Source: Synechococcus sp. A10-1-5-1
GTDB lineage: Bacteria > Cyanobacteriota > Cyanobacteriia > PCC-6307 > Cyanobiaceae
Direction of reading: 5' to 3'
Assembly (NCBI RefSeq): GCF_023115425.1
Contig: NZ_CP096032.1
Location: forward strand, 1,488,001-1,552,000
DNA length: 64,000 nucleotides
Under the pieces are notes generated by a model. It was not told the origin of the DNA, did no database searches, and worked only from the letters and a program-made list of their open reading frames with translations. The position numbers and the translations under genes were made by a program. Below are positions 1 through 64,000 of the stretch, piece by piece; within the stretch, counting starts at the first letter, position 1, and each line of letters begins with the position of its first letter.

Positions 1-385
1 CGGAGGTGGAGGTGTGCACCACCCGCTGCACCCCCAGATCCCGAGCCGCCTGCACCACATTGAGGGTGCCATGGATGTTTGTGTCGATATAGCTGGCGGG
101 CGCCACGTAGCTGTAGGGAATGGCGATCAAGGCAGCGAGGTGAAACACCTGATCACAGCCAAGCATGGCTTCCCGCACGCACAGGGGGTCGCGGATATCA
201 CCGAGCACCACCTCGAGTTCGGCCTGCAGCGCAGGCGGAAGGCTGTCGAGCCACCCCCAGCTACCCAATGAGTTGTAAATGCAGAACGCCTTGACGGTGT
301 AACCCTCTTTGATTAGATATTCGACCAGATGAGACCCGATAAATCCATCTGCTCCCGTTACTAGAACGCGATTCTTTCGTTTCAT
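1..385 (-). CDS. NAD-dependent 4,6-dehydratase, LegB-like (partial, C-terminus beyond window)
   Basis: Extended SDR enzyme that would remove water from an NDP-HexNAc as an early step toward legionaminic-type nonulosonic acids or related 4-keto-6-deoxy sugars. The first 128 codons are visible. The Rossmann motif VLVTGADGFIGSHL is at residues 7-20, followed by the signatures SLGSWGWLDSLP, GDIRDP and FHLAALIAIPYSY, which I recognise from LegB-type dehydratases. The YxxxK catalytic site lies outside the window. The ATG shares one base with the stop of the upstream SDR gene (TGATG), so translation is probably coupled. Base composition changes inside the gene: 301-360 is about 43% GC, while 1-60 is about 70%. 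The subfamily is inferred from motifs; a GDP-mannose 4,6-dehydratase relative is the alternative. Confidence 0.8.
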   Translation of the reverse strand, partial: MKRKNRVLVTGADGFIGSHLVEYLIKEGYTVKAFCIYNSLGSWGWLDSLPPALQAELEVVLGDIRDPLCVREAMLGCDQVFHLAALIAIPYSYVAPASYIDTNIHGTLNVVQAARDLGVQRVVHTSTS

Positions 386-1158
386 CAGAGGCACCACCCA
401 TCATCAACAATAATATTCTGTCCGTTGATAGCCTCCGCTTGATCTGTTAAGAGAAAACAAACCGTTCCCGCCACCTGATCACTTGTAAGCATCCCGAAGT
501 TCGTACAACTTTCCCGATATCTTTGAGTGAATATCTCTGGCTGCCCAGATGTAATACCTCCGGGGCTTACACAGTTTACACGAATAGCATTGCCACTGTA
601 ATACTTGGCGAGCCATTTTGTAATAGATATAATGCCTGCCTTGATAGCGGAATATTCTATAGGTGAATACATCTCTGTTCCCTTATAGTGATCAAACTTC
701 GGTGCACCTACTCCCTGTATCGATGAGATGTGAACTAAATCCCCGCCCCCTTGGTTCTTAAACTCCTCTAATAGTTTTTGGGAAATTAAAATGGCTGATC
801 CAAGTTGCATTGATAAATGGCTATTGATAACATCTGCACTTAAATCTTCGAAATGTGTACCCCATGTCGTTGTCACTGGGTAAGCGCTGTGTACGGCTGA
901 CGTTATATTTCCCATATCCTTTGTTGCGGATCTAAGCATAGTTTCTACATCTGAGGAATTCGCGATATCGCAGGGACAGGCGAATACCTTGCCTGGGTAT
1001 TCTTCAGATAACTTCTCTTTGAGCGTCAATAATCTTTCAGTTGCTAAATCCGTGAGGAATACTGATGCACCCATTCTAAGCGACTCTTTCGCAACCGCAG
1101 AGCCGATTCTCCCTGCAGCACCAGTGATCAGCACACTTTTTTCGTTGAGAAGTTTCAT
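385..1158 (-). CDS. SDR-family oxidoreductase (PtmA-like)
   Basis: Classical short-chain dehydrogenase/reductase of 257 residues. It has the cofactor motif TGAAGRIG (12-19), catalytic Ser in HISSIQG (about 145), YxxxK at Y169/K173, and RVNCVSPGG near 193-201. It overlaps the cytidylyltransferase upstream by ATGA and the LegB-like gene downstream by TGATG, so all three form one translational unit. In Campylobacter an SDR called PtmA sits beside the CMP-legionaminate synthetase PtmB, and the arrangement here is the same. The substrate is unknown; a role in making or modifying a nonulosonic acid precursor is inferred from context only. Base composition is clearly lower in GC than the core genes. 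Confidence 0.82.
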   Translation of the reverse strand: MKLLNEKSVLITGAAGRIGSAVAKESLRMGASVFLTDLATERLLTLKEKLSEEYPGKVFACPCDIANSSDVETMLRSATKDMGNITSAVHSAYPVTTTWGTHFEDLSADVINSHLSMQLGSAILISQKLLEEFKNQGGGDLVHISSIQGVGAPKFDHYKGTEMYSPIEYSAIKAGIISITKWLAKYYSGNAIRVNCVSPGGITSGQPEIFTQRYRESCTNFGMLTSDQVAGTVCFLLTDQAEAINGQNIIVDDGWCL

Positions 1159-1880
1159 TGCGCTAACCCATTAAGTCTTTCCATCAACCCTGGTCTTTCC
1201 ATAAGCATTTTTGCCACAGAATAATCGTAGAAAGTATCAATATCAACTGCCGTATGCTGAGGCACCTTTATGGCCTTGACGTTTCCATCCCATATACTTT
1301 TTTTATTGTTTATAAATGACGGCCTCGCGATGTATGCAACCGTTGCCACATCCTGGCACTCTGGAGAGTCTTGCCGTCTATTAAATCCTTGGCTGGTATT
1401 CACAAGCTGCGCATACCCCTCACTGTTGTTGGTAACCATGTTAAACCAGGGATTCCTGTGAGAATCTGTTGTTGTGATGACCATATCCACATCGTCAACC
1501 AGCGCTTGCATGCATCTGCGAACGTCCATGTACCTTCGGCAAGGCGCGGTCGCAGGTAGGCTAATGAATTGGTCAAAGCTTCCATACTTCTTTCCTACAT
1601 GCTCAATTGCATGCTTCCAGGCTTCCCACTCGGACGCTGTATCACTTGCTAGATCTTTTGGTCGTTCAATTATTTCCGCCCCAAACAATCCACCAACCTC
1701 TGCAATCTCTTCAGAGTCAGTTGACACGAAAATTCTGTTTATCTGATTTATCTTCTTTGCTATTTCAATTGAATGCCCAACTAAGGGAACCCCGTTAATC
1801 GGGAGCAAGTTTTTCCCGGGGAGTCCTTTTGAACCACCGCGTGCAAACACAAAGCAATAACTTAATTTAGGCTCCACCAT
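1155..1880 (-). CDS. Acylneuraminate (CMP-nonulosonic acid) cytidylyltransferase, PtmB/LegF-like
   Basis: Activates a nonulosonic acid (sialic, legionaminic or pseudaminic type) with CTP to CMP-sugar, the donor for surface glycosylation. The 241-residue length suits the family. The nucleotide-binding motif RGGSKGLPGKN is at 14-24, and LPATAPCR (108-115) corresponds to the usual LQPTSPLR. FVSTDSEEIA and a late VDID motif are also present. It overlaps the SDR gene by ATGA and starts 5 bases after the Gfo/Idh stop. The exact sugar cannot be read from the sequence; the LegB-like neighbour favours a legionaminic-type product over sialic acid. Confidence 0.88.
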   Translation of the reverse strand: MVEPKLSYCFVFARGGSKGLPGKNLLPINGVPLVGHSIEIAKKINQINRIFVSTDSEEIAEVGGLFGAEIIERPKDLASDTASEWEAWKHAIEHVGKKYGSFDQFISLPATAPCRRYMDVRRCMQALVDDVDMVITTTDSHRNPWFNMVTNNSEGYAQLVNTSQGFNRRQDSPECQDVATVAYIARPSFINNKKSIWDGNVKAIKVPQHTAVDIDTFYDYSVAKMLMERPGLMERLNGLAQ

Positions 1881-1885
1881 TCTGG

Positions 1886-2836
1886 TTAACTCCTGTTTAT
1901 ATCCTTGATAATGCTGAGCACCTTAAGCGCTTCGTCAAGCGTACAAAGGCCATGACCGCCCTGTTTTGATGCATTCCAAAACAAACTGAGTTGCTTGTAA
2001 AACCTTTCATCTGACTTTAAACCAATTACTGATTCATCTGATTCTTCCCCTTCAGCCGTCTGAGTGACTGTGCCTTGAATCAAATCCCAGTAAATTGAAC
2101 CCTTCGAGCCACGAAGCGAAACATACCGCTCCGGTTTTTTTGTGCAGTAATCAATCTCAATGGTTACGAGACAGCCGTTGCAATCCCGACCAACAACTAA
2201 GCATTGATCCTCAGTCTCAACATCCAAGGCCTTTGAGTGCCAGCATTCACTGTAGTTAATATCTAAATCCCCTAGTAAATACAAAGCCATGTCAATCTCA
2301 TGACTGAGTTCTAGGGCTGCTCCGCCTCCCAGGTCTTTTCTCGCAGAAACAGACTTCCTGTAATCTGTGTCTGGCCTCCAGTTAGGGAGCCATGAACCAC
2401 AATAGAATCTTGCAGAAACTAACTGGCCGACCCTTTTCTCTCTTATCAGGTCTTTTGTGATGCTAGCTCCTGGATCTTGTCTTAATATGTAGCCAACATA
2501 TATAGGAGTTTTTTTGCTTCTCTTGGCTAGTTCTTTCCACTCATCTGCTCTTTCGCCTCCTGTGCCAATTGGCTTTTCGATGAGAGTGGGGATGTTTTTC
2601 TCTGTGAACAGCAATGCTTGTCGAAGGTGTTGATTCGCTGGACTAGCGATCACGACTGCATCCGGATTCCACTGTATTGCCTCTTCTTCTGTAGTGAATG
2701 ATCTGTCTACATACTTGCATGAGTCCTTGCTTAAGCCTGAACGAAGTGCTCCAACCTCAGTTTCCGGCCATGCCTCTTTGATGATGCGCGCATACTTTCT
2801 GCCGATACTTCCAAGGCTACAAATGATGACCCTCAC
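1886..2836 (-). CDS. Gfo/Idh/MocA-family NAD(P)-dependent oxidoreductase
   Basis: Sugar dehydrogenase-like protein of about 316 residues. The N-terminal Rossmann segment reads VRVIICSLGSIGRKY and is followed by the family's EKP motif (LIEKPIG). The C-terminal half matches the GFO/IDH alpha/beta domain, including GGGAALELSHEID. I place the start at the GTG at 2836, immediately before the Rossmann strand. An in-frame TTG at 2917 would add 27 residues without recognisable similarity. It leads the minus-strand glycan operon and is followed 5 bases later by the CMP-sugar synthetase, so it likely makes or modifies a sugar precursor. The substrate is not known. GC is low compared with lysC next door. 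Confidence 0.8.
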   Translation of the reverse strand: MRVIICSLGSIGRKYARIIKEAWPETEVGALRSGLSKDSCKYVDRSFTTEEEAIQWNPDAVVIASPANQHLRQALLFTEKNIPTLIEKPIGTGGERADEWKELAKRSKKTPIYVGYILRQDPGASITKDLIREKRVGQLVSARFYCGSWLPNWRPDTDYRKSVSARKDLGGGAALELSHEIDMALYLLGDLDINYSECWHSKALDVETEDQCLVVGRDCNGCLVTIEIDYCTKKPERYVSLRGSKGSIYWDLIQGTVTQTAEGEESDESVIGLKSDERFYKQLSLFWNASKQGGHGLCTLDEALKVLSIIKDINRS

Positions 2837-2850
2837 TGTGTTGCCGCTCT

Positions 2851-2985
2851 CTACGCTAAGCACGGATGCGAGATCATTTTCTGGCGTGGCCTTGTGATTG
2901 GCAAGCTCACTAGCCAAGTGTGACTATATCTTTCTTTCAATTCATGGTTGTCTAGCCATGAAGGCATTTTGATTTCCGCTTCCAT
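2851..2985 (-). CDS. Short 44-codon open frame at the island/core junction, possible gene remnant
   Basis: An ATG at 2985, one base after the lysC stop, opens a 44-codon frame ending in TAG at 2851, 14 bases before my preferred Gfo/Idh start. Its first half (EIKMPSWLDNHELKERY) looks protein-like, but I do not recognise it. It could be the tail of a gene cut at the junction between the core and the glycan island, or chance. A TATAGT hexamer on the minus strand at 2928-2923 inside it could serve as a -10 element for the island operon. Confidence 0.25.
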   Translation of the reverse strand: MEAEIKMPSWLDNHELKERYSHTWLVSLPITRPRQKMISHPCLA

Positions 2986-2986
2986 G

Positions 2987-4813
2987 TTAACTATTGGGCG
3001 CTTCTGTGCCTTGGGCCTGGTGCTTCACCTCGCCCCCAAGGCCAAAGGCCTCGTGGATTACTTGGAGGGCTTTGATGCCCTCGCCTTCGGGCACCACGCA
3101 GCTTGTGCGGATCTCACTGGTGGCGATCATCTCGATGTTGATCTGAGCGTCAGCCAAGGCGCGGAACATCCGGCCAGCGGTTCCAGCGGTGCAGGGCATT
3201 CCAGCGCCGACAGCACTGATGCGCGCGATGGCCATCCCTTCTTCAAAGCTGGCCCCAGGCCATTGGTTCAGTAGCGGTTGCAGGGCAGCTTGGGCTCGGC
3301 TGAGGTCCTCGCGCTTGAGGCAGAAGCCCATGTCGCGGCTGAGCTGTTCGCCTGAGCCATGGGTGCGCTCGGACTGAACGATGGCATCCAGGCTCACGCC
3401 GGCGTCGGCCAGAGCTCGGCAGACCGCCGCCGCCGTTCCCGGCTTATCGGGAATGCGGCGCACGGCCACTTGGGCCTGATCACGATCGAGGGCCACACCG
3501 CGCACCTCCGGTTGCCCGGCTCCAGAGGGGGCGGGGTTGAGATGCAGCTGCCGCTCGCTCAGTTCAAAGCAGTGGGCTGCCGCCTGCAGGGCCTTATTGC
3601 CTTGATGTCCGGCGACCAGGCAGCTCACCTTGACTTCGCTGGTGGCGATCAGACGCAGGTTGATGCCGCCTTTGGCCAAGGTGTCGAAGAGGCGCGCGGC
3701 CACCCCGGGCCTGCCCATGATTCCCGCCCCAGCAATGCTGAGCTTGGCCATCCCGGCCTGGGTGCTCAGGGTGGCTCCGGCCGCCTTGGCATCCATGGCG
3801 TTCAAGACGCTCTGGCAGACCGCCTTGGCGTCCTCCAGTTGTGCCTCCGCCACCGTGAAGGCGATGTCGTTGCTGCTGCCTTCGTGGGTGGACTGCACGA
3901 TCAGATCCACGCTCAGGCCCGCATTGGAGAGCGCTTCAAACAGTTGAGCGGCGACCCCGGGGCGATCGGGAACATGGGAGAGCGCCAAGACCGCTTGATC
4001 GGTGTCCAGTTCTGCCCCATCCACGGGTTTGCCGAGCTCCAGTCCTTCGCCGCTACCGCGATGGCTGGTGCTGTCGCTGGTGAGCAGCGTGCCCGGTGCA
4101 TCGCTCCAGCTGGAGCGCACCACCAAGGGAACGCCGTAGTTCCGGGCGATCTCCACAGCGCGCGGATGCAAGACCGCCGCTCCGAGGCTCGCTAGCTCGA
4201 GCATCTCGTCGCAGGTCACCGTCTCCATCAATTGGGCATCGGCCACCTTGCGGGGATCGGTGGTCAGGACGCCTGGGACATCGGTGTAGATCTCGCAGGC
4301 ATCGGCCCCGATGGCTGCCGCCAAGGCCACAGCCGAGGTGTCGGAGCCGCCGCGGCCCAAGGTGGTGATCTCGGGAACGCCCGAGAGGCTGTTGCTGGTG
4401 CCTTGGAATCCGGCAACTACAACAACGTTGCCGTCATCGAGGAGCCTGCGGACTCGCTCGGTTTTGATTTCGAGAATCCGGGCTCGGCCGTGGGCCGATT
4501 CGGTGAGGATCCCGACTTGGGGACCGGTCATTGAGACCGCTGGAATGCCCTCGGCGTGCAGGGCCATCGAGAGCAGTGCGATCGAGACCTGCTCTCCGGT
4601 GGCCAGCAGCATGTCCATCTCCCGCTGGGGCGGGTTCCTGCTGATTGCCTGGGCGAGTCCGGTGAGTTCATCGGTGGTGTGCCCCATGGCCGACACCACG
4701 ATCACCAGATCGTTTCCGTCTTCCTTGCTGGCCGCAATGCGCTTCGCCACAGCCTGAATGCGCTCCACATCGGCTACGGAGGTGCCGCCGAATTTCTGGA
4801 CCAACAGGGCCAT
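2987..4813 (-). CDS. lysC: Aspartate kinase with four ACT domains
   Basis: Phosphorylates aspartate, the first step toward lysine, threonine, methionine and diaminopimelate. The kinase domain (about residues 1-235) opens with LVQKFGGTSV and includes ITTLGRGGSDTSA and YTDVPGVLTTDPR. It is followed by two pairs of ACT domains (for example VLALSHVPDRPGVAAQLF and VAVRRIPDKPGTAAAV), the arrangement known in cyanobacteria, where the ACT domains bind lysine and threonine for feedback control. The length is 608 residues from the ATG at 4813; a TTG at 4825 would add four. holA ends 32 bases upstream in the same direction. The gene marks the return to high-GC core sequence. Confidence 0.96.
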   Translation of the reverse strand: MALLVQKFGGTSVADVERIQAVAKRIAASKEDGNDLVIVVSAMGHTTDELTGLAQAISRNPPQREMDMLLATGEQVSIALLSMALHAEGIPAVSMTGPQVGILTESAHGRARILEIKTERVRRLLDDGNVVVVAGFQGTSNSLSGVPEITTLGRGGSDTSAVALAAAIGADACEIYTDVPGVLTTDPRKVADAQLMETVTCDEMLELASLGAAVLHPRAVEIARNYGVPLVVRSSWSDAPGTLLTSDSTSHRGSGEGLELGKPVDGAELDTDQAVLALSHVPDRPGVAAQLFEALSNAGLSVDLIVQSTHEGSSNDIAFTVAEAQLEDAKAVCQSVLNAMDAKAAGATLSTQAGMAKLSIAGAGIMGRPGVAARLFDTLAKGGINLRLIATSEVKVSCLVAGHQGNKALQAAAHCFELSERQLHLNPAPSGAGQPEVRGVALDRDQAQVAVRRIPDKPGTAAAVCRALADAGVSLDAIVQSERTHGSGEQLSRDMGFCLKREDLSRAQAALQPLLNQWPGASFEEGMAIARISAVGAGMPCTAGTAGRMFRALADAQINIEMIATSEIRTSCVVPEGEGIKALQVIHEAFGLGGEVKHQAQGTEAPNS

Positions 4814-4845
4814 GGGTGGGCGCAATTGCGGAATCGACGATTGTC

Positions 4846-5826
4846 CTATGGCGCCAGCAGAAACCCGTCGCGGAAGGCATCAACGGGGTCGGCTCCCCGC
4901 TTGAGGCTGGCTTCCACCTGCAGGAGCTGACTGAGCAGGGCGAGGAAGCGTTCGGGTTTGCGGCCTCGGATCTGTTTGCGCATCACGTAGATCCGTTTGG
5001 GATTGCCAATCCCGGCGGCCTTGGCGATGGCATTCACATCGTTTTCCCCTTGCTGATCCAGCAGGCTCACCCAGAGCCAACCCCGGATCTGCCCGCAGAG
5101 GGTGGCCACAATCCGCAGGGCCGGTTCATTGGCGGCCAGCAGGACATCCACCAGGGCTACCGCTTCGGCGGGTGCTCCCGCCAGGAGAGCATCACCCACC
5201 TGCAGCGCATTGGTGGCCTGGCCGCCAATCAGGGCTTCCACCGCTTGAGCGGTGATGGTTTGGTCTGCCCCGACATAGAGGGAGAGTTTTTCCAGTTCGC
5301 TGGCCAGCCTGGCGCTGTCGCTGCCGATGGCATCGCTCAATGCTTGGGCGGCGTCGGGCTGAAGTTTGAGCCCCAGCTCTTGGGCTGTGCGTAGCACCAG
5401 GTCCACCTGCCCGGATCCATCCCAGATCGCCGGCAGTTGAAAGCTGCGCTCCTTGGCCTCGCCGCTTTTGACCAGTTTTTGCAGGGCCTTGGTGGTCTTG
5501 AGCCGCCCATCCGGTTTGGCGGCGTTCACCAGCACCAGATGGCACTGCTCCGCCACCAGGTTCAGAGTGGCCTCCAGTTGCTCCGCTAGATCAGCCGGGC
5601 ACTGGTTGCAGAAGGGGCTGCGTTGCAACACGATCACGCGATCCCCCGCGCCAAAGGGGGCCGTTCGCGCTTCCTCCAAGGCTTGAGCGGCCTGGCTGGC
5701 ATCGTTGCCGTCCAGACGGCTGAGGTTGATGCTCTGCCAGGAGGGATCGACCTGGCTTTTGACCAGTGCTTCGACGGCCCGGCTGCGCGCGGCTTCGTCG
5801 TCGCCCCAGATCAGATGGATCGGCAT
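4846..5826 (-). CDS. holA: DNA polymerase III delta subunit
   Basis: Delta subunit of the clamp-loader complex, which opens the beta sliding clamp. The protein has 326 residues and the HolA layout: an N-terminal region starting MPIHLIWGDDE, a central degenerate AAA+ region (SDAIGSDSARLASELEKLSLY), and a C-terminal helical domain with NPKRIYVMRKQIRG and the LLQVEASLKRGADP segment. It overlaps the 3' end of the Phd-PIN gene by 16 bases and precedes lysC on the same strand, so the three are likely co-transcribed. Confidence 0.93.
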   Translation of the reverse strand: MPIHLIWGDDEAARSRAVEALVKSQVDPSWQSINLSRLDGNDASQAAQALEEARTAPFGAGDRVIVLQRSPFCNQCPADLAEQLEATLNLVAEQCHLVLVNAAKPDGRLKTTKALQKLVKSGEAKERSFQLPAIWDGSGQVDLVLRTAQELGLKLQPDAAQALSDAIGSDSARLASELEKLSLYVGADQTITAQAVEALIGGQATNALQVGDALLAGAPAEAVALVDVLLAANEPALRIVATLCGQIRGWLWVSLLDQQGENDVNAIAKAAGIGNPKRIYVMRKQIRGRKPERFLALLSQLLQVEASLKRGADPVDAFRDGFLLAP

Positions 5827-6515
5827 GGCAGCACGGGGTGCAGTGCAGTTTGTGCCAGATCTGCATCGGCTGTGACCAAGACAGCGACTTCGTTCTGAAT
5901 GGCCGTTGCCAGTTCGATGGCTTGGTTGAGCTCCAGCTCTGGTTCCTGTTGCTGGAGACGGCTTGCTGCCAGGGCGAGATCCCCATTCAGCGGCACCTGC
6001 CGCCAGTGCATTGGATTGGCAAAGGCGGCGTTGTAGCGCAAGGCCAGGGCTTCATCCCCCTGGCTCAGGGCAGCGTCCATGACGTCCATCAGGCTGATGC
6101 TGCTGATGACCCCTTGCCAGCTGCCCTGGGCGATGCCTTGAAGGACGGGCTCCAGCACCCGGCTGGTTTGTGGGTCGTCGTGCAAAAAGGCCGCAAGGGC
6201 ACTGCCGTCTAGGCCGATGCGGCTGCCGGGGCCTAATTGCCTGGCTTGGAAGCGGGCTTTTGCAGGGGCTCCCCCAGGCGCCCGCTGCTGTGCGCTGCGC
6301 TGCTGGGCACTTCCCTTGAGGCTCAGCAGGTTCTCCATCGCTTGTTGGCTGCTGGTGCCACCCGCCGCGTCCTGCAAAGGGACGATGGCCGCCAGATCAT
6401 GGCGGTGGCGTTGGATCACCAGCCGCTCACCCTTGGAGGCGCGAACCAGTAGTTCGGGGAAGCGCTGACGGGCCTCTTGCACTCCAAACCGCTCCACCCC
6501 AATTGCTCCAGCCAT
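5811..6515 (-). CDS. Single-chain Phd/YefM antitoxin-like plus PIN-domain fusion protein
   Basis: The 234-residue protein combines two modules normally encoded separately in type II toxin-antitoxin pairs. Residues 8-47 (FGVQEARQRFPELLVRASKG, then RLVIQRHRHDLAAIVPL) match the Phd/YefM antitoxin fold. A Gln/Ala-rich linker (about 55-95) follows. Residues 99-225 resemble a PIN nuclease: D103 in GLDGSAL, acidic residues in SLMDVMDAA (144/147), AIELATA (199-205) and TADADL (D217/D219). The usual third acid (the D of DAIHLATA) is Gln198 here, so nuclease activity may be weakened. It overlaps holA by 16 bases and diverges from cobH across 37 bases containing a palindrome. Fusion and assignments are inferred from motifs. 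Confidence 0.7.
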   Translation of the reverse strand: MAGAIGVERFGVQEARQRFPELLVRASKGERLVIQRHRHDLAAIVPLQDAAGGTSSQQAMENLLSLKGSAQQRSAQQRAPGGAPAKARFQARQLGPGSRIGLDGSALAAFLHDDPQTSRVLEPVLQGIAQGSWQGVISSISLMDVMDAALSQGDEALALRYNAAFANPMHWRQVPLNGDLALAASRLQQQEPELELNQAIELATAIQNEVAVLVTADADLAQTALHPVLPCRSI

Positions 6516-6527
6516 CGCTCTGTGCAG

Positions 6528-6537
6528 TCTGTACAGA
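6528..6537. promoter_or_regulatory. TGTACA-centred palindrome, candidate operator of the Phd-PIN gene
   Basis: The perfect 10-base palindrome TCTGTACAGA lies 13 bases upstream of the Phd-PIN start and 15 bases upstream of cobH. A wider repeat, CTCTGT (6518-6523) and ACAGAG (6533-6538), surrounds it. YefM/Phd-type antitoxins are known to bind palindromes with a TGTACA core in their own promoters, so an autorepression site is a reasonable inference; binding is not shown by sequence alone. Confidence 0.45.
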
Positions 6538-6552
6538 GTCTGTCAGCGGGGC

Positions 6553-7200
6553 ATGCTTGTCCCCATGGGATTCGACCATCCGATCTTCAGCGAGAGCCTG
6601 CGCTTGATCGAAGCGGCCTTGCCTGAAGGGACGTTGCAGGGTTTGTCGGTTTCCGAACGGGATGTGCTGCTGCGTTTGATCCACAGCAGCGGTGATCTGA
6701 GCTTGGTTCAGGGGGTGTCATTCTCAGATCAGGCTTGCGAGCTGGGTCTGCGCGCCCTCAGTGCCCAGGCGCCGATCCTGACGGACACCGCGATGGCGGC
6801 GGCAGCGGTGGCTCCGATGGCCCGGCGGACCTTCGGGAATGTGGTTCGCAGCGTGCTGGATTGGGCTCCTGATCGTGCCCCCGAGGGGGGGACCCGAGCG
6901 GCGGTGGGCATGCAGCAAGCCTTGAGCGCCCATCCCGGAGCGCTGGTTTTGATCGGAAGTGCGCCAACGGCTCTGGAGCTGTTGCTCGAGCAGGTCCGTA
7001 GCGGAGAGGTTGCCCCTCCTGCGTTGGTGATCGGGATGCCCGTCGGCTTTGTCGGTGTTGCTGAGAGCAAGGCCCATCTCGCGGCCAGTGAGTTGCCTCA
7101 GATCCGTTTGGACGGGAGTCGCGGTGGTGCCGGCTTGGTGGGTGCTGCGGTGAATGCTCTGTTGCGCCGGGCTTGGTTGGATCAGGCGGCGTCAGTTTGA
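6553..7200 (+). CDS. cobH: Precorrin-8X methylmutase
   Basis: Moves a methyl group from C-11 to C-12 in precorrin-8X, giving hydrogenobyrinate (CbiC does the equivalent in the cobalt-early route), in vitamin B12 synthesis. The 215-residue protein has [13 protein letters not shown] at the start, [15 protein letters not shown], the active-site-type segment [14 protein letters not shown], and a late [16 protein letters not shown] second in-frame ATG at 6565 is possible, but the first leaves a normal length. It diverges from the Phd-PIN gene, and its 3' end overlaps the convergent mutS by 19 bases. No cobalamin riboswitch fits in the 37-base upstream gap. Confidence 0.93.
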
Positions 7201-9938
7201 ACGCTGACGTGGCTGTTGGCTTCGATCCGGCTCAGCACCTGACGGGCTCGCAACACCACCGGGGCTGGCACCCCGGCGAGGCGAGCGGCCTCGATGCCGT
7301 AGCTGCGGTTGGCGCCGCCGCTGACGACCCTGTGTAGGAAGCGCAGGTTTGAACCGGTTTCTTCCACCAGCACCTGGGCGTTTTCGACGTTGCCCTGTTG
7401 CTCGGCCAGCTCGTTGAGCTCGTGATAGTGGGTCGCAAAGATGCTGCGGGCGCCGATGTCGCCGGAGAGGTACTCCGCCACAGCCCAGGCGATCGACAGG
7501 CCATCGAAGGTGGCGGTTCCCCGCCCAATTTCATCGAGCAGCACCAGGGACTGGCTGCTGGCGTGGTGAAGGATGTTGGCGGTCTCGGCCATTTCGACCA
7601 TGAAGGTGGATTGGCCTGCTGCCAGGTCATCGCCCGCCCCGACTCGGGTGAAGATGCGATCGGCGATCCCCAGTCGCGCCGAGTCAGCTGGGATCCAGCT
7701 GCCGATCTGAGCCATCAGCTGCAGCAGCCCGGTCTGGCGCAGGTAGCAGCTCTTCCCGCTGGCGTTGGGCCCCGTGAGAACCACCAGGTCACAGCCCTCG
7801 CCGAGGCCGACGTCATTGGGGGTAAACGCTTCCTCCACCAGCAGTTGCTCCACCACAGGGTGGCGTCCCCCTTGGATCTCCAGGCAGCGGCTTCCAGGGA
7901 CGAGCTCCGGTTTGCAGTAGCCGCAGGTGGCTGCCACCTCAGCCAGTGAGGCCAGGGCATCCAGTTCAGCGACAAGGCGTGCGGCGAAGCGAATCGGCCC
8001 CGCTTGCTCGCCCACCTGCTGACGCAGCTGGCAGAACAGTTCGTATTCCCGTTGCGCTGCACGGGCTTTCAGCTGGAAGATTCGTCCTTCGCGGCTCTTG
8101 AGTTCTGGGGTAACGAAGCGCTCCTCGTTCGCCAAAGTCTGCCGGCGAATCCAGTGGTCCGGCACGTCCTTGGCTTTCGACTTACTGACGGAGAGGAAGT
8201 AACCAAAGGTGCGGTGGTACTGGAGTTTCAGGGTGCTGATCCCGCTGTTCAGTCGCTCCGCTTGCTCCTGCTCGGCCAACCAGGCGTCCTGGTCATCCAG
8301 TTGGTTGCGCAGACCATCGAGTTGTGGGTCCACCCCGTCGTGTATCACTCCTCCCTCGGTCAGGGTTAACGGTGGGGTCTCCAGCAACTGATGCCGCAGT
8401 TCAGCGGCGAGTGCATCGAGTTCGTCCCACGGCCTCGCCAGGGCCACCAGCGGTGTACTGGTGACCTCGCCCAGCAAGCCAGCCAGGGCCGGGAGTCGCT
8501 CCAGACCATCGGCCAGGGCCACCAGATCCCGGGCGGATGCGGTTCCAGCTCCGGCCCGTCCAGCGAGCCGCTCCAGATCTCCCATGGGCCTCAGCAGCCT
8601 GCGCACCCCCAGGCGCAAGCTGCGGGCTTGACTGCCGCTTACCAGTTCCCCAATCGCCTCCTGGCGGGAGCGGATCAGCTCGAGATCCACCAGGGGAGCC
8701 TCGATCCAGCGCCGCAGGCAACGGCCACCCATGGCCGTCATCGTCCGGTCCAGGGCCCAGAGCAGTGACCCCTGAAGTCCACCTGCCAATTGGGTCTTGG
8801 TGAGTTCGAGATTGCGCCGGGTCGCTGCGTCCAGCACCAGTTGATCGCCAGCGCTCCACGTGGTGGGCAACTCCAGAGGGATCTCGCAGCCCGGCTGGGT
8901 GTCGCTCAGGTAGCGGAGCAGCCCTCCGGCGGCCCGAAGGGCCAAGGGGTTTTCGCCAAGCCCCAAGCCATCAACGCTCGCCAGTCCAAAGCGCTCCAGG
9001 ACGGTGGCTTTCGACTCATTGAGCGCAAAAGGGGTGCGGCTTAAGGGCGTTAGTTGCAGGGAGGTTGGACACCAAGCCGGACGTTCGCTCCCGCTTTCGG
9101 GGTTCGGCCAGAGCACTTCAGCGGCCTCGACCTGCAGCAGCTCCTGGTGCAATTGGTCACTGCCGTTTCGCTCGGTGACACGGAATTCGCCCGTGCTCAC
9201 GTCGGCAATGGCGAGACCCCAACGCTCTTGCTCGCAGACCACCGCGCAGAGCCAGTTGTTGCGGCGGGCACTGAGCATCCCCTCCTCGAGCACCGTGCCT
9301 GGGGTCAATACCCGCGTGATCTCCCGTTTCAGTAGCGCTGGCTTTCCGCCGCTCTTGCTGCGCTCAGCGGCCTCTTCCACCTGGTCGCAGAGGGCGACGC
9401 TGAAGCCGCGTCCCACCAGGTCGGTGCAGTAGCGCTCGGCGGCGTGATGGGGAATGCCGGCCATCGGCACGCGTCCGATCGATTTGCCGCCCTCTTTTCC
9501 CGTCAGGGTCAACTCCAGCAGTCGGGAGAGGGCAATGGCGTCTTCGAAAAAGCACTCAAAGAAGTCACCGAGCCGGTAGAGCAGGACCCGCTCGGGATGC
9601 TCCGCCTTGAGTTCCACGTAGTGGCGCAGCATCGGCGTGAGCTGCTCGAGGTCCACCAGGCTGTGGTGGTGCCAGGGGGGCAGGTCTTCGCTGCTGCCTT
9701 CCTTCTCCTGACTGTCCTCGGGTTCCTGAGGGGTGTTTTGGCGAACACGGGGCCTGGATTGGGCATCCCGCGCGAGGGCTTCGTGATCCAGCTCTGAAGT
9801 GGCTTTCTCGAGCTGCGGCGATGCTTTGGCCGCTGGTGGCTCTGGCTCAAGTCCAAACAGCGAGCCCTGCAGTGCCAACTCGGTTTGGTCGGCCACAGGC
9901 AGGCTGTCTTCAACGCGGCCAGATCGTAGGCGCGCCAC
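7182..9938 (-). CDS. mutS: DNA mismatch repair protein MutS
   Basis: Recognises mismatched bases and starts mismatch repair. The 918-residue protein contains the mismatch-binding N-domain ([19 protein letters not shown], then [10 protein letters not shown]), connector, lever and clamp regions, and a C-terminal ABC-type ATPase with Walker [12 protein letters not shown], Walker [17 protein letters not shown] and FATHYHEL. About 100 N-terminal residues before the conserved domain are low-complexity and charged, so the start (GTG at 9938) is the least certain part. It is transcribed toward cobH with a 19-base convergent overlap and diverges from psbZ. Confidence 0.96.
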
Positions 9939-10027
9939 AACTTGTGAAGGAACCCCAGATCGCTTCGCTGGCTCCAGGAACCAGCGTGGGAGGATTTGCC
10001 AACTGACAGGACGCCACCCTCAGTTCC

Positions 10028-10216
10028 ATGACGATCCTCAACACCCTCTCAGTCCTGGCCCTGGTGGTGATGTCCTTCGCTCTGATCGTGGCTGTCCCCG
10101 TGCTGTACGCGAGCGATGACACCAGTGGCCGCTCCAACCGCCTGATCCTGCTGGGCAGCATCGCTTGGGTCGCCCTGGTGCTGGTCAACTGGGGCATGAG
10201 CTTCTTTGTGGCCTGA
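10028..10216 (+). CDS. psbZ: Photosystem II protein Z
   Basis: Small thylakoid membrane subunit (Ycf9) at the periphery of the photosystem II core, involved in stability of PSII with its antenna. It has 62 residues, the family's usual length, with two hydrophobic segments (about 3-24 and 38-60) separated by a polar loop, YASDDTSGRSN. It lies divergently to mutS across an 89-base gap and is followed after 43 bases by ribH on the same strand, a pairing I know from picocyanobacteria. Confidence 0.92.
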   Translation: MTILNTLSVLALVVMSFALIVAVPVLYASDDTSGRSNRLILLGSIAWVALVLVNWGMSFFVA

Positions 10217-10259
10217 TCGGGCCTCTGCTTAGGCTGAGCGGATCGCGAGCTCAGCTGAC

Positions 10260-10742
10260 GTGACCGTTTTTGAAGGGCAATTTTCCGGCGCGTCTGGATT
10301 GCGGGTCGCCATTGTCGTTGCGCGTTTCAACGATTTGGTGACGGCCAAGCTGCTGAGCGGCTGTCTGGATTGCCTGTCGCGCCACGGCATTGATAGTTCA
10401 GACAGCAGCGCCCAGTTGGACGTCGCTTGGGTCCCGGGCAGCTTTGAAATTCCCTTGGTGGCTCAGCGCCTGGCTCAATCCGGCCGCTACCAAGTGGTGA
10501 TCACCCTGGGAGCGGTCATCCGCGGCGACACCCCCCACTTCGATGTGGTGGTTTCTGAGGTCAGCAAGGGTGTGGCCGCAGTTAGCCGTGACTCTGGCGT
10601 GCCTGTGATCTTTGGTGTTCTCACCACCGACACGATGCAGCAGGCCTTGGAGCGTGCTGGCATCAAGAGCAATCTGGGCTGGAGCTATGGCTTGCAGGCC
10701 ATCGAGATGGGCAGCCTGATGGCTGCCCTGCCTAAGGCCTAG
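10260..10742 (+). CDS. ribH: 6,7-dimethyl-8-ribityllumazine synthase
   Basis: Condenses 5-amino-6-ribitylaminouracil with 3,4-dihydroxybutanone phosphate, the penultimate step of riboflavin synthesis. The 160-residue protein carries the family motifs [21 protein letters not shown], the catalytic-loop region [13 protein letters not shown] (His included) and [12 protein letters not shown]. Translation starts at GTG 10260. The stop codon overlaps that of the convergent GNAT gene in a shared CTAG. Confidence 0.95.
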
Positions 10743-11194
10743 TTGTCTCGGCGCATCAGCCGCTGGCCCGCGACCTCCTCAAAGCCCAGCTGCTTGTAGA
10801 AGCCGGCGCTGTTGGTGGTCATCAGATAGACCCTCTCCACTCCTTTGAGTTGCGGGGAGTTCGCGAGGGCTTCCACGAGCTGCCGGCCCAGCCCTTTGCC
10901 CTGGAGGTCCTCGGGAATCACCACATCCCAGAGCACGGCCCGGTAAATCCCATCGCTGGTGGCGCGTCCAAAGCCCACCAGGCGCTTGCCTCGCCACAAA
11001 CTGGCGACCGCAGCGCTGCCCTTGAGCATGCGCCGAAGCTCCTCAATCGAGCGGTTCTCGGCCCAGAAGGCGTGCTGATTGAACAGCCGCTGCAGTTTGA
11101 ACAGGCCGCGGGTGGGTCTACAACCCGGCCCCATGCCGAGCCAGCGCAGTCCTGGAGCACCTGAGGCATGCAGGATCAGCCTGGTCCCTTCCAT
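10739..11194 (-). CDS. GNAT-family N-acetyltransferase
   Basis: Acyl-CoA-dependent N-acetyltransferase fold of 151 residues. The central beta-strand [20 protein letters not shown] contains the acetyl-CoA binding signature (Q/R-x-x-G-x-G/A), followed by [19 protein letters not shown], typical of the C-terminal half. The ATG at 11194 is preferred; a TTG at 11221 would bring it within two bases of the divergent rfbA start. The substrate is unknown, and the neighbours (ribH, rfb genes) give no clear hint. Confidence 0.82.
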
Positions 11195-11223
11195 GCCAAC
11201 ATCCTCCCAGCGGGCGGACAACC

Positions 11224-12114
11224 TTGGCTCAGGAGCGCAAGGGCATCATCCTCGCCGGTGGTTCGGGAACGCGGCTTCATCCGATCACCCAGGCGGTGAG
11301 CAAACAGTTGCTGCCCGTCTACGACAAGCCGATGATTTATTACCCCCTCAGCACGTTGATGCTGGCGGGGATTCGTGAGGTGTTGGTGATCACCACCCCC
11401 CACGATCAAGCCGCGTTCCAGCGCTTGCTCGGCGATGGTTCGGCCTGGGGAATGCAGATCAGCTACGCCGTGCAGCCGAGCCCCGACGGCTTGGCCCAGG
11501 CGTTCTTGATTGGGGAGGCGTTTCTGGCAGGGGCTCCGGCGGCCCTTGTGCTTGGGGACAACCTCTTCCACGGCCACGACCTGCTCTTCCAGCTGCGCAG
11601 CACCAACGCTTCTCACCAGGGCGCCACGGTCTTCGCCTATCCGGTCCGGGACCCTGAGCGCTACGGGGTCGTTGAATTTGCCGCTGACGGCCAGGTTCTC
11701 AGCATTGAGGAAAAACCGAACAAGCCCAAGTCCCGCTACGCGGTGACAGGCCTCTACTTCTATGACGACTCCGTCGTGGAGCGGGCGAAGCGAGTGGTGC
11801 CCTCTGCGCGGGGTGAGTTGGAGATCACGGACCTCAATGGCCAGTATCTGCGGGACGGTCAGCTGCAGGTGGAGCTCATGGGCCGCGGCATGGCTTGGCT
11901 AGACACCGGTACCTGCGATTCGCTCCACGAGGCGGGCAGCTACATCCGGACCCTTGAGCATCGCCAGGGCCTGAAGGTGGGTTGCCCTGAGGAGGTGGCC
12001 TGGCGCATGGGCTGGATCAGTGCGGATCAGCTCGATGCTTTGGCTCAGCCTCTGCGCAAGAGCGGCTACGGCGACTATCTGCTGCAGCTCCTGGAGTATG
12101 GCGATGCAGGCTGA
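11224..12114 (+). CDS. rfbA: Glucose-1-phosphate thymidylyltransferase
   Basis: Makes dTDP-glucose from glucose-1-phosphate and dTTP, the first step to dTDP-L-rhamnose for surface polysaccharides. The 296-residue length is standard. Motifs seen are [52 protein letters not shown] and GMAWLDTGT. The start is TTG at 11224; no better upstream codon is in frame. It overlaps rfbC by 11 bases and heads the rfbACDB operon. Confidence 0.95.
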
Positions 12115-12694
12115 GCGACTCGCCACGGTGGCTGGGGTCCAGCTTTTAGGGCCGCTCCTGATCACCCCCCGGGTGTTTGGTGATGCCCGCGGCTTTTTCT
12201 ACGAGAGCTGGAACCAACGCAACTTCAATGGCGTCCTTGAGGGGGATGGACAGTCCCCCGTTGCGTTTGTCCAAGACAACCATTCCCGCTCTAGCCAGGG
12301 GGTCCTGCGCGGCCTGCACTTTCAAAAAGAGCCCCATGCCCAGGGCAAGCTGGTGCGTTGCATCCAGGGCGAAATTTTCGATGTGGCGGTGGATTGCCGC
12401 CAGTCCTCGCCCACGTTCGGTCAGTGGGTCAGCGCCCGCTTGAGCAGTGAGAACCAGCAGCAGCTCTGGGTGCCTGCCGGCTTTGCCCATGGTTTTTTGA
12501 TCCTGAGTCCCCAGGCGGAGGTTCTCTACAAGACCACTGAGTTCTGGGACCGAGACAGCGAGCGCTCGCTGCTCTGGAGCGATCCAGATCTAGCCATTGC
12601 TTGGCCACAAGCCACAGAGCCGCTTTTGGCTGAGAAAGATGCGGAAGCACCCTCATGGCAGACGCTGATCGCTGCAGGGGATGGTTTCCCGTGA
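12104..12694 (+). CDS. rfbC: dTDP-4-dehydrorhamnose 3,5-epimerase
   Basis: Double epimerase of the dTDP-rhamnose pathway, a cupin-fold enzyme of 196 residues. It shows [31 protein letters not shown] (with the active-site His), [14 protein letters not shown] and [10 protein letters not shown]. The ATG at 12104 overlaps the end of rfbA by 11 bases, and its stop overlaps the rfbD start as GTGA. The upstream extension of the same frame inside rfbA has no homology and was discarded. Confidence 0.94.
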
Positions 12695-13575
12695 AGGTCC
12701 TGTTGACCGGTGCAGCGGGTCAGCTGGGCCAAGCCTTAATTACGGCCTGCCCTGAGGGGGTCGAACTGCTCCCTTGCCGCCGCCAGGAGTTGGATCTTTC
12801 GGATCAGGACGCTTGCCGCCGCCTCGTTCAAGAGCATCAACCGGCCTGGGTGCTCAACGCTGGGGCCTACACGGCGGTGGACCGCGCTGAGTCCGAGGTG
12901 GAGCTCGCCCATGCCGTGAATGCACAGGCCCCAGCAGCCCTGGCCGAAGCCCAGGAGGATCACGGCGGCCAGCTGCTTCAGCTGAGCACCGACTTTGTTT
13001 TCAACGGTCAGCAGGGTTTCCCCTATCGCCCCGAGCAAGTCGCTAATCCCCTTGGGGTCTACGGCAGCACCAAGGCGGCAGGTGAAGCCGCTGTTCTTGG
13101 CTACGGCGGCACACGGGTCCTGCGCACCAGCTGGGTCTATGGCCCGGTAGGCAGCAACTTCTGCCTCACGATGCTCCGCCTGTTGGCGGAACGGGAGCAG
13201 TTGGGTGTGGTGGCCGATCAGGTGGGATGTCCGACGTCCACCCGGGGGCTCGCCCAAGCCTGTTGGCGGGCGCTTGCTCTCGAGGAGAGCGCTCCGCGGA
13301 TCCTGCATTGGAGCGATGCCGGTGCGGCCAGTTGGTACGACTTCGCGGTGGCCATTGCTGAGCTCGGTCAGCAGCTGGGGGTGCTCAGTCGCGCCGCCCA
13401 CGTGAATCCGATCGGGACCGTTGACTACCCCACGCCGGCCCAGCGTCCCGCCTATTCCCTGCTGGATTGCAGCGAGACGCGCCAGGTCTTAGGCCTGGAG
13501 CCGCAGCATTGGCGAGCGGCTTTGTCCCAGGTGCTACTGCGCATAGCCTCCAGTCCAGCCCGCGCCTCCGCTTGA
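12691..13575 (+). CDS. rfbD: dTDP-4-dehydrorhamnose reductase
   Basis: Final reductase of dTDP-L-rhamnose synthesis. The SDR-type protein of 294 residues starts at GTG 12691 and opens with [15 protein letters not shown]. Other motifs are VLNAGAYTAVDRAESE, LSTDFVFNG and YGSTKAAGE (catalytic YxxxK), then VLRTSWVYGP. It shares GTGA with rfbC and TGATG with rfbB, so it is made by coupled translation. Confidence 0.94.
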   Translation: MKVLLTGAAGQLGQALITACPEGVELLPCRRQELDLSDQDACRRLVQEHQPAWVLNAGAYTAVDRAESEVELAHAVNAQAPAALAEAQEDHGGQLLQLSTDFVFNGQQGFPYRPEQVANPLGVYGSTKAAGEAAVLGYGGTRVLRTSWVYGPVGSNFCLTMLRLLAEREQLGVVADQVGCPTSTRGLAQACWRALALEESAPRILHWSDAGAASWYDFAVAIAELGQQLGVLSRAAHVNPIGTVDYPTPAQRPAYSLLDCSETRQVLGLEPQHWRAALSQVLLRIASSPARASA

Positions 13576-14681
13576 TGACGGTTCCGCTTCCCAGCTCGAT
13601 CCAACGCGTGTTGGTGACCGGCGGGGCCGGGTTCATTGGCGGGGCTGTTGTTCGGCGCCTGTTGGCGGAGACCAACATCCAGGTCTTCAATCTCGACAAG
13701 TGCGGCTACGCCAGTGACCTCACCGGCATTGACCAATGCGGCGAGGCTGCCGCGCAGCGTCACCAGTTGCTGCAGGTGGACCTCAGCGACCCTGAGGCCA
13801 CCGCCGCTGCTGTCAGGCAAGCCGATCCCGATCTGGTGATGCACTTGGCCGCCGAGAGCCATGTCGATCGGTCGATTGACGGTCCGGGCGTGTTTGTCAG
13901 CAGCAACGTGCTCGGCACCTTCAACCTGCTGCAGGCCGCCCGGGCCCACTACGAGTCATTGCCGGCGGAGCGGGCCCAGGGCTTTCGCTTCCACCACATC
14001 AGCACCGATGAGGTCTTCGGCTCCCTGGGCGAGCAGGGTCGTTTTTCAGAGACCACGCCCTATGACCCCCGTTCGCCCTATTCCGCCAGTAAGGCGGCCA
14101 GCGATCACCTGGTCAGTGCCTGGCACCACACCTATGGCTTGCCCGTGGTGCTGACCAATTGCTCCAACAATTTCGGTCCCTGGCAGTTCCCGGAGAAGCT
14201 GATCCCGGTCGTGATTCTCAAGGCGGTGGCCGGGGAGCCAATTCCCCTCTACGGCGATGGCGGCAATGTGCGCGATTGGTTGTACGTCGAGGACCACGTC
14301 GATGCGCTTTTGCTGGCGGCCACCCAGGGTGAGCCCGGGCGGAGCTACTGCGTGGGCGGCTACGGCGAGCGCACCAACAAGCAGGTGGTGGAGGCCATCT
14401 GCAGCCTGTTGGATCAACGCTTGCCCCAGGGAGCTCCCCACGCCCGCTTGATCACCCCCGTCACGGACCGTCCGGGCCATGACCGCCGCTACGCGATTGA
14501 TCCCGGCCGCATTGAGCATGAACTGGGCTGGAGCCCGCGTCACCCCTTTGATGCCGGGTTGGCGGTCACGGTGGATTGGTACCTCGATCACCTCGGCTGG
14601 TGCCAAGCGATGCGGCAGCGCTCCGGTTGGACGGGTGAGCGCCAAGGGCTCTCAGCTGGGCAGGGCCGTCACTCTCAGTAG
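13575..14681 (+). CDS. rfbB: dTDP-glucose 4,6-dehydratase
   Basis: Converts dTDP-glucose to the 4-keto-6-deoxy sugar, the second step of the rhamnose pathway. The 368-residue protein has [55 protein letters not shown] (YxxxK) and [17 protein letters not shown]. The ATG shares its A with the rfbD stop. The order A-C-D-B closes the operon, which ends 29 bases before secA. Confidence 0.95.
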
Positions 14682-14710
14682 GCTGCCCGGAGCTCAAATC
14701 GGCTCTCTCC

Positions 14711-17587
14711 ATGCTCAAGCTGCTGCTGGGTGACCCCAATGCCCGCAAGCTGAAGCGCTACCAGCCGATTGTTTCCGACATCAATCTGCTCGAGGAGGAG
14801 GTCGCCCCCCTCTCGGACGACGAGCTGCGCGGTCTCACGGCGGAATTCCGTCAGAAGCTCAGCAGCCTGCAGGACGACTGCCAGAAGCGGGGCTTCAGCC
14901 GCGAAGCGACCCTCGATCGCGAGCGAAAGCTTCTGGATGAGCTCTTGCCCCAGGCCTTCGCTGTGGTCCGCGAAGCCGGCAAACGCGTGCTCGGCATGCG
15001 CCACTTCGATGTGCAGCTGCTGGGCGGGATGATCCTGCACGACGGCCAGATCGCCGAGATGAAAACCGGCGAGGGCAAGACCCTCGTCTCCACCCTGCCC
15101 AGCTATCTCAACGCTTTAACGGGCCGCGGCGTTCACGTGGTCACCGTCAACGATTACCTGGCCCGCCGGGATGCCGAGTGGATGGGTCAAGTCCATCGCT
15201 TCCTGGGGCTGTCGGTGGGTTTGATCCAGCAGGACATGGATCCCTCCAGCCGCCGCTTGAACTACGGCTGCGATATCACCTATGCCACCAACTCAGAGCT
15301 GGGCTTCGATTACCTGCGCGACAACATGGCGAATGACATCGCCGAGGTGGTGCAGCGGGACTTCCACTACTGCGTGATCGACGAGGTGGACTCGATCCTG
15401 ATCGATGAAGCCCGGACTCCGTTGATCATTTCGGGTCAGGTGGAGCGCCCGCAGGAGAAGTATCAGAAGGCTTCTGATGTTGCGGCCCAGTTGGTGCGGG
15501 CTGCGGAGATGGGCAAGGACGGCATCGACCCCGAAGGCGATTACGAAGTCGACGAGAAGCAGCGCAGCTGCACGTTGACCGATGAGGGTTACGCCAAGGC
15601 GGAGCAACTCCTCGGCGTCGCCGATCTGTTTGATCCCCAGGACCCCTGGGCGCACTACATCAACAACGCCCTGAAGGCCAAGGAGATGTTCGTCAAAGAT
15701 GTGAACTACATCGTCCGCGGCGATGACGCCGTGATCGTTGATGAGTTCACCGGCCGCGTCATGCCAGGGCGCCGTTGGAGCGATGGTCAACACCAGGCGA
15801 TTGAGGCCAAGGAAGGACTGCCAATTCAGCCCGAGACTCAAACCCTCGCTTCGATCACTTACCAGAACTTCTTCCTGCTCTATCCCCGCTTGGCGGGTAT
15901 GACCGGTACCGCCAAAACCGAAGAGGTGGAGTTCGAGAAGACCTACAAGCTCGAGGTCACGATCGTTCCCACCAACCGCACCCGGGCGCGCCAGGACTGG
16001 ACGGATCAGGTCTACAAGAACGAAAACGCCAAGTGGCGTGCGGTGGCACTGGAGACCGCCGAGGTGCACAAGCAGGGCCGGCCGGTTTTGGTGGGCACGA
16101 CCAGCGTCGAGAAGTCCGAACTGCTCAGCACCTTGCTGGCCGAGCAGCAGATTCCCCACAACCTGCTGAACGCCAAGCCGGAGAACGTCGAGCGTGAGGC
16201 TGAAATCGTGGCCCAGGCCGGTCGCACCGGGGCCGTCACGATTGCCACGAACATGGCGGGCCGCGGCACCGACATCATCCTCGGCGGCAACGCCGACTAC
16301 ATGTCACGCCTGAAGCTGCGTGAGGTTCTTCTGCCACGTCTGGTGCGTCCGGAAGACGGCCACAAGCCTCCGGTTCCCCTGCAGCGCGCTCCCGAGGCTG
16401 CCCCTGGTTTTGGTGCTGCCTCGGCAGCTGAATCCGCCAAGGCCCCTTCGGAAGCGAAGGCCATTGGCACCCTCTATCCCTGCACCCTCACTGAGGGCAC
16501 CGATCAGGCCCTCTCTGGCTTGGCCCACGATCTGGTCAAAGCCTGGGGGGATCGCCAGCTCAGCGTGCTGGAGCTCGAGGACCGTATTGCCCAGGCTGCC
16601 GAAAAGGCCCCAACGGATGACGCCCAAATCCTGCAGTTGCGCGAGCTGATTAAGCGGGTGCGCACCGAATTCGAGGTAGTGACCAAATCAGAGGATTCGG
16701 TGGTGCGCGAAGCCGGTGGTTTGCACGTCATCGGCACCGAACGGCATGAATCCCGCCGGGTCGATAACCAGCTGCGGGGCCGGGCTGGTCGTCAGGGAGA
16801 CCCCGGCAGCACCCGTTTCTTCCTGTCTCTGGAAGACAACCTGCTGCGCATCTTTGGCGGTGATCGCGTCGCTGGCCTGATGAATGCTTTCCGCGTCGAG
16901 GAGGACATGCCGATCGAATCCGGCATGCTGACTCGTTCGCTTGAAGGGGCTCAGAAAAAGGTTGAGACCTACTACTACGACATTCGGAAGCAGGTTTTTG
17001 AATATGACGAGGTGATGAATAACCAGCGCAAAGCTGTGTATGCCGAGCGCCGTCGCGTCTTGGAAGGTCGTGAACTGAAGCAACAGGTGGTGGGCTATGG
17101 CGAGCGCACCATGCAGGACATCGTTGATGCCTATGTGAACCCCGATCTGCCGCCCGAGGAATGGGATCTGGGTCGCCTGGTGGCCAAGGTCAAGGAGTTC
17201 GTTTATCTCCTGGAAGATCTGAAGCCTGAGCAGCTCAGTGGCCTATCGGTTGATGAGCTCAAGGCTTTCTTGCAGGAACAGCTCCGCAACGCTTACGACA
17301 TCAAAGAGGGCCAGGTTGAGCAGCAGCGCCCGGGCCTGATGCGTGAGGCTGAGCGCTTCTTCATCCTTCAGCAGATTGACACCCTCTGGCGTGAACATCT
17401 GCAGGCCATGGATGCCCTGCGCGAGTCGGTGGGTCTAAGGGCCATCGGCCAGAAGGACCCGCTGATTGAGTACAAAAACGAGGGCTATGACATGTTCCTC
17501 GAGATGATGACGGGCATGCGCCGCAACGTCATCTATTCGATGTTCATGTTCCAGCCCGCTCCCTCTGGCGCTGAGGCCTCGGCTTAA
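14711..17587 (+). CDS. secA: Preprotein translocase ATPase SecA
   Basis: Motor that drives unfolded proteins through SecYEG in the plasma or thylakoid membrane. The 958 residues include Walker A MKTGEGKT, the DEAD-type [14 protein letters not shown], preprotein cross-linking domain, [24 protein letters not shown] and the C-terminal scaffold. Two points differ from the E. coli form. An insertion of roughly 80-100 residues (around 530-640, rich in Ala and Pro) splits the second nucleotide-binding domain, and the C-terminal zinc-binding CxC...CH tail is absent. Both are, to my knowledge, usual in cyanobacteria. It abuts the convergent cysE with no spacer. Confidence 0.96.
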
Positions 17588-18337
17588 TCAATTGGTGGTT
17601 CCTGGGTTGTCCCCCAGGAACTCCAGGATCTCGCGGTCCTTGAGGTTCTGTGCGGCGGCAGCCGCGCAGGGCTCCTCCAGCGGCTTGCCCGCGGCCAAGC
17701 TCCGCAGGCAGTCCTGCGCGCGGGTGAGCTCCGTTTCCAGAGCATCGATCCGTTCCATCAGGTTGCGGATCACCCCAGCCTCTGCGTCGGGAAGGGCTGA
17801 GTGCGCCAGGGGATTGACGCGAACCCCGCTTTGGTGGACCACCCGTCCTGGAACGCCCACCACGGTGCTGTCCGGTGCGACATCGCGTAGGACGACCGAT
17901 CCAGCTCCGATACGTGTGTTGGCTCCCACCTCGATGGCGCCAAGGACCTTGGCTCCGGCGCCGACCACGACGTTCTCCGCGAGGGAAGGGTGGCGCTTCC
18001 CATGGGCCTTGCCGGTGCCTCCGAGGGTGACTCCTTGGTAGAGCAGGCAGTTGTTGCCCACCACGGCCGTCTCGCCGATCACGACACCCATGCCGTGGTC
18101 AATGAAGACCCCACGGCCGATCCGGGCTCCAGGGTGAATCTCGATGCCGGTCAGCCAGCGGCCCAGTTGGCTAAGTAGGCGTGCCGGAAGTGGAGCCACC
18201 CCCCAGAGTCGGTGACTGAGGCGGTGCAAGGTCAGGGCATGCAGCCCTGGATAGCAGAACAGCATCTCCAACGTGCCACGTGCCGCCGGATCCCGTTCCT
18301 TGATGATCGCCAGGTCGGCTCGTAGCGCGTTCAGCAT
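17588..18337 (-). CDS. cysE: Serine O-acetyltransferase
   Basis: Acetylates serine with acetyl-CoA to give O-acetylserine, the acceptor for sulfide in cysteine synthesis (cysK is at 44945-45946). The 249-residue protein has an N-terminal helical part ([19 protein letters not shown]) and a left-handed beta-helix with [30 protein letters not shown] and [20 protein letters not shown]. The ATG at 18337 matches the family start; the frame continues upstream to 18388 without similarity. Its stop codon directly follows the convergent secA stop. Confidence 0.93.
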
Positions 18338-18421
18338 CGTTCCATCTTGCTGAGCAAGAGTTTGACCGAGGGGCCCTCGGTCATGCATGATCTCTTGGCC
18401 GGCGGTTGAGCCGCGGCGATT

Positions 18422-18493
18422 GCGGATGTAGCTCAGTGGTAGAGCATCTCCTTGCCAAGGAGAGGGTCGAGAGTTCGAATCTCTTCATCCGCT
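18422..18493 (+). tRNA. tRNA-Gly(GCC)
   Basis: A 72-base cloverleaf. The acceptor stem GCGGATG/CATCCGC has discriminator T, the D-arm is GCTCAGTGGTAGAGC, the anticodon arm is TCTCC-TTGCCAA-GGAGA with anticodon GCC, and the T-arm is GAGAG-TTCGAAT-CTCTT. The 3' CCA is not encoded, as is normal in cyanobacteria. Confidence 0.97.
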
Positions 18494-18561
18494 TGTGAAT
18501 CAGATCGTGGCTGCAGCGTCAGCCAAGAATTTGAGTGTTGATTTCTCCCTGAAGTCTGCGC

Positions 18562-19551
18562 TTAGCCAGTGAGTAGTCCGATTTCCTTGCGGAGCTGATC
18601 AATCGTCGCTGTCCCCAGATAGCTCTGGGCGCAGTGGACTTGGGGCATCCGCATCAGCTGCGATCGGTTTTGGCGCAGGCTTTGTTCCACCAACGGCAGG
18701 CTGGGGCGATCGCAGAGCACATGGCTGGACGCCCGCAGCAGGGCCAGTAGTCGGCTGCTGACATCCGGGGTGGCGGTCATCAACAGCAGTTCGTTGCCCC
18801 GCATGCTGTGCAGGATCACTTCTGCGGCCCGCAGGATGCCTGGGCTGATGCTGACGAGTCCCACGCAGCTGCCGGCTCGCAGATCCTTCAGTAGGTCGAG
18901 CTCGTGGCGGAAGTCGTTCAGGTCAACCGGCACGGCGCGCACACCATGGCGCTTGGCAATCTCCTCAACGGGTTGGAGGAAGTAACGGCTGGTGACCACG
19001 GTGCCGTTACTGGAGTTCTCCAGCACGGCCTCCAGTTCCTCCATGGGAACCACTTCGACGGGTGCATCCAGGTGGGGGGTGAGCTCCTCGGAGATCAACA
19101 TGGAGGCGCCGATGTCCTCCCGCGGGGTGCTGACCAGCACCCGGGCGCCGCAGCGCAGCCGCCAGTCGATTTCACGGGTCAGGAGCTCGCGGGCCTGCTG
19201 CAGAGTGCAGCCGGCATTCAGTAGGCCATCCACGCTCTGCCGGACCTCGCGGTCGATGTCAGGCAGGTGCCGCCCGCGGGGTCCCGGTGGTGGCTTGATT
19301 TCCCGAGGGTTTTGTTGATCCCGCACGTAGATGCCAGAACCGGCCATGGCTTCCACCACGCCGTCGTTCTCCAGCTGGCGGTAGACCTTGCTGATCGTGT
19401 TGCGATGCAGCCCGGTCTGCATCGCCAGCTGGCGCGTACTGGGCAGTCGATGGCCGGGCGGGAAGTGCCGCGCGGCAATCGCAAAGCAAATCTGGTTGTA
19501 CAGCTGGCTCGAGGCCGGGATATCGCTGTCCTGCTGAATGTGGAACCGCAC
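18562..19551 (-). CDS. GntR-family transcriptional regulator
   Basis: A DNA-binding winged-helix domain occupies about residues 1-75: FHIQQDSDIPASSQLYNQI, then LPSTRQLAMQTGLHRNTISK, the recognition helix. A C-terminal domain of about 250 residues does not match the usual FadR, HutC, MocR or short YtrA effector domains that I can recognise. It contains VLVSTPREDIGASMLISEEL and VGLVSISPGILRAAEVI. The GTG at 19551 is preferred because it begins at the conserved MRFHIQ-type start; a TTG at 19566 is the alternative. It diverges from the dienelactone hydrolase gene and lies behind tRNA-Gly. The regulated genes and ligand are unknown. Confidence 0.85.
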   Translation of the reverse strand: MRFHIQQDSDIPASSQLYNQICFAIAARHFPPGHRLPSTRQLAMQTGLHRNTISKVYRQLENDGVVEAMAGSGIYVRDQQNPREIKPPPGPRGRHLPDIDREVRQSVDGLLNAGCTLQQARELLTREIDWRLRCGARVLVSTPREDIGASMLISEELTPHLDAPVEVVPMEELEAVLENSSNGTVVTSRYFLQPVEEIAKRHGVRAVPVDLNDFRHELDLLKDLRAGSCVGLVSISPGILRAAEVILHSMRGNELLLMTATPDVSSRLLALLRASSHVLCDRPSLPLVEQSLRQNRSQLMRMPQVHCAQSYLGTATIDQLRKEIGLLTG

Positions 19552-19657
19552 GCCCGAGTGGCACAAGCTGTTCGGGCCACCTTACGGATCTTTGTTCCCG
19601 GTGACAATTGCGTTGTTGGCATAAAACGGTGTGCCGGTTCCCAACCCCTCCAATGCG

Positions 19658-20407
19658 ATGACCATCCAGGCCAGCTGGGTTCAGCTCTCCGTTCCCTCTG
19701 CAGTGGGTGTGACAGCGACCACCATGCCGGCCTGGTGGGTGCTGCCAGAGCGGCCTCGGGGAGCTGTGCTGGTTCTGCCTGAAGTCTTTGGTGTGAACAG
19801 CTGGGTTCGCAGCGTGGCGGAGCGGCTGGCGCAAGAGGGCTACGCGGCCTTAGCCCTCAGCACCTTCTCGCGCACGGCTCCTGATTTGCAGGTCGGCTAC
19901 GACGAGGCCGGGTTGGCCGCCGGCCGGGAACACCGGGATCAGGTGACGGCTTCGCAGCTCTTGGCAGATGTTCAAGCAGCCGTGGATTGGCTCCAGCAGG
20001 CCCATCCGTCCCTGCGGCTGGGGTGCGTTGGTTTCTGCTTTGGCGGCCACCTGGCGATGTTGGCGGCGACGAACCCAGTGATTGAGGCGACCTGTGACTT
20101 CTATGGAGCCCGAGTGTCCTGCTTCAAGCCGGGGTCACCTGACGCGGCGACCCTTTCGGTCCTTCCGCAGATCCCAGGGCGGATCTGGTGTTTCTGCGGC
20201 GATCAAGACCCCCTGATGCCCGCTGAGGAATTGCAAGCCATTGATCGAGCCCTGCACGCAGCCGATTCGAGCGGGGCGCGCCATCGCTTGGTTGTGGTGA
20301 CTGGGGCCGGTCACGGATACATGTGTGAGGCCAGGACAGACTTCCACCCTGAGGCTGCGGCCTCGGGATGGAGTCTGATGCTGGAACTCTTTGCTGAGGC
20401 GCTTTAG
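19658..20407 (+). CDS. Dienelactone hydrolase-family alpha/beta hydrolase
   Basis: Hydrolase of 249 residues with the dienelactone hydrolase layout. [20 protein letters not shown] comes early, the nucleophile elbow is GCVGFCFGG (Cys nucleophile, as in the family), an acid lies in [14 protein letters not shown], and the catalytic His is in GAGHGYM. The physiological substrate is unknown. The start is ATG 19658; a GTG at 19631 is possible. It diverges from the GntR gene, which could control it, and its stop overlaps that of infC by four bases. Confidence 0.86.
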
Positions 20408-21045
20408 CCCTCGGCCTTGGCAGCGGCTTGACGGGGCGTCTCGATCGTGCGCACCGCTTTGCTGGCTGCGGCCTCGGCCTCTTTCTCCTTGGCCAGCGGG
20501 GTTTTACGGGGACTCAGGAACATGATCATGTTCCGGCCTTCGCGCTTGGGATCCTGCTGAATTTCAGCTTTTTCCTCGAGGTCTTTCGCCATGCGGCGCA
20601 GGAGCTGTTCAGCCAAGGCGGTGTGCTGGATCTCGCGTCCGCGGAAGATCACAGTGCACTTGACCTTGTCGCCTGCTTTCAGGAAGCGAGAGGCCTGACC
20701 GAGCCGCACGTCGTAGTCGTGCTGGTCGATCTTGTAGCGCATCTTGACCTCTTTGACTTCGGTCTGGTGCGACTTTTTCTTGGCTTCCTTGGCCTTCTTT
20801 TCCTGCTCGAATTTGAACTTGCCGTAGTCCATGATCCGGCAGACCGGTGGGTCAGCCTTCTCACTCACGAGCACGAGGTCCAACTCGCGGTCCTTGGCGA
20901 CGTCGAGAGCCTCTTCCCTTGAGATCACTCCCAGCTGACTGCCGTCGGCATCGACCACCCGGAGCTGGGGGTAATTGATGCGGTCGTTGATGTTGGGGAG
21001 CTCCCGAACAGGAGCACGGCGGTCAAAACGAGGACGGGGTGGCAT
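20404..21045 (-). CDS. infC: Translation initiation factor IF-3
   Basis: Binds the 30S subunit and checks initiator tRNA and start codon selection. The 213-residue protein has [21 protein letters not shown] and the linker [16 protein letters not shown], followed by the C-terminal domain ([30 protein letters not shown]). A roughly 30-residue Ala/Glu-rich tail extends past the E. coli end, as in other picocyanobacteria. The gene lies 42 bases downstream of miaA on the same strand. I see no typical autoregulatory leader. Confidence 0.96.
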
Positions 21046-21087
21046 TCAGACGGGCGAGAGGACGGAAAAACAGTTGCTGTTCACCGT

Positions 21088-22002
21088 TCACCCTAGGACG
21101 TGCTCGATCGCCGACAAGGCCCGCTCTAAGGGATTGCCCTCTTGGCCTGGTGCATCCAGCCAGAGGGGCTGATGTTGACGGCGAAACCAGGTCCGTTGCC
21201 GCTTGGCGAACTGCTGGGTGCGTTTGGTGGTCTGTTCGATGGCCTGTTGCTCGTTCAGCTCACCCCTCAGCAGGGCCGCCGCTTCTGCGTAGCCGATGGT
21301 GTCCAGCAAAGGACAGTCCACTCCGTAGCGCTGCTGCAGCCCTTGCGTTTCGGCCACTAAGCCATCGCTGTAAAGAGTCTGGCTGCGCTGGGCAATGCGT
21401 TGCTTGAGGTTGCTGGGGTTGAGCCCGAGTTCCAGGACGCGCCAGGGAGGGGGATTCGAGCCCTGTTGCTGGCTGAGGGGCCGGCCGGTTGCGTAGAGAA
21501 CCTCAAGTGCGCGCTGGGTTCGCACGGCATCGTTGGCCATGATGCGCTCAGCCGCACTCGGATCCGCCTGGCGCAGGAGGGCGTAGCACTGGCCTTGGCC
21601 CAGCGCCTCCAGGTCCGCACGTAATCGAGGTTGTGGGGGCACCGCCGGTGGAGTCATCCCCTGGGTGATGGCCTTGATGTAGAGGCCGCTGCCGCCAACG
21701 AGGAAGGCCACCCCGCGCCGCCGGTGTTCCGCAGCAATGGCTTGATCGGCTTCCTGGCGGAATTCCTGCAAATTGATCGGCTGATCGGGGGGCCGAAGGT
21801 CCAACAACTCATGGCGAACGGCGGCCCGTTGCTCGGCTGTCGGTTTCGCCGTGCCGATGCTCATGTCCTTGTAGAGCTGCCTGGAATCGACAGACAAAAC
21901 CGCGAGATCAAGGGCCTTGGCGATCTCAATGGCAAGGGCGGTTTTGCCGCTGGCTGTTGGCCCCATCAAGACCACAACGAGGGGCTGACTGGATGGACTC
22001 AT
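21088..22002 (-). CDS. miaA: tRNA dimethylallyltransferase
   Basis: Adds a dimethylallyl group to A37 of tRNAs that read codons starting with U. The 304-residue protein has the P-loop [55 protein letters not shown], and a late [15 protein letters not shown]. The ATG at 22002 is preferred over an in-frame TTG at 22029. It is followed by infC on the same strand and diverges from gyrB across 184 bases. Confidence 0.95.
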
Positions 22003-22102
22003 CACCGCACTTTGCCGGGTTGTTGGCAAAAAGAGGGGTGCCCCCCTTGCTGAAATCGCCTCTGAGCGACCTCTGTAAGCGCCTCTATTGCATCGGTGGT
22101 AG

Positions 22103-24147
<2,045 letters not shown>

Positions 24148-24148
<1 letters not shown>

Positions 24149-24459
24149 TGGCGGCCCAGCCGTACGCCAGCCTGCGTTGGGGCGCCATTTTGGCTTTTGC
24201 CTTGTTTGCACCGGTCGCTCTCCCGGCTGGAGGAGGCGATCGCCGGCAAGCCGAGATTCGTCGCCGCTGCCCCAGTGAGCCTTTGCTCAGCAGCGCCAAG
24301 GGCTGCCTCCAAGTAGCCCCGGAGCGTGAAGCACCCGTGCTCGCCCAGATTCCGGCGGATTCTCCGATCCAGGTTCTACGGACTTGGCGCAATCTGCGTG
24401 GTGAACGCTGGATCCAGGTGAAGGTGGCTTCCCGCCGCGGCTGGATGGCTGCCGCTTAA
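24148..24459 (+). CDS. Small exported bacterial SH3-domain protein
   Basis: A 103-residue protein with an N-terminal hydrophobic segment (WGAILAFALFAPVALPAGG, about 11-29) that looks like a signal peptide. A single SH3b-like domain (about 52-103: LQVAPEREAPVLAQIPADSP, ending RWIQVKVASRRGWMAAA) follows. Such domains often contact peptidoglycan or peptides; the function here is unknown. It starts on the last base of the gyrB stop (TGATG) and is followed 5 bases later by crcB, so the four genes likely form one transcript. Confidence 0.72.
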
Positions 24460-24464
24460 CGCGG

Positions 24465-24827
24465 ATGCGCGACGCTCTTTTGGTTGCGATCGGAGCTGTG
24501 CCTGGTGCCTGGCTTCGCTTTCGCGTGGTGAATCACCTCAAGCCGATGTTGCCCCGAAAGCACTGGGCGACCTTCGCGGTCAACATCATTGCCTGTTTTG
24601 CCCTGGGTTTGGTCGCCGTGCTGGCGCGTCAGTGTGGGTCTGATCAACGTCTTGGTCTACTGCTGGGCACAGGCTTTTTGGGCAGCCTCAGCACGTTCTC
24701 GACCTTCAGTGTCGAAGTGCTGCAGGCTCTCCGCGCCGGTCTCTTCCGAGAGGTGACGTTGTTGGCCCTTGGCTCTGTGGTGGCTGGGGTCCTGGCGGTG
24801 TTAGCGGGGATGGCGAGCGTTGGCTGA
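24465..24827 (+). CDS. crcB: Fluoride channel subunit CrcB/FluC, first copy
   Basis: Four-helix membrane protein of 120 residues that exports fluoride. The family motifs GAVPGAWLRFRV, the central Asn in FAVNIIACFALG, and GFLGSLSTFSTFSVEV (the phenylalanine and Ser/Thr pore motif) are present. It overlaps the second crcB by 8 bases. Paired crcB genes in an operon commonly make a heterodimeric channel, so both copies are probably needed. No fluoride riboswitch is visible, as the genes sit inside the gyrB operon. Confidence 0.9.
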   Translation: MRDALLVAIGAVPGAWLRFRVVNHLKPMLPRKHWATFAVNIIACFALGLVAVLARQCGSDQRLGLLLGTGFLGSLSTFSTFSVEVLQALRAGLFREVTLLALGSVVAGVLAVLAGMASVG

Positions 24828-25215
24828 TCGGCAATTGCGCTTTGCCCTGAAGGAGTTGGTCTTTGTGGCCTGCGGCGCGGTGCCTGGCGCTTGGTTGCGT
24901 TGGCAGAGCGGTGTTCACTTGGGCCCGGTGCTGGGTGGAAGTGCCGTCTCAGACCTACTGGTGAACCTGATTGGTTCGCTGCTCTTGGGGTTTTTAGCTG
25001 GGCCGATTCCACGGCGTCCGAGCCTGCTGTTGCTCTTGGGGATTGGTTTCTGCGGCTGCCTGACCACTTTCAGCAGCTGGATGTTGGATGTGGTCAAGCT
25101 GCTCAACGCTGGTCAACCCCTGCTCGGGCTGCTGTTGATCGTTGTCAGCTTGTTGTTGGGAGTGGCAAGCGCGGCGGCTGGTTTTCAGATCAGCCGCCGC
25201 GTCTTTGACGCCTAG
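24820..25215 (+). CDS. crcB: Fluoride channel subunit CrcB/FluC, second copy
   Basis: The second CrcB homologue, 131 residues, has VACGAVPGAWLRWQSG, LLVNLIGSLLLGFLAG and GFCGCLTTFSSWMLDVV. The start is TTG 24820, inside the first copy. It diverges clearly in sequence from its partner, as expected for an obligate heterodimer in which the two chains insert in opposite orientations; that is known of the family and not tested here. The stop TAG shares CTAG with the stop of the convergent glutathione peroxidase gene. Confidence 0.88.
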   Translation: MADRQLRFALKELVFVACGAVPGAWLRWQSGVHLGPVLGGSAVSDLLVNLIGSLLLGFLAGPIPRRPSLLLLLGIGFCGCLTTFSSWMLDVVKLLNAGQPLLGLLLIVVSLLLGVASAAAGFQISRRVFDA

Positions 25216-25679
25216 GCGAGGGCTGCTTCGATGGCTCCCTTGAGCTCAGCGGAGTCGGGCTCCACGTTGCTCTTGAAGCGTTTGAGCACGGTGCCGTCCT
25301 TGCCGATCAGGAACTTCTCGAAGTTCCAGGCCACAGCACCGGCAGGTTCTGCCTGGGTCAAGGTGCTGAAGGGGGCATCGCCGATGGCCACCTTGGCGTA
25401 GACGGGGAAGGTCACGCCGTAGCTGGTCGAGCAGAACTGCTTGATCTCCTCGAGGCTTCCAGGCTCCTGGGCGCCGAAGTCATTGCATGGGAAGGCGATC
25501 ACGCTGAAACCCTGGCTGCCGTAGGCCTCTTGCAGGGCCTGCAGGCCGGCGTACTGGCGGGTGAAACCGCAACGGCTGGCCACGTTGACGGCCAGGACGA
25601 CCTGACCGTTGAGGTCGCCGAGACGCTGCTGCTCGCCACTGCCGTTGGTCACCACAACATCGTTGACGCTGATGGCCAT
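25212..25679 (-). CDS. Glutathione peroxidase-family thiol peroxidase
   Basis: Reduces hydroperoxides; non-selenium members mostly use thioredoxin. The 155-residue protein has the peroxidatic Cys37 in NVASRCGFT, FPCNDFGAQEPGS with a second Cys, and the conserved WNFEKFLIGKDG. The ATG at 25679 starts the family domain directly (MAISVNDVVV). The frame stays open far upstream, antisense to mgtE, but that stretch has no similarity and is not included. It converges on crcB with a four-base overlap. Confidence 0.93.
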   Translation of the reverse strand: MAISVNDVVVTNGSGEQQRLGDLNGQVVLAVNVASRCGFTRQYAGLQALQEAYGSQGFSVIAFPCNDFGAQEPGSLEEIKQFCSTSYGVTFPVYAKVAIGDAPFSTLTQAEPAGAVAWNFEKFLIGKDGTVLKRFKSNVEPDSAELKGAIEAALA

Positions 25680-25751
25680 GGAATTGGTATTGAGGAGTCG
25701 GGACCCTAGCGGCCCTTCCCCATAAACTCGGCGTGTCGCAGCTGGGGGGCC

Positions 25752-27137
25752 ATGAGCGAGGCGTCTGCGGCGACGACGAATCCTGAGGTTTTTGTTCAGG
25801 AGCTGCGCGGGCTGCTGGAGGCTGGCAACTACGACGCGGTGAAGCTGCTGCTGCAGCCCGTTCAAGAGGTGGACATAGCGGAAGCGATCGGCGGCCTGCC
25901 GCGCACGCTTCAGGCCTTGGCTTTTCGATTGCTTCCCAAAGACGAAGCGATCGCCGTCTACGAGTACCTCGAACCCACGGTGCAGCAGACCTTGCTGGAG
26001 CGGTTGCGCTCCAGCGAAGTGCTCGAGCTGGTTGAAGAGATGTCCCCCGATGACCGGGTGGATCTTTTTGATGAGCTGCCCGCGAAGGTTGTGCGTCGTC
26101 TTCTGGCGGAACTCAGCCCTGCGGAACGCCGGGTTACGGCCCAGTTGCTCGGTTACGAGCCAGAGACGGCTGGCCGGTTGATGACAACCGAGTTCATCGA
26201 TCTCAAGGAGTTCCACAGCGTGGCCCAGGCGCTGACGATCGTTCGGCGCCGCGCCCGGGACACCGAGACGATCTATGCGCTCTACGTGACGGATGCCTCA
26301 CGCCACCTCACAGGGATCCTCTCGTTGAGAGATCTGGTGGTCGCTGATCCGGAGCAGCGGGTGGGGGACGTGATGACCAGGGAGGTGGTCAGCGTCGGCA
26401 CGGACACCGACCAGGAAGAGGTGGCAAGGGTGATTCAGCGCTACGACTTCTTGGCGGTCCCCGTTGTCGATCGTGAGGAGCGTCTGGTGGGGATCGTCAC
26501 CGTCGATGACGTGATCGACGTGATCCAGCAGGAGGCCACCCGTGACCTTTACGCCGCCGGTGCGGTGCAGGCCGGTGACGAGGACGACTACTTCCAGAGC
26601 AACCTCTTCAGCGTGGCCAGGCGCAGGGTGTTGTGGTTGTTGGTCCTGTTGATCGCCAATAGCGGCACCGCGGCGGTCATTGCCTCAATGGACGAGGTGC
26701 TGAAGCAGGTGGTTGTTTTGGCGGCCTTCATTCCTTTGTTGATTGGCACCGGTGGCAACGTCGGTGCCCAGAGTTCAACGGTGGTGATTCGCGGTTTGAG
26801 CACCCAGCGCATCCAGAGCCTGGGGCCAGCCCTGGCCATTGGCCGTGAGGCGATCGCAGGGGCCCTTCTGGGACTGTTGATGGTGCTGGTGGTCGTGCCC
26901 TGGACGGCCTATGTGAGCGGTGGCAACTGGCTGGTGGCTTCGGCGGCTGGGATCAGCCTCGTGGCGATCACCACCTTGGCGGCTACGGCTGGAGCGGCCC
27001 TACCGCTGTTGTTCAACAGCCTCGGCTTGGATCCCGCTCTCATGTCGGCCCCCTTTATTGCCACTGCAACCGATGTGGCGGGGGTGTTCATCTACCTGCA
27101 GACCGCGAGCTGGTTGCTGACTCGGGCCTCGGGCTAA
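25752..27137 (+). CDS. mgtE: Magnesium transporter MgtE
   Basis: Mg2+-gated magnesium channel of 461 residues. It shows the cytoplasmic N domain (EMSPDDRVDLFDELP, LLGYEPETAGRLMT), two CBS domains (about 150-270, including ILSLRDLVVADPEQRVGDVM and GIVTVDDVIDVI), the connecting plug helix, and about five transmembrane helices in the C-terminal part (from about 290). GTGGNVGAQSSTVVIRGL, the pore-lining motif, is present. It is a single gene followed after 71 bases by a sigma factor. Confidence 0.95.
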   Translation: MSEASAATTNPEVFVQELRGLLEAGNYDAVKLLLQPVQEVDIAEAIGGLPRTLQALAFRLLPKDEAIAVYEYLEPTVQQTLLERLRSSEVLELVEEMSPDDRVDLFDELPAKVVRRLLAELSPAERRVTAQLLGYEPETAGRLMTTEFIDLKEFHSVAQALTIVRRRARDTETIYALYVTDASRHLTGILSLRDLVVADPEQRVGDVMTREVVSVGTDTDQEEVARVIQRYDFLAVPVVDREERLVGIVTVDDVIDVIQQEATRDLYAAGAVQAGDEDDYFQSNLFSVARRRVLWLLVLLIANSGTAAVIASMDEVLKQVVVLAAFIPLLIGTGGNVGAQSSTVVIRGLSTQRIQSLGPALAIGREAIAGALLGLLMVLVVVPWTAYVSGGNWLVASAAGISLVAITTLAATAGAALPLLFNSLGLDPALMSAPFIATATDVAGVFIYLQTASWLLTRASG

Positions 27138-27159
27138 GGGATTTGGCTTCCTGAGAGTC

Positions 27160-27189
27160 GCTTTACACTTCTTCAGGGTAGGCTTTACA
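27160..27189 (+). repeat. Direct repeat of GCTTTACA upstream of the sigma-factor gene
   Basis: Two copies of the octamer, at 27160-27167 and 27182-27189, are 22 bases apart start to start, about two helical turns. They lie 20-50 bases before the sigma-factor start. The TTTACA hexamers resemble half-sites of RpaB-type regulator boxes but are spaced more widely than the known site. The first could also be a -35 element. Function is unproven. Confidence 0.35.
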
Positions 27190-27208
27190 TCAGTTCACGT
27201 TTCGAGCC

Positions 27209-28231
27209 GTGGTCGTTGCAATCGCTCCGAGCCGACCCGCTGCCGCAGAGCGCGAGACCGCGCTGGCTGGTGGAACGGACCTGGTGCGCTCGTATCTGCG
27301 GGACATCGGCCGGGTGCCGCTGCTGACCCACGAGCAGGAGATCACCCTGGGCCGTCAGGTCCAGGAATTGGTGGCGCTAGAGGTGCTGGAGCAGGAGCTG
27401 GCCAGCCGCGAGGGGGTGGAGAAGCCCTCGGCTGCTGTCTTGGCGAAGGAGGCCGGCCTGACCCCCGTGCAACTCAAGAAAAGGCTCCGTAGTGGTCAGC
27501 GCGCCAAGGAGCGGATGGTGGCCGCCAACTTGCGCTTGGTGGTGAGCGTGGCCAAGAAGTACACCAAGCGGAACATGGAGCTCCTGGACTTGATCCAGGA
27601 GGGAACCATCGGCCTGGTGCGGGGCGTCGAGAAGTTCGACCCGACCCGGGGCTACAAGTTCAGTACCTATGCGTATTGGTGGATCCGCCAGGGGATCACG
27701 CGGGCGATTGCGGAGAAGAGCAGAACGATCCGTCTGCCGATCCACATCACCGAGACGCTGAACAAGCTCAAGAAGGGCCAGCGGGAGCTCAGCCAAGAGC
27801 TGGGCCGCACCCCGACCGTGACGGAGCTGGCGGAATTTGTGGACCTGCCGGAGGAGGAGGTGAAGGACCTGCTCTGCCGCGCGCGTCAGCCCGTGAGCCT
27901 GGAGACCAAGGTTGGCGATGGGGATGACACGGAGCTGCTGGACCTGCTGGCGGCCGATGGCACTCAGCCGTCAGAGCTGGTGGATGGGGAGTGCCTGCGG
28001 ATGGACATGCGTGGTCTGCTGGACCAACTGCCGGACCTGCAGGGGCGCGTCCTGAAGATGCGTTACGCGATTCCCTGCCGTGACGTGCCCGATCCCGATG
28101 AGCCGATGAGCCTGACAGGTATAGGCCGGGTGCTGGGCATCAGTCGCGACCGCGTTCGGAACCTCGAGCGTGATGGTTTGGCTGGTCTGCGTCGCTTGAG
28201 CCAGAACGTTCAGGCCTACGTGGCGGTTTAA
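27209..28231 (+). CDS. Group 2 RNA polymerase sigma-70 factor
   Basis: Non-essential-type sigma factor of 340 residues. It begins at GTG with a short N-terminus and then region 1.2 ([20 protein letters not shown]). Region 2 follows ([52 protein letters not shown]), then region 3 and region 4 with a helix-turn-helix ([20 protein letters not shown]). It lacks the long acidic 1.1 region of the principal sigma factor, which places it in group 2. Which condition it serves cannot be read from the sequence. Confidence 0.93.
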
Positions 28232-28265
28232 GGCCTACCCTCGGCCAACGCGTTCAGGTTCGAGT

Positions 28266-30035
28266 GTGAGTTCGACCCGACAACTCTTGCTCGGACTTGC
28301 CGGTCACCTCAGCGGCAGACGCAAGCGACAGCTTGTTCTGTTGAGCCTGGTCACCCTTGCTGCAGCCGCCGCCGAGTTGGTCTCTCTGGGATCGGTCTTG
28401 CCATTCTTGGCTGTGTTGACAGAGCCAGAAGTCATCTGGCGATGGTCCGGGGTTCAGCAGTTGGCTGGCATGGCTGGGTGGACTTCTCCCGATCAGCTCT
28501 TAATTCCCTCTGCAGGGATCTTCGCTTTTGCTGCAGTAGCAGCGGCATGTGTGCGTTTGTTCAACCTTTGGCTTGGCGGGCAACTGGCCGCAGCGATTGG
28601 CTCTGATCTGAGCTGTGAAGCCTACCGGCGTACCCTGTACCAGCCTTATACGTTACATGTGCAGCGTAATAGCAGCACAGTGATTAATTCGGTCACGAAC
28701 CAAATCGGCAGGGCAGTTGCAGCAATCGATGCATTCCTGGTTACCTGTACGGCCGTTGTTGTTTCGACCTCCCTGTTGTTTGGCTTGTTGTGGATTGATT
28801 GGGCCGTTGCAGCAGGTGCGGCTGTGTTGTTTGGTGGAGCATATTGGTTTATTGCATTTCTTTCAAAGAAAAAGCTGGCTAGAAATAGTTCCATCATTAA
28901 TGCTAGTGCTGCCCGGACTGTGAAGGCATTGCAGGAAGGCCTGGGTGCGATTCGTGAGGTCTTGCTGGATGGAACGCAGCCGGCTTACTTGGAGATCTAC
29001 CGTTCATCAGACCGACCCCAGCGACAGTTTCAAGCCAAAAATCAGTTTCTGAGTACTTTTCCCCGCTTTGCTCTAGAGGCCTTGGGGTTGTTGGCGATCG
29101 CGTTTCTGGCCTTCGCTCTTGTGCTCAGCAAAGGCAGTGGCTCAGCTGCGATTCCCCTCCTTGGTGCATTTGCACTTGGCGCTCAGCGACTGTTGCCCGC
29201 CATGCAACAGGCTTACAGCGGATGGTCCCAGTTGAAAGGTTATTCGGCTGACTTGGAAGGGGTGTTGAACATGCTTGAGCAGCCCTTGCCCTCAGCTTTG
29301 AAGTGCCAATCCAGGCTTGTTTTGAATGATGGGATTCATTTCCAAAATGTATGTTTTTCTTATGGACAAGAGACCTCTAGGGTTTTGGACGACTTATCCA
29401 TGTCCATTGGACTTGGTCAACGTGTTGGCTTAATCGGTTCAACGGGCAGCGGCAAAAGCACGACAGTGGATTTGTTGATGGGTTTGTTGGCGCCCACAGA
29501 TGGTCAGATTCTTGTAGACGATCTTGATTTGCATGATTCGAATCACCCTGAACGTCTATTGGCTTGGCGTTCGGCGATTGCCCATGTGCCTCAAAGTATT
29601 TATCTGGCAGATAGTTCAATTGCTGAAAATATTGCCTTCGGGGTGCCTAAGGACCAGATCGATTTCGATCGTGTCCGGCTCGCTTCCCGTCAAGCGCAGA
29701 TCGCATCCCTTGTCGAAGCCAGCCCAGATGGCTACGAAAGTTTTGTGGGGGAGCGCGGCATTCGTTTGAGTGGTGGTCAACGCCAGCGCTTGGGTATTGC
29801 CCGTGCGCTCTACAAGCAGGCCCAGGTGTTGATCTTGGACGAAGCGACGAGCGCCTTGGATAACAGCACTGAGCAGGCGGTGATGGATGCGATCAACCAA
29901 TTGGATCGCAATCTCACGGTCGTCATGATTGCCCACCGTTTGAGCACGGTTGCCAAGTGCGACCGTGTGATCCGCTTGGACCATGGACGTGTCGTTGCAG
30001 ACGGCCCCCCGTCCGAGGTGTTGGCACAAGTTTGA
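28266..30035 (+). CDS. ABC exporter, fused permease and ATPase (PglK/MsbA-like)
   Basis: Half-transporter of 589 residues. An N-terminal membrane domain with about six helices (to about residue 320) is fused to an ATPase with Walker A GLIGSTGSGKSTTVDL, the Q-loop, signature LSGGQRQRLGIARAL, Walker B VLILDEATSALD and the H-loop IAHRLST. Its overall look resembles PglK-type flippases of lipid-linked oligosaccharides, but the substrate is not determinable. The start is GTG 28266. Parts of the gene are AT-rich for this genome (29341-29400 is about 38% GC), suggesting transfer. Its TGA overlaps the TTG start of mutY. Confidence 0.88.
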   Translation: MSSTRQLLLGLAGHLSGRRKRQLVLLSLVTLAAAAAELVSLGSVLPFLAVLTEPEVIWRWSGVQQLAGMAGWTSPDQLLIPSAGIFAFAAVAAACVRLFNLWLGGQLAAAIGSDLSCEAYRRTLYQPYTLHVQRNSSTVINSVTNQIGRAVAAIDAFLVTCTAVVVSTSLLFGLLWIDWAVAAGAAVLFGGAYWFIAFLSKKKLARNSSIINASAARTVKALQEGLGAIREVLLDGTQPAYLEIYRSSDRPQRQFQAKNQFLSTFPRFALEALGLLAIAFLAFALVLSKGSGSAAIPLLGAFALGAQRLLPAMQQAYSGWSQLKGYSADLEGVLNMLEQPLPSALKCQSRLVLNDGIHFQNVCFSYGQETSRVLDDLSMSIGLGQRVGLIGSTGSGKSTTVDLLMGLLAPTDGQILVDDLDLHDSNHPERLLAWRSAIAHVPQSIYLADSSIAENIAFGVPKDQIDFDRVRLASRQAQIASLVEASPDGYESFVGERGIRLSGGQRQRLGIARALYKQAQVLILDEATSALDNSTEQAVMDAINQLDRNLTVVMIAHRLSTVAKCDRVIRLDHGRVVADGPPSEVLAQV

Positions 30036-31198
30036 AGACTCCGGTCAGCCTCAGCGACACTCTCCGAGCTGGGCTTCTGCATTGGTGGCTGGCCCATGGC
30101 CGTCACGGGATTCCTTGGAAACTGACTGCCCAGGGACGTGCGCAAGCTTCCCAGGAAGTGCTGAACCCTTATCCGATCTGGGTTGCAGAGGTCATGCTCC
30201 AGCAGACCCAGCTGCAGGTCGTGCTCCCCTATTGGCACCGCTGGATGGGGCGCTTCTCCACGCTTCAGGCCCTAGCGGAAGCCGATGAGCAAGAGGTCCT
30301 GTTGCTCTGGCAAGGCCTTGGCTATTACTCCCGCGCTCGCCGACTTCATCAAGGGGCCCAGCAGTTCCTGAGGACCTACGGGCAAGGTCTTACGGACGAT
30401 GAGTTCGACCGATGGCCCCGTGACCTCGAGAGTTGGTTGGTTCTGCCGGGCATTGGTCCGAGCACCGCCGGAAGCATCCTCTCGTCGGCGTTTGATCTGC
30501 CCTTTCCGATCCTTGATGGCAACGTCAGGCGGGTGCTCTCGCGTTTGACCGCCAGTCCCATGCCCCCGGCTCGCAATAGCAATGAGCTCTGGGCTCTAAG
30601 CGAGAAGCTGCTTTCGAGAGAGCATCCCCGCTCCTTCAACCAAGCCCTGATGGATCTCGGGGCCACGGTCTGCACCCCCAAAAACCCCAGCTGTCTCCAA
30701 TGCCCCTGGATCGACCACTGCGCTGCCTACGCTTCCGGCGATCCAGCCACCTATCCCGTGAAGGAAGCCCCGCGAGAATTGCCCTTTCAGGTCATTGGCG
30801 TCGGCGTGGTGCTCAACGACACCGGCGAGGTTCTGATTGATCAGCGCCTGAATGAGGGTCTGCTGGGCGGGCTTTGGGAATTCCCCGGCGGGAAGCAGGA
30901 GCCTGGCGAGGCCATTGAGGCCACCATCTGCCGCGAGTTGCAGGAGGAGCTGGCTATTGAGGTGGAGGTGGGTGAGGAGTTGATCAGCATCGATCACGCT
31001 TACAGTCATAAGCGGTTGCGTTTCGTTGTGCATCTCTGCCAGTGGTGCTCGGGGGAGCCGCAGCCCTTGGCCTCGCAGCAGGTGCGTTGGGTGAAAGCCC
31101 AGCAGCTCGGTGACTTTCCGTTCCCAGCAGCCAATGTGCGGATCATTGCCGCATTGCTTGCGCGTCTCCACCCTGAGGAGGGAACCGACGCGGCCTGA
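30032..31198 (+). CDS. mutY: A/G-specific adenine DNA glycosylase
   Basis: Removes adenine mispaired with 8-oxoguanine. The 388-residue protein has WVAEVMLQQTQ, the helix-hairpin-helix LVLPGIGPSTAGSI followed by the catalytic Asp in PILDGNVRRVL, and the iron-sulfur cluster ligands in CTPKNPSCLQCPWIDHC. A C-terminal NUDIX-like domain with GGKQEPGEAIEATICRELQEEL recognises 8-oxoG. The TTG at 30032 overlaps the ABC transporter stop (TTGA) and is preferred because the conserved domain starts soon after; upstream in-frame codons lie inside the transporter gene. Confidence 0.94.
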   Translation: MKTPVSLSDTLRAGLLHWWLAHGRHGIPWKLTAQGRAQASQEVLNPYPIWVAEVMLQQTQLQVVLPYWHRWMGRFSTLQALAEADEQEVLLLWQGLGYYSRARRLHQGAQQFLRTYGQGLTDDEFDRWPRDLESWLVLPGIGPSTAGSILSSAFDLPFPILDGNVRRVLSRLTASPMPPARNSNELWALSEKLLSREHPRSFNQALMDLGATVCTPKNPSCLQCPWIDHCAAYASGDPATYPVKEAPRELPFQVIGVGVVLNDTGEVLIDQRLNEGLLGGLWEFPGGKQEPGEAIEATICRELQEELAIEVEVGEELISIDHAYSHKRLRFVVHLCQWCSGEPQPLASQQVRWVKAQQLGDFPFPAANVRIIAALLARLHPEEGTDAA

Positions 31199-31201
31199 TC
31201 G

Positions 31202-32191
31202 ATGAACCCAGCTCCCAAGGTGATTTGTCTGGGCGAGGCCCTGGTGGATCGACTGGGGCCATTGGGGGGAGATCCGGCGACGGCACCACGGGACCAGTGC
31301 GACGATCGACTGGGCGGAGCTCCGGCGAATGTCGCCTGCGCCTTGGCTCGCTTGGGTACCCCCTCGGCCTTCGTTGGTCGCTTGGGGCGGGATGCGATCG
31401 GGGAGTCCTTTAAACGGTTGATGGCCAGCCGCGGCGTGGAGCTTGCGGGTTTGCAACGGGATGCCACGCGCCCGAGTCGCGTTGTTCTGGTGCGCCGCCA
31501 TGCCGATGGGGAGCGGGTCTTCCAGGGATTTGCAGGGGATCAGGGGCAGGGCTTTTCGGACCAAGCCCTGGATTGCTCGGAGCTGCAAGCGGCCTGGCCC
31601 CCCCTGGCTGCCCAAGCCCAATGGCTCCTGGTGGGAACGATTCCGCTGGCCACGGCGGCATCCGCGGAAAGCTTGCGCTGGGCCTTGGATCAGGCCAAGG
31701 GCGCAGGCGTGCGAATTGCCTTGGACGTCAATTGGCGCCCCACCTTTTGGGATGAAAACCGTGATCCTGCTGCGGGACCGGATCCCGGGGCCTTGAGCGC
31801 GATGCAGCCTCTGGTCGCTGCGGCATCACTGTTGAAGCTTGCCAAGGAAGAGGCCCTCTGGTTGTTTGGCACGGCTGATCCGAGCTTGATCTCAGCCGAC
31901 CTTCCCAAGGCACCCGATGTGGTGGTGACCGATGGCGGAAACCCTGTGCGGTGGTGTTTAGGCGGCGCATCCGGGGCGCTGGAGGCCCTAGCGCCACCCC
32001 AGGTGGTGGATACCACCGGCGCGGGAGATGCCTTCAGTTCGGGTCTGCTGCACCAGCTCGTGCAGGGTTCGGTGCCCCCTGAGCAGATGCTGCGTTTTGC
32101 CGCCGCCTGCGGGGCCTTGGTCTGTGGTGGTGCTGGGGCGATTGATCCCCAGCCGGATGCCGCTGCCGTTCAGCGATTTCTGCAGCGCTAG
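31202..32191 (+). CDS. PfkB-family carbohydrate kinase, probable fructokinase
   Basis: Ribokinase-fold sugar kinase of 329 residues. It has VICLGEALVDRLG at the N-terminus, LGGAPANVACALARLG for sugar binding, DVNWRPTFW, VTDGG, and the catalytic-base motif DTTGAGDAFSSGLL. Family members with this pattern phosphorylate fructose; the specificity is inferred. It begins 3 bases after mutY and ends in a CTAG stop shared with the convergent tsaE. Confidence 0.86.
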   Translation: MNPAPKVICLGEALVDRLGPLGGDPATAPRDQCDDRLGGAPANVACALARLGTPSAFVGRLGRDAIGESFKRLMASRGVELAGLQRDATRPSRVVLVRRHADGERVFQGFAGDQGQGFSDQALDCSELQAAWPPLAAQAQWLLVGTIPLATAASAESLRWALDQAKGAGVRIALDVNWRPTFWDENRDPAAGPDPGALSAMQPLVAAASLLKLAKEEALWLFGTADPSLISADLPKAPDVVVTDGGNPVRWCLGGASGALEALAPPQVVDTTGAGDAFSSGLLHQLVQGSVPPEQMLRFAAACGALVCGGAGAIDPQPDAAAVQRFLQR

Positions 32192-32640
32192 CGCTGCAGC
32201 CTGGCCATCCGGCCGGCCTCGGGATCGCCTGGATCCAGCAGGTCCAAGTGCAGGATCCAGGCCTCTTCGGGTCTAAAGCTCAGTCGTCCAGGCCATTCCA
32301 CCGCCATCAAGGCCCCAAGCGCCTCGGCTTCCTCTTCTTCTTGGCAGAAGAGCTCATCGGCTGCGGAGGGGAGTTCCAGGCGGTAGAGGTCCAGGTGGAC
32401 CAGGGCCCCTGTTTTGCCTCGGTAGTGCTGCGCCAGGGCAAAGGTGGGACTGGTGATGGGTTCATCGATCTCCAGAGCTTGCGCAATCCCTTGCACCAGC
32501 GAGGTTTTTCCGGCCCCCAGATCCCCCTCCAATAGCAGGATCGGTTTTGGATTCGGCAATGCGAGCCAGTCCAGGGCCAGCCGTTGGCCCAGGTCCTGGG
32601 TGGCTGCTGCATCCGCTAGCTGCACGCTCTGTTCTTGCAT
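32188..32640 (-). CDS. tsaE: tRNA threonylcarbamoyladenosine biosynthesis ATPase TsaE
   Basis: ATPase that supports the TsaBD complex in making t6A37 in tRNA. The 150-residue length fits the family. The P-loop LLEGDLGAGKTSLVQGIA, TSPTFALAQHY and the VHLDLYRLE segment are visible. The ATG at 32640 is chosen; the frame stays open to 32757 but that extension has no similarity and runs into the ahcY promoter region. It diverges from ahcY. Confidence 0.93.
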   Translation of the reverse strand: MQEQSVQLADAAATQDLGQRLALDWLALPNPKPILLLEGDLGAGKTSLVQGIAQALEIDEPITSPTFALAQHYRGKTGALVHLDLYRLELPSAADELFCQEEEEAEALGALMAVEWPGRLSFRPEEAWILHLDLLDPGDPEAGRMARLQR

Positions 32641-32765
32641 CCCGATAGATTGGTCTGAAGCGAGCCCGAAGCCTCGGCGTCTCTGCAGATATTCCAACCC
32701 TCTTGCCTTCCCCGCCGGGATCTCCCTCGGATGGCGAGATGCACTCACCTCAAGCACAACAAACC

Positions 32766-34193
<1,428 letters not shown>

Positions 34194-34207
34194 GTCCGGG
34201 CACAACA

Positions 34208-34231
34208 AAGCCCCTCAGCGTTGAGGGGCTT
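34208..34231 (+). terminator. First hairpin after ahcY
   Basis: Perfect stem AAGCCCCTCA/TGAGGGGCTT with a four-base loop, 15 bases after the ahcY stop. It has only a weak T-run (TTCTCTT), so it may act as an attenuating or backup stem. Confidence 0.6.
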
Positions 34232-34239
34232 CTCTTGAC

Positions 34240-34271
34240 AAGCCCCGGTCGAATTCAGACCGGGCTTTTTT
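34240..34271 (+). terminator. Second, canonical terminator after ahcY
   Basis: Stem AGCCC-GGTC/GACCGGGCT with one bulged C and a seven-base loop, followed by six T. A good intrinsic terminator for ahcY, 25 bases before the end of the convergent ssb. Confidence 0.8.
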
Positions 34272-34296
34272 GTGCTCGTGTCCAGTCAGCTGGTGA

Positions 34297-34686
34297 TCAG
34301 AACGGCACTTCTTCTTCGCTGGGGGCGCCGCCACCGAAACCACCGCCGCCATAGCCATTGGCTTCGGCGTCACGCTTGGAGCCCAGGAGTTCGAGGCGAT
34401 CGACGCGGACCACGGGTTTGCTGCGCTCTTCCCCGCTGTTGCGGTCCGTCCAGCGGTCCAGCTTGAAGCTGCCGATGATCCCCAGCAGGGAGCCCTTGCG
34501 GACGTAATCAGCGGCTACCTGGGCTTGCTTGCCCCAGATCTCCAGGTTGAACCAGTCGGGTTCGTCGTTGTTGCTGCGGCGGTTCACCGCAATGGTCAGG
34601 TTGGCGACCATGCTGCCGGACTCGAAGTAGCGCACTTCGGGGTCGCGGCCAGCCCGGCCTACCAGGGTCACGGAATTGACGCCCAT
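34297..34686 (-). CDS. ssb: Single-stranded DNA-binding protein
   Basis: Binds single-stranded DNA in replication and repair. The 129-residue protein has an OB fold (SVTLVGRAGRDPEVRYFESG, WFNLEIWGKQAQVAADYVRK), a glycine-rich linker (GYGGGGFGGG) and the acidic tip EEEVPF that recruits partner proteins. The ATG at 34686 is chosen; the frame continues upstream without similarity. It diverges from mreB across 182 bases. Confidence 0.93.
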   Translation of the reverse strand: MGVNSVTLVGRAGRDPEVRYFESGSMVANLTIAVNRRSNNDEPDWFNLEIWGKQAQVAADYVRKGSLLGIIGSFKLDRWTDRNSGEERSKPVVRVDRLELLGSKRDAEANGYGGGGFGGGAPSEEEVPF

Positions 34687-34868
34687 GGCGTTCTCCTGCG
34701 TTTGCGTTGGATCAATGATGCAGTCCCCGGGAGGGGAGCTTCGAGGTGAGAGTTCCACCCTTTGCCCCGGATGCGTCACCGCTGCCGCAAAACCCCAGTG
34801 GCGGCTGGGTCTTGCAGGGTGTCAGATCGCAGGATCTACCTATGCTTTGACGGTATGGGGGGACGTCT

Positions 34869-35915
34869 GTGTTCTTCAAGCGTTTCCAGCTGTCCCGTGA
34901 CATTGGCATTGATCTCGGGACGGCCAACACCCTGATGTACGTCTCCGGCAAGGGGATCGTTCTGCAGGAACCCTCCGTGGTCGCAATTGACCTTGAGCGA
35001 GGTGTGCCCCTCGCGGTGGGTGATGAGGCCAAGCTCATGCTGGGCCGCACCCCTGGAAACATTCGCGCGGTGCGTCCTTTGCGCGATGGCGTCATCGCTG
35101 ATTTCGACGCCGCTGAACAGATGATCAAGACCTTCATTCAGAAAGGGAATGATGGCCGCGGCATCGTGGCGCCCCGCTTGGTCATCGGCATCCCCAGTGG
35201 GGTGACCGGCGTGGAGCGCCGTGCGGTGCGCGAAGCCGGCTTGGCGGGGGCACGCAATGTTCATTTGATTGAAGAGCCCGTGGCGGCCGCGATTGGTGCG
35301 GGGCTACCCGTCACTGAGCCAGTGGGCACGATGATCGTCGATATCGGCGGTGGCACCACAGAGGTGGCCGTGCTGTCGCTGGGGGGAACGGTGCTCAGCG
35401 AGTCGGTGCGGGTCGCCGGCGATGAGCTCAGCGATTCGATCAGCACCTATCTCAAAAAGGTCCACAACCTGGTGGTTGGTGAGCGGACCGCCGAGGAGAT
35501 CAAGATTCGGATTGGCTCGGCGTTCCCCGACGACGCCCACGACGAATCGACGATGGATGTCCGGGGCTTGCATCTGCTCTCGGGCTTGCCCCGCACGATT
35601 CCCGTGCGCGCCGGAGACATCCGCGAGGCCATGGCGGAGCCCCTCAACGTGATTGTCGAGGCGGTCAAACGCACCTTGGAGCGGACCCCGCCGGAGTTGG
35701 CCGCCGATATCGTCGACCGCGGCATCGTGCTGGCTGGCGGCGGTGCCTTGGTTCGCGGCATCACCGACCTGATCAGCCATGAGACCGGGATCCTGGTGCA
35801 CATCGCCGACGACCCCTTGCTGTGTGTGGTCAACGGTTGCGGCCGGGTCATCGAGGACTACAAGGCCCTGGAGCGGGTGCTCGATACCCCTGACTTCAGC
35901 AGGCTGAGCGCGTGA
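34869..35915 (+). CDS. mreB: Rod shape-determining protein MreB
   Basis: Bacterial actin that guides lateral wall synthesis. The 348 residues start at GTG with FKRFQLSRDIGIDLGTANTLMY. Phosphate-binding motifs IGTANT-type near the N-terminus and MIVDIGGGTTEVAVLSLGG are present, with LAGGGALVRGI in the adenosine motif. It leads the mreBCD operon and shares GTGA with mreC. A TATGCT hexamer at 34841-34846 could be the -10 element. Confidence 0.96.
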   Translation: MFFKRFQLSRDIGIDLGTANTLMYVSGKGIVLQEPSVVAIDLERGVPLAVGDEAKLMLGRTPGNIRAVRPLRDGVIADFDAAEQMIKTFIQKGNDGRGIVAPRLVIGIPSGVTGVERRAVREAGLAGARNVHLIEEPVAAAIGAGLPVTEPVGTMIVDIGGGTTEVAVLSLGGTVLSESVRVAGDELSDSISTYLKKVHNLVVGERTAEEIKIRIGSAFPDDAHDESTMDVRGLHLLSGLPRTIPVRAGDIREAMAEPLNVIVEAVKRTLERTPPELAADIVDRGIVLAGGGALVRGITDLISHETGILVHIADDPLLCVVNGCGRVIEDYKALERVLDTPDFSRLSA

Positions 35916-36640
35916 AACCGATAGCTGGCCGCATCAACAAAGTCCTGCAGGCCTGGCCCTGGTGGCTCCTGCTGGCCGTGTTGGCTGGGGTTCGCCTCAG
36001 TAAGGGGGCGGGCGTGCTCGATGCCTATGCCCTGCTGAGCCGTCCCTTTTGGCCAGGTCCCGCGCAGTCCGAATGGCTGCGCTCCGCCCAGCAGTTGGAC
36101 CAGCAAACCCGGCTCCAACAGCTCGAGAGCGACAACGCCCGCTTGCGCGGGCTGATTGCTCTAGATCAAGCCAAGGGCGCTCGCGTGTCGGCTCCGGTCA
36201 TCTCCCGCCAGGCCTCCGGTTGGTGGCAGCAGTTGGAGTTGGGCAAGGGCAGCCTGCAGGGGGTGCGTGCTGGCTCGGCTGTTCTGGCTCCCGGGGGGCT
36301 GATTGGTCGTGTGGCCAGCGTCACCCCCACCACCGCCCGCGTGGCCCTGTTGACCAACAGCACCAGCCGCCTGGGGGTCTGGGTTCCGCGGGTTCAGCGC
36401 CATGGACTGTTGATTGGCGGCGACACGCCGCGGCCACGGCTGCAGTTCCTCGACAAGGACACGGGGGTGCGCCCTGGGGATGTGGTGACCACGTCGCCGG
36501 CCAGCACCTTGCTGCCCCCCAACCTCACGGTGGGTGTCGTTCAGAGCGTGGACGAGGAATTGGTGCCCGCCCCTGATGCCGTCGTACAGCTCAGCGCACC
36601 GATCGACGCGGTCGATTGGGTGCAGTTGGCGTCCCGTTAG
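35912..36640 (+). CDS. mreC: Rod shape-determining protein MreC
   Basis: Periplasmic scaffold of the elongation complex. The 242-residue protein has one N-terminal membrane segment (about 13-30), a coiled-coil (QQLDQQTRLQQLESDNARLR, about 55-75), and the beta-barrel core with GSAVLAPGGLIGRVASVTPT and LQFLDKDTGVRPGDVVTTS. GTG start overlapping the mreB stop. Confidence 0.92.
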   Translation: MKPIAGRINKVLQAWPWWLLLAVLAGVRLSKGAGVLDAYALLSRPFWPGPAQSEWLRSAQQLDQQTRLQQLESDNARLRGLIALDQAKGARVSAPVISRQASGWWQQLELGKGSLQGVRAGSAVLAPGGLIGRVASVTPTTARVALLTNSTSRLGVWVPRVQRHGLLIGGDTPRPRLQFLDKDTGVRPGDVVTTSPASTLLPPNLTVGVVQSVDEELVPAPDAVVQLSAPIDAVDWVQLASR

Positions 36641-36642
36641 CC

Positions 36643-37140
36643 ATGGCTGGCTTGCACCGCCATGGCCTCAGCGTGGGCTCTGCCCTGGCCGTCCCGGCCT
36701 TGACCTTGCTGTCCCCGGGCTGGCTGAGCCTGGATGGCGTCTCCCCCAGTTGGGCGGTGCTGTGGCTGTTGCCCTGGGCCTTGGCGGATGGGTCGTTCTC
36801 AGGGGCGTTTGCAGGATTGGCGTTGGGGCTGCTGCTCGATGGCTTGCATATCGGCGATGTCAGCCAGTTGCCGGCCTTGGTTTTGCTGGGCTGGTGGTGG
36901 GGCCGGCTGGGCCGGCGGGGCAGTCCGATTGAGCGCAGCTTCAATTTGGGCCTGCTGGCCGCCCTGGGCAGCTTGCTGTTGGGGGGCAGCTTTCTGTTGC
37001 AGTGGCAGTTCCTAGGCGTTCTGCCGGAGGGTGGCTTGCAGCTGCTGGCTGCTCAGGCTTTGATCACGGCCTTGCTGGCACCTCTGATTTGCTCGCTGTT
37101 GCTGCTGCGTTGGCGAAAACTGCTCTCCGCCCGGGGATGA
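36643..37140 (+). CDS. mreD: Rod shape-determining protein MreD
   Basis: Integral membrane partner of MreC, 165 residues with five or so hydrophobic helices. Motifs include WLLPWALADGSFSGAFAGLALGLLLDGL. Sequence conservation is weak, so the call rests on topology and its place in mreBCD. It overlaps the next gene by ATGA. Confidence 0.85.
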   Translation: MAGLHRHGLSVGSALAVPALTLLSPGWLSLDGVSPSWAVLWLLPWALADGSFSGAFAGLALGLLLDGLHIGDVSQLPALVLLGWWWGRLGRRGSPIERSFNLGLLAALGSLLLGGSFLLQWQFLGVLPEGGLQLLAAQALITALLAPLICSLLLLRWRKLLSARG

Positions 37141-38459
37141 GGAGACCACAACGTCTGGCGGGTGCGTTGATGGCGGCCGTGGCTTTGGCAGGGGTTCTCG
37201 CGGCTTGTTCCCCGGCTCGGCGCCAGGCCACAGAGCGCCAACCCATTCAGTTTTGGACTTTGGATTTAGCCCCCAAGTTCAATGACTACCTCAACGACGT
37301 CATTGCCCGCTGGGAGCAGCAGAACCCCGGCTATGACGTGGTCTGGACCGATGTTCCCTGGGGCTCGGTCGAGCGCAAATTGCTGGCGGCAGTGTTTGCG
37401 CGCACGGCACCCGATGTGGTGAACCTGAATCCGCTTTTCGCCGCCAATTTGGCCAGCAAAGGTGGCCTGCAGCCCCTCGAGCCCCTGCTGCCCCAGGGCG
37501 CTTCAAAGACCTATCTGCCGCTGATCTGGCAGGCGGGCCAAAGCGCCGCGCCCGATGGCCAGCCGCAGCAGTTCGCCATTCCTTGGTATCTGACGGCCCG
37601 GATCACCCTGGCCAACACTCAGCTCCTGAGCCAGGCCGGCTACAGCGCGCCGCCGCGCACCTGGGCTGAGGTGCCGGCCTACGCCGAAGCCGTGAAACGC
37701 CGCACCGGTCGCTACGCACTCTTTGTCACGGTCGTTCCCGAGGACTCCGCGGAACTGCTGGAGTCGCTGGTGCAGATGGGGGTGACGCTGTTGGATGCGC
37801 GTCAGCGGGCCGCCTTCAACACGCCAGCGGGGCGCCGGGCCTTTGCCTTTTGGAGCGATCTGTATCGCCGTGGCTTGCTGCCCCGCGAGGTGGTGAGTCA
37901 GGGCTACCGGCGCGCGATTGAGCTCTACCAAAGCGGTGAATTGGCCCAGGTGGGTAGCGGCGCGGAGTTCCTGCGCAGCATCCAAACCAATGCTCCTCAG
38001 GTGGCCGCGGCCACCCGTCCCTATCCGCCCCTGGCCGGATCCAACGGCGCCGCCAATGTCGCGGTGATGACCCTGGCCATTCCTCGCCAGAGCAAGGTGG
38101 CTGAGCCGGCGACCCGCTTCGCTCTATTTCTCACGGATGCCAGCAATCAAGCGCGCTTTGCTGAGCAGGCGCGGGTGCTGCCTTCGTCCATTGGGGCGCT
38201 GCAGCGGGTCCAGGAGACCTTGGAGGCTGAGGAACCGGCAACGCAGCCGGAGCGGTTGGTGCGTCAGGCCCGTTTGCTCTCCGCTCAAACCCTGTCCTCA
38301 GCGCGGGTTCTGGTGCCTGCCAGTCCTGGGGTAAAGCGTCTTCAGGCCATCGTTTACACCCAGCTTCAGCGGGCGATGTTGGGCCAGATCAGCAGCGACG
38401 CCGCCCTGGCTGAGGCAGAGCGTCAGTGGAACGCCTACGCGGCAGGACGTTGGCCCTAG
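37137..38459 (+). CDS. Family 1 extracellular solute-binding lipoprotein (sugar-type)
   Basis: Substrate-binding protein of 440 residues for a carbohydrate-type ABC importer. The signal peptide ends in the lipobox LAAC with Cys24. The mature part shows the family's WEQQNPGYDVVWTDVPWGS, APDVVNLNPLFAANLASKGG and PRTWAEVPAYAEAVK. The sugar is unknown; no permease or ATPase gene is adjacent. The ATG overlaps the mreD stop (ATGA), so it is co-translated with the mre operon, which is unusual for a transport component. Any cognate membrane parts must be elsewhere, or the protein has another role at the wall. Confidence 0.87.
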   Translation: MRRPQRLAGALMAAVALAGVLAACSPARRQATERQPIQFWTLDLAPKFNDYLNDVIARWEQQNPGYDVVWTDVPWGSVERKLLAAVFARTAPDVVNLNPLFAANLASKGGLQPLEPLLPQGASKTYLPLIWQAGQSAAPDGQPQQFAIPWYLTARITLANTQLLSQAGYSAPPRTWAEVPAYAEAVKRRTGRYALFVTVVPEDSAELLESLVQMGVTLLDARQRAAFNTPAGRRAFAFWSDLYRRGLLPREVVSQGYRRAIELYQSGELAQVGSGAEFLRSIQTNAPQVAAATRPYPPLAGSNGAANVAVMTLAIPRQSKVAEPATRFALFLTDASNQARFAEQARVLPSSIGALQRVQETLEAEEPATQPERLVRQARLLSAQTLSSARVLVPASPGVKRLQAIVYTQLQRAMLGQISSDAALAEAERQWNAYAAGRWP

Positions 38460-38573
38460 TCCGACCTTGAGAAATGCTTAAGACTCGGCTCGCTTAGCTC
38501 AGGTCGCCTGCAAATGGCTATCGCCATCAGGGGTCTGAGAGTTAACGTTGCGCTTCTTCACGCTGTGTAGTGC

Positions 38574-39380
38574 ATGCCGCTCGACGAGCAGCAACGACAG
38601 AGTGATGCCTCATCTGTCGAGGCTTCGTCAGAGCAGCGCGCCACCGTGATGGTGGTGGATGACGAACCTGCCGTGCGTCGGGTGCTGGTCATGCGTCTCC
38701 AGCTGGCTGGTTACAGGGTGGTCTGCGCCGAAGACGGCGAGGAAGCACTTGCTCTGTTTCACAAAGAGCAGCCCGACCTGGTGGTGCTCGATGTGATGCT
38801 CCCGAAGCTCGATGGCTTCGCGGTTTGCCGCCGTTTGCGGGCTGAGTCCTGCGTTCCGATCATTTTCCTCTCGGCCCTGGACGCCATTGCCGAGCGGGTG
38901 GCCGGTTTGGATCTGGGGGCTGATGACTATCTGCCCAAGCCCTTTAGCCCCAAAGAGCTGGAGGCTCGGATTGCCACGATTCTGCGCCGTGTGGGCCATG
39001 GTTCGGCCAACAACGAGCCCCGCGATGTTCCCGCCGGTCAGGGGGTGCTGCGGGTTGGTGATTTGGTGGTGGACACGAATCGCCGTCAGGTCACCCGCGA
39101 TGGTGAGCGCATTGGTCTGACCTACACCGAATTCAGCCTGCTGGAGCTGCTGTTCCGCGAGCCGGGTCGGGTGGTTCCCCGGGCCGAGATTCTCGAGCAA
39201 CTTTGGGGCTATCCGCCACGCCGTGCCGCTGACCTGCGGGTCGTGGACGTCTATGTGGCCCGTCTGCGGGGCAAGCTCGAGCCCGATCCCCGCAATCCGG
39301 AGTTGATCTTGACTGTGCGCGGTACGGGCTACGCCTCCCAGCGCATGGGCGAGAACGCCCCAATGGCTGCCGCCAGCTGA
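38574..39380 (+). CDS. OmpR/PhoB-family response regulator
   Basis: Two-component regulator of 268 residues. The receiver domain (about 24-140) has acidic pocket D29/D30, phosphoacceptor D73 in VVLDVMLPKLDG, and K122 in YLPKPFSPKELEARI. The C-terminal winged helix (about 160-258) contains YTEFSLLELLFREPGRVVPR and VVDVYVARLRGKLEPDPRNP. It resembles cyanobacterial RpaB/Ycf27-type regulators but differs in several receiver positions, so I give no gene name. No histidine kinase is adjacent. The 114-base upstream gap shows no clear feature. Confidence 0.9.
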   Translation: MPLDEQQRQSDASSVEASSEQRATVMVVDDEPAVRRVLVMRLQLAGYRVVCAEDGEEALALFHKEQPDLVVLDVMLPKLDGFAVCRRLRAESCVPIIFLSALDAIAERVAGLDLGADDYLPKPFSPKELEARIATILRRVGHGSANNEPRDVPAGQGVLRVGDLVVDTNRRQVTRDGERIGLTYTEFSLLELLFREPGRVVPRAEILEQLWGYPPRRAADLRVVDVYVARLRGKLEPDPRNPELILTVRGTGYASQRMGENAPMAAAS

Positions 39381-39417
39381 TCCTGCAGGATGGCCGAACG
39401 CTGATTAATTCGGTCCC

Positions 39418-40917
39418 TTGTCTGAGCTGCGCGAGACCCGCCTCGAGAAAGGCAAGGCCCTAGCGGAGTTGGGCCAGGGTCCCTACGCCCTTCGCTTCGA
39501 GCCCAGCCACCGCACAGCTGAGCTGCAGACGGCCCACGCTGACTTGCCCAACGGCGAAGAGCGGGACGTGGCCGTAGCGGTGGCTGGCCGGGTGATGACG
39601 CGCCGGGTCATGGGCAAGCTCGCCTTTTTCACCCTGGCCGATGAGACCGGTCCGATCCAGCTCTTTATTGAGAAGGCGACCCTCGGAGACGCCTTTGGCC
39701 ATCTGACCTCCTTGGTGGATGCAGGCGACCTGATTGGGGTCAGCGGCAGCCTGCGCCGCACCGATCGGGGTGAGCTGTCGGTGAAGGTCAAGAACTGGCA
39801 GATGCTCAGCAAGAGCTTGCAGCCCCTGCCCGACAAGTGGCACGGCCTGGCCGATGTGGAGAAGCGCTATCGCCAGCGCTATCTCGACCTGATCGTGTCT
39901 CCCGATACCCGGGAAACCTTCCGCCGCCGGGCCGTGGCGGTTAGTGCAATCCGCCGCTGGCTCGATGAGCGGGGCTTCCTTGAGATTGAAACCCCGGTGC
40001 TGCAAAGCGTTCCCGGTGGTGCCGATGCCCGTCCCTTCGAAACCCACCACAACGCCCTGGATCTTCCGCTGACCCTGCGGATCGCCACCGAATTGCACCT
40101 CAAGCGCCTCGTGGTCGGGGGCTTTGAGCGGGTCTACGAGCTGGGCCGGATCTTCCGCAACGAAGGCATCAGCACGCGCCACAACCCTGAGTTCACCTCG
40201 ATTGAGGTGTATCAGGCCTATGCCGATTACAACGACATGATGGATCTCACGGAGCAATTGATTGCTCACGTGTGCCAGCAGGTCTGCGGCACGACCCGCA
40301 TCACTTACCAGGGCACGGAGATTGACCTGACCCCTTCCTGGCGGCGGGCCACGATGCACGAGCTGGTGCTCGACGCGACGGGCCTCGACTTCAGCAGCTT
40401 CAGCAGCCGGGCTGAGGCGGCAGAGGCGATGCAAGCCCAGGGCTTGGCCGTGCCAGAGCTGGCTGACTCCGTGGGCCGTCTGCTGGTGGAAGCCTTCGAT
40501 CAGAAGGTCGAGAGCACCTTGATCCAGCCCACCTTTGTCATCGATTACCCGGTCGAGAACTCACCGTTGGCGCGGGCCCACCGCAGCAAGCCGGGCCTGG
40601 TGGAGCGCTTTGAGTTGTTCATCGTTGGCCGTGAAACAGCCAATGCCTTTAGCGAATTGATCGATCCGGTCGATCAGCGCCAGCGGCTCGAATCCCAGAT
40701 GGCCCGCAAAGCAGCCGGCGACGACGAAGCCCAGGAGGTGGACGAGGATTTCATTCATGCCCTGGAGGTGGGTATGCCCCCCACAGGTGGCCTCGGCATT
40801 GGCATTGACCGTCTGGTGATGCTGCTCACCGACAGCCCGTCCATTCGGGATGTGATCGCCTTCCCATTGCTGCGTCCTGAGGCGCGATCAGGCGCAGTGC
40901 CGCCTGCAATGGGATAA
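39418..40917 (+). CDS. lysS: Lysyl-tRNA synthetase, class II
   Basis: Charges tRNA-Lys. The 499-residue protein has the N-terminal OB anticodon-binding domain ([19 protein letters not shown]) and the class II core: motif 1 region ([19 protein letters not shown], then EIETPVLQ), motif 2 ([20 protein letters not shown]) and motif 3 ([13 protein letters not shown]). TTG start at 39418, 37 bases after the response regulator. Confidence 0.96.
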
Positions 40918-40932
40918 TCGAACCTAGTAGGC

Positions 40933-40960
40933 AATCTCCCCCATTCGGGGGCTCGAGATT
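40933..40960 (+). promoter_or_regulatory. Stem-loop directly before the start of the 87-residue gene
   Basis: AATCTCCCCC (40933-40942) pairs with GGGGG (40947-40951) and GAGATT (40955-40960) with a small bulge. There is no T-run, and the start codon of the next gene follows after two bases. It could block ribosome access or be a lysS 3' stem; the role is inferred only. Confidence 0.3.
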
Positions 40961-40962
40961 CG

Positions 40963-41226
40963 ATGAGTGGCGAACGCGTCGGCTTCCGCTTTAAGCATGC
41001 AGATGCTGTAGTGAAGCGCAATCCCCAGGGCCGCTCCCGCCGGGGCTGGGTGATGGAGCCGGTGGAGCAAACCACCAGCCGCGGCACCAAGATGCCCGCT
41101 TACCGGATTCGCTGGCGCGACAGCGAGCGGCCCGAGATCGTGCTGCAGCACATGCTGATCGCCGATCCCGACCCCACTCCGCCGCCCGAGGGTGTGAGCT
41201 TGGTTCCCCCCGAACCCAAGAAGTGA
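40963..41226 (+). CDS. Conserved hypothetical protein, 87 residues
   Basis: Small basic protein without signal peptide or membrane segment. The N-terminal half is rich in Arg/Lys (FRFKHADAVVKRNPQGRSRR), the C-terminus is Pro-rich and acidic. I believe it is common after lysS in picocyanobacteria, but I know no function. A stem-loop precedes the start by two bases and a strong terminator follows the stop by six. Confidence 0.75.
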   Translation: MSGERVGFRFKHADAVVKRNPQGRSRRGWVMEPVEQTTSRGTKMPAYRIRWRDSERPEIVLQHMLIADPDPTPPPEGVSLVPPEPKK

Positions 41227-41232
41227 TCTTGC

Positions 41233-41257
41233 AAGGCCCCGCTTCAGGGGCCTTTTT
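41233..41257 (+). terminator. Intrinsic terminator after the 87-residue gene
   Basis: Perfect stem AAGGCCCC/GGGGCCTT with a six-base loop and a run of five T. It ends at the last base of the convergent YdcF-like gene. Confidence 0.8.
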
Positions 41258-42057
41258 CATGCCCAGCCCTTGAGGCGATAGAGCACCAGCCCCAGGTGTT
41301 CCTTGAGGGCCACGCTGCTCAGGTAGAGCGCTCCTGCATCAGGCAGGAGGTCTTGGACCACGGAGCCTGGGGTGGGGCGCCCCAAGCGTTGGCGCTCCGG
41401 CAGCAGGAAATCACAGGCCACGGGGATCACCTGGAGGCCGCTGCGCTTCTCAAACGTGGCCAGCGAGCGGGGCAGGTGAAAGGCGCTGGTCACCAGCAGC
41501 ACCGTCGTCCAGCCCTGTTTCTTGGCGAGTTGGCCAATGTCGCGGGCTTCCTCGGCCGTGGTTGTCGAGAGGGGGTTGGGCAGGATCCGCTCACTTGGCA
41601 CCCCGAGTTCCTCGGCGAGTACTTTGGCGGAGAAGGCTTCCGCGGGGGCGGGATCAGCCGCGGTGAAGCTGATCTGGGCGCCGCTCGTCACCAGGGTGCT
41701 TGCCTTGTTCTGGCGCATCAGCCGCACTCCGGTCAGCAGGCGATCTCCCCCTTCGCTCACTTCAACGCCCCGCCTCGGTGGCAAGGCCGGCTTGAGCCCC
41801 CCGCCGAGCACGACGATGGCGTCGGCGTTGGGGATCGTCTTTGGTGTGAGCGCCGCCGCCCGCTCCTCCAAGCCCCAGATCAACTGCCGGCTGGTGACTG
41901 GCATGGCAAACAGCCAAACCATGGCGATGCCCGAGGCCCCCAGCGCTCGGCTCAATTTGGGTTTGCGGCCACTGCCGAGCCCGGCGAGTTGCAGCAGCAA
42001 CCCCAGGCCCAGGGGATAGACCAGAAGCGGCAGCAGTTTGGAGAGCAGAAAGCCCAT
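41257..42057 (-). CDS. YdcF/ElyC-family (DUF218) membrane protein
   Basis: A 266-residue protein with two N-terminal hydrophobic segments (about 3-27 and 36-55) and a DUF218 domain: NADAIVVLGGGL, TLVTSGA, then STTTAEEARDIGQLAKKQGW and LLVTSAFHLPRSLATFEK. Relatives such as ElyC and SanA act in envelope integrity, but no enzymatic activity is established for this subgroup. It shares TGATG with the upstream coiled-coil gene and closes the egtB operon. Confidence 0.87.
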   Translation of the reverse strand: MGFLLSKLLPLLVYPLGLGLLLQLAGLGSGRKPKLSRALGASGIAMVWLFAMPVTSRQLIWGLEERAAALTPKTIPNADAIVVLGGGLKPALPPRRGVEVSEGGDRLLTGVRLMRQNKASTLVTSGAQISFTAADPAPAEAFSAKVLAEELGVPSERILPNPLSTTTAEEARDIGQLAKKQGWTTVLLVTSAFHLPRSLATFEKRSGLQVIPVACDFLLPERQRLGRPTPGSVVQDLLPDAGALYLSSVALKEHLGLVLYRLKGWA

Positions 42058-42458
42058 CAGAGCCCCCGTCGCCGGCGCAGGTCTTCAAGGGCCTGTTCCG
42101 TTTCAAAGCGGGCCCAGGCCGAATCCAGGTCCTCGCTGCGCGGGGCTGGCTGGTGGAGGTCTTGGCCGATGGCTTCCAGCCGCTGCCAGAGCCCCCGGCC
42201 CTGCTCCATCAGCTGGTCAAGGTGCTCCCGTGCCCGTTTGCTCAGGTCGTGGGCACCAGCGGCCTGCGCTTTTTTCGTCCGCTCTTGCCACTGCTTGATC
42301 TCCGCAGCGAGCTCCAGCAGCTGGCGCCGCAGCTGGGCGGCCTCATTCAGCTGGTCTTGCCGGAGCCGCTCGCTCTGTTCGGGATGGGACCTGAGGAAAC
42401 TCTCGAGCTGCTGCTCGAGTTTTTGCTCCAGCTCATCCCACCAGGACCAGGAACTCAC
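42057..42458 (-). CDS. Charged coiled-coil protein of the ergothioneine operon
   Basis: A 133-residue protein that is almost entirely helical and charged (for example DELEQKLEQQLESFLRSHPE and EAAQLRRQLLELAAEIKQWQ), suggesting an extended coiled coil. It has no signal peptide and no catalytic motif. I recall that databases call this cyanobacterial family a hercynine metabolism protein because of its constant place beside egtB/egtD; its role is unknown. GTG start at 42458 overlaps the previous stop (GTGA), and its stop overlaps the YdcF-like start. Confidence 0.8.
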   Translation of the reverse strand: MSSWSWWDELEQKLEQQLESFLRSHPEQSERLRQDQLNEAAQLRRQLLELAAEIKQWQERTKKAQAAGAHDLSKRAREHLDQLMEQGRGLWQRLEAIGQDLHQPAPRSEDLDSAWARFETEQALEDLRRRRGL

Positions 42459-42682
42459 GCCGATGGGGGCCGGGTGATCAGGGGCGCTTCGATCTCCTCC
42501 TGCAGGGGAGTGATCGCCGCCTCCCGCGAGCGCAGCAGTAACTGGGTGAGCCGGGCGATGGCGCCCTCTCCGAGGTTCTGCGTGGTCAGTTGTTCGAAGG
42601 CTTCGCCGTAGAGCTCCTCGAGCCGTTCAATCAGGCCTTCCCGCAGTTCCCGGGAGGCTCGCCGCTGATCTTCCCTCGCCAT
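42455..42682 (-). CDS. Small helical protein of the ergothioneine operon
   Basis: A 75-residue charged protein (REDQRRASRELREGLIERLE, then LTQLLLRSREAAITPLQEE). I recognise it as the small companion found with egtB/egtD in picocyanobacteria, recorded from memory as hercynine metabolism small protein. No activity is known. It lies 19 bases after egtD and overlaps the coiled-coil gene by four bases, so the two may form a complex. Confidence 0.75.
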   Translation of the reverse strand: MAREDQRRASRELREGLIERLEELYGEAFEQLTTQNLGEGAIARLTQLLLRSREAAITPLQEEIEAPLITRPPSA

Positions 42683-42701
42683 CGCACGTCCTTGAGGGCG
42701 C

Positions 42702-43682
42702 TCAGTCTGCCTGCTTCAGCAGGTGCAGCGATAGGTCATGGCGGGGATCACTCCAACGGGCTTCGCTAGCCCAGCCCGCCCGAGAGGCCAGGGCGAGGAA
42801 GGCCTCGGGGCTGTATTTGTGGCTTGTTTCGGTGATCAAGGCCTCCCCTTTGGCGAAGTGCCAGGTTTGGCCGCAGGCCTTCACCGTTTGCTCCCGCTGG
42901 CTGATCAGGGCCATTTCGATGTGGCTGGCCTCGGGGACCCAGCGGGCTTGGTAGCGGAACTGATCGAGGTCGAAGTCACTGCCCAGATCGCGGTTCAACC
43001 GCTGCAGCAGGTTGAGGGCGAAGCGGGCTGAGACACCGGCTGCGTCGTCGTAGGCCGCCTCAAGCCGCTCGGTTGCCTTGGGTTGATCGATGCCAATCAG
43101 CAGGGTTCCGCCGGGACCCAGCAGACGCCGAAATTGCCGCAGTAGTGCCTCAGCGGCGGCGGTGGTGAAGTTCCCCAGGGAGCTGCCGGGGAAGAAACCG
43201 TGACGCCGCTGCTGCTTCAGCAAGGGGTGGCTTGGCAGCTGCTCCAGTTGGCTGTAGTCGCAGCAGATGCCCAGCATTGGTACGCCTGGATGGTCCGCTT
43301 GGAGGCGCGTGCAGGCCTGGGCGAGATGGTCCGCACTGATGTCGAGGGCGACGTAGGCCGGCTGCTGCATGGCCTTGAGCAGCGGTCCGACTTTGCGGGC
43401 GCTGCCGGCTCCGAATTCCACCAGGGTGCCCTCCCCCAGGGCCGCGGCCATGGCCATCGCCTGGTCTTGGAGGAGGGCGGTTTCGGTCTTGGTCAGGCTG
43501 TATTCCGGCTGCTGGCAAATCAGGTCGAACAGGCGCGAGCCTTCTGCGTCGTAGAGAAACCAGGCTGGCAATTGCTTGGGGGTTTGACTCAGGCCCTCGA
43601 TCACCAGCTGCTGCATGTCTGCCGCGGCGGGATGGAGATCGAGCAGTTCGGGGACGCCGCTGCGTTGCAGGGTGCTGGTCAT
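42702..43682 (-). CDS. egtD: L-histidine N-alpha-methyltransferase EgtD
   Basis: Trimethylates histidine with SAM to hercynine, the first step of ergothioneine synthesis. The 326-residue length fits the family. The SAM-binding motif LVEFGAGSARKVGPLL, GFFPGSSLGNF and LLIGIDQPK are visible, and the C-terminal region has ITETSHKYSPEAF. The ATG at 43682 overlaps the egtB stop (ATGA). Confidence 0.94.
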   Translation of the reverse strand: MTSTLQRSGVPELLDLHPAAADMQQLVIEGLSQTPKQLPAWFLYDAEGSRLFDLICQQPEYSLTKTETALLQDQAMAMAAALGEGTLVEFGAGSARKVGPLLKAMQQPAYVALDISADHLAQACTRLQADHPGVPMLGICCDYSQLEQLPSHPLLKQQRRHGFFPGSSLGNFTTAAAEALLRQFRRLLGPGGTLLIGIDQPKATERLEAAYDDAAGVSARFALNLLQRLNRDLGSDFDLDQFRYQARWVPEASHIEMALISQREQTVKACGQTWHFAKGEALITETSHKYSPEAFLALASRAGWASEARWSDPRHDLSLHLLKQAD

Positions 43683-44860
43683 GGCTGGCCCCCCATCGCC
43701 AGTCGAATCCCGCTGGCCATCCAACGGCTGTGCGGCGGGTAGAAGTTGCGGTAGGTCAGACGTTCGTGGCCAGCGGGCGTTAAAAAGCAGCTGCCCCGCA
43801 GTACGAACTGCGAGCTCATGAATTTGCCGTTGTATTCACCAATGGCCCCTGCCGCTGGCGCAAAGCCTGGATAGGGCCTGTAGGGGCTGCCGGTCCATTG
43901 CCATAGGCAGCCGAACACCTGCTCCAGTTCACCGCTGCCTGCCGCCAGTTCCCATTCGGCTTCCTCGGGTAGGCGGGCCCCAGCCCAGCGGGCGTAGGCA
44001 TCGGCCTCAAACCAACTGATGTGTCTGACGGGGGCGCCTGGATGGCGTGCCCTCCGGCCGGCGAGGCTGAACTCCCAGTCGCCGCGCCAATAGCGCGGGG
44101 CTTGCCAGCCACGTTCTTGCACCAGGGCCCAGCCCTCACTCATCCAGAGGTCGGCGCGCTGGTATCCCCCGTCGGCGATGAAGGCGGCGTAGTCGCCATT
44201 GCTCACCAGTCCTTGGCTGATGGCGAAGGGCTCCAGCCAGATCCGGTGCCTTGGGGCTTCGTTGTCGAAGTGGAACGAGCCGGAGGCGGGCTCGAGGCCG
44301 ATCTCCACGAGGCCGCCTTCGAAGCTGTGCCAGCCCTTGGGACTCGGGCTGCTCCAGCTGGCGTCGTAGGCCGCTTCGGGGAGGGGGTTGGCGGCGGGTT
44401 CAAGGGGATTGCGGCTGAAGCCGTCCAAGAGATCCATCAACAACAGCTCCTGGTGTTGCTGCTCGTGCTGCAGCCCTAGCTCCACTAGGGCTGCCGGGAG
44501 GCGATCCAGCTCGGCCATCAGGGCGCCCGTTACCCGCTGGCGCCAGGCCAGCACTTCAGCAATCGAGGGCCGGCTCAACAGGCCGCGCTCCGGTCTGGGG
44601 TGCCGTTCGCCAATGGCTTCGTAGTAGCTGTTGAACAGGTAGCGCCAACGGCTGTCGGCGCAGGTGTAGTTCTCCAGCTCGCTCAGCAGGAACTCCTCGA
44701 AAAACCAGGTGGTGTGCGCCAGATGCCATTTCGCTGGACTCGCGTCCGGCATCCCCTGCAGGCAGAGGTCCTCCGGTTCCAGTCCCTCGATCAAGGTCTC
44801 TGTTGCACGGCGAATCTCCTGCAGCCGCGGCATCACGGCGGCAGCTGCGGTCGACACCAT
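43679..44860 (-). CDS. egtB: Hercynine oxygenase / sulfoxide synthase EgtB
   Basis: Iron enzyme that joins hercynine to a thiol (gamma-glutamylcysteine or cysteine) with oxygen, forming the C-S bond of ergothioneine. The 393-residue protein has a DinB-type N-terminal domain with probable iron ligands H46 or H50 in KWHLAHTTWF and H132/H136 in HEQQHQELL. The formylglycine-generating-enzyme-like C-terminal domain shows PVRHISWFEADAYARWAGAR and SSQFVLRGSC. No egtA, egtC or egtE is beside it, so the thiol partner is unclear. It leads a five-gene operon. Confidence 0.93.
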   Translation of the reverse strand: MVSTAAAAVMPRLQEIRRATETLIEGLEPEDLCLQGMPDASPAKWHLAHTTWFFEEFLLSELENYTCADSRWRYLFNSYYEAIGERHPRPERGLLSRPSIAEVLAWRQRVTGALMAELDRLPAALVELGLQHEQQHQELLLMDLLDGFSRNPLEPAANPLPEAAYDASWSSPSPKGWHSFEGGLVEIGLEPASGSFHFDNEAPRHRIWLEPFAISQGLVSNGDYAAFIADGGYQRADLWMSEGWALVQERGWQAPRYWRGDWEFSLAGRRARHPGAPVRHISWFEADAYARWAGARLPEEAEWELAAGSGELEQVFGCLWQWTGSPYRPYPGFAPAAGAIGEYNGKFMSSQFVLRGSCFLTPAGHERLTYRNFYPPHSRWMASGIRLAMGGQP

Positions 44861-44944
44861 CCCAACGGCTTCTGCTGAGCGGACCCTAGAAGCTCAACCC
44901 TGCTGCATCAACGCTTCTACGATCCCCGTAACGCAGGAACGGGC

Positions 44945-45946
44945 ATGGGCGCCAGCACTCCGGGGATTGCATCCGGCTTCGTCGGTGCAGTGGGCCAGAC
45001 CCCGCTCATTCGTCTGAACGCCCTGAGTGCCTTGACCGGTTGCGAGATCCTCGGCAAGGCGGAGTTCATGAACCCTGGCGGCTCCGTTAAGGACCGGGCG
45101 GCCCTGGGGATTCTGTTGGAGGCCGAAGAGCAGGGTCTGCTCAAGCCCGGCGGCACCGTGGTCGAGGGCACGGCGGGCAACACCGGGATTGGCCTGACGC
45201 ACCTTTGCAATGCCCGCGGTTACCGGGCGGTGATCGTGATCCCTGAGACCCAATCGGCAGAGAAGATCGGTCTGTTGCGCAGCCTGGGGGCCGAGGTCCG
45301 CACCGTTCCCGCCGTTCCCTACAAGGACCCAAACAACTACGTCCGCCTCTCGGGCCGCATTGCCGAGCAGATTCCCGGCGCGGTGTGGGCCAATCAGTTC
45401 GACAACCTCGCCAACCGCCGCGCCCACTACCGGACCACGGGGCCGGAGATTTGGGAGCAAACCGGCGGCCAGGTGGATGCGTGGGTTGCAGCTACCGGCA
45501 CAGGTGGAACCTATGCCGGTGTGGCCCTGTACCTAAAGGAGCAAAAGCCCCAACTCCGCTGTGTCTTGGCCGATCCCCACGGCAGTGCTCTCTACAGCTG
45601 GGCCACCAGCGGTGAACTCAGCAGCGAAGGCAACTCCATCACCGAGGGCATCGGCAACAGCCGCGTGACCGCGAACCTCGAGGGTGCCCCGGTGGATGAC
45701 GCCGTTCGCATCCACGATCAGGACGCGCTGCAGACCATCTACGACCTGCTCTGGCAGGAGGGTCTGTTCCTCGGCGGCTCCGTTGGCATCAACGTTGCGG
45801 CCGCCGTTGAGACGGCCCGCAGGATGGGTCCCGGGCACACCATCGTCACGGTCCTCTGCGATAGCGGCGATCGCTATCGGTCACGGCTTTATGACGGTGA
45901 GTGGCTCAAGGGCAAAGGTCTGGATCAACCTGAGCGCGCGGCCTGA
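44945..45946 (+). CDS. cysK: Cysteine synthase (O-acetylserine sulfhydrylase)
   Basis: PLP enzyme that makes cysteine from O-acetylserine and sulfide. The 333-residue protein has GQTPLIRLNALS, the PLP lysine in PGGSVKDRAALG, VVEGTAGNTGIGL, and ATGTGGTYAGVALYLK. It diverges from egtB, which uses cysteine-derived thiols. The C-terminus is slightly longer than in the classical CysK, resembling the cyanobacterial second-type enzyme. Confidence 0.92.
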   Translation: MGASTPGIASGFVGAVGQTPLIRLNALSALTGCEILGKAEFMNPGGSVKDRAALGILLEAEEQGLLKPGGTVVEGTAGNTGIGLTHLCNARGYRAVIVIPETQSAEKIGLLRSLGAEVRTVPAVPYKDPNNYVRLSGRIAEQIPGAVWANQFDNLANRRAHYRTTGPEIWEQTGGQVDAWVAATGTGGTYAGVALYLKEQKPQLRCVLADPHGSALYSWATSGELSSEGNSITEGIGNSRVTANLEGAPVDDAVRIHDQDALQTIYDLLWQEGLFLGGSVGINVAAAVETARRMGPGHTIVTVLCDSGDRYRSRLYDGEWLKGKGLDQPERAA

Positions 45947-45952
45947 TCCACG

Positions 45953-47572
45953 TTGGTGGAAGACGATCCGAGCACGGGTGTTGTTGAGCCGGGAGCGCTG
46001 ATCGGCGGTCGCTATCGCTTGGAGCGATCCCTCGCGGATCACCGCTGGCTAGCCCTGGATCAGGCAGCTGCCGATGCGCCGACCCATCTCACTGTCCTGA
46101 GCGATTTAACGGATGCGCAGCGGGAGGAGTTGAGCAAGCGCTGGCTTCAGCTCCAGGGGGTCTTGCATCCCCAGCTGCCTCGTTTTGGGGATCTGATCAA
46201 CACAGGCGAGGCCCTCTGGCTGCCGCGCCCCTGGCAGGAGGGGGAGAGCCTGCAGGCCTTGCTGGATGCCGGTGAGACCTTCTCGCTCGAGGACGTCTTG
46301 GAGTTGCTGCGCCAGCTCCTGCCATTGCTCTCGCTGTTGCACAGCCAGCGCCTGTCCTGTGCGGATTGGTCACCGGCTCAAATCCTGAGGCGTGCCGCGG
46401 ATGGGCTGCCCGTCCCCCTGGCCCTGGAGCAGATAGCCCCCTGGGATCCCCAGCGGGATCTCCTCTCCCTCGCGGATTTGGCTCAGGACTTACTTGGTGA
46501 TCAGGCCGCGGCCGCCTTCGAGTCCATGGGGCCGCTCCAGGCCTTGAGTAGCGATCGGCCGGAGTTGCGTTTCCCCTCGGCGGCAGCGGCCCTAGCGGCG
46601 TTCCAACAGTTCACGCCCACTGTCGCTGCACCAGCACCACCTCCGGTGGTGCGGCACTCGACACCCTCCAAGCGGCGAAAACGGAAGCAGGAACAGGACG
46701 CGGAAGGACGGCTCTGGCCAGTGGTGCTTGCGTTGGTCATCGCGGCGCTGGTGGGCACGGCTGTGGGCTGGTTGCTGTTGAGCCGGGGCAAGGTCACGGG
46801 CCCAACGGCGCTACCGAGTTTTCGATTGCGCTCGAGCTTGCCGGCGGCGGAGATCAATCAGCGGGAGCAGCTGCTGAATCGCCTGCGGGCCTTGCAGGTG
46901 GATCGGCGCTGGTTCCTCAAGTTGGTGGATGCCAGCTTGCTGGAGCGAGGTGGTCGGCTGCCCTCGGCAAGCCAAGCCGATGCACCCCTACGCAAGGTCT
47001 GGAGTGAATTGGCTGAAGATTGGTTGAGCCGCGTGGAGCAGCTGCCCCTGCAGTTGCGCCCGCGCTTGGGCAATCTGACCGCCACGGATTGGAATCGTCG
47101 TCAGCAGGGTCTCGTGGCCCAGGGGCTCAGCCCAGAGGTGGTGAAGAAGCTGGTCTCCGGTAGTGCCCTGAACCTGCTGAGCGGCCCTCAGGCTGCTGAG
47201 ATCCCCGCGGAGCCCTTTCGGCAGCTCTGGTACGCCGCCGCCGAACAGGCCCTGGGCAACCTGCAGATCGAGTTGATCAAGGGGAAGCGCAACAGCACTC
47301 AAACCGTCTCCGCATGGGTTCCGGCCGGTGGTGCCCGGGTGTTCCCGATTCAGGTTCCGTCGGCCAGTCGTTTGGTCCTGGGGGTGAGGGGATCTCCCTT
47401 GATGCAGATGAGCGTCTTTGCTGCCGATGGGCAGCTACTGGAAGCCCGCGGCCCGCTACGGGTGGTGAGCTTGGGCGAGGTCAAACGCTCCCCGGTTCAG
47501 GTCTTGGTCAGCAACGATGGCTTGTCGTCGGCGAGCTTGACGCTGTCTCTGCGCGTTGACCCGACTCAGTAG
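45953..47572 (+). CDS. Membrane-anchored degenerate protein kinase-like protein
   Basis: A 539-residue protein in three parts. Residues 15-220 look like a Ser/Thr kinase fold that has lost its catalytic groups: a glycine-rich loop remnant in [12 protein letters not shown], no VAIK lysine, [10 protein letters not shown] (136-145) in place of HxDLKPxNIL, and no DFG. A basic stretch (SKRRKRKQ) and one membrane helix (about 254-276) follow. The exported half (280-539) is of unknown type, ending in beta-rich sequence. It is probably a pseudokinase sensor or scaffold. TTG 45953 or GTG 45956 could be the start. It is 6 bases after cysK. Confidence 0.75.
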
Positions 47573-48063
47573 CGGGCGATTGCTTTTTTGGCGTCCTTGA
47601 TGTCCTGCTTGCGCCGCTCCTCCTGACGCTTGTCATGGAGCTTGCGTCCCTTCCCGAGGCCAATGGTGGCTTTAATCCAGGACCCCTTGAGATGGATGTT
47701 GAGCGGGATCAAGGTGAGGCCCTTCTGATCAACGGCGATGCGCAGTTTGTCGATCTCATTGCGGTGAGCCAGGAGACGACGGGTCCTGAGGGGCTCGTGA
47801 TTGAAGTAGGCGCCGGCGTGGGTGTGGGGAGAGATGTGGACGTTGTGCAGTTGCAGCTCCCCTTTGCGGATCAGGCAGAAGCCATCCCGCAGGTTCACCT
47901 GGCCAGCCCGGATGGACTTGACCTCGGTGCCCATCAGCTCAACGCCGCACTCCAGGGTTTCGAGAATTTCGTATTGATGCCTTGCGAAGCGGTTGTCCGC
48001 CAACAGCTTGTTTGCGGCATCCCGAAGGGCCTTGGCGTTCTTTTTGCCCCCGCCCTTGGCCAT
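47566..48063 (-). CDS. smpB: tmRNA-binding protein SmpB
   Basis: Carries tmRNA to stalled ribosomes. The 165-residue protein has [40 protein letters not shown], and the basic C-terminal [20 protein letters not shown]. The ATG at 48063 is chosen over upstream in-frame codons. It overlaps the convergent kinase-like gene by seven bases. I found no tmRNA gene in the window. Confidence 0.94.
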
Positions 48064-48141
48064 GGCGCTGTGATCCAGGTGCACCGACCCTAGGGATGGA
48101 CCCGCTGGCCGGTGGCCGTCCGCTGCCGATACCCTCGGGCG

Positions 48142-49182
48142 ATGGCCATCGTCTCTTCGGGATCAACAGCGCCGCGTGAGCCGGCCCCGAGGTTGGTGGA
48201 TCCTGCCGTGAGCGAGCAAGAGAAGCCGCTGCAGCGGGAGGATTCCCTGAGGCCCAAGCAGTTGGCCGACTACATCGGCCAAAGCGAGCTCAAGCAGGTT
48301 CTTGGGATCGCGATTGAGGCCACCCGGGCTAGGGATGAAGCCCTGGATCATGTGTTGCTCTACGGCCCCCCCGGGTTGGGGAAGACCACGATGGCGATGG
48401 TCTTGGCTGAGGAGTTGGGGGTGCGTTGCCGCATCACCAGTGCTCCGGCTCTGGAGCGCCCCCGCGACATCGTTGGTTTGCTGGTGAATCTGCAGCCCCG
48501 GGAGCTGCTGTTTATCGATGAGATTCACCGCCTGACCCGGGTCGCCGAAGAATTGCTCTATCCGGCGATGGAAGACTTTCGCCTTGATCTCACCGTCGGT
48601 AAGGGCACGACGGCCCGGACCCGAACGATCCCCTTGGCTCCCTTCACCTTGGTGGGGGCGACGACGCGGGCGGGTTCCTTGAGTTCGCCGCTGCGGGATC
48701 GCTTCGGTCTGATCCAGCGGCTGGAGTTTTACGGGCTTGAGGATCTCCAGGCGATCGTGCAGCGAGCAGCTGGTTTGCTTCAAATCGACTTGGCGCAAGA
48801 GGCGGCCTTAGAGGTGGCCCGCCGCTGCAGGGGCACCCCGCGGATCGCCAATCGCTTGCTGCGTCGCGTGCGTGATGTGGCCTCCGTCGGTGGTCATGCC
48901 CGGGTGAGTGCCGAGGTGGTGCAACAGGCCTTGAGCCTGCACCGGGTGGATGGCCGCGGCTTGGATGCCAGCGACCGGCGACTGTTGGATCTGCTCCACA
49001 GCGGCTACGGCGGCGGACCCGTGGGTCTTGACACTCTCGCCGCTGGTTTAGGGGAAGATCCCGTCACCCTGGAATCGGTGGTGGAGCCTTTCCTGTTGCA
49101 GCAGGGCCTGCTGCAACGCACCCCCCGCGGGCGTGTGATCACCCAGGCCGGCATTGATCACCTGCAGGATCAAGCGGCATGA
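48142..49182 (+). CDS. ruvB: Holliday junction branch migration helicase RuvB
   Basis: AAA+ motor that drives branch migration with RuvA. The 346-residue protein has [16 protein letters not shown], Walker [15 protein letters not shown], Walker [11 protein letters not shown], sensor [18 protein letters not shown], and the C-terminal winged helix ([16 protein letters not shown], then [10 protein letters not shown]). ATG 48142. It overlaps the TPR gene by ATGA. Confidence 0.96.
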
Positions 49183-49916
49183 CGGCTTTCTTCGCTCTGT
49201 TGTTGGCGGTGCAGCTGAGCCTGCCCCAACTGTTTGACCAGGCCCTGACGGCCAGTCGTGAGGGGGCCTTCCCCCAGGCACTGGACCTTTGGAATCAGGT
49301 GCTGGAGCTGGCTCCGGAGGACGCGGCGGCTTGGAGCAATCGCGGCAACATCCAGCTGGCCCTCGGGGATCCCGAGGCGGCCATTGCTGATCAGTCCAAG
49401 GCGATGGAGCTCGATCCCAGCAACGCCGATCCCCATCTGAACCGCGGCACTGCCGAAGAAGCCCTGCAGCAGTGGGATGCCGCTGAAGCCGATTACCGCT
49501 GGATCCTCGAGCGTGGCCTGGATGCTTCAGCTCTCTACAACCTGGGCAATGTCCAGGGCTCCAAAGGCGATTGGCAGCAGGCCCGCGACAGTTTTGACCA
49601 GGCCTCCCAGGAACGTCCCGGCTTTGCGATGGCGCGCTCCAGTACGGCCCTGGCTGACTTTCAACTGGGGGATTTGGACCGGGCTGAGAAGGAGTTGCGC
49701 AACATCATTCGCCGCTATCCCCTCTTTGCTGATGCCAGGGCGGCTTTGACGGCCTTGCTCTGGCGCAAGGGCGAATCGGGAGAAGCCGAGAGCCATTGGG
49801 CCTCAGCGGCGGGCTTGGACCCGCGCTATCGCCAGCCAGAATGGCTTTTAGAAATTCGGCGCTGGCCGCCGGTTCCGACCAAAGCCCTGTCTGACTTTTT
49901 GGCCCTGAGCAGCTGA
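49179..49916 (+). CDS. Tetratricopeptide-repeat protein, probably exported
   Basis: A 245-residue protein with an N-terminal hydrophobic stretch (about 2-15) that could be a short signal peptide, followed by about five TPR units (for example [20 protein letters not shown] and [20 protein letters not shown]). A protein-protein interaction role is expected, partner unknown. It overlaps ruvB by four bases and the peptidase by one, so it is coupled to both. I recall the ruvB-TPR pairing from other cyanobacteria. Confidence 0.83.
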
Positions 49917-51106
49917 TGCCTGAACTGCTCTCCCGCGATCAGCTCAAGGCGGAGGTCCAGGTCGCCCAGCAGGAGCTCCTGGCCATTCGGCGGCATCTGC
50001 ATGCCCATCCGGAACTCAGCGGCAACGAGCATCAGACCGCCGCGTTGGTGGCCGGCGAACTGCGCAAGCTGGGGTGGCGAGTGCAGGAAGGCGTCGGCCG
50101 CACGGGGGTCATGGCGGAATTGGGCTCAGGCAGTGGTCCTTTGGTGGCCCTGCGGGTGGACATGGACGCGTTGCCGGTGGAGGAGCGCACAGGCCTGCCC
50201 TATGCGTCCCTGCATCAGGGCTTGATGCATGCCTGCGGCCACGACATCCACACCACTGTTGGCTTAGGGGTGGCTCGGATCCTTGGTCCTCTGGCCGAGC
50301 ATCTGAGCGGCACGGTGCGTTTGCTGTTTCAGCCGGCGGAAGAGACCGCGCAAGGGGCGGCCTGGATGGTCGCCGATGGGGCGATGCAGGGGGTGGATGC
50401 CCTGTTTGGGGTGCATGTTTTCCCCAGTCTTCCGGTGGGCACGATTGGCGTCCGTAGCGGCAGCCTGACCGCAGCCGCTGGGGAGTTGGAGGTGGAGGTC
50501 TTGGGCGAGGGTGGCCATGGGGCCCGTCCCCACCAGAGCACCGATGCCATCTGGATTGCTGCGCGGGTGGTGAGTGGCTTGCAGGAGGCGATCAGTCGCC
50601 GTTTGGATGCGCTGCATCCAGTGGTGGTCAGTTTTGGGCGGATTGAAGGGGGTAAGGCCTTCAATGTGATCGCGGATCACGTGCGCTTGCTGGGCACGGT
50701 CCGTTGTTTGGACCTGGAGTTGCACGCCCAGCTGCCGGGTTGGATTGAGGAGACCGTGCAGGCCATTTGTAAGGGCTATGGCGGCGAGGCCCGCGTCCGT
50801 TACCGCTGCATTTCTCCGCCGGTCCATAACGACGCCGAGCTGACGCAGCTGCTGGCGGATGAGGCCGTGGCACTGCTGGGACACCCCCAGGTGGAGTGGC
50901 TCGAGCAGCCGTCTTTGGGGGCTGAGGACTTTGCTGAGCTGCAGCGCGAGACCCCCAGCACAATGTTCCGCTTGGGGGTGGCTGGTCCCAATGGCTGCAC
51001 CCCCCTGCACAGCAACACCTTTGCTGCCGATGAAGCCTCGGTCAGGGTGGGCGTTGAGGTGTTGAGCGCGAGCCTGCTGCGTTGGTTGGAGCGGGCTGCG
51101 GCATGA
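49916..51106 (+). CDS. M20-family amidohydrolase
   Basis: Zinc-dependent deacetylase/amidohydrolase of 396 residues. It has IRRHLHAHPELSGNEHQTA, RVDMDALPVEERTGLPYAS, the metal-binding MHACGHDIHTTVGLG, LLFQPAEETAQGAAWM, a dimerisation domain with GGHGARPHQSTDAIW, and a late SLGAEDFAELQ. The family includes IAA-amino-acid, hippurate and N-acetyl-diaminopimelate hydrolases; which applies here is unknown. TGATG junction with the TPR gene and ATGA with the small membrane gene. Confidence 0.9.
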   Translation: MPELLSRDQLKAEVQVAQQELLAIRRHLHAHPELSGNEHQTAALVAGELRKLGWRVQEGVGRTGVMAELGSGSGPLVALRVDMDALPVEERTGLPYASLHQGLMHACGHDIHTTVGLGVARILGPLAEHLSGTVRLLFQPAEETAQGAAWMVADGAMQGVDALFGVHVFPSLPVGTIGVRSGSLTAAAGELEVEVLGEGGHGARPHQSTDAIWIAARVVSGLQEAISRRLDALHPVVVSFGRIEGGKAFNVIADHVRLLGTVRCLDLELHAQLPGWIEETVQAICKGYGGEARVRYRCISPPVHNDAELTQLLADEAVALLGHPQVEWLEQPSLGAEDFAELQRETPSTMFRLGVAGPNGCTPLHSNTFAADEASVRVGVEVLSASLLRWLERAAA

Positions 51107-51318
51107 CGCCTATCAGCCGATTGGGGCGTGATCTGCTGGCGTGCTCCACGCTGCTGTTGGTGGTGCTGGGGCTGCTCGGAGTCCTGCTCCGCCAGGGTCC
51201 TGATCGCCTGCAGGCACTGCCTGCCCTGTTGATTGGCTTGGCCCTGCTTTTGCAGAGCGCTTGGAGTTGGCGTCGCCGGCGCCGGGCAATTCTCAGCATC
51301 CTGAGGGACCAGCAATAG
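51103..51318 (+). CDS. Small membrane protein, 71 residues
   Basis: Two hydrophobic helices (about 10-29 and 36-51) with a short loop and a strongly basic C-terminus (RRRRRAILSILRDQQ). ATG 51103 overlaps the peptidase stop by ATGA, so it is made together with it. I do not recognise the family. Confidence 0.7.
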   Translation: MTPISRLGRDLLACSTLLLVVLGLLGVLLRQGPDRLQALPALLIGLALLLQSAWSWRRRRRAILSILRDQQ

Positions 51319-51333
51319 AGGCAGAGTGGCCCG

Positions 51334-51915
51334 ATGAACGTCGACGACCTTCGCGAAGCGATCGCCTCGGATAACCCCGGCAGGGCGCGTCCTGCCTTGG
51401 CCAGCCTGGTCAATGCAAGCCCTGAAGAAGCGGAGCCGCTGTTGCTGCTCGGGCTTGAGCAGGACGACATGATCCTGCGTCAACTCAGCTGCTCAGGGTT
51501 GGGTCACAAGCCCACGCCTGCCGGCTGGGAGCCTTTGGTGCAGACCTTGAAGTACGACTCAGAGGTGGCCGTGCGTGCGGAGGCGGCGAATGCTCTGGTG
51601 AGTCATGGCCTAGATCGGGCCTGGCCCTTGCTGTTGGACGCGTTCGTGTCTGAAGACGAGTGGCTGATTCGCTGCAGCATCCTGTCGGCGGTGGCTGAGC
51701 ACCCCGAGATCGCTCAGGAGCAACTGCTGCAGTTGGCGCGCCTCGCCGTGGCCGAGGCCGATGGCACGGTGCGAGTTGGCGGCACAGAAATCTTGGCTCG
51801 CTTGGTTCGTGAGGGCAGTAGCGCGGCGCGAGAGGTACTGCAGGGCCTGCAGCAGGACAGTGATCACCGCGTCGTTGCGGCCGCGTTGAACGGGCTGCAG
51901 TCTCAGCCTTGCTAG
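51334..51915 (+). CDS. HEAT-repeat protein
   Basis: A 193-residue soluble protein built of HEAT-like helical pairs (LILRQLSC-type and SEVAVRAEAANALVSHGLDR, EWLIRCSILSAVAEHPEIA). In cyanobacteria such repeats occur in phycobilin lyases and in scaffold proteins. There is no direct evidence for a lyase role here, and no phycobilisome gene is near. It ends 10 bases before the TPP riboswitch. Confidence 0.83.
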   Translation: MNVDDLREAIASDNPGRARPALASLVNASPEEAEPLLLLGLEQDDMILRQLSCSGLGHKPTPAGWEPLVQTLKYDSEVAVRAEAANALVSHGLDRAWPLLLDAFVSEDEWLIRCSILSAVAEHPEIAQEQLLQLARLAVAEADGTVRVGGTEILARLVREGSSAAREVLQGLQQDSDHRVVAAALNGLQSQPC

Positions 51916-51925
51916 GTTTTGGCAG

Positions 51926-53435
<1,510 letters not shown>

Positions 53436-53461
53436 TTTCAAGCTGCTTCTTTGAAACAATC

Positions 53462-53487
53462 AGCCCGGGCAGTAGCCCGGGTTTTTT
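53462..53487 (+). terminator. Terminator after thiC
   Basis: Stem AGCCCGGGC/GCCCGGGTT with a short loop and a T6 run, 26 bases after the thiC stop. Confidence 0.8.
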
Positions 53488-53537
53488 ATTGCCAGACCAT
53501 TGATGTTGTGGCCCCGTCAACGCGGTTGAGTGGATAC

Positions 53538-53563
53538 AAAAAAGCCCCGCCATTGGCGGGGCT
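53538..53563 (-). terminator. Terminator after tkt
   Basis: On the minus strand the stem AGCCCCGCC/GGCGGGGCT with a three-base loop is followed by a T run (A run at 53538-53543 on the plus strand). It ends tkt transcription 30 bases after its stop. Confidence 0.8.
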
Positions 53564-53593
53564 CGGAAGCGATCAACGCTTTGATCTTGGGGT

Positions 53594-55597
53594 TCAACCC
53601 AGGGCCTTGGCCTTGGCGACGACGTTGTCGACGGTGAAGCCGAACTTCTCCATTAGCAGGGGGCCAGGAGCGGAAGCACCGAAGCGGTCGATGGAGACGG
53701 TGTCGCCTTCGAAGCCGGTGTACTTGTGCCAGCCGAAGCTGCTGGAGGCTTCCACCACCAGGCGCTTGCGGCAGGCGGCGGGCAGCACGCTTTCGCGGTA
53801 GGCCGCGTCCTGCTCTTCGAACAGCTCCACGCAGGGCATGGAGACGACGCGGACGTTCTTGCCTTCAGCGCGCAGCTGGGCAGCAGCCTTGACGCAGAGG
53901 TCGAGCTCGGTACCGGTGCCGATCAGGATCAGATCAGGGGTTCCATTGCTGTCCTCAAGGATGTAGCCACCCTTGGCGACGTGCTCAGCCTTCGAATTGG
54001 CCTGGTTGGCCATCGCCTGACGGCTGAGGAACATCACGGTGGGGCGGTGGCGGTTGGCCACGGCCACCTTGTAGGCACCGCTGGTTTCGTTGCCGTCACC
54101 AGGGCGGATCACCAGCATGTTCGGGATCGAACGCAGGCTGGCCAGGGTCTCGATCGGCTGGTGGGTGGGGCCGTCTTCACCCAGACCGATGGAGTCGTGG
54201 GTCAGGACGTAGATCACGCCCAGCTCGCTCAGGGCGGACAGACGCATGGCGCCCACCATGTAGCCAGCGAAGACGCAGAAGGTGCCGCCGTAGGGAACCA
54301 GGCCGCTGCCGTGATAGGCGAGGCCGTTGAGGATGGCGCCCATGGCGTGCTCGCGCACGCCGAAGTGCAGGTAGCGGTTGCCTTCAGCACCCTTCTGGAA
54401 ACCGGCCTCACCCTTGATGTCGGTGAGGTTGGAGTGGGTCAGGTCAGCGGAGCCGCCGATCAACTCAGGCAGGTTGGGGCCAATGGCATTCAGGCAGTTA
54501 TAGGAATGCATCCGGGTCGCCACACCCTTGTCATCAGCGGTGTAGCTCGGCAGGTTGGCGTCCCATCCCTGGGGCAGCTCGCCGCGCAGCTGGCGTTCGA
54601 ACTGGGCCGCTTCAGTGGGGTACTTGCTGCGGTAGTCGGCCAGAGTTGCGTTCCAGGCGGCTTCGGCGGCAGCGCCACGCTCAATCGCCTTGCGCCACTG
54701 GTCGTAGGACTCCTGGGGAACTTCGAATTCGCCGTAGTCCCAGCCCAGGTTCTGGCGGGTCAGAGCGGCTTCGTCAGCGCCCAGAGCCGCACCGTGCACA
54801 CCCGCGGTGTTGGCTTTATTGGGTGATCCGTAGCCGATGGTGGTGGTCACCTTGATCATCGAAGGACGATCGGTGACGGCCTTGGCTTCTTCAATCGCCT
54901 TGGCAATGGCGCCCAGGTCGGTGTTGCCGTCGGTGACGTGGATGGTGTGCCAGCCGTAGGCCTCGTAGCGCTTCAGCACATCCTCGGTGAAGGAAACGTT
55001 GGTGTTTCCGTCGATGGTGATGTGGTTGTCGTCGTAGAGGGCGATCAGCTTGCCCAGGCCCAGGTGACCGGCCAGGGAGGCGGCTTCACCGCTGACACCT
55101 TCCTGGTGGCAGCCGTCGCCCATGATCACGTAGGTGGTGTGATCGACGAGCGTGCAGTCGGGCTTGTTGAACTTGGCGGCCAGGTGTGCCTCGGCCATGG
55201 CCAGGCCGACGGCGTTGGCGATGCCCTGACCCAGAGGACCGGTGGTCACTTCGACGCCGGCGGTCTCGAAGGTTTCAGGGTGACCAGGGGTCTTGGAGCC
55301 CCACTGGCGGAATTGCTTGATGTCCTCGATCGTGACCGAGTCGTAGCCGCTCAGGTGCAGCAGCGCGTAGAGCAGCATGCAGCCGTGGCCGGCAGACAGC
55401 ACGAAGCGGTCACGGTTGAACCACTTGGGGTTCTTGGGGTTGTGCTTGAGGAACTTGTCCCACAGCGTGTAGGCCATGGGAGCGCAACCCATGGGCAGTC
55501 CGGGGTGACCGGAGTTGCTCTTGTTGATCGCGTCGACGGCCAGGAAGCGGATGCTGTTGACGCAAAGCGTGTCGACGGAAGCGGGAGCGACGACCAT
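53594..55597 (-). CDS. tkt: Transketolase
   Basis: Thiamine-diphosphate enzyme of the Calvin cycle and pentose phosphate pathway. The 667-residue protein has [20 protein letters not shown], the cofactor-binding [19 protein letters not shown], then [26 protein letters not shown], and [20 protein letters not shown]. The cofactor comes from the ThiC pathway encoded just beyond. It lies downstream of fabF on the same strand (44-base gap) and has its own terminator. Confidence 0.97.
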
Positions 55598-55641
55598 GGG
55601 TTACGGGTAAGGGAAGGGTGTACGGGCGGGGAGACCGCGGG

Positions 55642-56889
55642 TTAGTTGAACCGGCGGAACGCCAGGCAAACGTTGTGGCCGCCGAACCCAAAGGAATTCG
55701 AGAGCACCACGTTCAGTTTGTGTTCCCGGGCCTGATTGGGAACGACATCCAGATCACAGGCAGGATCCGGATTTTGGTAGTTGATCGTAGGCGGGACCAC
55801 GTTGTGGCCAATCGCCAGGACCGCAGCAACGGCTTCAATGCCGCCGCTGCCGCCCAAGAGGTGACCCGTCATCGACTTGGTCGAGCTCACAGGAATCTGC
55901 TTCGCCCGTTCCCCAAGCGAGGATTGGATGGCCGAGGACTCGTTGGAGTCGTTGGCCGGGGTGCTGGTGCCGTGGGCGTTGACGTAATCGACCGCATCAG
56001 CCTCGATGCGGGCGTCTTCTAGGGCCAGGCGCATCGCCTCAGCACCACCCACACCTCCTGGGGTGGGTGAGGTGATGTGGTGCGCATCGCAGGTCATGCC
56101 ATAGCCCACAACCTCTGCGAGGATGTTGGCGCCGCGGGCTTGGGCATGCTCCAGGCTTTCGAGGACGAGCACACCCGCTCCTTCTCCGATGACGAAGCCG
56201 TCCCGTTCCGCATCAAAGGGTCGGCTGGCCGTCGCCGGATCGTCGTTGCGGAACGACAGTGCCTTGGCACTGGCGAAGCCAGCGACCCCAAGGGGGGTAA
56301 TGGCCGATTCGGCACCACCGCAAACCATGGCTTCGGCTTGACCCAGCTGGATCAGGCGGAAGGCATCGCCAATTGCATTGGAGCCTGCGGCACAGGCGGT
56401 GGCTACGGCGGTGCTGGGGCCCTTGGCACCAATGGCGATGGCCGTCAGGCCTGTGGCCATGTTCGGGATCATCATTGGAACCGTGAAGGGGCTCACGCGC
56501 GATGGACCCTTGTCAGCCAGCACGTGGGCTTGGGTCTCCATCATCAGTAGCCCGCCCACGCCAGAACCGATTGCCGTTCCGATGCGGTGCGCGTTGCGCT
56601 CGTCAATGGTCAATCCGGCTTGGGCCACTGCCTGTTTGGCGGCAACGACCCCGAACTGACAGAACCGGTCCCAACGCTTGCTTTCTTTCGGCTCGATGTA
56701 GGCGGAGGGATTGAAATCCTTCACCTCAGCCGCAAAACGGCAGGCATGGGCAGAAGCGTCAAACAGGGTGATCGGTGCCACCCCGTTACGACCACTGCTC
56801 AGTCCTTCCCAGTAGGAAGTGACGTCATTACCAATCGGTGTGACCGCGCCAAGGCCGGTGACGACGACGCGGCGGAGACCCTCCACCAT
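55642..56889 (-). CDS. fabF: 3-oxoacyl-ACP synthase II (KAS II)
   Basis: Elongating condensing enzyme of fatty acid synthesis. The 415-residue protein shows RRVVVTGLGAVTPIGND, the active-site Cys in TACAAGSNAIGDA, and the two histidines in HGTSTPANDSNE and MTGHLLGGSGG. The ATG at 56889 is chosen; a TTG codon precedes it. It is 11 bases downstream of acpP, so the carrier protein and its synthase are co-expressed. Confidence 0.96.
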   Translation of the reverse strand: MVEGLRRVVVTGLGAVTPIGNDVTSYWEGLSSGRNGVAPITLFDASAHACRFAAEVKDFNPSAYIEPKESKRWDRFCQFGVVAAKQAVAQAGLTIDERNAHRIGTAIGSGVGGLLMMETQAHVLADKGPSRVSPFTVPMMIPNMATGLTAIAIGAKGPSTAVATACAAGSNAIGDAFRLIQLGQAEAMVCGGAESAITPLGVAGFASAKALSFRNDDPATASRPFDAERDGFVIGEGAGVLVLESLEHAQARGANILAEVVGYGMTCDAHHITSPTPGGVGGAEAMRLALEDARIEADAVDYVNAHGTSTPANDSNESSAIQSSLGERAKQIPVSSTKSMTGHLLGGSGGIEAVAAVLAIGHNVVPPTINYQNPDPACDLDVVPNQAREHKLNVVLSNSFGFGGHNVCLAFRRFN

Positions 56890-56900
56890 CAATTTCTTCC

Positions 56901-57143
56901 TCAGGCCTGCTTGTCCTGGATGTATTTGACGGCGTCGCCAACGGTGGCGATGCCTTCAGCGGCTTCGTCGGGGATCTCAATATCGAAGGCCTCTTCCAGG
57001 GCCATCACGAGTTCAACGGTGTCGAGTGAGTCAGCGCCCAGATCGTTCTGGAAGTTGGATTCAGGCTTGACCTCGCCGGCATCAACGCTCAGCTGCTCAA
57101 CAACGATCGAGCGGACTTTCTCGAAGATCGCTTCCTGGGACAT
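56901..57143 (-). CDS. acpP: Acyl carrier protein
   Basis: Carries growing acyl chains on a phosphopantetheine arm attached at Ser39 in the motif [11 protein letters not shown]. Eighty residues, acidic, with [17 protein letters not shown] and [20 protein letters not shown] as in all bacterial ACPs. It leads the acpP-fabF-(tkt) run and diverges from psaC. Confidence 0.97.
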
Positions 57144-57211
57144 GGCCGGAGTGTCGGACGCCGCATCCTACGGGTAGGGCGGATTCCCGAAACGCGTATG
57201 AACAAGGGTGA

Positions 57212-57526
<315 letters not shown>

Positions 57527-57546
57527 GCCCAGCTCCCATAAGCTCA

Positions 57547-57570
57547 AGCCCGGCCCAGCCGGGCTTTTTT
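57547..57570 (+). terminator. Terminator after psaC
   Basis: Stem AGCCCGGC/GCCGGGCT with a short loop, then six T. It lies 16 bases before glmS and separates the two units. Confidence 0.82.
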
Positions 57571-57586
57571 ATTGGTTCCAGGCGCT

Positions 57587-59479
57587 ATGTGCGGCATCGT
57601 TGCGGTGATTGGTTCGCGCGAGGCGGCACCGCTCCTGTTGGAGGGTCTGCGTCAGCTCGAATATCGGGGCTATGACTCAGCCGGCATCGCCACGGTTGCT
57701 GAGGACTCCGGCCTCACCTGTCTGCGTGCCGAGGGCAAGCTTGCCAACCTCACGGCTCGTTTTGATGCCCAAGGTGCCCAGGGGCAGTGCGGCATTGGCC
57801 ATACCCGCTGGGCGACCCATGGCAAGCCAGAGGAGCGCAACGCCCACCCGCACCTCGACGGTCCGCGCCGTTTGGCGGTGGTTCAGAACGGGATCATCGA
57901 GAACTACCGGAGCTTGCGTGAAGAGCTCCAGGCCACCGGTGTGGTCTTCCGCTCAGACACCGACACCGAGGTCATCCCTCACCTCTTGAGCCAAGAGCTC
58001 GATCGCCTGGAGGCATCGGGCCAGAGCGCCTCACCTCAGCTGTTGCTTCAGGCCGTTCAGGCAGTCCTGCCGCGCCTGCACGGGGCCTATGCCTTGGCGG
58101 TGGTTTGGGCGGCCCTCCCCGGTGCCCTTGTGGTGGCCCGCAAGGCAGCGCCCTTGCTCATTGGCCTAGGCGAAGGGGAATTTCTCTGCGCCAGTGATAC
58201 CCCTGCCCTGGCCGGATTCACCCGCACCATCCTGCCGATGGAAGACGGGGAAGTTGCCCTGCTGACCCCCCTTGGCATTGAGCTCTATGACGAGGCCGGA
58301 GCTCGGGTTCAGCGGGCGCCCACGCTCCTGAGCGGCAGCGACCACGTGGCGGATAAGCGCAGCTTCCGCCACTTCATGCTCAAGGAGATCCATGAGCAGC
58401 CCGAGACCGCAGCGCTTTGGGTCGCGCGCCATCTCCCGGATTCCTCAGCTCGGGTTGCTCTGCCCCTCGATGAGAGCGTCTTCGAAGGAATCGAGCGCAT
58501 CCAGGTGCTTGCCTGCGGCACCAGTCGCCATGCCGCTTTGGTGGGGGCCTATCTCCTGGAACAGTTGGCCGGGATCCCCACCAGCGTCTATTACGCCAGC
58601 GAATTCCGCTATGCCCCGCCCCCGCTCGCGGCGAACACCCTCACCATCGGGGTGACCCAGTCGGGTGAAACGGCCGACACTCTGGCGGCCCTTGCAATGG
58701 AGCAGGAGCGTCGCCGTGCCGTTGCCGATCCGGCCTTCGCGCCCCGCCTGCTGGGGATCACCAACCGCCCTGAAAGTTCCCTGGGCCGGATGGTCGATCA
58801 AATCCTCGACATCGGCGCGGGCATTGAGGTGGGTGTGGCGGCCACCAAGACCTTCCTTGGCCAGCTGCTGGCCTTCTACGGCTTGGCCATCGCCTTTGCC
58901 GAGCGCCGCTCAGGCCGGCCTGGGGTCCTTGGCGCTGAGGCCGTGCAGCAGCTGATCGCTGGGCTACGGGGGCTGCCTGAACAGCTCCGGAGCCTGGTGG
59001 ATGACCACGACAGCCGCTGCGAGCAAATGGCCCACCTGTTCGCTGAGACCCAGGATGTGATCTTCCTGGGACGGGGCATCAACTACCCGATTGCCCTCGA
59101 GGGGGCCCTGAAGCTCAAGGAGATCAGCTACATCCATGCCGAGGGCTATCCCGCCGGTGAGATGAAGCACGGCCCGATCGCCCTCTTGGACGCTCGGGTG
59201 CCTGTGGTTTCGATCGCGGTTCCCGGCACTGTCTTCGACAAGGTGCTCAGCAATGCCCAGGAGGCCAAGGCGCGGGATGCCCAGTTGGTGGGGGTTGCCC
59301 CGAATTGCCCGGACGCTGAGCTGTTCGACACCCTGCTGCCCGTGCCGGAGGTGGACGAGCTCCTGAGTCCGCTGCTGACGGTCGTGCCGATGCAGCTGCT
59401 CAGCTATCACATCGCAGCCCACCGGGGGCTGGATGTGGATCAGCCCCGCAATCTCGCCAAGAGCGTGACGGTGGAGTAG
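57587..59479 (+). CDS. glmS: Glutamine--fructose-6-phosphate aminotransferase
   Basis: Makes glucosamine-6-phosphate, the entry to UDP-GlcNAc, peptidoglycan and amino sugars. The 630-residue protein starts MCGIVAVIG with the catalytic Cys as residue 2. The glutaminase domain has GIGHTRWATHGKPEERNAHP; the isomerase part has two SIS domains (ACGTSRHAALVGAYLLEQLA, TQSGETADT, GRGINYPIALEGALKLKEISY, then EMKHGPIALL). No glmS ribozyme is visible in the 60-base leader. It ends four bases before the convergent manC. Confidence 0.96.
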   Translation: MCGIVAVIGSREAAPLLLEGLRQLEYRGYDSAGIATVAEDSGLTCLRAEGKLANLTARFDAQGAQGQCGIGHTRWATHGKPEERNAHPHLDGPRRLAVVQNGIIENYRSLREELQATGVVFRSDTDTEVIPHLLSQELDRLEASGQSASPQLLLQAVQAVLPRLHGAYALAVVWAALPGALVVARKAAPLLIGLGEGEFLCASDTPALAGFTRTILPMEDGEVALLTPLGIELYDEAGARVQRAPTLLSGSDHVADKRSFRHFMLKEIHEQPETAALWVARHLPDSSARVALPLDESVFEGIERIQVLACGTSRHAALVGAYLLEQLAGIPTSVYYASEFRYAPPPLAANTLTIGVTQSGETADTLAALAMEQERRRAVADPAFAPRLLGITNRPESSLGRMVDQILDIGAGIEVGVAATKTFLGQLLAFYGLAIAFAERRSGRPGVLGAEAVQQLIAGLRGLPEQLRSLVDDHDSRCEQMAHLFAETQDVIFLGRGINYPIALEGALKLKEISYIHAEGYPAGEMKHGPIALLDARVPVVSIAVPGTVFDKVLSNAQEAKARDAQLVGVAPNCPDAELFDTLLPVPEVDELLSPLLTVVPMQLLSYHIAAHRGLDVDQPRNLAKSVTVE

Positions 59480-59483
59480 CGCC

Positions 59484-60914
59484 TTAAGCGCTGCGCCCGT
59501 AGAGGTCCTCGAAGCGGACGATGTCGTCTTCGCCCAAGTAGGGGCCGCTCTGGACCTCAATCATCTCGACGGGGATCTTGCCCGGGTTTGAGAGCCGGTG
59601 TTTGCAGCCCAGGGGGATGTAGGTGCTCTGGTTCTCGCCCACCAACTCCTCAATGCCGTCCTTCTCGACGACGGCGGTGCCTTGCACCACGATCCAGTGC
59701 TCAGCCCGGTGGTGGTGCATCTGCAGCGAGAGCGAGGCTCCGGGGTTCACGCTGATGCGCTTCACCTGCCAGCGGTCGCCTTCGGTGATGCCGTCGTAGG
59801 CGCCCCAGGGCCGGTAGATCTTGCGGTGGGCCTTGCTCTCCGGTGCGCCGCTTTGCTCGAGCAGCCCGACGATGCTTTTGACGTTCTGGGCCTGATCCCT
59901 TTTGGCGACGAGCACCACGTCATTGGTTTCCACCACCACCAGGTCCTCGACGCCCAGGCCCACCACCAAGCGGTGCTCACTGCGCAGGTAGCAGTTGCGG
60001 CTGTTCTCGCTGATGACCCGGCCCCGCAGCACGTTGCCCTGCTCGTCCTGATCGGCGGTTTCCCAGAGGGCGCTCCAGCTGCCGACATCGCTCCAACCAG
60101 CCTGCAGCGGCAGCACGGCACCGCGGTCGGTTCGTTCCATCACGGCCACGTCGACGGCGACGTTGGGGCACTGGGCAAAGGCGTCCTTCTCGAGGCGTTG
60201 GAAGTTCAGGTCCGAGCCGCCTTGGGCGAGGGCATTGCGGCAGGCCTGGACCACCTCAGGGGCGAGCCGCTCCAGTTCCGCCAGGATCACGCTGGCCTTG
60301 AACAGGAACATGCCGCTGTTCCAGGTGAAGCGGCCGGTGGCCAGAAAGCCTTCGGCGGTGGCGCGGTCGGGCTTCTCCACGAACCGGGCGATCGGCACAG
60401 GGGTGCCCGCATCCCCCAGCGGTTGAGAGGCTTCGATGTAGCCGTAGCCAGTCTCGGGGGCGGTGGGGACGATCCCGAAGGTCACCAGTTGCCCCGCTTC
60501 TGCGGCCTGGACTCCCGCTTGGACCGCGCTGCGGAAGGCGGCGCCATCGCGAATGACGTGGTCGGCGGCCAGCACAAGCAGCAGCGGGTCATCGCCAGCG
60601 GCCATGGCCTGCAGGGCGGCAATGGCCACGGCCGGAGCAGTGTTCCGTCCCATGGGCTCCAGCAGGATGGCCGAGGGCTCCACGCCGATCTGGCGCATCT
60701 GCTCGGCCACGATGAAACGGTGGTCTTCGTTGCAGATCAGCAGCGGCGGCTGGAGATCAGCGATGCCCTCCAGCCGCTGCTGGGTCTGCTGCAGCAGGGT
60801 TTCCTCGCCTTGGCCCGCCAGGGCCCAATACTGCTTGGGATAACTGGCCCTTGATAGGGGCCAGAGGCGGGTTCCAGTCCCACCGCAAAGAATGACTGGA
60901 ACCAGGGCCGCCAT
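59484..60914 (-). CDS. manC: Mannose-1-phosphate guanylyltransferase / mannose-6-phosphate isomerase
   Basis: Makes GDP-mannose for surface polysaccharides. The 476-residue protein has the pyrophosphorylase N-terminus (VPVILCGGTGTRLWPLSRAS, LLEPMGRNTAPAVAIAAL, VLAADHVI, FVEKPD) and a C-terminal cupin-type isomerase domain (YRPWGAYDGITEGDRWQVKR, SLSLQMHHHRAEHWIVVQG). ATG 60914 is chosen. It complements the rfb and legionaminate-type genes elsewhere in the window. Confidence 0.95.
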   Translation of the reverse strand: MAALVPVILCGGTGTRLWPLSRASYPKQYWALAGQGEETLLQQTQQRLEGIADLQPPLLICNEDHRFIVAEQMRQIGVEPSAILLEPMGRNTAPAVAIAALQAMAAGDDPLLLVLAADHVIRDGAAFRSAVQAGVQAAEAGQLVTFGIVPTAPETGYGYIEASQPLGDAGTPVPIARFVEKPDRATAEGFLATGRFTWNSGMFLFKASVILAELERLAPEVVQACRNALAQGGSDLNFQRLEKDAFAQCPNVAVDVAVMERTDRGAVLPLQAGWSDVGSWSALWETADQDEQGNVLRGRVISENSRNCYLRSEHRLVVGLGVEDLVVVETNDVVLVAKRDQAQNVKSIVGLLEQSGAPESKAHRKIYRPWGAYDGITEGDRWQVKRISVNPGASLSLQMHHHRAEHWIVVQGTAVVEKDGIEELVGENQSTYIPLGCKHRLSNPGKIPVEMIEVQSGPYLGEDDIVRFEDLYGRSA

Positions 60915-60983
60915 GGAGTGCACTCCTCTTGCACACCATTTCAAACCAAGCCCGTCAGCTTTGCTTGCTGGCTTGGTGCTGGT

Positions 60984-61586
60984 TTAGCTCTGTCCGTCCT
61001 CTGTTTCGTTCTCGGGTTCGGCTTTGTTGGGCTCGGCCAACTCCAGTAACCCAGGCGGTGGGGTGATGCCGATCCAGCCCTCCTGGAGCTCCACCCGGGG
61101 AACAATCGATTCGACAAAGGGGATCCAGAGGGGCTGCTTTTTGCCGTCGAGTTGCACCTCCAATAGGTCGTTGCCCGCATGGAGCAGATCTTGCACCTGC
61201 CCGATGGGGGTGCCCGTCTCCAGGAGCCGCACCTCCAGGCCCACCAGATCCAGCAGGTGGAATTCACCTCGGGCGAGTTTCGGGCGCTGATCGCTGGGGA
61301 CCAGGAGTTCCTGGCCGACGCAGGCTTCAGCGCTGCTGCGGTCGTTGATGCCCTCGATCCTGATGACAAACAGCTCCTTGCCAGGAAGTTGCCGGCCTGA
61401 GAGCAGCTGAATTTCTTGAGGTTCCGCTGCGGGTCCACGCTTTTGGGCTGGAGCGCGCATCCAGCGGGGTCCGGCCTTGGTGAAGCGTTCGGGGAAATCG
61501 CTGAGGGGATTGACGCGCAGTTCGCCGCGCAGGCCTTGGGCGGCAACGATCTTTCCGACCACCAGCAGCTCGGGTTGTTGCTCCAT
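60984..61586 (-). CDS. rimM: 16S rRNA processing protein RimM
   Basis: Assembly factor for the 30S head. The 200-residue protein has [27 protein letters not shown] in its N-domain and a PRC-barrel with [28 protein letters not shown] and [12 protein letters not shown]. The C-terminal tail is acidic. The ATG at 61586 precedes [11 protein letters not shown]. It diverges from ndhS by 54 bases and is upstream of manC on the same strand. Confidence 0.93.
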
Positions 61587-61640
61587 CAGCCCAAGGGCCA
61601 CACCTCAGCCTCGATAATGATCGGGCGACTGGGCCTTCCT

Positions 61641-61823
61641 ATGGCTGATTCCCTGCCGATCCTGCCCGGCTCCACCGTGGTGGTGCGTGATGGGCGCTCC
61701 ATCTACAACGGCTATCAGGGCTTTGTGCAGCGCATCAGCGGTAGCAACGCTGCTGTGCTGTTTGAAGGCGGTAACTGGGACAAGCTCGTCACCATGCCCC
61801 TCAAGATCCTCGAGCAAGCCTGA
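61641..61823 (+). CDS. ndhS: NAD(P)H dehydrogenase-like complex subunit NdhS
   Basis: Small SH3-like subunit of the photosynthetic NDH-1 complex near the ferredoxin-binding site. The 60 residues contain the family core AAVLFEGGNWDKLVT and an N-terminal ILPGSTVVVRD. It is slightly shorter than the Synechocystis form. The 3' end overlaps the convergent rnc by 23 bases. Confidence 0.85.
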   Translation: MADSLPILPGSTVVVRDGRSIYNGYQGFVQRISGSNAAVLFEGGNWDKLVTMPLKILEQA

Positions 61824-62511
61824 GGCTGGCCAGTGCAGCGCGGGCTGCCTCCTGTTCGGCCTGCCGGCGGGACCTGCCCCAGCCATCGCCCAGGGTCTTC
61901 TCTTCCAGGTTCACTCGGCAGTGGAAGCGCCGTGGATCGGCGTGGATCTGACTGATCTCTTGGCAGCGGTAATCCGGCAGGCCGCGTTTTTGGCCCTGGC
62001 TCCATTCCTGCAGCGCTGATTTCCAGTTGTGCAGGTGGGGATCGGCTTCAAAATCCTTTGCGGTTCTTTGCCAGTGGGGGGTCAGCCAAAGCAGCACCGG
62101 CCTGAGGTCGCCCCAGATGCGATAGAGCGCCCCGATGCAGGCTTCACATGCTTCGGCCCTCAGAGTGGCCTGGGCACTGGCATCTCCTGCTGCCGTTGGA
62201 CCCATGCGTAAGACGGCGTCGATCCCCACCGCCTGGCCGAGTTCTGCAAGCCAGCGGTCGCTGACCAGTTGGGCCCGCAAAGCAGAGCTCTGCCCAACGC
62301 TCAAGTTGGGGTAGTGCTGCTCGAGGAATTCCGAGGCCGCCAGCCGCAGCACGGCGTCCCCAAGAAATTCCAGTTTTTCGTGGTTGACGCTGAGCCCGGC
62401 GGAGGTGTGGGTGAGGGCCTCATCCAGTCGCTTGAGGTCCATGCCGGCCTGGGGGGTGAGCCCCAGACCTTCAAGGAACTGCAGCAATTGGGCGTGGCGT
62501 TCAGCGTTCAT
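61801..62511 (-). CDS. rnc: Ribonuclease III
   Basis: Cuts double-stranded RNA, including rRNA precursors. The 236-residue protein shows the signature HEKLEFLGDAVLRLAASEFL with the metal-binding Glu and Asp, EACEACIGALY, and a C-terminal double-stranded RNA-binding domain (CRVNLEEKTLGDGWGRSRRQ, then AEQEAARAAL). The start ATG is only 6 bases past the predicted 3' end of rnpB, so the leader must come from the same transcript or begin inside rnpB. Confidence 0.93.
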   Translation of the reverse strand: MNAERHAQLLQFLEGLGLTPQAGMDLKRLDEALTHTSAGLSVNHEKLEFLGDAVLRLAASEFLEQHYPNLSVGQSSALRAQLVSDRWLAELGQAVGIDAVLRMGPTAAGDASAQATLRAEACEACIGALYRIWGDLRPVLLWLTPHWQRTAKDFEADPHLHNWKSALQEWSQGQKRGLPDYRCQEISQIHADPRRFHCRVNLEEKTLGDGWGRSRRQAEQEAARAALASLRLARGS

Positions 62512-62517
62512 TGGGGT

Positions 62518-62911
62518 GAAAGCAGGACGTAAGCCGGGTTCTGTTCTCCTCTCCGAAGAAAGGGGGCGATCATCTGTCTGGGACCACCGTTACCGGTGGC
62601 CTCAAGCGGCGCAAGAAAAGCGGAACGGGTGTCATGGCCAACCCTTGTTCCTAGGCCTTGCTCCCAGCCGGGGTTTACCGAGCCAGCACCTCTCGATGCT
62701 GCTGGTGCGCTCTTACCGCACCTTTGCACCCTTGCCTGATCCCCGAGGGGCCATCGGCGGTGTGTTTCTGTGGCACTCTCCTCACGGTCACCCGCACTGG
62801 GCGTTACCCAGCAAGCCTGGCCATTGGGGAGCCCGGACTTTCCTCAACCGGTCCGTTCCACCAGCCCGAGGGCTTGGGCGTCTCCCGGTCGCGATCACCT
62901 CGCCTGCTTTC
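62518..62911 (-). ncRNA. rnpB: RNase P RNA
   Basis: Catalytic RNA that matures tRNA 5' ends, about 394 nt. Terminal sequences GAAAGCAGG (62911-62903) and CCTGCTTTC (62526-62518) pair to form P1. The highly conserved GAGGAAAGTCCGGGCTCCC block (62826-62845 region) lies near the 5' part, and ACAGAACCCGGCTT (62544-62531) near the 3' end, as in bacterial type A RNAs. The ends are inferred from the P1 pairing. The gene reads into rnc. Confidence 0.93.
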
Positions 62912-62918
62912 AAACCCC

Positions 62919-62924
62919 ATAATG
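62919..62924 (-). promoter_or_regulatory. Candidate -10 element of rnpB
   Basis: CATTAT on the minus strand lies seven bases before the inferred RNase P RNA 5' end at 62911. A -35 element at the usual distance would lie inside the tRNA-Arg gene. Based on spacing and motif only. Confidence 0.4.
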
Positions 62925-62933
62925 GCGACCTGG

Positions 62934-63007
<74 letters not shown>

Positions 63008-63099
63008 TCTTCGATGCGCTCAGGGGTAGTCACCGCTACCGGTAGTGGCGTGCTGGACGTTGCCACTGCCGCTAGCGTGTAGGCAATCGCCACATCGCC

Positions 63100-63414
63100 A
63101 TGGCACAGCTGCATGATCTCAGGCTGCGGCTACTGGTGCAACAGGAGAGCGAGCGGATCGTCAACAGCCTTCCCGACGGCCTAGACCTCTCTGTGATCCA
63201 GGCCCGCTGCCTCTGCTGGTTGGCCCTGTTGGCTGAGGCCCACGAGGACAGCGCCAACGAGGCGGTCCATGAAGGCGACACCGATCAGGCCATGGCCTGG
63301 TTCGCCGATTCGATGCGCCTGCGCGATGTGATCCAGGTGGTCAGCTCGATTGAGATTCCGATTCCCGGAGCCACGGAAGACACCAGCGAGCCCGGCGATT
63401 CTCTGGCGGCCTAA
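63100..63414 (+). CDS. Hypothetical protein, 104 residues
   Basis: Soluble, acidic, mainly helical (HDLRLRLLVQQESERIVNSL, ARCLCWLALLAEAHEDSANE), with no signal peptide or known motif. It lies 92 bases after tRNA-Arg and 55 before the next gene in the same direction. I do not recognise it beyond a feeling that it is shared by picocyanobacteria. Confidence 0.7.
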   Translation: MAQLHDLRLRLLVQQESERIVNSLPDGLDLSVIQARCLCWLALLAEAHEDSANEAVHEGDTDQAMAWFADSMRLRDVIQVVSSIEIPIPGATEDTSEPGDSLAA

Positions 63415-63469
63415 GCCAACAAATTCAGATTCCCTTTATTTCTGAGTCAACCTGGTGTCATGATGTGAT

Positions 63470-63952
63470 TTGACCAACGAAGGGACCGCGGTGCCGGAAG
63501 AGCCCTGCCAATGCCCTGACTGTCAGCGGTTCTACCGGGAACACGACCGGTTGATTCGGGAGAATCCCACGCTGCGTCAGCAACAGGAGCTCAGCTGGGC
63601 TGCTCTGCAGTCATTCCGCACCCTGGCTGGTCGGGTCCTTGAGGATCTCCAGAAATCCACTCCTGACTCCGACGCCCAGTCCACCCCTGCCGCGGCCGCT
63701 GCTGGCGCCGCTCCCCAGGAAGCTTCGGCCCACGATGCGCTCCAGCAGGCCGTTAACGATCTCGAGAACATCAACGCCCACCTCTTCTCCATCGAGGCCC
63801 TCATGGAGCGGATTTTTGATGTGCGCGTTCCTGAGCCTGTGGAACACAAGTTCCGTGAGATTGCCGGCGAGCTCGCTCCCGATCCGCTCAATGCCGATCG
63901 CCTGCGTCTGAACCGCTTGTTGCACCAAACCCCCGATCTTCCCGATCGCTGA
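63470..63952 (+). CDS. Hypothetical protein with CxCPDC motif, 160 residues
   Basis: The N-terminus has CQCPDCQRFYREHD, a possible metal-binding cysteine cluster. A helical region, an Ala/Pro-rich low-complexity linker (about 65-90) and a second helical region (ALQQAVNDLENINAHLFSIE) follow. The start is TTG 63470 or GTG 63491. Function unknown. It ends 48 bases before the window edge; nothing is seen in that remainder. Confidence 0.68.
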   Translation: MTNEGTAVPEEPCQCPDCQRFYREHDRLIRENPTLRQQQELSWAALQSFRTLAGRVLEDLQKSTPDSDAQSTPAAAAAGAAPQEASAHDALQQAVNDLENINAHLFSIEALMERIFDVRVPEPVEHKFREIAGELAPDPLNADRLRLNRLLHQTPDLPDR

Positions 63953-64000
63953 TCAGCCTGGCGATCATTCCCTCCTCATCGGCGGCGATCTGAAGCCATT

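What the first reader, a model, noticed from the sequence alone, without database searches (positions are those of the whole stretch)
5811..6515. Single-chain Phd/YefM antitoxin-PIN toxin fusion
An antitoxin-like DNA-binding module (residues 8-47) and a PIN-nuclease-like module (99-225) sit in one open frame joined by a low-complexity Gln/Ala linker. In known type II systems they are separate proteins, and PIN toxins are usually paired with other antitoxin types as well. A self-contained protein, transcribed with holA and lysC, could be a self-inhibited nuclease, a domesticated toxin, or a regulator that keeps the PIN fold only for dimerisation or RNA binding. The Gln198 substitution at one acidic site argues for a reduced or changed activity.
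Basis: partly seen in the sequence, partly recalled or inferred. Interest (0 to 1): 0.75.

Follow-up and report, generated by a model that had tools for sequence, protein, structure and literature searches.

The report
Toxin-antitoxin pair fused into probable repressor
In freshwater picocyanobacteria, a two-gene toxin-antitoxin system next to a DNA-replication gene has become a single protein that keeps the antitoxin's DNA-binding half and its DNA target while the toxin's cutting site has worn away, so it is probably now a gene regulator rather than a poison.

Summary
Window 5811-6515 (- strand) encodes one 234-aa protein: a Phd/YefM half (Pfam E 2.4e-6), a linker, and a PIN half (E 4.7e-4). 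Both are just below Pfam cut-offs but are confirmed by relatives and an AlphaFold model that matches VapC structures. It is one open frame in 45 genomes, always in the same slot (cobH // X-holA-lysC). The slot explains it. Three relatives hold a classical two-gene Phd + PIN pair there, with all four PIN acids intact. In a PIN tree these pairs are basal, and all fusions form one clade (100/99). Fusion went with loss of catalysis: site 3 Asp is gone in 46/46 fusions (window Q198), and site 2 Glu is kept in 3/46. The antitoxin's toxin-binding tail became a fast-evolving linker. Both folds stay under purifying selection, and the two arginines equivalent to YefM's essential ones are invariant. A TGTACA-N3-TGTACA palindrome lies upstream of all 52 copies checked (window 6521-6535, one mismatch). 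Best reading: a domesticated VapBC turned into a single-chain, probably catalytically dead autorepressor of the holA operon. Two things stay open: a new invariant Glu201 could rebuild the site, and some relatives carry further, partly conserved copies of the palindrome.

The parts
5811..6515 (-). Fusion gene: Phd/YefM antitoxin-like half + linker + PIN (VapC-like) half, 234 aa; 5811-5813 is the stop codon
   Evidence: ORF; Pfam; full-length single frames in 45 genomes
6306..6494 (-). Phd/YefM domain, residues 8-70; R16 and R36 correspond to YefM R10 and R31, essential for DNA binding
   Evidence: Pfam PF02604 residues 11-70; R16 and R36 46/46 in fusions; YefM arginines from PMC4803016
6234..6305 (-). 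Linker, residues 71-94, standing where the toxin-binding C-terminal tail of the two-gene antitoxin was
   Evidence: Alignment of fused and split copies; pLDDT below 50 at 73-87; dN/dS up to 1.2 in this part
5826..6233 (-). PIN domain, residues 95-230, with eroded active site: D103 kept, D144 for Glu, Q198 for Asp, E201 new, D217 kept
   Evidence: Pfam PF01850; column counts over 46 fusions and 3 split pairs; PDB fold match
6521..6535 (-). Putative operator TGTACAGACTGCACA (consensus TGTACA-N3-TGTACA), 6-20 nt upstream of the ATG; centre of the 21-bp imperfect palindrome CTCTGTACAGACTGCACAGAG
   Evidence: only site with at most 1 mismatch to TGTACAGNCTGTACA in the genome
4846..5826 (-). holA, DNA polymerase III delta subunit; start overlaps the fusion's stop by 16 nt
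   Evidence: NCBIfam TIGR01128 1.3e-53
2987..4825 (-). Aspartate kinase (lysC), 20 nt after holA
   Evidence: NCBIfam NF005656 3.4e-279
6553..7200 (+). Precorrin-8X methylmutase (cobH), divergent neighbour that bounds the slot
   Evidence: NCBIfam NF004620 1.2e-48, below its curated cut-off; same neighbour in nearly all loci

Best explanation
This is a domesticated VapBC-type (Phd antitoxin + PIN toxin) module. Shown by sequence: an ancestral two-gene pair sits in the cobH-holA slot of some relatives; in one lineage the genes fused; two of the four catalytic acids were lost; the DNA-binding half and its palindromic operator were kept; both folded halves are under purifying selection. Inferred: the protein binds TGTACA-N3-TGTACA at its own promoter as an oligomer through the Phd half and represses the transcript that also carries holA and probably lysC. 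The PIN half no longer cuts RNA and serves as the built-in co-repressor and dimerisation module, as the toxin does in VapBC-DNA complexes. Because the two halves are covalently 1:1, the toxin:antitoxin ratio that normally tunes repression is fixed, giving a constant autorepressor in place of an addiction module.
For: Same slot in all complete fusions and in split copies. Split pairs G170, G230 and G220 carry a canonical D/E/D/D site and adjacent or overlapping genes. Split pairs basal and fusions one clade 100/99 in a PIN tree rooted on stand-alone cyanobacterial PIN toxins. Site counts: site 3 Asp 0/46, site 2 Glu 3/46, R16 and R36 46/46. Pfam PIN score 48-55 bits in split copies against at most 24 in the fusions whose scores were listed. 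Operator upstream of 52/52 copies, 48 perfect and 4 with one mismatch, shuffled control 0.05%, and also in front of two-gene relatives in proteobacteria and a myxobacterium. Only one such site at <=1 mismatch to TGTACAGNCTGTACA in the window's genome. dN/dS mostly 0.04-0.2 (Phd) and 0.04-0.3 (PIN) against up to 1.2 (linker). YefM repressors use paired TGTACA palindromes.
Against: No binding, expression or toxicity data. No sigma-70-like promoter was found near the site. Operator spacing is 9 bp centre to centre against 12 bp in YefM-YoeB. The gene is broken or deleted in at least seven relatives and the slot is empty in most of the family, so it is dispensable. The new near-invariant Glu201 and D103 could still form a metal site. 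The window's own copy keeps an acid (D144) at site 2.
Confidence: 0.65

Rival explanations
1. A self-contained, self-inhibited nuclease toxin (EzeT-like): the N-terminal half keeps an active PIN in check within one chain until the linker is cut.
For: Single-chain toxin-antitoxins exist (EzeT; PMC4803016). The PIN fold is intact and under purifying selection. D103 is conserved.
Against: Site 3 Asp absent in 46/46 and site 2 Glu in 43/46. The helix that follows the G-x-G-[KR]-x-x-W motif in two-gene antitoxins is replaced by a fast-evolving Pro/Ala/Gln linker. The window even lacks the Trp.
Confidence: 0.08
2. A remodelled, still active PIN nuclease: Glu201, one helical turn after the lost Asp198, took over as metal ligand, giving altered activity coupled to DNA binding.
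For: Residue 201 is Glu in 44/46 and Asp in 2/46 fusions, but Gln in all three split copies and in distant two-gene relatives. D103 43/46. The window also has D144 and D217.
Against: The other two acids are not constant: site 2 is Arg or Thr in most, and 217 is D in 23, H in 17, N in 5. The window's close relatives have T or Q at 144.
Confidence: 0.15
3. A slowly decaying remnant: a TA module that lost its toxin and persists mainly because it sits upstream of an essential gene.
For: Broken, frameshifted or internally deleted copies in G006, G007, G185, G029, G196, G150 and G242; empty slot in about 35 examined genomes.
Against: Low dN/dS in both folds; complete frames in 45 genomes; operator kept even where flanking DNA has diverged.
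Confidence: 0.12

Closest known systems
Phd/YefM-VapC (PIN) two-gene toxin-antitoxin, type II VapBC class
   Same: Both domains, their order, the LxGSGRxxW motif ending the antitoxin domain, and the GTAC-N5-GTAC operator; two-gene homologues at the same locus in G170, G230, G220 and elsewhere in L145, L146, L148, L150
   Different: One gene; antitoxin tail lost; two of four PIN acids lost; kept at one chromosomal slot
YefM-YoeB / Axe-Txe autorepressors
   Same: Phd/YefM fold, TGTACA core palindromes in pairs, equivalents of YefM R10 and R31 invariant
   Different: Toxin half is PIN, not RelE/YoeB; palindromes 9 bp apart, not 12; single chain
EzeT, single-chain zeta toxin-antitoxin of E. coli
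   Same: Antitoxin half N-terminal, toxin half C-terminal, one polypeptide (PMC4803016)
   Different: Unrelated folds; EzeT's toxin half is active when freed, here the site is eroded; EzeT is not known to be autoregulated
MtvTA, an inactive plasmid TA system acting as a regulator in Pseudomonas aeruginosa
   Same: TA pair without toxicity whose complex binds promoters (PMC11826091, abstract)
   Different: Two genes, plasmid-borne; its protein family was not compared here

Membership tests
Phd/YefM antitoxin family (PF02604) | Profile match to the Phd/YefM domain | tested here: met
   2.4e-6 (just below gathering cut-off); 17/17 same-genus copies match, best 3.5e-9
Phd/YefM antitoxin family (PF02604) | Conserved DNA-contacting arginines (YefM R10, R31) | tested here: met
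   R16 and R36 in 46/46 fusions; correspondence made by eye from the YefM sequence as recalled
Phd/YefM antitoxin family (PF02604) | Palindromic TGTACA operator at the promoter | tested here: met
   52/52 slot copies; the window's copy has one mismatch; binding itself not tested
Phd/YefM antitoxin family (PF02604) | C-terminal segment that neutralises the toxin | tested here: not met
   Tail of the two-gene antitoxins (ending in a RxxW helix) replaced by a variable linker
VapC / PIN toxin | PIN fold | tested here: met
   PF01850 4.7e-4; Foldseek to VapC structures 2e-5
VapC / PIN toxin | Four-acid catalytic site D/E/D/D | tested here: not met
   Window D103/D144/Q198/D217; site 3 lost in 46/46, site 2 Glu in 43/46
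VapC / PIN toxin | RNA cleavage and growth inhibition | not testable with these tools
   needs expression assay
Type II toxin-antitoxin system | Two separate genes, toxin and antitoxin | tested here: not met
   One frame in 45 genomes; two genes only in the ancestral copies
Type II toxin-antitoxin system | Autoregulation by antitoxin or complex | not testable with these tools
   operator conservation supports it indirectly
EzeT-like single-chain toxin-antitoxin | Cis-inhibited but active toxin domain | tested here: inconclusive
   Active-site losses argue against; activity not measured

The most novel reading that the evidence does not exclude
A toxin-antitoxin module fused, lost catalysis and became a single-chain DNA-binding regulator, first of the holA operon and, in several related genera, also of a small set of dispersed intergenic TGTACA-N3-TGTACA palindromes. 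Exact extra copies occur in 32 of 45 genomes with the intact fusion against 3 of 39 without the gene. In the Cyanobium-like genus many lie at orthologous positions in different genomes. This would be a fossil series from addiction module to a regulator with its own targets.
Probability: 0.3. Interest if true: 0.78.

Novelty: new variant of a known kind. Interest (0 to 1): 0.6.

Why it matters
How selfish toxin-antitoxin modules become ordinary cell parts is often argued but seldom seen step by step. Here one chromosomal slot shows empty, two-gene with intact active site, fused with eroded active site, and decayed states among close relatives, while the DNA target stays the same. That makes the order of events (fusion, loss of catalysis, retained DNA binding) testable in culturable picocyanobacteria. 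Fusing the two halves should also abolish ratio-dependent autoregulation, a direct test of that model. The tie to holA puts a former toxin system upstream of an essential replication gene.

Tried and rejected
Frameshift or assembly artefact: rejected, since complete single-frame copies exist in 45 independent genomes. LexA box: cyanobacterial LexA boxes, as I recall them, have 4 bases between the GTAC half-sites, here 5, and the window's genome has only one site with at most 1 mismatch, so rejected. First genome-contig scan with the window protein alone found nothing; the alignment did. Phage and plasmid records: no match, so no sign of a mobile vehicle. Dispersed palindromes as other Phd loci: no Phd gene was evident in the context of the 20 extra sites read, but no profile search was run there. 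Window genome as member of a regulon: the four other sites have 2 mismatches, about what chance gives (and own estimate). Phylogenetic test of gene against dispersed palindromes: Fisher p 1.8e-9, but only 5 well-supported independent pairs, 3.6 for, 0 against, p 0.125, so kept as a lead. E201-D103 distances could not be measured because model coordinates are not returned.

Full report
1. What is there. The minus strand at 5811-6515 encodes a 234-residue protein whose start is the ATG at 6515; no other start codon lies upstream in the open frame. Pfam finds PhdYeFM_antitox at residues 11-70 (2.4e-6) and PIN at 102-224 (4.7e-4). Each is two to three bits under its curated cut-off, so on its own either half is a weak call. 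Three further results make both secure. All 17 same-genus copies match PhdYeFM and 11 match PIN. Two-gene relatives score 31 bits for Phd and 48-55 for PIN. The AlphaFold model (mean pLDDT 82, residues 91-230 about 90-97, linker 73-87 below 50) is matched by VapC toxins in the PDB (7by2 2e-5; VapC4, VapC20, VapBC15, FitAB).

2. Neighbourhood. Downstream on the same strand are holA (TIGR01128, 1.3e-53) and aspartate kinase. The fusion's stop overlaps the holA start by 16 nt and lysC follows holA after 20 nt. In several relatives the overlap is TGATG. Co-transcription and translational coupling are inferred from this; no sigma-70-like promoter was found in 6480-6700. Upstream and divergent is cobH, then mutS.

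3. Distribution. A genus-wide search matches 16 of 25 genomes, the window's own included, and a profile search of 400 family genomes finds full-length fusions in further genera. In total 46 complete single-frame copies from 45 genomes were aligned (one genome has two, and one locus fetched twice is counted once). Named records place them in Vulcanococcus, Cyanobium, Synechococcus, Aphanothece and related, largely freshwater, picocyanobacteria. A class-wide search found no fusion outside the family, only stand-alone PIN genes with their own antitoxins. Fusions with fetched flanks lie upstream of holA, next to cobH where the contig reaches that far. In about 35 genomes lacking the gene, cobH and holA lie next to each other, mostly 10-200 bp apart, and a few carry unrelated genes there.

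4. The two-gene ancestor at the same place. In G170 (L050), G230 (L051) and G220 (L057) the slot holds a separate Phd antitoxin (78-86 aa) followed at once by a separate PIN protein (147-149 aa). Their PIN halves have the canonical acids: D in IDxAPLIY, E in TLAE, D in PDAxQL and D in [ST]HDxDF. In a PIN tree rooted on stand-alone cyanobacterial PIN toxins these three branch off first and all fusions form one clade (100/99), so the fusion most likely arose once. G230's holA is sister to that of a fusion-bearing genome, so the locus has also been exchanged or replaced. Broken copies exist: deletions in G006, G007, G185 and G242, frameshifts in G029 and G196, and a short remnant in G150.

5. What changed and what did not. 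Over 46 fusions site 1 (D103) is Asp in 43 and Glu in 3. Site 2 is Glu in 3 and Asp in 1 (the window), otherwise mostly Arg or Thr. Site 3 (198) is never Asp. Site 4 (217) is Asp in 23, His in 17, Asn in 5. The next turn of the site-3 helix, residue 201, is Glu in 44 and Asp in 2, but Gln in all split copies. The antitoxin's tail after GSGRxxW, which in two-gene relatives continues as a helix ending in RxxW, is replaced by a variable Pro/Ala/Gln linker. Pairwise dN/dS is mostly 0.04-0.2 for the Phd half and 0.04-0.3 for the PIN half, and reaches 1.2 in the linker. One very close pair gives an unreliable higher PIN value.

6. The operator. Upstream of the start in all 52 slot copies tested (fused, split and two frameshifted) is GTAC-N5-GTAC, usually TGTACA-N3-TGTACA: 48 perfect, 4 with one mismatch. 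In 44 of 52 a perfect site lies within 200 nt, against 0.05% in shuffled upstream sequence; the remaining perfect ones lie 210-410 nt upstream. The window's copy is TGTACAGACTGCACA at 6521-6535. Several genomes carry four TGTACA-like units in tandem at a 9-bp period. Two-gene relatives in an alphaproteobacterium, a myxobacterium and the burkholderial Zeimonas arvi have the same arrangement, and a gammaproteobacterial pair has TGTACA/GTAC repeats. YefM repressors bind paired TGTACA palindromes 12 bp apart, and YefM R10 and R31 are essential for this (PMC4803016, PMC7730913). The equivalents here, R16 and R36, are invariant in the fusions.

7. Mechanism. The anatomy fits an autorepressor: Phd half for DNA, PIN half as covalent co-repressor. 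Steps shown by sequence: single origin, shared slot, operator conservation, catalytic loss, selection on both folds. Steps inferred: binding, repression of holA, no nuclease activity. The Glu201 change leaves a rebuilt active site possible.

8. A wider lead. Exact TGTACA-N3-TGTACA sites beyond the slot occur in 32 of 45 genomes with an intact fusion and in 3 of 39 without the gene (Fisher 1.8e-9), with near-zero counts for the reversed control pattern. One apparent exception, G332, shows no holA at all and is 88% complete, so its slot may simply be missing from the assembly. In the Cyanobium-like genus many of the sites recur at orthologous intergenic positions, and in G211 some are centres of long perfect palindromes. 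Shared ancestry weakens the statistics: five supported independent contrasts, almost none against, p 0.125. The window's own genome has no such extra sites above chance, so this concerns relatives.

9. Verdict. It is a new variant of a known kind: a VapBC-derived single-chain protein that is no longer a two-gene toxin-antitoxin system. No description of a Phd-PIN single chain was found in the papers searched; subscription literature was not searchable.

Noticed in passing
G211, G199, G135 and other relatives (L170-L189, L231-L250): Dispersed intergenic TGTACA-N3-TGTACA palindromes, some inside perfect palindromes of about 40 bp with differing but self-complementary arms; counts per genome follow presence of the fusion gene.
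   Followed up: partly
L230 (G108), between cobH and holA: A different Phd antitoxin + PIN toxin pair (LLDTHALLWWLAEP type) occupies the same cobH-holA slot, so the slot may attract toxin-antitoxin modules.
   Followed up: no
L051 (G230) against L072 (G208): Sister genomes by holA, yet one has the two-gene pair and the other the fusion, suggesting exchange of the locus between lineages.
   Followed up: partly
L054 (G007), L053 (G006), L055 (G185): Independent deletions of the fusion: G007 keeps a 116-aa in-frame stump, G006 only the last 50 residues, G185 lacks the Phd half.
   Followed up: partly
L208, L210, L214, L218 (genus g6): Other genes, including a sugar-nucleotide epimerase-like frame on the opposite strand, inserted between cobH and holA in genomes without the fusion.
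   Followed up: no
L086 (G029): The frameshifted PIN part runs in frame into holA without a stop, so it could be a PIN-HolA read-through product or an assembly error.
   Followed up: no

Follow-up and report, generated by a model that had tools for sequence, protein, structure and literature searches.

The gap between two divergent genes of Synechococcus sp. A10-1-5-1 holds a palindrome built around TGTACA, and the question it raises is which protein the palindrome serves and what kind of protein that is. The window, by which we mean the whole 64,000-nucleotide stretch that was analysed, carries on its reverse strand a fused Phd/YefM-PIN gene of 234 amino acids (complement of 5811-6515), the candidate owner of the site. 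Its product has a Phd/YefM antitoxin-type DNA-binding domain at residues 11-70 (complement of 6306-6485) and a PIN domain at residues 102-224 (complement of 5844-6212). The 3' end of the gene is overlapped by the 5' end of holA, for DNA polymerase III delta (4846-5826, also reverse strand), and on its other side cobH, for precorrin-8X methylmutase, runs forward from 6553 to 7200. Measured from the fusion ATG (complement, 6515) to the cobH ATG used in the initial annotation (6553), the gap is 37 bp (6516-6552). Since the homology of cobH in relatives begins near residue 6-7, 6565 is another possible start of the gene, which would lengthen the gap to 49 bp. Our preferred reading, at a probability of about 0.8, is that the fused gene regulates itself with the palindrome as its operator; the gene would be a disarmed phd-PIN descendant and its product a putative self-repressor.

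Taken alone, the window protein scores just below the Pfam cut-offs for both PIN and Phd. Across the family the Phd/YefM match was found in 21 of 21 members and the PIN match in 11 of 21; there is also a match to the VapB46 N-terminal domain (E 0.0025), and in the predicted structure (mean pLDDT 88) the C-terminal PIN half has a VapC-like fold. The fusion gene is present in 16 of the 25 genomes of the genus and in 57 of 400 genomes of the family, six of the latter as weak matches, and it sits between holA and cobH wherever both neighbours are readable (locus L046 ends before cobH). One conserved peptide pattern, scanned over about 85,000 species genomes, returned 39 relatives, the fused form coming from cyanobacteria only. 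In the literature covered, mostly outside subscription journals, we found the fusion, its operator with 9-bp spacing and the dispersed palindromes discussed below to be undescribed.

It is important to establish what the unit of this site is, as two palindromes with different centres overlap here. The shorter, TCTGTACAGA, lies at 6528-6537 and is centred on 6532.5; the longer is a 21-bp imperfect palindrome, CTCTGTGCAGTCTGTACAGAG, at 6518-6538 with its centre at 6528, and its position within the divergent gap is as the initial annotation gave it. Its outer arms are CTCTGT (6518-6523) and ACAGAG (6533-6538), and it contains two hexamers whose starts are 9 bp apart, a drifted TGTGCA at 6521-6526 (TGCACA in the two closest relatives) and an intact TGTACA at 6530-6535; none of these elements is assigned a strand. 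A partial third repeat of the half-site, CTGTCAG on the forward strand at 6540-6546, is kept in all three closest genomes. The initial annotation had taken the single TGTACA core as the unit, and TCTGTACAGA does occur once in the window against a shuffle mean of 0.01. This view was rejected because relatives retain the hexamer pair at 9 bp and because the bare motifs are ordinary in frequency: TGTACA was seen four times in the window where 2.66 were expected, and bare CTGTACAG is found at 8 places in the genome, as against 14 for the reversed control pattern. Exact matches to TGTRCA-N3-TGTRCA number just two in the whole 2.4-Mb genome, and of these the window's alone has an intact TGTACA. Each of the three closest genomes has a single mismatch-free TGYRCA-N3-TGTACA, and in every case it is the one at this locus. 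The sequence comparison thus indicates that the 21-bp element of two TGTRCA hexamers, not the 10-bp TCTGTACAGA, is the meaningful conserved unit.

The same spacing prevails in the relatives. In 10 gene-bearing genomes, 85 of 95 TGTACA pairs lying within 20 nt of each other are N3 (the 85 being the summed N3 counts of the 10 genomes), and in some genomes the half-sites form a ladder of three or four with 9-bp steps. Four genomes of genus g6 have a TGTACA-N7-TGTACA pair, one per genome (G112:C1:2304951, G265:C32:9918, G134:C15:133350 and G152:C39:2572), which is possibly a different conserved operator. The operator in the window is among the most degraded versions, and since one of its half-sites is altered, the protein may bind it weakly. 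A search of 6380-6680 for sigma-70-like promoters found none.

The site is conserved together with the gene. Fifty-one loci were examined, and leaving out L044, from which the Phd domain has gone, and one duplicate gave 49, among them two of the two-gene type and several with broken copies (G029, G173, G197 and G294). In 45 of these a strict GTAC-N5-GTAC stands in the stretch from the Phd core to cobH. One half has drifted in three others, namely the window and its two closest relatives, and L009 has a single-base change in one core. A TGTACA-type palindromic core therefore lies directly upstream of the Phd/YefM gene throughout, with one core altered in four loci. None of the 17 holA-cobH loci in which the gene is missing or reduced to a remnant has the site, and it is present in all four further genomes of the gene-loss comparison that keep a phd gene. 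Genome G162, whose gene is without the N-terminal domain, has no site in its gap. The initial annotation had proposed asking whether the palindrome is kept together with the fusion gene, and it is. Fusion remnants without an operator are found between holA and cobH in L132 (G018), L133 (G001), L134 (G127) and L135 (G219); these are recent losses, and three of them still have three dispersed sites each.

These patterns bear on whether another regulator, such as LexA or NtcA, might bind the site instead. Cyanobacterial LexA boxes contain GTAC-type half-sites and NtcA boxes contain GTA/TAC, so that a resemblance exists. The gap nevertheless has no match to either consensus, and membership of a LexA or NtcA regulon was rejected on that ground. 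GTAC-N5-GTAC is also absent from the 3.2-kb stretch around the genome's own lexA, a scan that took in the whole stretch, within which the lexA reading frame was not located by motif. As the site moreover vanishes with the fusion gene and is present upstream of phd in unrelated phyla, we regard control by another regulator as extremely improbable.

The autoregulatory reading draws on what is known of related antitoxins. In the cited extracts, YefM and Axe repress their own promoters by way of N-terminal domains that bind TGTACA palindromes in pairs (PMC7730913, PMC4803016, PMC3760812), so the likeness to YefM-type palindromes drawn in the initial annotation holds, YefM being described there as binding the TGTACA type (PMC7730913, PMC4803016). 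The same two sources place the two palindromes of yefM-yoeB 12 bp apart, centre to centre, and name R10 and R31 as the DNA-contacting arginines of YefM. In the present family Arg16 and Arg36 are invariant among the members compared, and they appear to sit at about the positions of R10 and R31, an equivalence proposed from position and not from an alignment. The system accordingly resembles YefM-YoeB of E. coli and Axe-Txe of Enterococcus, as those extracts present them, in joining a Phd/YefM-fold putative repressor to paired TGTACA-core palindromes that would overlap its own promoter region, and in the autoregulation proposed here. It differs from them in its centre spacing, 9 bp rather than 12 bp, and in having a PIN domain in the same polypeptide where they have a RelE-type toxin in a second gene. 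By both its spacing and its partner domain, which is PIN and not a RelE-fold YoeB, it falls outside YefM-YoeB in the strict sense.

The mechanism that we propose is that a dimer, or a pair of dimers, of the N-terminal Phd/YefM domain would recognise the two TGTAC-type half-sites with starts 9 bp apart. The site being directly upstream of the gene's own start codon, the bound protein would repress its own transcription. The ancestor of the gene would have been a regular phd-PIN toxin-antitoxin operon of two genes, with the operator already in place; after fusion, the PIN catalytic residues and the toxin-neutralising tail of the antitoxin would have been lost, and because of these losses a self-repressing DNA-binding protein would remain. 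What the comparison shows directly is the sequence of the site, that it is conserved and disappears along with the gene, and that the fused proteins lack residues which two-gene relatives keep; from these we infer binding and repression. It is most likely that the fused protein binds the pair and represses itself, and the comparative evidence lends good support to the suggestion of autoregulation made at the outset.

Because the gap is shared, the operator could in principle be bidirectional, so that the fused protein would also control cobH and hence cobalamin synthesis, as the initial annotation supposed. In the window and its two closest relatives 14 bp separate the operator from the annotated cobH start, and the holA-fusion-cobH synteny is retained. 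Across the loci, however, the operator hugs the fusion gene: its median distance to the Phd core is 43 nt, while that to the cobH core is 151 nt, with a range of 13-328 nt (the cobH side of L046 is unreliable). So short an interval between the fusion gene and cobH is confined to the window's clade of three genomes and a few others, genomes without the fusion gene keep holA-cobH but not the site, and no other cob gene was recognised by eye beside the dispersed sites at 40 loci. We therefore rejected co-regulation of cobH as a conserved role, and the cobalamin link, given the variable distance, is unsupported beyond the shared 37-bp gap; that the operator governs cobalamin synthesis is unlikely. 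Within the window's own clade co-regulation of cobH is possible, since the gap is so short that bound protein in this genome may also hinder cobH, and this would be incidental geometry and not a conserved link.

If the fused gene is the operator's owner, the question becomes where the two of them came from. Two genomes, G207 and G147, and only these, have separate phd and PIN genes in that order at the same locus with the same operator; in G207 the phd stop and the PIN start overlap. Five of six non-cyanobacterial loci were read, one from an alphaproteobacterium, one from a gammaproteobacterium, two from Myxococcales and one from Zeimonas. All five have a stand-alone phd with GTAC-N5-GTAC directly upstream; in four a PIN gene lies behind phd and in the fifth the stretch ends before any PIN gene. 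From the 45 strict sites in 49 loci, the absence of the site in 17 gene-less or remnant loci and the five distant Phd relatives, it follows on sequence grounds that the operator is in all probability an ancestral Phd-PIN operator.

Comparison of the two-gene and fused forms suggests what has changed since. All four acidic residues of PIN are kept in six of six two-gene forms. The third catalytic Asp has been lost in all 32 fused proteins (Gln in the window) and the catalytic Glu in 29 of 32 (Asp in the window), three keeping it; the first Asp has changed in two of the 32, both to Glu, and is kept in the window, and the fourth acidic residue has been lost in 16. The six two-gene antitoxins end in a short tail with conserved Arg and Trp (as in IDALRDEW), which presumably neutralises the toxin; this tail is absent from all 32 fused proteins, where a linker of other composition stands instead. 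We infer catalytic inactivity from these changes, and the PIN toxin part of the fused protein is probably disarmed. Descent of the fused gene from a two-gene phd-PIN operon, with fusion and then disarming, would be the simplest reading, the direction of that history being deduced from the forms compared.

PHD-PIN is listed as a common toxin-antitoxin pair in the cited extract of PMC2701414, and the present system is like Phd-PIN (VapBC-type) type II operons in its domain content and in an operator shared with G207, G147 and four non-cyanobacterial relatives. It is unlike them in being a single fused gene, one 234-aa ORF in the window in place of two separate coupled genes, in its lost catalytic residues (in the window as in the fused family) and tail, and in its fixed chromosomal locus. 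Single-polypeptide fusions have been reviewed as a linked toxin-antitoxin system (PMC4826407), and Slr1999 of Synechocystis, a HicA-HicB protein, is described as an auto-regulated toxin in a single chain (PMC4963859). As far as these extracts describe them, the likeness lies in having toxin and antitoxin domains in one chain; unlike Slr1999, the toxin site is degraded here, and conservation falls on the DNA-binding part and the operator. The label of toxin-like gene in the initial annotation thus applies to the presence of a PIN domain and not to its catalytic positions, and since those are lost, a regulator that arose from a toxin-antitoxin operon is the likelier identity of the fused protein. 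What endures of that annotation is an autoregulatory-type site kept with its gene; the single core does not, the toxin label probably does not, and the cobalamin link is not supported.

The operator is not confined to the fusion locus. TGTACA-N3-TGTACA occurs in 46 of the 400 family genomes, and extra exact copies away from the fusion locus were found in 34 of 51 gene-bearing genomes (136 copies) as against 9 of 349 gene-less ones. The 51 leave out the six weak matches, and both sites of G225 were counted, conservatively, as its own fusion-locus sites. Stratified by genus, the difference gives a CMH chi-square of 31.5 with p about 2e-8, a value that is too optimistic because species are not independent. 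Among the nine exceptions, G018, G127 and G219 have decaying gene remnants, G023, G309 and G177 have assemblies from which the holA locus is missing and G104 has a weak, stop-ridden gene match; G217 and G242 have single sites without explanation.

The dispersed copies (loci L086-L125 and further places) are long palindromes in gene-bearing picocyanobacteria. At the 40 loci away from the fusion gene nearly all sites are intergenic and many lie between convergent genes, as judged with a simple gene caller that mis-starts some genes. The core lies within ftsY-like coding sequence in L109 and L125, in the N-terminal linker, and in L028-L033 it is also seen inside the fusion genes' own coding sequence, where it encodes a linker of VQPVQ type. 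The arms that flank the core covary, with a score of 0.347 against 0.220 in shuffles (0 of 500 as high) that drops when the arms are slid; this set comprised 39 loci, the ladder-bearing L118 being the one of the 40 left out. Four sites folded as single DNA strands formed long perfect hairpins. Rfam gave zero matches for the palindromes in the 8 loci scanned of the 40, and the proposal that they are known RNAs was rejected on this result; a TPP riboswitch lies downstream of one dispersed palindrome. Other Phd antitoxin genes were likewise rejected as owners of the dispersed sites, since most of 64 site loci, some of them overlapping, have no Phd neighbour. The only clear one outside fusion-gene loci is in L118 (E 4e-6), where at about 1782-2520 a separate Phd antitoxin gene is followed by a PIN gene, and a ladder of four half-sites lies downstream between convergent genes, next to lepA. 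A few CAA/TTG-type sites adjoin PIN genes (L091 and L099).

One family of copies lies upstream of thiC in genus g6. Of 13 genomes whose fusion gene is intact, 10 have the site there, and of two with a broken gene neither does; of 12 fusion-less genomes with a thiC locus, six scanned over 420 nt lack it and the other six were seen over the first 130 nt of the gap only. Of the 29 genomes queried two had no thiC match. Shared descent confounds this pattern, because the fusion-bearing genomes are also closer relatives (96-100% identity in thiC, versus about 91-93%). At these thiC loci (L193-L219) a palindrome block stands upstream of thiC and its TPP riboswitch and is missing as a whole elsewhere; the arms of the palindrome change in step between species.

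Such scattered palindromes might suggest that the site beside the fusion gene is itself one copy of a REP-like or MITE-like repeat that merely adjoins it. Long palindromes with the same core are spread through many gene-bearing genomes, often between convergent genes and with covarying arms, and the thiC block is missing as a whole from fusion-less genomes. At the fusion gene, on the other hand, all 49 loci keep the site, none with more than one core altered, the same short site stands upstream of phd in Proteobacteria and Myxococcales, and the window's clade (G000, G003 and G008) has zero dispersed exact copies. A repeat origin is therefore very improbable. The dispersed copies do resemble REP/MITE-type palindromes in being scattered, mostly intergenic and subject to compensatory arm changes; they differ in that their core is the operator of the fusion gene and that their presence follows this gene across genera.

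The autoregulatory operator may have a wider history, which we put forward tentatively and with more doubt than confidence. A vertically kept phd-PIN operon of freshwater and brackish picocyanobacteria, locked between holA and cobH, could have been fused and disarmed and have become a DNA-binding protein with genome-wide targets, its operator being the founding copy of the dispersed 15-bp cores (TGTACA-N3-TGTACA) in long, step-changing palindromes. On that account the copies, mostly intergenic, often between convergent genes and sometimes coding for linkers, would vanish when the gene decays. If this is true, the protein would be a chromosome-wide binding or roadblock factor, or a keeper of palindromic repeats, and not a toxin. 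The parts worth following are the 9-bp Phd-PIN operator and the gene-linked dispersed palindromes. A single chromosomal address presents the operator, intact two-gene forms, fused and disarmed forms and decaying remnants, and so displays a route by which a toxin-antitoxin operon can be reduced to simple self-regulation; should the dispersed sites prove to be targets of the protein, a once selfish module would now serve as a DNA-binding factor across the chromosome.
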